Shown here piece by piece: positions 1 through 10,585 of a DNA stretch of 10,585 nucleotides; the stretch's first letter is position 1; each line of letters begins with the position of its first letter. Below the pieces are notes generated by a model. The model was not told the DNA's origin and did no database searches. It worked only from the letters and a program-made list of their open reading frames with translations. The translations under genes were made by a program, and so were the position numbers. Location of the stretch: assembly GCA_030619435.1 (NCBI GenBank), contig JAUXBI010000031.1:1-10585 (forward strand). The letters are read 5' to 3'. The DNA is from Syntrophaceae bacterium. Lineage in GTDB: Bacteria > Desulfobacterota > Syntrophia > Syntrophales > UBA2210.

Positions 1-430
1 CCAAAGCCTGGGCGATGCCGAAAGACATGAACATATTTCTGCCCTTTCCAGCTCGTTCAAGTCCGAAACCGTCATTGTTAAATTTGCTGTAAAGGGCCTT
101 AAAACCGGCCCCTTCATTGTGCTGAATTATATAATTTCTGACGCCATATCTTTTCATGAGACCGGCAAGTTCCAGTGCCTCTTCATCGGTCGCCTTGTCA
201 AGCCCGAAAATTATCCTGTATAAGTAACCGGTTTTGCTAAGTTGCTTGAGGATATTCAGGAAAACAGGCCTGTTTTCTTCGAGGGTAAATTCTGTCGCGA
301 GTGTTGGAACAACAAGTACGGTTCTTTTCCCCCTGGAAGCAGATCTCAACCTTGGTCTAAGGTCCTGCAGCTCCCTGCCCAGGAGGTGTAATGTTGTTAT
401 CCTTATATTTTTCTGGGCAAAGCTTAACAT
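1..430 (-). CDS. GpgS-like glycosyltransferase, N-terminal part (runs off left edge)
   Basis: The visible 143 codons start at the ATG whose complement is at 428-430. A GGAGG lies 6 nt upstream (complement of 437-441). The protein has a hydrophobic beta strand ending in VPTLATEF (residues 38-48), then EENRP, then IIFGLDKATDEEALE (73-87). These are followed by NEGAGFKALYSKF (105-117) and GKGRNMFMSFGIAQA (128-142). The strand, the GLD-K-A-T segment and the GKGRN motif match the nucleotide-sugar binding half of bacterial GpgS-like (GT81/GT-A) transferases. Members of this group transfer glucose or mannose from a nucleotide sugar to 3-phosphoglycerate or a similar acceptor, often for compatible-solute synthesis. 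The metal-binding acidic motif expected next is beyond the window, so activity and acceptor cannot be judged. The gene follows a phosphohexomutase by 108 nt on the same strand, which fits a shared supply of sugar phosphate. Any other GT-A transferase of this superfamily is an alternative. Confidence 0.6.
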   Translation of the reverse strand, partial: MLSFAQKNIRITTLHLLGRELQDLRPRLRSASRGKRTVLVVPTLATEFTLEENRPVFLNILKQLSKTGYLYRIIFGLDKATDEEALELAGLMKRYGVRNYIIQHNEGAGFKALYSKFNNDGFGLERAGKGRNMFMSFGIAQAL

Positions 431-538
431 GATTTTCCTCCATTAAAGTTGGTTCCGCCGACTATATGCCGGTTAATTTGTAGTGTTGTATATATGTTTG
501 AGATAGTCTCGATGCAGACAAGGATGCTTGTGATCTGT
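431..538 (-). other. Intergenic spacer between phosphohexomutase and glycosyltransferase
   Basis: This 108-nt spacer holds the GGAGG ribosome binding site of the glycosyltransferase (437-441). I see no intrinsic terminator with a T-run on the minus strand and no convincing promoter. Readthrough from the upstream phosphohexomutase gene is therefore the simplest reading. Confidence 0.5.
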
Positions 539-1891
539 TCAGAGGGTGTTCATGGTATCCTTCAGGACGCGTTCTACGAGCTTCTTTATAGATTCGAGGC
601 CATCTTCAGTCTTTGATTCAAAACGCAGTACCAGGACCGGCTGGGTGTTTGAGGCCCGCACGAGTCCCCATCCATCTTTGAATTGCACGCGTACACCGTC
701 AATATCGATAACATCGTAATTCTCTGTAAAATAGTTTTTGACCTTTTCAACTACCCGGAACTTTAGATCATCCGGGCAATCCACCCTTATCTCAGGGGTG
801 TTGAATGTGTGAGGAACATCCGAGAGAATCTGACTGAGTTTCTGTCCCGTCATGGAAATGATTTCAAGGAGTCTTGCCGACGCGTAAATGGCATCATCAT
901 AACCGAAATAGCGATCCGCGAAGAAGAGGTGACCGCTCATTTCTCCCGCCAGCAGAGCCTTCTCCTCCTTCATCTTGCTCTTGATGAGCGAATGTCCCGC
1001 CTTCCACATTATACCTCGGCCGCCATTCTTCTCCACATCGTCATAGAGTGTTTGAGAACACTTGACCTCTCCTATGATGGCCGCTCCGGGATTTTCTTTC
1101 AGTATGAATCTTGAAAACAGCAGCAAGAGCTCGTCCCCACGTATTATTTTTCCGTCGTCGGCTACAACACCTATCCTGTCCGCGTCACCGTCGTAGGCGA
1201 TTCCCATATCCGCCTTCTTTTCTTTTACAAGCCGCATAAGCTCTATCAGATTTTTTTCAACGGTAGGGTCGGGGAAATGGTTGGGGAAATGACCGTTCAT
1301 ATCGCAATAGAGCGGGGTTACAGAACATCCGAACCTTTCAAACAGGGGCAGGGCGAAAAATCCACCCACACCGTTGCCCGCGTCCACAATCACCTTTAAT
1401 CCCTTCTTTATCGTTACATTATTGAATATATAATCCCGGTAATCTGCTGTAAGGTTTCTCTGTTCAGCCGTTCCCTCTCCCGACGCATAACCATTGCCTT
1501 CCATTATGGTTCTCAATTCCTGTATGCTTTCTCCATAGATTGTATCGGGCCCTATGCATATCTTGAAACCATTAAATTCAGGAGGGTTGTGGCTTCCGGT
1601 CACCATGATTCCGCCATCGGCATTCAGATGTCTGATGGAGTAATAGAGGATGGGCGTGGCGCAAAGACCTATGTCGATAACGTCGATGCCTGTTGAAAGA
1701 AGACCTTCCATGACTGTCCTGTGATACTCCTCGGAGCTCAGCCGGCAATCTCTTCCAACGGTCATGATTTTTACATTCCGTTCTTTCCCATATGTACCTA
1801 TGGCCCTTCCCAGGTCATAGACGAAGTCATGATTCAGGTCTTCTCCAACGACACCCCTGACGTCGTATTCCCTGAATACCTGTGGATTCAT
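539..1891 (-). CDS. Phosphomannomutase/phosphoglucomutase (alpha-D-phosphohexomutase)
   Basis: The 450-residue product interconverts hexose 6-phosphate and hexose 1-phosphate in the cytoplasm, feeding nucleotide-sugar synthesis. The start used is the ATG at 1891, which gives MNPQVFREYDVRG and has AGGAGG 6 nt upstream (complement of 1898-1903). An in-frame ATG 36 codons upstream has no family-like sequence and would overlap the promoter. All four phosphohexomutase signatures are present. They are the catalytic phosphoserine loop TGSHNPP (Ser100), the metal loop DGDAD (234-238), the sugar-binding loop GEMSGH (316-321) and the phosphate-binding loop RASNTQP (412-418). Length and the EYDVRG N-terminus resemble the bifunctional AlgC/ManB type, which is about 460 residues. 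Glucose versus mannose preference cannot be decided from sequence. It is the first gene of a minus-strand unit with the GpgS-like transferase downstream. Confidence 0.93.
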   Translation of the reverse strand: MNPQVFREYDVRGVVGEDLNHDFVYDLGRAIGTYGKERNVKIMTVGRDCRLSSEEYHRTVMEGLLSTGIDVIDIGLCATPILYYSIRHLNADGGIMVTGSHNPPEFNGFKICIGPDTIYGESIQELRTIMEGNGYASGEGTAEQRNLTADYRDYIFNNVTIKKGLKVIVDAGNGVGGFFALPLFERFGCSVTPLYCDMNGHFPNHFPDPTVEKNLIELMRLVKEKKADMGIAYDGDADRIGVVADDGKIIRGDELLLLFSRFILKENPGAAIIGEVKCSQTLYDDVEKNGGRGIMWKAGHSLIKSKMKEEKALLAGEMSGHLFFADRYFGYDDAIYASARLLEIISMTGQKLSQILSDVPHTFNTPEIRVDCPDDLKFRVVEKVKNYFTENYDVIDIDGVRVQFKDGWGLVRASNTQPVLVLRFESKTEDGLESIKKLVERVLKDTMNTL

Positions 1892-1929
1892 ATTGTTCCT
1901 CCTGAAAGTCCAATCCTGTGTAGTGTAGA

Positions 1930-1958
1930 TTAATAGCATATATGCCGGATTTAGACAA
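1930..1958 (-). promoter_or_regulatory. Predicted sigma70 promoter for the phosphohexomutase unit
   Basis: On the minus strand a -35 TTGTCT (complement of 1953-1958) is separated by 17 nt from a -10 TATTAA (complement of 1930-1935). The expected start is near 1923, leaving a leader of about 30 nt before the ATG at 1891. A perfect 10-bp palindrome GCATATATGC (1936-1945) lies between the two boxes and could be a repressor site, though it is AT-rich and short. Both boxes match consensus at 4 of 6 positions. Confidence 0.5.
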
Positions 1959-1978
1959 TAAATATTCTCCGATATGTA

Positions 1979-2007
1979 TTGACACCTGTTTAATGTCATG
2001 TTAGATT
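1979..2007 (+). promoter_or_regulatory. Predicted sigma70 promoter for hflK-hflC
   Basis: A perfect -35 TTGACA (1979-1984) is followed after exactly 17 nt by TAGATT (2002-2007, 4 of 6 matches to TATAAT). Transcription would begin near 2014, about 30 nt before the hflK ATG. It is divergent from the phosphohexomutase promoter and about 20 bp away from it. Confidence 0.6.
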
Positions 2008-2044
2008 CGGTGAAATTACAAAAGAGCTACTGGGAGGTAGATTT

Positions 2045-3094
2045 ATGGGCTGGAAGGATAATGATGGAAACCCGTGGGGTAACCGGCAGTCGCCCAATTT
2101 AAAGGAGACGGTTGAGAAGATCAAAAAATCAATTCCTTTCAAAATTCCATTTGGCGGGAAATTCGGTTTGATTCCGATAATAGTTGTAGTCCTGCTGATT
2201 CTCTGGCTTGCATCCGGGATATATTTTGTCGCACCCGACGAGGCCGGTGTGGTTAAAAGATTCGGCAAGGCAGTGCGTACCACTACACCGGGCCCTCATT
2301 ATCATATTCCGGTGCCGGTGGAAACGGTTATGAAACCGAAAGTGACGCAGGTGCAAAGAATAGAAATAGGATTCAGGACCATAGGAGACAGGCAGCTCGG
2401 CAGATTAAGATCTGTAACCAATGAAAGCCTGATGCTTACCAAGGCCGAGAACATAGTGAACCTGACCTTTATCGTTCAGTACAAGATAAAAGACGCGATT
2501 GCATATCTGTTTAATGTGAAGAATCAGGCCAAGACAGTAAAGGATGCCGCGGAAGCCGCCATGCGCGAAACGGTTGGAGAAAGCGAAATCGATGATATCC
2601 TGACCGTAGGCAAGTTCAAGGTTCAGCAGGATACGAAGGCGATTCTTCAAAAAATATTGGATAGTTATAAGGCGGGGATACATATAGTAGCCGTTCAGCT
2701 TCAGGATGTTCATCCCCCCGATCAGGTTATGGCCGCATTTAAGGACGTCGCCAGCGCCAAGGAAGATAAAGCCAAGATGGTAAATGATGCGCACGGTTAT
2801 CGAAACGAAATACTGCCAAAGGCAAAGGGAAAGGCAGCCCAGATCACAAACGATGCCGTAGCCTATAAGGAAGCCAAGATTATATCCGCCGAAGGTGACA
2901 CGAGCAGATTCCTGCAGATACTCGCTCAGTACAGGACAGCCAGGGAAGTGACAAAGAAAAGGCTGTATATCGAAATGATGGAGGAGATACTTCCCGGAAT
3001 TGATAAGGTTATAGTAGAGGATAAGATAGGAAGAAATATGCTGCCGCATTTGTCGCTTGGCAGAGAGATTGATAAGAAGATAAATACGAAGTAG
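2045..3094 (+). CDS. hflK: HflK, SPFH-domain regulator of FtsH protease
   Basis: HflK pairs with HflC to form a large inner-membrane assembly that surrounds FtsH and modulates its access to membrane substrates. The 349-residue protein has a short cytoplasmic N-terminus with the NPWG motif (residues 9-12) and one transmembrane segment (about 41-60). A band-7/SPFH domain begins around VAPDEAGVVKRFG (62-74). The conserved block VQLQDVHPPDQVMAAFKDV (217-235) leads into an Ala/Lys/Glu-rich helix containing GYRNEILPKAKG (251-262). It is shorter than E. coli HflK (about 419 residues), mostly because the Gly-rich N-terminal tail is reduced. The ATG at 2045 is supported by GGGAGG at 2032-2037, spaced 7 nt. 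hflC follows after 22 nt with its own ribosome binding site, the standard hflKC order. No ftsH or hflX lies in the window. Confidence 0.93.
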   Translation: MGWKDNDGNPWGNRQSPNLKETVEKIKKSIPFKIPFGGKFGLIPIIVVVLLILWLASGIYFVAPDEAGVVKRFGKAVRTTTPGPHYHIPVPVETVMKPKVTQVQRIEIGFRTIGDRQLGRLRSVTNESLMLTKAENIVNLTFIVQYKIKDAIAYLFNVKNQAKTVKDAAEAAMRETVGESEIDDILTVGKFKVQQDTKAILQKILDSYKAGIHIVAVQLQDVHPPDQVMAAFKDVASAKEDKAKMVNDAHGYRNEILPKAKGKAAQITNDAVAYKEAKIISAEGDTSRFLQILAQYRTAREVTKKRLYIEMMEEILPGIDKVIVEDKIGRNMLPHLSLGREIDKKINTK

Positions 3095-3116
3095 CAGGGA
3101 ATTCTGGAGGCTGATA

Positions 3117-3965
3117 ATGAAATTAAAAGGAAAAATAGGAGTAATCGCCGGTCTGATTGTTGTTCTTGTTGTATCGCTCTCACTTTTTACCGTGGATCAG
3201 ACGCAGCAGGCGATTGTCATACAGATGGGAAAACCGCTGGACGGTATATATGGGCCCGGTCTCCACTTTAAAGTGCCCTTTATTCAACAGGTGATGAATT
3301 TTGAAAAAAGGATACTCGTATATGACGCGTCTCCGACCGAGATACTCACAAAGGATAAAAAGAATCTTGTCGTGGACAATTATACGAAGTGGGCCATTAA
3401 TAATCCGCTGAGGTTCTATACCACGGTGAGAAATGAAAGAGGCGCGCAGGCAAGGCTGGATGATATTGTGTACGCGCAGCTCAGAGTTGAACTGGGGCAG
3501 CATGATTTGTCGGATATTGTATCTGAAACCAGGGACGCGCTTATGGCGAAGGTAACAAAGAAATCGGCCAAGCGTGCGGAAGGATATGGCATCCGTGTCG
3601 TGGATGTGAGGATAAAGCGTGCGGATCTGCCTGAGCAGAATGAAAAGCATGTGTTCGGGCGGATGAAGGCAGAAAGGGAAAGACAGGCAAAACAGTACCG
3701 TTCAGAGGGCGAGGAGGAATCCAAGAAGATTACGGCAAAGGCGGATATGGAAAGGACTATCATCCTGGCAGAGGCTTACAAGATATCTGAGGAGCTGAAA
3801 GGTGAAGGAGATGCCCGGGCGGTAAAGATATACGCCGACGCGTACCAGAAAGATATAGGATTCTATGAGTTTATCAGGAGCCTCGAGGCGTACAAAAAAG
3901 CGCTCAAGGAAGACACGAAACTGATCACCACTTTAAATACGCAGTTTTTTAAGTATATGAACTGA
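3117..3965 (+). CDS. hflC: HflC, SPFH-domain partner of HflK
   Basis: The 282-residue product is the second subunit of the HflKC membrane complex. It has an N-terminal signal-anchor segment (residues 6-25) with the bulk of the protein expected in the periplasm. The SPFH domain starts at VDQTQQAIVIQMGKP (26-40) and includes GPGLHFKVPF (46-55). The diagnostic HflC helix begins RMKAERERQAKQYRSEG (182-198) and continues into EEES and an Ala/Lys-rich stretch; this is almost the textbook HflC signature. The C-terminus ends FFKYMN. The ATG at 3117 has GGAGG at 3106-3110, spaced 6 nt. Length is slightly below that of E. coli HflC (334). No intrinsic terminator lies directly after the stop codon, so hflKC transcripts probably run into the attenuator leader at 4035-4213. 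Confidence 0.94.
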   Translation: MKLKGKIGVIAGLIVVLVVSLSLFTVDQTQQAIVIQMGKPLDGIYGPGLHFKVPFIQQVMNFEKRILVYDASPTEILTKDKKNLVVDNYTKWAINNPLRFYTTVRNERGAQARLDDIVYAQLRVELGQHDLSDIVSETRDALMAKVTKKSAKRAEGYGIRVVDVRIKRADLPEQNEKHVFGRMKAERERQAKQYRSEGEEESKKITAKADMERTIILAEAYKISEELKGEGDARAVKIYADAYQKDIGFYEFIRSLEAYKKALKEDTKLITTLNTQFFKYMN

Positions 3966-3975
3966 TAAATTTTTC

Positions 3976-4004
3976 TTGACTTTATCGCGTTTTAATTTTA
4001 TGAA
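3976..4004 (+). promoter_or_regulatory. Predicted sigma70 promoter for the attenuator leader and ABC operon
   Basis: TTGACT (3976-3981, 5 of 6 to consensus) and TATGAA (3999-4004, 4 of 6) are separated by exactly 17 nt, starting 10 nt after the hflC stop. The predicted start near 4011 would give a leader RNA of about 225 nt and place the leader-peptide ATG about 25 nt from the 5' end, as expected for a transcription attenuator. No promoter candidate fits between the downstream terminators and the binding-protein gene, which supports this upstream position. Confidence 0.55.
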
Positions 4005-4034
4005 GTCTGGAAATCGGTAAGGATAGTGGAGAAA

Positions 4035-4118
4035 ATGGAGAACGTTATTTGCAAACAGACAGGTGGATTTTTTAGCTTTTTTAGTTTTTTTGCGGAGGTC
4101 TGCCTTCTGAGCTCTTGA
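4035..4118 (+). CDS. Phe-rich attenuator leader peptide (27 aa)
   Basis: This short ORF reads M-E-N-V-I-C-K-Q-T-G-G then FFSFFSFF then A-E-V-C-L-L-S-S, stop. Six of 27 codons are phenylalanine, all TTT, in three tandem pairs at 4068-4073, 4077-4082 and 4086-4091. The pattern resembles the leader peptides of the E. coli pheA and pheST attenuators, in which slow decoding of Phe codons stalls the ribosome. The stop codon (4116-4118) lies about 20 nt before the 5' arm of a terminator. The ORF covers GGTCTGCC (4097-4104), which can pair with that arm. A ribosome finishing translation would mask this segment, while one stalled at the Phe codons would leave it free. The ribosome binding site is weak: GGAG (4028-4031) is only 3 nt from ATG and AAGGA (4019-4023) is 11 nt away. 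The T-rich tract alone could give Phe codons by chance; the linked hairpins make that unlikely. Confidence 0.75.
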   Translation: MENVICKQTGGFFSFFSFFAEVCLLSS

Positions 4119-4152
4119 CGTATACAGGCGTTATATGAGCCGTGGGCAGACC
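4097..4152 (+). promoter_or_regulatory. Antiterminator hairpin (segments 2:3) of the Phe attenuator
   Basis: GGTCTGCC at 4097-4104 is perfectly complementary to GGCAGACC at 4145-4152, and T4105-G4144 can add a wobble pair. Inside it, GCTC (4111-4114) pairs with GAGC (4137-4140). TTGACG without its first T (4116-4120) pairs with 4129-4133, with one wobble, around an 8-nt loop. The 3' arm uses 4145-4149, which is also part of the 5' arm of the terminator at 4139-4169, so the two structures exclude each other. A possible pause pairing upstream is CAGAC (4056-4060) with GTCTG (4098-4102). The arrangement fits segments 1, 2, 3 and 4 of an amino-acid attenuator. Confidence 0.7.
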
Positions 4153-4176
4153 GAGCGACTGTCCACGGCTTTTTTT
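4139..4176 (+). terminator. Intrinsic terminator (segments 3:4) of the attenuator
   Basis: An 11-bp stem pairs 4139-4149 (GCCGTGGGCAG) with 4159-4169 (CTGTCCACGGC), with one G-U pair, around a 9-nt loop (4150-4158). It is followed at once by seven T (4170-4176). This is a strong rho-independent terminator. It lies between the predicted promoter and the binding-protein gene, so transcription of that gene must pass it, and it may also end hflKC readthrough transcripts. Confidence 0.88.
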
Positions 4177-4180
4177 GTTT

Positions 4181-4213
4181 AAAGGCTGTGGGATCAATTC
4201 CGCGGCCTTTTTT
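4181..4213 (+). terminator. Second tandem intrinsic terminator
   Basis: A 13-bp stem pairs 4181-4193 with 4198-4210, including three G-U wobbles, around the tetraloop TCAA. It begins AAAGGC and ends GCCTTT followed by TTT, giving six T at 4208-4213. It lies 11 nt downstream of the first stem and ends 7 nt before the AAGGAGG (4221-4227) of the next gene. Its 5' arm can instead pair with the 3' arm of the first terminator (4162-4169 with 4185-4192). A shift to the antiterminator could therefore disable both. Confidence 0.75.
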
Positions 4214-4235
4214 ATTTTGAAAGGAGGAACAAACA

Positions 4236-5435
4236 ATGCGCAAAATATGTTGTATCATCACAGGTCTTATTGTCATTCTGGGTATGGTCCCGGGCGTACA
4301 CGCAAAGGCGATAAAGGTGGGGGCGGCGATTAACCTCACAGGTCCGGCGTCCACATGGGGGCAGTTTCATGCAAAGGGTCAACAGGATTATTTCCGTTAT
4401 GTAAATGAAGTAAAAGGCGGCGTGGATGGAAACGAGATAGAGATGAAGCTCGTGGATACCATGTACAAGGTTCCCGAGGCCGTGGCGGCGGTCAGAAAGT
4501 TTGCCGTCAGCGACAAAGTGGATATGATTGCCACCTGGGGCGCGGGCGAAGGACTTGCGGCTAAGCCCATTATACAGAGATACGGGATACCGGCGATAAA
4601 CTACTCCACAAGCTGGGAGATCCTCAAGAAACCGGTCGATTACATGTATCTTCCATTCGGAAGTTATCGCATGGATTGCTACGCGGTTCTGGAATATATC
4701 CGTGCAACTCATAAAGGCAAGGATGCGCCAAGGGTTGGTCTTCTGACATACAATAACGCCTATGGACGTTCGATACACGAACCGAGCAGGGAATACGCTG
4801 CGAAGCATAATATAGACATCGTAACGATTGAAGAATTTCCCCCGAGGACCCTTGATCTGACGACTGAACTGTTGCGCCTGAAAAAGAACGGGGCGGAATA
4901 TGTTTTCATGCAGATGCTTCCGGCGGCGATAATCACCACTTTTAAATGTGCCGACAGGATAGATTATAAACCGGAATTTTTCGGAACATGGACATCTACC
5001 GACCCCGATTTTTTCAGAATGGGCAAGGGCTTAATCAGAGATCGCCTTAAGATACAGTTCCCCGGTGGTCTGCCGGTTGATAAAACCGAGGGTATGAAAA
5101 TTATGGAAGATCTATGGACACGTTATAAGACCGTTGATAAGTTTGACGCGTCCTACTGGGAGGGGGTTGTAGTAGGAATGATTATGGAGAGAGCCTTCAT
5201 CCGCGCCAATGAAAAATATGGAAAGATAACAAGAAAAACGATAAATATGGCGATGGAATCCTTCTCAAATGAAGATTTCGGGGGACTTGTGCCCAACATT
5301 ACCTATACGAAAACAGATCACGAAGGATCATTCAAGGGGAGAATCGTCAAGGTGTGTGAAGATGGACGATATGTCCCCATTACAAACTTTTTTGTTCCAG
5401 GGAAAGAAGAGATAAAGATTCTGGAGAAAAAATGA
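4236..5435 (+). CDS. Periplasmic substrate-binding protein of a LIV/HAAT-type ABC transporter
   Basis: The 399-residue protein captures the substrate in the periplasm and delivers it to the permease pair encoded downstream. A Sec signal peptide covers residues 1-23: basic MRK, a hydrophobic core, and cleavage after VHA. The mature part opens KAIKVGAAINLTGPASTWGQ, the usual first strand of the type I periplasmic-binding fold (Peripla_BP_6). Later family-like stretches are ATWGAGEGLAAKPI, VGLLTYNNAYGRS and EFFGTWTSTDPDF. Cysteines at residues 5 and 6 are too early for a lipobox, so it is probably soluble. The ATG at 4236 has AAGGAGG (4221-4227) 8 nt upstream. It is the first structural gene after the Phe attenuator, and its stop overlaps the next start as ATGA. 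Family name alone suggests branched-chain amino acids, but related proteins bind amides, urea and aromatic acids. The leader argues for an aromatic ligand. Confidence 0.9.
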   Translation: MRKICCIITGLIVILGMVPGVHAKAIKVGAAINLTGPASTWGQFHAKGQQDYFRYVNEVKGGVDGNEIEMKLVDTMYKVPEAVAAVRKFAVSDKVDMIATWGAGEGLAAKPIIQRYGIPAINYSTSWEILKKPVDYMYLPFGSYRMDCYAVLEYIRATHKGKDAPRVGLLTYNNAYGRSIHEPSREYAAKHNIDIVTIEEFPPRTLDLTTELLRLKKNGAEYVFMQMLPAAIITTFKCADRIDYKPEFFGTWTSTDPDFFRMGKGLIRDRLKIQFPGGLPVDKTEGMKIMEDLWTRYKTVDKFDASYWEGVVVGMIMERAFIRANEKYGKITRKTINMAMESFSNEDFGGLVPNITYTKTDHEGSFKGRIVKVCEDGRYVPITNFFVPGKEEIKILEKK

Positions 5436-6253
5436 AGGCTTTTCGCGGGCAGCCTGACATATTCAAGGCGATATCCGGTGACGGGAAACGCGCTGATCTG
5501 GAAGTGAGCCATCTTACCCTGAGCTTCGGAGGCGTTATGGCTTTGAACAATATCGACTTCGAGGTAAAGACCGGAGAACTGTTCGCGATTATAGGACCCA
5601 ACGGTGCCGGAAAGACAAGCCTCCTGAACTGCCTTACGGGGTTCTACAGGCCACAGGCGGGCAGGATAAAGTTCAACGGAAAGGATATAACAAATCTCCC
5701 GACGCACAAGCTTATAAGCAGCGGCGTCGGGAGAACATTCCAGAATATTGAGCTGTTCCCCGGGATGACGGTTCTGTCCAATATGCTCCTGGCACGCCAT
5801 ATCCATTGCAGCTACGGACTGGGCAAGGCGCTTCTTTTCATGCGTGGTGTGCGAAGAGAAGAAGTCAGGCACCGCGCTGTCGTGGAAGAATTGATCGATT
5901 TCCTGGAAATGCAGGCAATTCGGAAAAAGCCAGTTGGATCACTACCTTATGGATTGCGGAAAAGGGTTGAGCTTGGTCGCGCGCTGGCTCTTGAGCCGAA
6001 ACTTCTGGTGCTGGACGAACCTTTTGCCGGGATGAATCTTGAAGAGAAGGAAGATATGGTGAGATTCCTGTCCGAATTAAACAGGGATTGGGGGCAGACA
6101 ATGATACTCGTTGAGCACGACATGTCTATTGTGATGAGTATATCTAAACGCATAATGGTTTTAAATTTCGGAGATAAACTGGCCGAGGGAACACCTGAAG
6201 CAATACAGAATGATCCGGAAGTTATAAGGGCCTATCTGGGAGATACGCAATGA
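5432..6253 (+). CDS. livG: LivG-type ABC transporter ATPase
   Basis: This cytoplasmic ATPase (273 residues) powers the importer, normally as a heterodimer with a LivF-type subunit. Walker A is GPNGAGKT (55-62), the Q-loop Gln is at 104 in VGRTFQNIELFP, and the signature is the LivG form LPYGLRKRVELGRAL (171-185). Walker B and the catalytic Glu are in LLVLDEP (Glu196), followed by FAGMN. The switch His is His229 in LVEHDMSIVM. An extra 20 or so residues precede the ATPase core, which begins at LEVSHLTLSFGG. The start overlaps the binding-protein stop as ATGA, with GGAG at 5423-5426, so translation is probably coupled. The gene in turn overlaps the acyl-CoA synthetase start by ATGA. All catalytic residues are intact. 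The name reflects family, not proven substrate. Confidence 0.93.
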   Translation: MKAFRGQPDIFKAISGDGKRADLEVSHLTLSFGGVMALNNIDFEVKTGELFAIIGPNGAGKTSLLNCLTGFYRPQAGRIKFNGKDITNLPTHKLISSGVGRTFQNIELFPGMTVLSNMLLARHIHCSYGLGKALLFMRGVRREEVRHRAVVEELIDFLEMQAIRKKPVGSLPYGLRKRVELGRALALEPKLLVLDEPFAGMNLEEKEDMVRFLSELNRDWGQTMILVEHDMSIVMSISKRIMVLNFGDKLAEGTPEAIQNDPEVIRAYLGDTQ

Positions 6254-8196
6254 GCCCGAAATCCGAAACTCAGGATTCTAAACCCTTAAAAGGGGGCATG
6301 TCCGAAGCTGGCCTCACGCTTCCGCAGATTCTGCTGAAGCATGCGGAAGAACTCGGAAAGCGCACCTCGATTCGTGAAAAAGCGTATGGCATATGGCAGT
6401 CATACAGCTGGCGCGACTATCTGGAGTTTACGAAAAAAGTGGGGTTGGGCCTCAGTGCTCTCGGTCTGAGAAGAGGTGATAATGTCGGGATTATAATGGA
6501 CAATCACCCGGAGTGGTTATTCACTCAATTGGGGGGGCAATCCCTTGGCGCCGTTACCCTGAACCTGTTTACCTCTGCGGTGAGCGAGGAGATGGCCGGC
6601 ACCCTTAATAGAATTCAAGCTGTGTACGTAATTGTAGAGGATCAGGAGCAGGCGGATAAACTGTTGGAAATGCGTGACAGGCTTACCCATGTAAAGAAAG
6701 TCATATATGTTGACCGGACGGGCATGAGCTCTTATCGCAACGATGAGTGGCTTATTAGTTTTGCCGACCTGCTGGAACTAGGCGAAGACCTGGATAAAAA
6801 GCAGCCGGATTTGTTTGCCAGGGAGGTATGGAAGGGGAGACCGGACGACATTGCCCTGATGATAATGACTTCGGGAACAACCGGCATCTCTAAACTGGCA
6901 ATGCTGTCGCACATCAATTTTATCGAGATGGCTGCAAGCTGGATGGAAACAATTCCCGCGGGTGTGGAGGTGAACTGGTTGTCGATTTCTCCTCCGGCAT
7001 GGATAGTCGATCAGATGTGGGGGACAGGCGTGGCTCTGGCTGGTGGTATGATAATGAACTTTCCTGAGACCCGGGAAACAACTCTCGAGGATTTCCGTGA
7101 ATTAGGCCCCAATATACTTATTACATCATCCAGGTTCTGGGAAGATCTTGCCTCTACAATTCGGGTAAAGATGGGTGATGCCGGTTTGATAAGAAGGAAG
7201 CTCTTTCATCTGGCGGGGAATATAGGCGGCAGGATCACTGATCTGGAGTCACAGGGAAAAACACCCGGCCCTGGTCTCAGACTCGCGGGGTGGCTGGCCT
7301 CTGTTATTATCTTTCGTCCGCTTCTGGACCGGATTGGTTGCGCCGGGTTTTACAGCGCGTATACGGGGGGACATCCGATAAGTCCTGATGTTATAAGGTT
7401 TTTTCGCTCGCTTGGCCTGAATCTCAAACAATGTTACGGGCTTACAGAGTCGGGTGGAATCTTTCAGGTTCAGCCCGATAATGAAGTCAAGGCAGAGACA
7501 GTTGGCAGATCCTTGTCCGGCATGGATGTAAAGATTTCGGAGGATCAGGAGGTCTTTCTGTCAAGCAAAACGATGTTCAGGGGATATTATAACGATTTTG
7601 AGGCCACGCAGGCAGCGTTTGCGGATGGCTGGTTGAGGACCGGGGATGCCGGATATATTGATGATGACAACCACCTCGTTATTATAGGGCGCAGAGAAGA
7701 GATCATCAGAAACAAGCAGGGAGAGGCATTTTCCCCTGATTTTATAGAGACACGTCTGAAATTCAGTCCCTACATAAGAGAGGCGGTAACCTTTGGCGAA
7801 GGGCGTCCATACATAACCGCGCTGATAAACATTGATATGGGGAACGTTGGCAACTGGGCCGAAGAGAGAATGATACCCTACACAACATATACCGATCTCT
7901 CACAACAGGCAGAGGTAGAAAAACTGGTGCATACGGAAGTTGGGAAGGTTAATGAAAAGTTGCCGGATTCGATGAAGGTGCGCAAGTGTATACTTCTCTA
8001 CAAGCTTCTCGACGCGGATGATGATGAGCTGACAAGGACAGGCAAGGTGCGTAGGAGATTTGTCTACGGGCTCTATCTGAAGCTTATAACCGCCATGTAC
8101 GAGAATAAAAAAGATCTGGATGTGAAGACAAAGGTGCGCTACCGGGACGGTCAGGTGGTCACACTGGAAACCAGGGTACGTATATTAGAATTTTAG
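6250..8196 (+). CDS. AMP-forming acyl-CoA synthetase embedded in the ABC operon
   Basis: The 648-residue enzyme belongs to the adenylate-forming superfamily and should activate a carboxylic acid to an acyl-AMP and then its CoA thioester. The P-loop is TSGTTGISK (207-215), where the usual Pro before Lys is Ser214. The adenine/Mg motif is YGLTES (396-401, Glu400), and the ribose-binding motif is TGDAGYID (464-471). The hinge is GRREEIIRNKQGE (480-492) and the catalytic lysine is probably Lys599 in LTRTGKVRRR. The blocks PPAWIVDQMWGTG (248-260) and PDVIRFFRSLGLNLKQCYG (379-397) mark the long-chain/FadD15-like group often found inside LIV-type operons. The substrate could be a fatty, aryl or other acid and cannot be fixed from sequence. 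It overlaps the ATPase gene by ATGA and precedes the LivH gene by 19 nt, so it is part of the operon. It has no signal peptide. Confidence 0.9.
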   Translation: MSPKSETQDSKPLKGGMSEAGLTLPQILLKHAEELGKRTSIREKAYGIWQSYSWRDYLEFTKKVGLGLSALGLRRGDNVGIIMDNHPEWLFTQLGGQSLGAVTLNLFTSAVSEEMAGTLNRIQAVYVIVEDQEQADKLLEMRDRLTHVKKVIYVDRTGMSSYRNDEWLISFADLLELGEDLDKKQPDLFAREVWKGRPDDIALMIMTSGTTGISKLAMLSHINFIEMAASWMETIPAGVEVNWLSISPPAWIVDQMWGTGVALAGGMIMNFPETRETTLEDFRELGPNILITSSRFWEDLASTIRVKMGDAGLIRRKLFHLAGNIGGRITDLESQGKTPGPGLRLAGWLASVIIFRPLLDRIGCAGFYSAYTGGHPISPDVIRFFRSLGLNLKQCYGLTESGGIFQVQPDNEVKAETVGRSLSGMDVKISEDQEVFLSSKTMFRGYYNDFEATQAAFADGWLRTGDAGYIDDDNHLVIIGRREEIIRNKQGEAFSPDFIETRLKFSPYIREAVTFGEGRPYITALINIDMGNVGNWAEERMIPYTTYTDLSQQAEVEKLVHTEVGKVNEKLPDSMKVRKCILLYKLLDADDDELTRTGKVRRRFVYGLYLKLITAMYENKKDLDVKTKVRYRDGQVVTLETRVRILEF

Positions 8197-8215
8197 GGGT
8201 TAGGAGGTTTGTTAT

Positions 8216-9094
8216 ATGGAATTTTTCATCCAGCTTTTGGTAAATGGAATAAGCATAGGTTTTCTATATGGCCTGGCAGCCATGGGATTTGTAATGATCT
8301 TCAAATCTTCCAGCGTGTTGAATTTTGCGCATGGGGAGTTGATGGCGCTGGGGGCATTTGTATTTCTGGTTCTGATTGGCTGGGCTGAACTGCCTATCTA
8401 TGTGGCCTTTCCCCTGGCCCTTGCCGGATCTTTTATACTTGGATTCGTTGTTGAACGTCTCTTTCTGCGTCCTCTGATCGGTGAACCTCTTATCTATGTT
8501 ATCATGCTCACTGTGGGATTGGCCTCTATATTCAAGGGGATAATGTTGTTCATATGGGGTGGAAATCTATATACCTTTCCGGACTTTCTCCCGGCGGGTC
8601 TTGCCATACACTGGGGCAGTATAAATATACCTCCGGTTTATGTCGTATCGGTCATTATTGGCTTGATATTTCTTATGCTTTTTGGACTCTTTTTTAAATA
8701 TTCCTCTCAGGGCATATATATGAGATCGGTTGCGGATAACCAGCCGGCCGCTCTCTCTCTCGGGGTGCACGTAAGAAAGGTTTTTGCCCTGTCCTGGGCT
8801 ATCGCGGCCCTCGTAGCGGGCATGAGCGGGATTGTCCTTGGCACAATCAACGGGATTAATGTCCATGATCTTTCTTCCATAGGACTAAAGGTCTTTCCGG
8901 TGGTTATACTGGGAGGTTTGGACAGTATCGGAGGGGCTGTTATCGGAGGGATAATAATCGGTCTTCTGGAAACTTTTACAGGCGGATACCTGTCCACTTC
9001 ACTGCGAGACGTAGTTCCTTACATCGCACTTGTATTTATACTCATGGTGAAGCCATATGGTCTTTTCGGTCTGGTAGAGATTGAGAGGGTTTGA
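8216..9094 (+). CDS. livH: LivH-type ABC transporter permease
   Basis: This 292-residue polytopic membrane protein is one of the two channel subunits. It starts MEFFIQLLVNGISIGFLYGLAAMGF, the hallmark N-terminus of LivH proteins, followed by SSSVLNFAHGELMALGAF (31-48). The cytoplasmic EAA-like coupling loop is around MRSVADNQPAALSLGV (169-184). The conserved C-terminal block ILGGLDSIGGAVIGG spans 231-245. About eight hydrophobic segments are visible, the usual count for the family, and the length is normal. The ATG at 8216 has AGGAGG at 8202-8207, spaced 8 nt. Its stop codon overlaps the LivM ATG by one base. Together with the LivM protein it should form the substrate path served by the binding protein at 4236-5435. 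Confidence 0.93.
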   Translation: MEFFIQLLVNGISIGFLYGLAAMGFVMIFKSSSVLNFAHGELMALGAFVFLVLIGWAELPIYVAFPLALAGSFILGFVVERLFLRPLIGEPLIYVIMLTVGLASIFKGIMLFIWGGNLYTFPDFLPAGLAIHWGSINIPPVYVVSVIIGLIFLMLFGLFFKYSSQGIYMRSVADNQPAALSLGVHVRKVFALSWAIAALVAGMSGIVLGTINGINVHDLSSIGLKVFPVVILGGLDSIGGAVIGGIIIGLLETFTGGYLSTSLRDVVPYIALVFILMVKPYGLFGLVEIERV

Positions 9095-10164
9095 TGCGAA
9101 AATTGCACTTTCACCCCTGCGGTAACTTTAACGAAAGATACGAGCAGGAACTTACGATTTTTGAGACTGATTTCGGGCGTACATCCCTTGCTGCCGGGCT
9201 TGTAATACTGTTCGCGGTGGTTCCCTATGCAAGCGGACCATATCTTCTCTATGTCCTCAATATCGCCGCTATTACAGCAATAGCGGCGATTGGTCTGAAC
9301 ATACTGATAGGGTTTACCGGCCAGCTTTCCCTCGGACATGGAGCCTTTTTCGGGGTGGGCGCCTATGCAGCGGCCATACTTTCTACAGAGGTGGGTTTCC
9401 CTTTTCTTCTTGCAGTACCCTCCGCCGGACTGATAACCGCCATGGTGGGAACACTCTTCGGATTGCCTTCGTGGAGATTGAAGGGTTTATATCTGACAAT
9501 CGCAACTCTTGCCGGACAGTTTATCATTGAATATCTCCTTGTCCACTGGGAAGGGCTTACAAAGGGAACCATGGGGATTGTGCTTCCAGGAATATCCATA
9601 TTCGGTGTAGCGTTTGATACTGACAGAAGCTTTTTTTATATCGCCTATACCTGCTTGATTATTATGACACTTGTTGCCGTTAACCTCATGAGGACGAGTT
9701 ATGGAAGGGCGTTCATAGCGATACGCGACAATGACCGGGCTGCCGAGGGAATGGGTATTCCTATACTTTCCTATAAACTTCTATCATTTGCGATAAGTTC
9801 CTTTTACGCGGGAGTAGCCGGCGCCCTGTGGGCATATTACATGATCAGTATCACAGCGGAACCCTTTAATCTGGGCCTTTCCGTGGAATATATAGCAATG
9901 GTTATCATAGGCGGGTTGGGGAGTATCGCCGGTTCCATCTATGGCGCCCTGTTTATTGTAGGCTTGAATGAAGGATTGCGGTGGCTGACAGGTATTCTTA
10001 TGAGCGTTGATATGCTCAGCGCGGTGGGGTTTTCAATGGCTCCGCTACGTGAGATAGCATTTGGAGCGGCCATAGTCCTCTTTATTCTGCTGGAACCGAG
10101 GGGGCTTGCCGAGGTGTGGCGTATTATTCGTTCCAATTTCAGACTCTGGCCATTTTCGTACTGA
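9094..10164 (+). CDS. livM: LivM-type ABC transporter permease
   Basis: This 356-residue membrane protein is the second channel subunit. The family signature GFTGQLSLGHGAFFGVGAYAAA starts at residue 73 (G73-F85 is its core). The coupling loop is around AIRDNDRAAEGMGI (209-222), and the C-terminal block IIGGLGSIAGSIYGALF (271-287) mirrors that of LivH. A hydrophilic stretch of about 28 residues precedes the first membrane segment; it contains NERYEQEL and could lie at the cytoplasmic face. The ATG at 9094 shares its A with the LivH stop (TGATG) and has AGAGGG at 9084-9089. A TTG at 9091 in the same frame would add one residue and is less likely. No missing segments are apparent. Confidence 0.92.
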   Translation: MRKLHFHPCGNFNERYEQELTIFETDFGRTSLAAGLVILFAVVPYASGPYLLYVLNIAAITAIAAIGLNILIGFTGQLSLGHGAFFGVGAYAAAILSTEVGFPFLLAVPSAGLITAMVGTLFGLPSWRLKGLYLTIATLAGQFIIEYLLVHWEGLTKGTMGIVLPGISIFGVAFDTDRSFFYIAYTCLIIMTLVAVNLMRTSYGRAFIAIRDNDRAAEGMGIPILSYKLLSFAISSFYAGVAGALWAYYMISITAEPFNLGLSVEYIAMVIIGGLGSIAGSIYGALFIVGLNEGLRWLTGILMSVDMLSAVGFSMAPLREIAFGAAIVLFILLEPRGLAEVWRIIRSNFRLWPFSY

Positions 10165-10186
10165 GGATCAGAAACAAGAGGGGGTC

Positions 10187-10585
10187 ATGCAACAAGATAT
10201 TTTACTTCAATTAAACAATATAAGTGTAGTTTATTCAGATGTTATCCAGGTATTGAAAGGCGTCTCACTCTTTGTTAAGGAGAACCAGATTGTATCTCTT
10301 CTCGGTAGCAACGGGGCCGGAAAAACTACAACCCTGAAAGCCATCTCAGGGCTCCTTAAAACGGAGAATGGAAAGGTTACAGATGGTGATATTGTATACA
10401 GGGAAAGCTCTATTCAGAATTCTCCGCCGGAGACCATTACGCGCCGTGGTATCATTCAGGTACTTGAGGGGAGGCAACCCTTCAAGTATTTGACGATAGA
10501 AGAGAATTTGAGAGTTGGAACAGCTACACGCTGGGGCAAGCCTTACAAAAAGGATATGGAGCTTATATATGACTACTTTCCGCCA
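10187..10585 (+). CDS. livF: LivF-type ABC transporter ATPase, N-terminal part (runs off right edge)
   Basis: The visible 133 codons encode the start of the second ATPase. Walker A is GSNGAGKT (40-47), and the Q-loop Gln91 lies in IIQVLEGRQPFKYLTIEENL, which matches the LivF pattern 'VPEGR..F..+T+EENL'. The signature motif, Walker B and switch His lie beyond the window, so completeness cannot be judged. The gene begins 22 nt after the LivM stop, with AGAGGGGG (10177-10184) just upstream of the ATG at 10187. It completes the five-component importer (binding protein, two permeases, two ATPases). A segment around DGDIVYRESSIQNSPPE (67-83) is slightly unusual in wording but sits where LivF proteins have a variable loop. 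Confidence 0.9.
   Translation, partial: MQQDILLQLNNISVVYSDVIQVLKGVSLFVKENQIVSLLGSNGAGKTTTLKAISGLLKTENGKVTDGDIVYRESSIQNSPPETITRRGIIQVLEGRQPFKYLTIEENLRVGTATRWGKPYKKDMELIYDYFPP

Follow-up and report, generated by a model that had tools for sequence, protein, structure and literature searches.

A predicted phenylalanine attenuator precedes a LIV-type importer and acyl-CoA ligase operon in Syntrophales

Positions 4011-4213 of the DNA analysed here almost certainly form a ribosome-mediated attenuator that senses charged tRNA-Phe, as judged from the sequence and its conservation among relatives. The stretch of DNA (hereafter the window) is 10,585 nt long and is contig C63 of a 1.6-Mb metagenome genome with an estimated completeness of 81%; the named relatives closest to it are bins assigned to deltaproteobacteria, Syntrophobacterales and Syntrophaceae. 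The leader is placed between hflC and a six-gene operon for a binding protein, LivG, an AMP-forming ligase, LivH, LivM and LivF. On balance, we consider it probable that this Phe attenuator controls the import of a scavenged aryl acid, at best guess phenylacetate, which is activated with CoA and turned into Phe.

Results

Leader parts in the window

The features of the leader region, all on the forward strand, are as follows.

3976-4004, forward: possible promoter, TTGACT-17-TATGAA, by hexamer pattern
4035-4118, forward: leader peptide ORF MENVICKQTGGFFSFFSFFAEVCLLSS, 27 codons, ATG at 4035 and stop TGA at 4116-4118, read directly
4056-4060, forward: segment 1 (CAGAC), complementary to 4098-4102 inside segment 2 (1:2)
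4068-4091, forward: three Phe codon pairs (4068-4073, 4077-4082 and 4086-4091), proposed stall site
4097-4104, forward: segment 2, GGTCTGCC, exact complement of segment 3
4137-4176, forward: first terminator (3:4), 13 pairs, stem 4137-4149 with 4159-4171, T7 tail at 4170-4176
4145-4152, forward: segment 3, GGCAGACC, antiterminator partner of segment 2, by conserved pairing and fold energy
4162-4192, forward: candidate 4:5 hairpin, 12 pairs, which would exclude both T-tailed hairpins, by fold energy
4181-4213, forward: second T-tailed hairpin (5:6); hairpin 4181-4210 found by terminator scan and folding

The preliminary description of this DNA had claimed an ORF of 27 codons with three Phe pairs, a segment 2 inside it with a complementary segment 3 downstream, and a T-tailed terminator overlapping segment 3. 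Each of these was borne out: the ORF can be read directly, segments 2 and 3 are exact complements, and the 5' arm of the first terminator includes positions 4145-4149 of segment 3. Segment 1, the second T-tailed hairpin and the possible promoter were all absent from that description. The motif GGAG at 4028-4031 is just 3 bases ahead of the ATG of the leader ORF. A stricter consensus scan listed neither the promoter at 3976-4004 nor the first terminator, whose loop is 9 bases. By pattern match without a shuffled control, 54 of the 68 leaders have TTGAC followed by a -10-like hexamer, usually 106-132 nt upstream of segment 2. The genes upstream of the leader, hflK and hflC (window 2045-3965), are ordinary, as is a phosphomannomutase-like gene on the opposite strand (539-1999).

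Across both strands of the window, a single short ORF is of this Phe-rich type, defined as 10-45 codons with at least 6 Phe in 8 codons (two possible starts, one stop). Among 2000 dinucleotide shuffles of positions 3966-4235, 15 had a Phe-rich ORF and none combined the ORF with an 8-bp 2:3 pairing and a T tail. Window folding gave -29.7 kcal/mol (z -4.05) for the 2:3 hairpin and -22.6 kcal/mol (z -4.79) for the 3:4 hairpin; the fold z of the entire leader region, 4011-4213, was -3.72, and the 1:2 fold was unexceptional in the window taken alone (z -1.17). The Rfam amino-acid leader families gave no match to the window leader above the gathering cut-off, and a further search returned nine weak matches (lowest E 0.44) with no Phe leader family among the nine. 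Searching the window's own genome by DNA similarity gave, apart from the window, matches that were short and weak.

Conservation of the leader

Of 79 named loci (80 less L112, in which the start of the binding protein is missing), 68 have a leader upstream of the orthologous operon. The 68 comprise the 65 in alignment A1 together with L053, L057 and L087, two of which are cut by the contig start; L069, with only 61 nt of upstream DNA to the contig start, was set aside from the count. The ten named loci in which no leader was found (L107, L109-L111 and L113-L118, with 289 nt of upstream DNA in L107 and 108 nt in L113) are more distant, their binding proteins being 66-70% identical to that of the window. 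In the set of 60 relatives, the leader model has a match upstream of at least 38 of the 41 full-length orthologues (the own genome being one of the genomes counted), a count that is not independent of the first because the model was trained on many of the same leaders and the two sets overlap (e.g., L039 is G004:C151). The 41 were reached from 45 genomes with a binding-protein match, own included, by removing truncated G001, G003 and G016 and the non-orthologue G043 (28%). In G030, G046 and G058 no leader was present among the matches listed, and none was seen by eye in 420 nt upstream.

In the alignment of 66 leaders, window included, segments 2 and 3 are paired in 96.9% of cells, compared with 21-51% when slid by 1-3 columns. 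Only two cells of 2:3 are doubly changed, and 13 of 500 shuffles match its paired percentage and covariation score; what supports 2:3 is invariance and the slide control. The terminator stem 3:4 is paired in 95.3% of cells, with compensatory change at five pairs and 46 doubly changed cells. The doubly changed cell count, the paired percentage and the covariation score of 3:4 were each reached by none of 500 shuffles, and the numbers of doubly changed pairs (206/500) and of pair types (426/500) were within the shuffled range.

The reading frame is likewise conserved. In 60 of the 62 leaders framed by script, 4-8 of the last 12 codons before segment 2 are Phe codons; the exceptions are L040, with three after a 9-nt deletion, and one taken as L088, which the script misframed. 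Trp codons are found in none of the 62 over the 14 codons examined in each. Seven leaders are outside the framed set (L059, L071, L077, L100, L102, L103 and L105), and six of these end the ORF at segment 2. Twenty rows hand-picked for the pattern FFxFFxFF, with L040 left out for its deletion, have Phe at 120 of 120 core codons (TTT 101, TTC 19), and their spacer codons vary among Ser, Gly, Ala, Tyr and Val; L069 was grouped with the leader-bearing loci in this codon tally. In most leaders the stop codon ends 22 nt past the start of segment 2; one group has a shorter peptide such as MAVEDITISSTNFFFFD, with the stop overlapping segment 2 and the 2:3 complementarity extended. Segment 1 (GGCAG or CAGAC, resembling segment 3) precedes the Phe codons in 38 of 67 leaders, against a mean of 3.4 and a maximum of 9 in 200 shuffles. 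The alignment of orthologous leaders that the preliminary description had proposed as a check therefore went in its favour: no aligned leader retains the terminator while having lost the Phe codons or 2:3, though L040 and L077 have few Phe codons and 9 of 65 rows lack the outermost 2:3 pair.

The operon and its ligases

The genes downstream of the leader, all on the forward strand, are as follows.

4236-5435, forward: LIV-type solute-binding protein (Peripla_BP_6), by family search and fold comparison
5432-6253, forward: LivG-type ATPase, by family search
6250-8196, forward: putative AMP-forming acyl-CoA ligase (AMP-binding, AMP-binding_C_3), by family search
8216-9094, forward: LivH-type permease, by family search
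9091-10164, forward: LivM-type permease, by family search
10187-10585, forward: LivF-type ATPase, cut by the contig end, by Pfam; a PaaK-like ligase is often next in relatives

By Pfam, the LIV (HAAT) ABC importer set is complete, with Peripla_BP_6, two BPD_transp_2 permeases and two ABC ATPases, the LivF fragment scoring 52.2 bits against a cut-off of 25. The window's importer proteins are under the curated NCBIfam cut-offs of the E. coli-type branched-chain amino acid importer (bits/cut-off: binding protein, 49.4/477; LivG, 273.7/362; LivH, 110.4/379; LivM, 122.4/366). The operon's AMP-forming ligase is far under all curated cut-offs in the family search. The nearest folds of the binding protein are titled valine, fatty acid, pyroglutamate, phenylpyruvate or hydroxybenzoate and point to no single ligand.

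In loci with enough DNA, leaderless copies included, an acyl-CoA ligase lies between livG and livH. Downstream of livF, on the same strand, a PaaK-like gene is present in 32 of 53 loci with a complete livF and in none of the 7 leaderless ones, one of which has just 315 nt after livF. Its start is within 300 nt of livF in 25 of the 32 and 661-1484 nt after livF in the other 7. No PaaK-like gene is seen in 14 of 46 leader-counted loci, two of the 14 having less than 500 nt downstream. The association (Fisher 0.00075) ignores relatedness and counts L069 as leader-bearing. Four of these proteins scored 166.5-202.1 bits against a PaaK (TIGR02155) cut-off of 646.3, which places them in the PaaK-like superfamily only. 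The acyl-CoA ligase in each copy with enough DNA, together with the PaaK-like second ligase in many, leads us to infer that the operon imports and activates a carboxylic acid.

Attenuators of the same style

Searches with a covariance model built from the leader recovered further attenuators in the window's genome and its relatives, and gave matches in 157 of 395 genomes taken from the phylum at E <= 0.001. The window's own genome has two of these: C91 has a leader reading NSYFGYFWYFG (Phe/Tyr/Trp) before DAHP synthase, 3-dehydroquinate synthase and prephenate dehydratase (aroF-aroB-pheA), and C117 has a leader reading SWWWWLN, with four Trp codons in a row, before trpE. Forty secondary matches were selected by hand from longer lists. 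In the first 20, the leader precedes an aro operon in 15, trpE in 1, an AMP-forming ligase in 3 and an SSF symporter with an AMP-forming ligase in 1. The 20 further matches precede trpE (4), trpB-like genes (2), ilvB-like genes (8, with Val or Ile runs), an aro operon (1), IOR alpha (Trp), a thiolase (Phe), an ADP-forming-type ligase (Phe) and an unassigned gene (Trp), and one has no leader. The names of trp, trpB, ilv, aro, IOR beta, TRAP and thiolase-neighbour genes are readings of first residues; those at L174, L175, L223, L179, L204, L239, L177, L181 and L176 were checked by family. The model match at L216 was rejected as noise and shows no leader.

Wherever the pathway is recognisable in this order (aro, trp, ilv), the leader codons match the product. 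Eight loci with genes read as ilvB (L206, L207, L209, L210, L212, L213, L215 and L220) have Val- or Ile-rich leaders with hairpins of similar style. At L208, a leader containing three Trp codons precedes the gene of an unassigned protein that is probably exported. Outside the order, L165, L167, L170 and L171 have leaders rich in aromatic residues, and the genes behind them read as shikimate-pathway genes and an archaeal-type aldolase.

Further Phe-rich leaders precede CoA ligases. They were found before AMP-forming ligases at L176, L177 and L181, before an SSF symporter and then the ligase at L179, and before an ADP-forming-type acyl-CoA ligase at L239 (G036:C6). At L204 (G036:C7) the Phe leader precedes a thiolase and a gene read as a zinc-ribbon protein. 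G036 gave no match to the binding protein and no IOR alpha match. The L176 ligase passes the cut-off of a long-chain fatty acid ligase subfamily (495.8 vs 476), which favours a fatty rather than an aryl acid at that locus.

Trp leaders and IOR

Trp leaders precede the alpha subunit gene of indolepyruvate:ferredoxin oxidoreductase (IOR) in 11 of 16 loci selected by hand from a longer list (L218, L221-L227 and L229-L231, two of the 11 in the window's genus). They have three or four Trp codons (W-R-W-W in one), and a T-tailed hairpin could be made out by eye. In most of the 11, the genes that follow read as IOR beta and TRAP importer components; IOR alpha, DctP and DctM were confirmed by family search at L223. 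The loci in which no Trp leader was seen are L197, L228, L232 and the own genome's two, one of which, L233, offers only 45 bases before the match in which a leader could lie. IOR alpha has matches at E <= 1e-40 in 59 of 60 relatives, 44 of them over the cut-off; the own genome has two, both under it.

IOR is not part of the window's operon. In at least 14 of the 60 relatives, leader and IOR alpha share a contig and are some 20-31 kb apart, as in G022:C20, G045:C43, G031:C25 and G048:C16 (in G056, IOR alpha is on the other strand). This proximity was dropped as operon evidence and treated as background gene order because, in the intervening stretches read in G022, G045, G031 and G048, the genes look like unrelated housekeeping genes on both strands.

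Discussion

The conserved Phe frame and the 2:3 and 3:4 helices support the attenuator interpretation of the preliminary description, and the leader appears to hold the parts of a four-segment, ribosome-mediated attenuator of the pheL type. With Phe plentiful, the ribosome would reach 4116-4118 and cover segment 2, 3:4 would form, and transcription would end near 4176, with a possible further stop at the second hairpin. With Phe scarce, the ribosome would stall at 4068-4091, allowing 2:3 to form, so that the terminator fails and the operon is made. In the absence of translation, 1:2 would form and 3:4 would terminate. Enteric pheA (PheL) and pheST are known Phe attenuators, and the leader is like theirs in having a short ORF with clustered Phe codons, segments 1-4, a 2:3 antiterminator and a T-tailed terminator. 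Unlike them, it belongs to another phylum, has no Rfam match and is often followed by a second T-tailed hairpin, and its target operon encodes an ABC importer and CoA ligase(s), whereas the enteric targets serve biosynthesis or tRNA charging. The predicted mechanism is thus of a known kind and is well supported by the sequence; what is new is the target operon, together with the Phe and Trp leaders on genes that resemble a regulon for aryl-acid salvage.

A further question is whether the second T-tailed hairpin extends the switch. It is possible, though doubtful, that the leader is a six-segment relay, an addition compatible with any of the readings discussed below, in which 2:3 would free segment 4, in the 3' arm of the first terminator, to pair with segment 5, in the 5' arm of the second hairpin, and so block that hairpin, the Phe-rich state being 1:2, 3:4 and 5:6. 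Such a 4:5 pairing would let a single antitermination event clear both T-tailed hairpins. The his attenuator has A:B, C:D and E:F pairings that alternate with B:C and D:E; the candidate here would be similar in its alternating six-segment pairing and different in that its middle and last hairpins are both T-tailed. The window's 4:5 hairpin folds well (-15.7 kcal/mol, z -4.62), and the mean 4:5 energy among leaders is -10.07, compared with -7.03 when segment 4 is shuffled. Native 4:5 pairs, however, are no better than cross-species pairings (142 of 200 shuffles are equally good), which suggests that the complementarity comes from a motif shared through duplication. Of the 68 leaders, 45 scored for a second T-tailed hairpin with a stem similar to the first, several only weakly, and the other 23 gave none. 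Because no cross-species covariation of 4:5 was found among the leaders, we treat the relay as a hypothesis. By eye, tandem T-tailed hairpins with related stems also occur in many aro leaders (e.g., L183, L185, L187 and L193), as the relay would lead one to expect.

The switch identifies the signal, charged tRNA-Phe, and not the ligand of the importer. Since leader codons match the product in the aro, trp, ilv and IOR-TRAP operons of the order, Phe is the most likely end product here as well. One route to it is suggested by the genes. In the aryl-acid route, an aryl acid is converted to its CoA thioester, carboxylated in a ferredoxin-dependent step and transaminated. We infer the same chemistry here: the operon would import a carboxylic acid, best guess phenylacetate, and activate it with CoA, an indolepyruvate-type ferredoxin oxidoreductase would carboxylate the activated acid to phenylpyruvate, and a transaminase would yield Phe. 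This would resemble the IOR-dependent route of Methanococcus maripaludis and the formation of Phe from phenylacetate in rumen anaerobes. In M. maripaludis, aryl acids feed a second aromatic amino acid pathway (Porat et al., as recounted in PMC4162585), and for the rumen anaerobes the reference list of PMC7356843 cites Allison 1965 on phenylacetic acid as a source of Phe. A literature search over titles and the starts of abstracts, with most subscription papers outside its reach, found no amino-acid-sensing attenuator on genes of the aryl-acid route. The binding-protein fold and importer class, by structure titles, are like those of the LIV-type aromatic-acid importers of Rhodopseudomonas palustris (4f8j, 4evq and others), with identity to the R. 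palustris binding proteins of only 13-16% among the matches listed. The Phe operon, with its importer and ligase(s), also looks like a counterpart of the Trp-led IOR operon, for which a rise of IOR in Trp shortage would be sensible only if the enzyme runs towards indolepyruvate, a direction suggested by the sign of attenuation.

An alternative explanation, and the main rival, is that the same attenuator controls an importer of Phe itself, or of aromatic amino acids, with the ligase as a passenger. LIV-type proteins are classic amino acid importers, amino-acid importers under amino-acid-sensing RNA switches follow a known logic, and the closest solved structure to the binding protein has valine bound. 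We nevertheless regard Phe import as unlikely. In loci with enough DNA the ligase sits between livG and livH, and this is so even for the leaderless copies, with their binding proteins of 66-70% identity to that of the window; many leader-bearing copies have a PaaK-like second ligase; and other Phe leaders precede CoA ligases with no LIV genes among the ORFs read.

Less probable still is that the imported acid is no Phe precursor at all (e.g., a fatty or branched acid used for energy or lipids) and that Phe-tRNA serves as a general signal of amino-acid starvation. Several observations are consistent with such an acid: the best curated match of the operon's ligase, albeit far below the cut-off (247.7 vs 950), is the fatty-acid CoA ligase FadD11; the L176 ligase is over the long-chain fatty acid subfamily cut-off; the second-best fold for the binding protein is 4n03, a fatty acid binding protein; and one Phe leader of G036 precedes a thiolase. 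The match of leader codons to product in the aro, trp and ilv operons of the order, and the lack of a Trp codon in any of the 62 framed leaders over the 14 codons examined, argue against a general signal. Finally, a plain terminator after hflC beside a chance T-rich ORF, with no attenuator, is very improbable, for while T-rich sequence easily yields Phe codons (the 15 of 2000 shuffles above), the conserved frame with its synonymous drift and the conservation of 1:2, 2:3 and 3:4 in the alignment contradict it.

Returning to the salvage of an aryl acid for Phe synthesis, the Phe and Trp leaders may belong together. It is close to an even call whether the Syntrophales and another family of the phylum have an attenuator-controlled aryl-acid salvage regulon, in which importers of carboxylates, along with CoA ligases, would be under Phe leaders and, in Syntrophales, IOR and a TRAP importer would be under Trp leaders. 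Phenylacetate and indoleacetate from neighbours would then be carboxylated to Phe and Trp in times of shortage.

Anaerobes have many LIV importers and AMP-forming ligases, few of them with an assigned substrate; a conserved attenuator reports the likely end product of such an operon from sequence alone. Together with the Trp leaders on IOR-TRAP operons, the Phe leader turns an old observation, that anaerobes build aromatic amino acids from aryl acids they scavenge, into a regulated pathway that can be tested in syntrophic bacteria. If true, the proposal would mean that the reductive aryl-acid route has a genetic circuit dedicated to it, would give an orphan LIV importer a substrate, and would imply that phenylacetate and indoleacetate are cross-fed between members of methanogenic communities.
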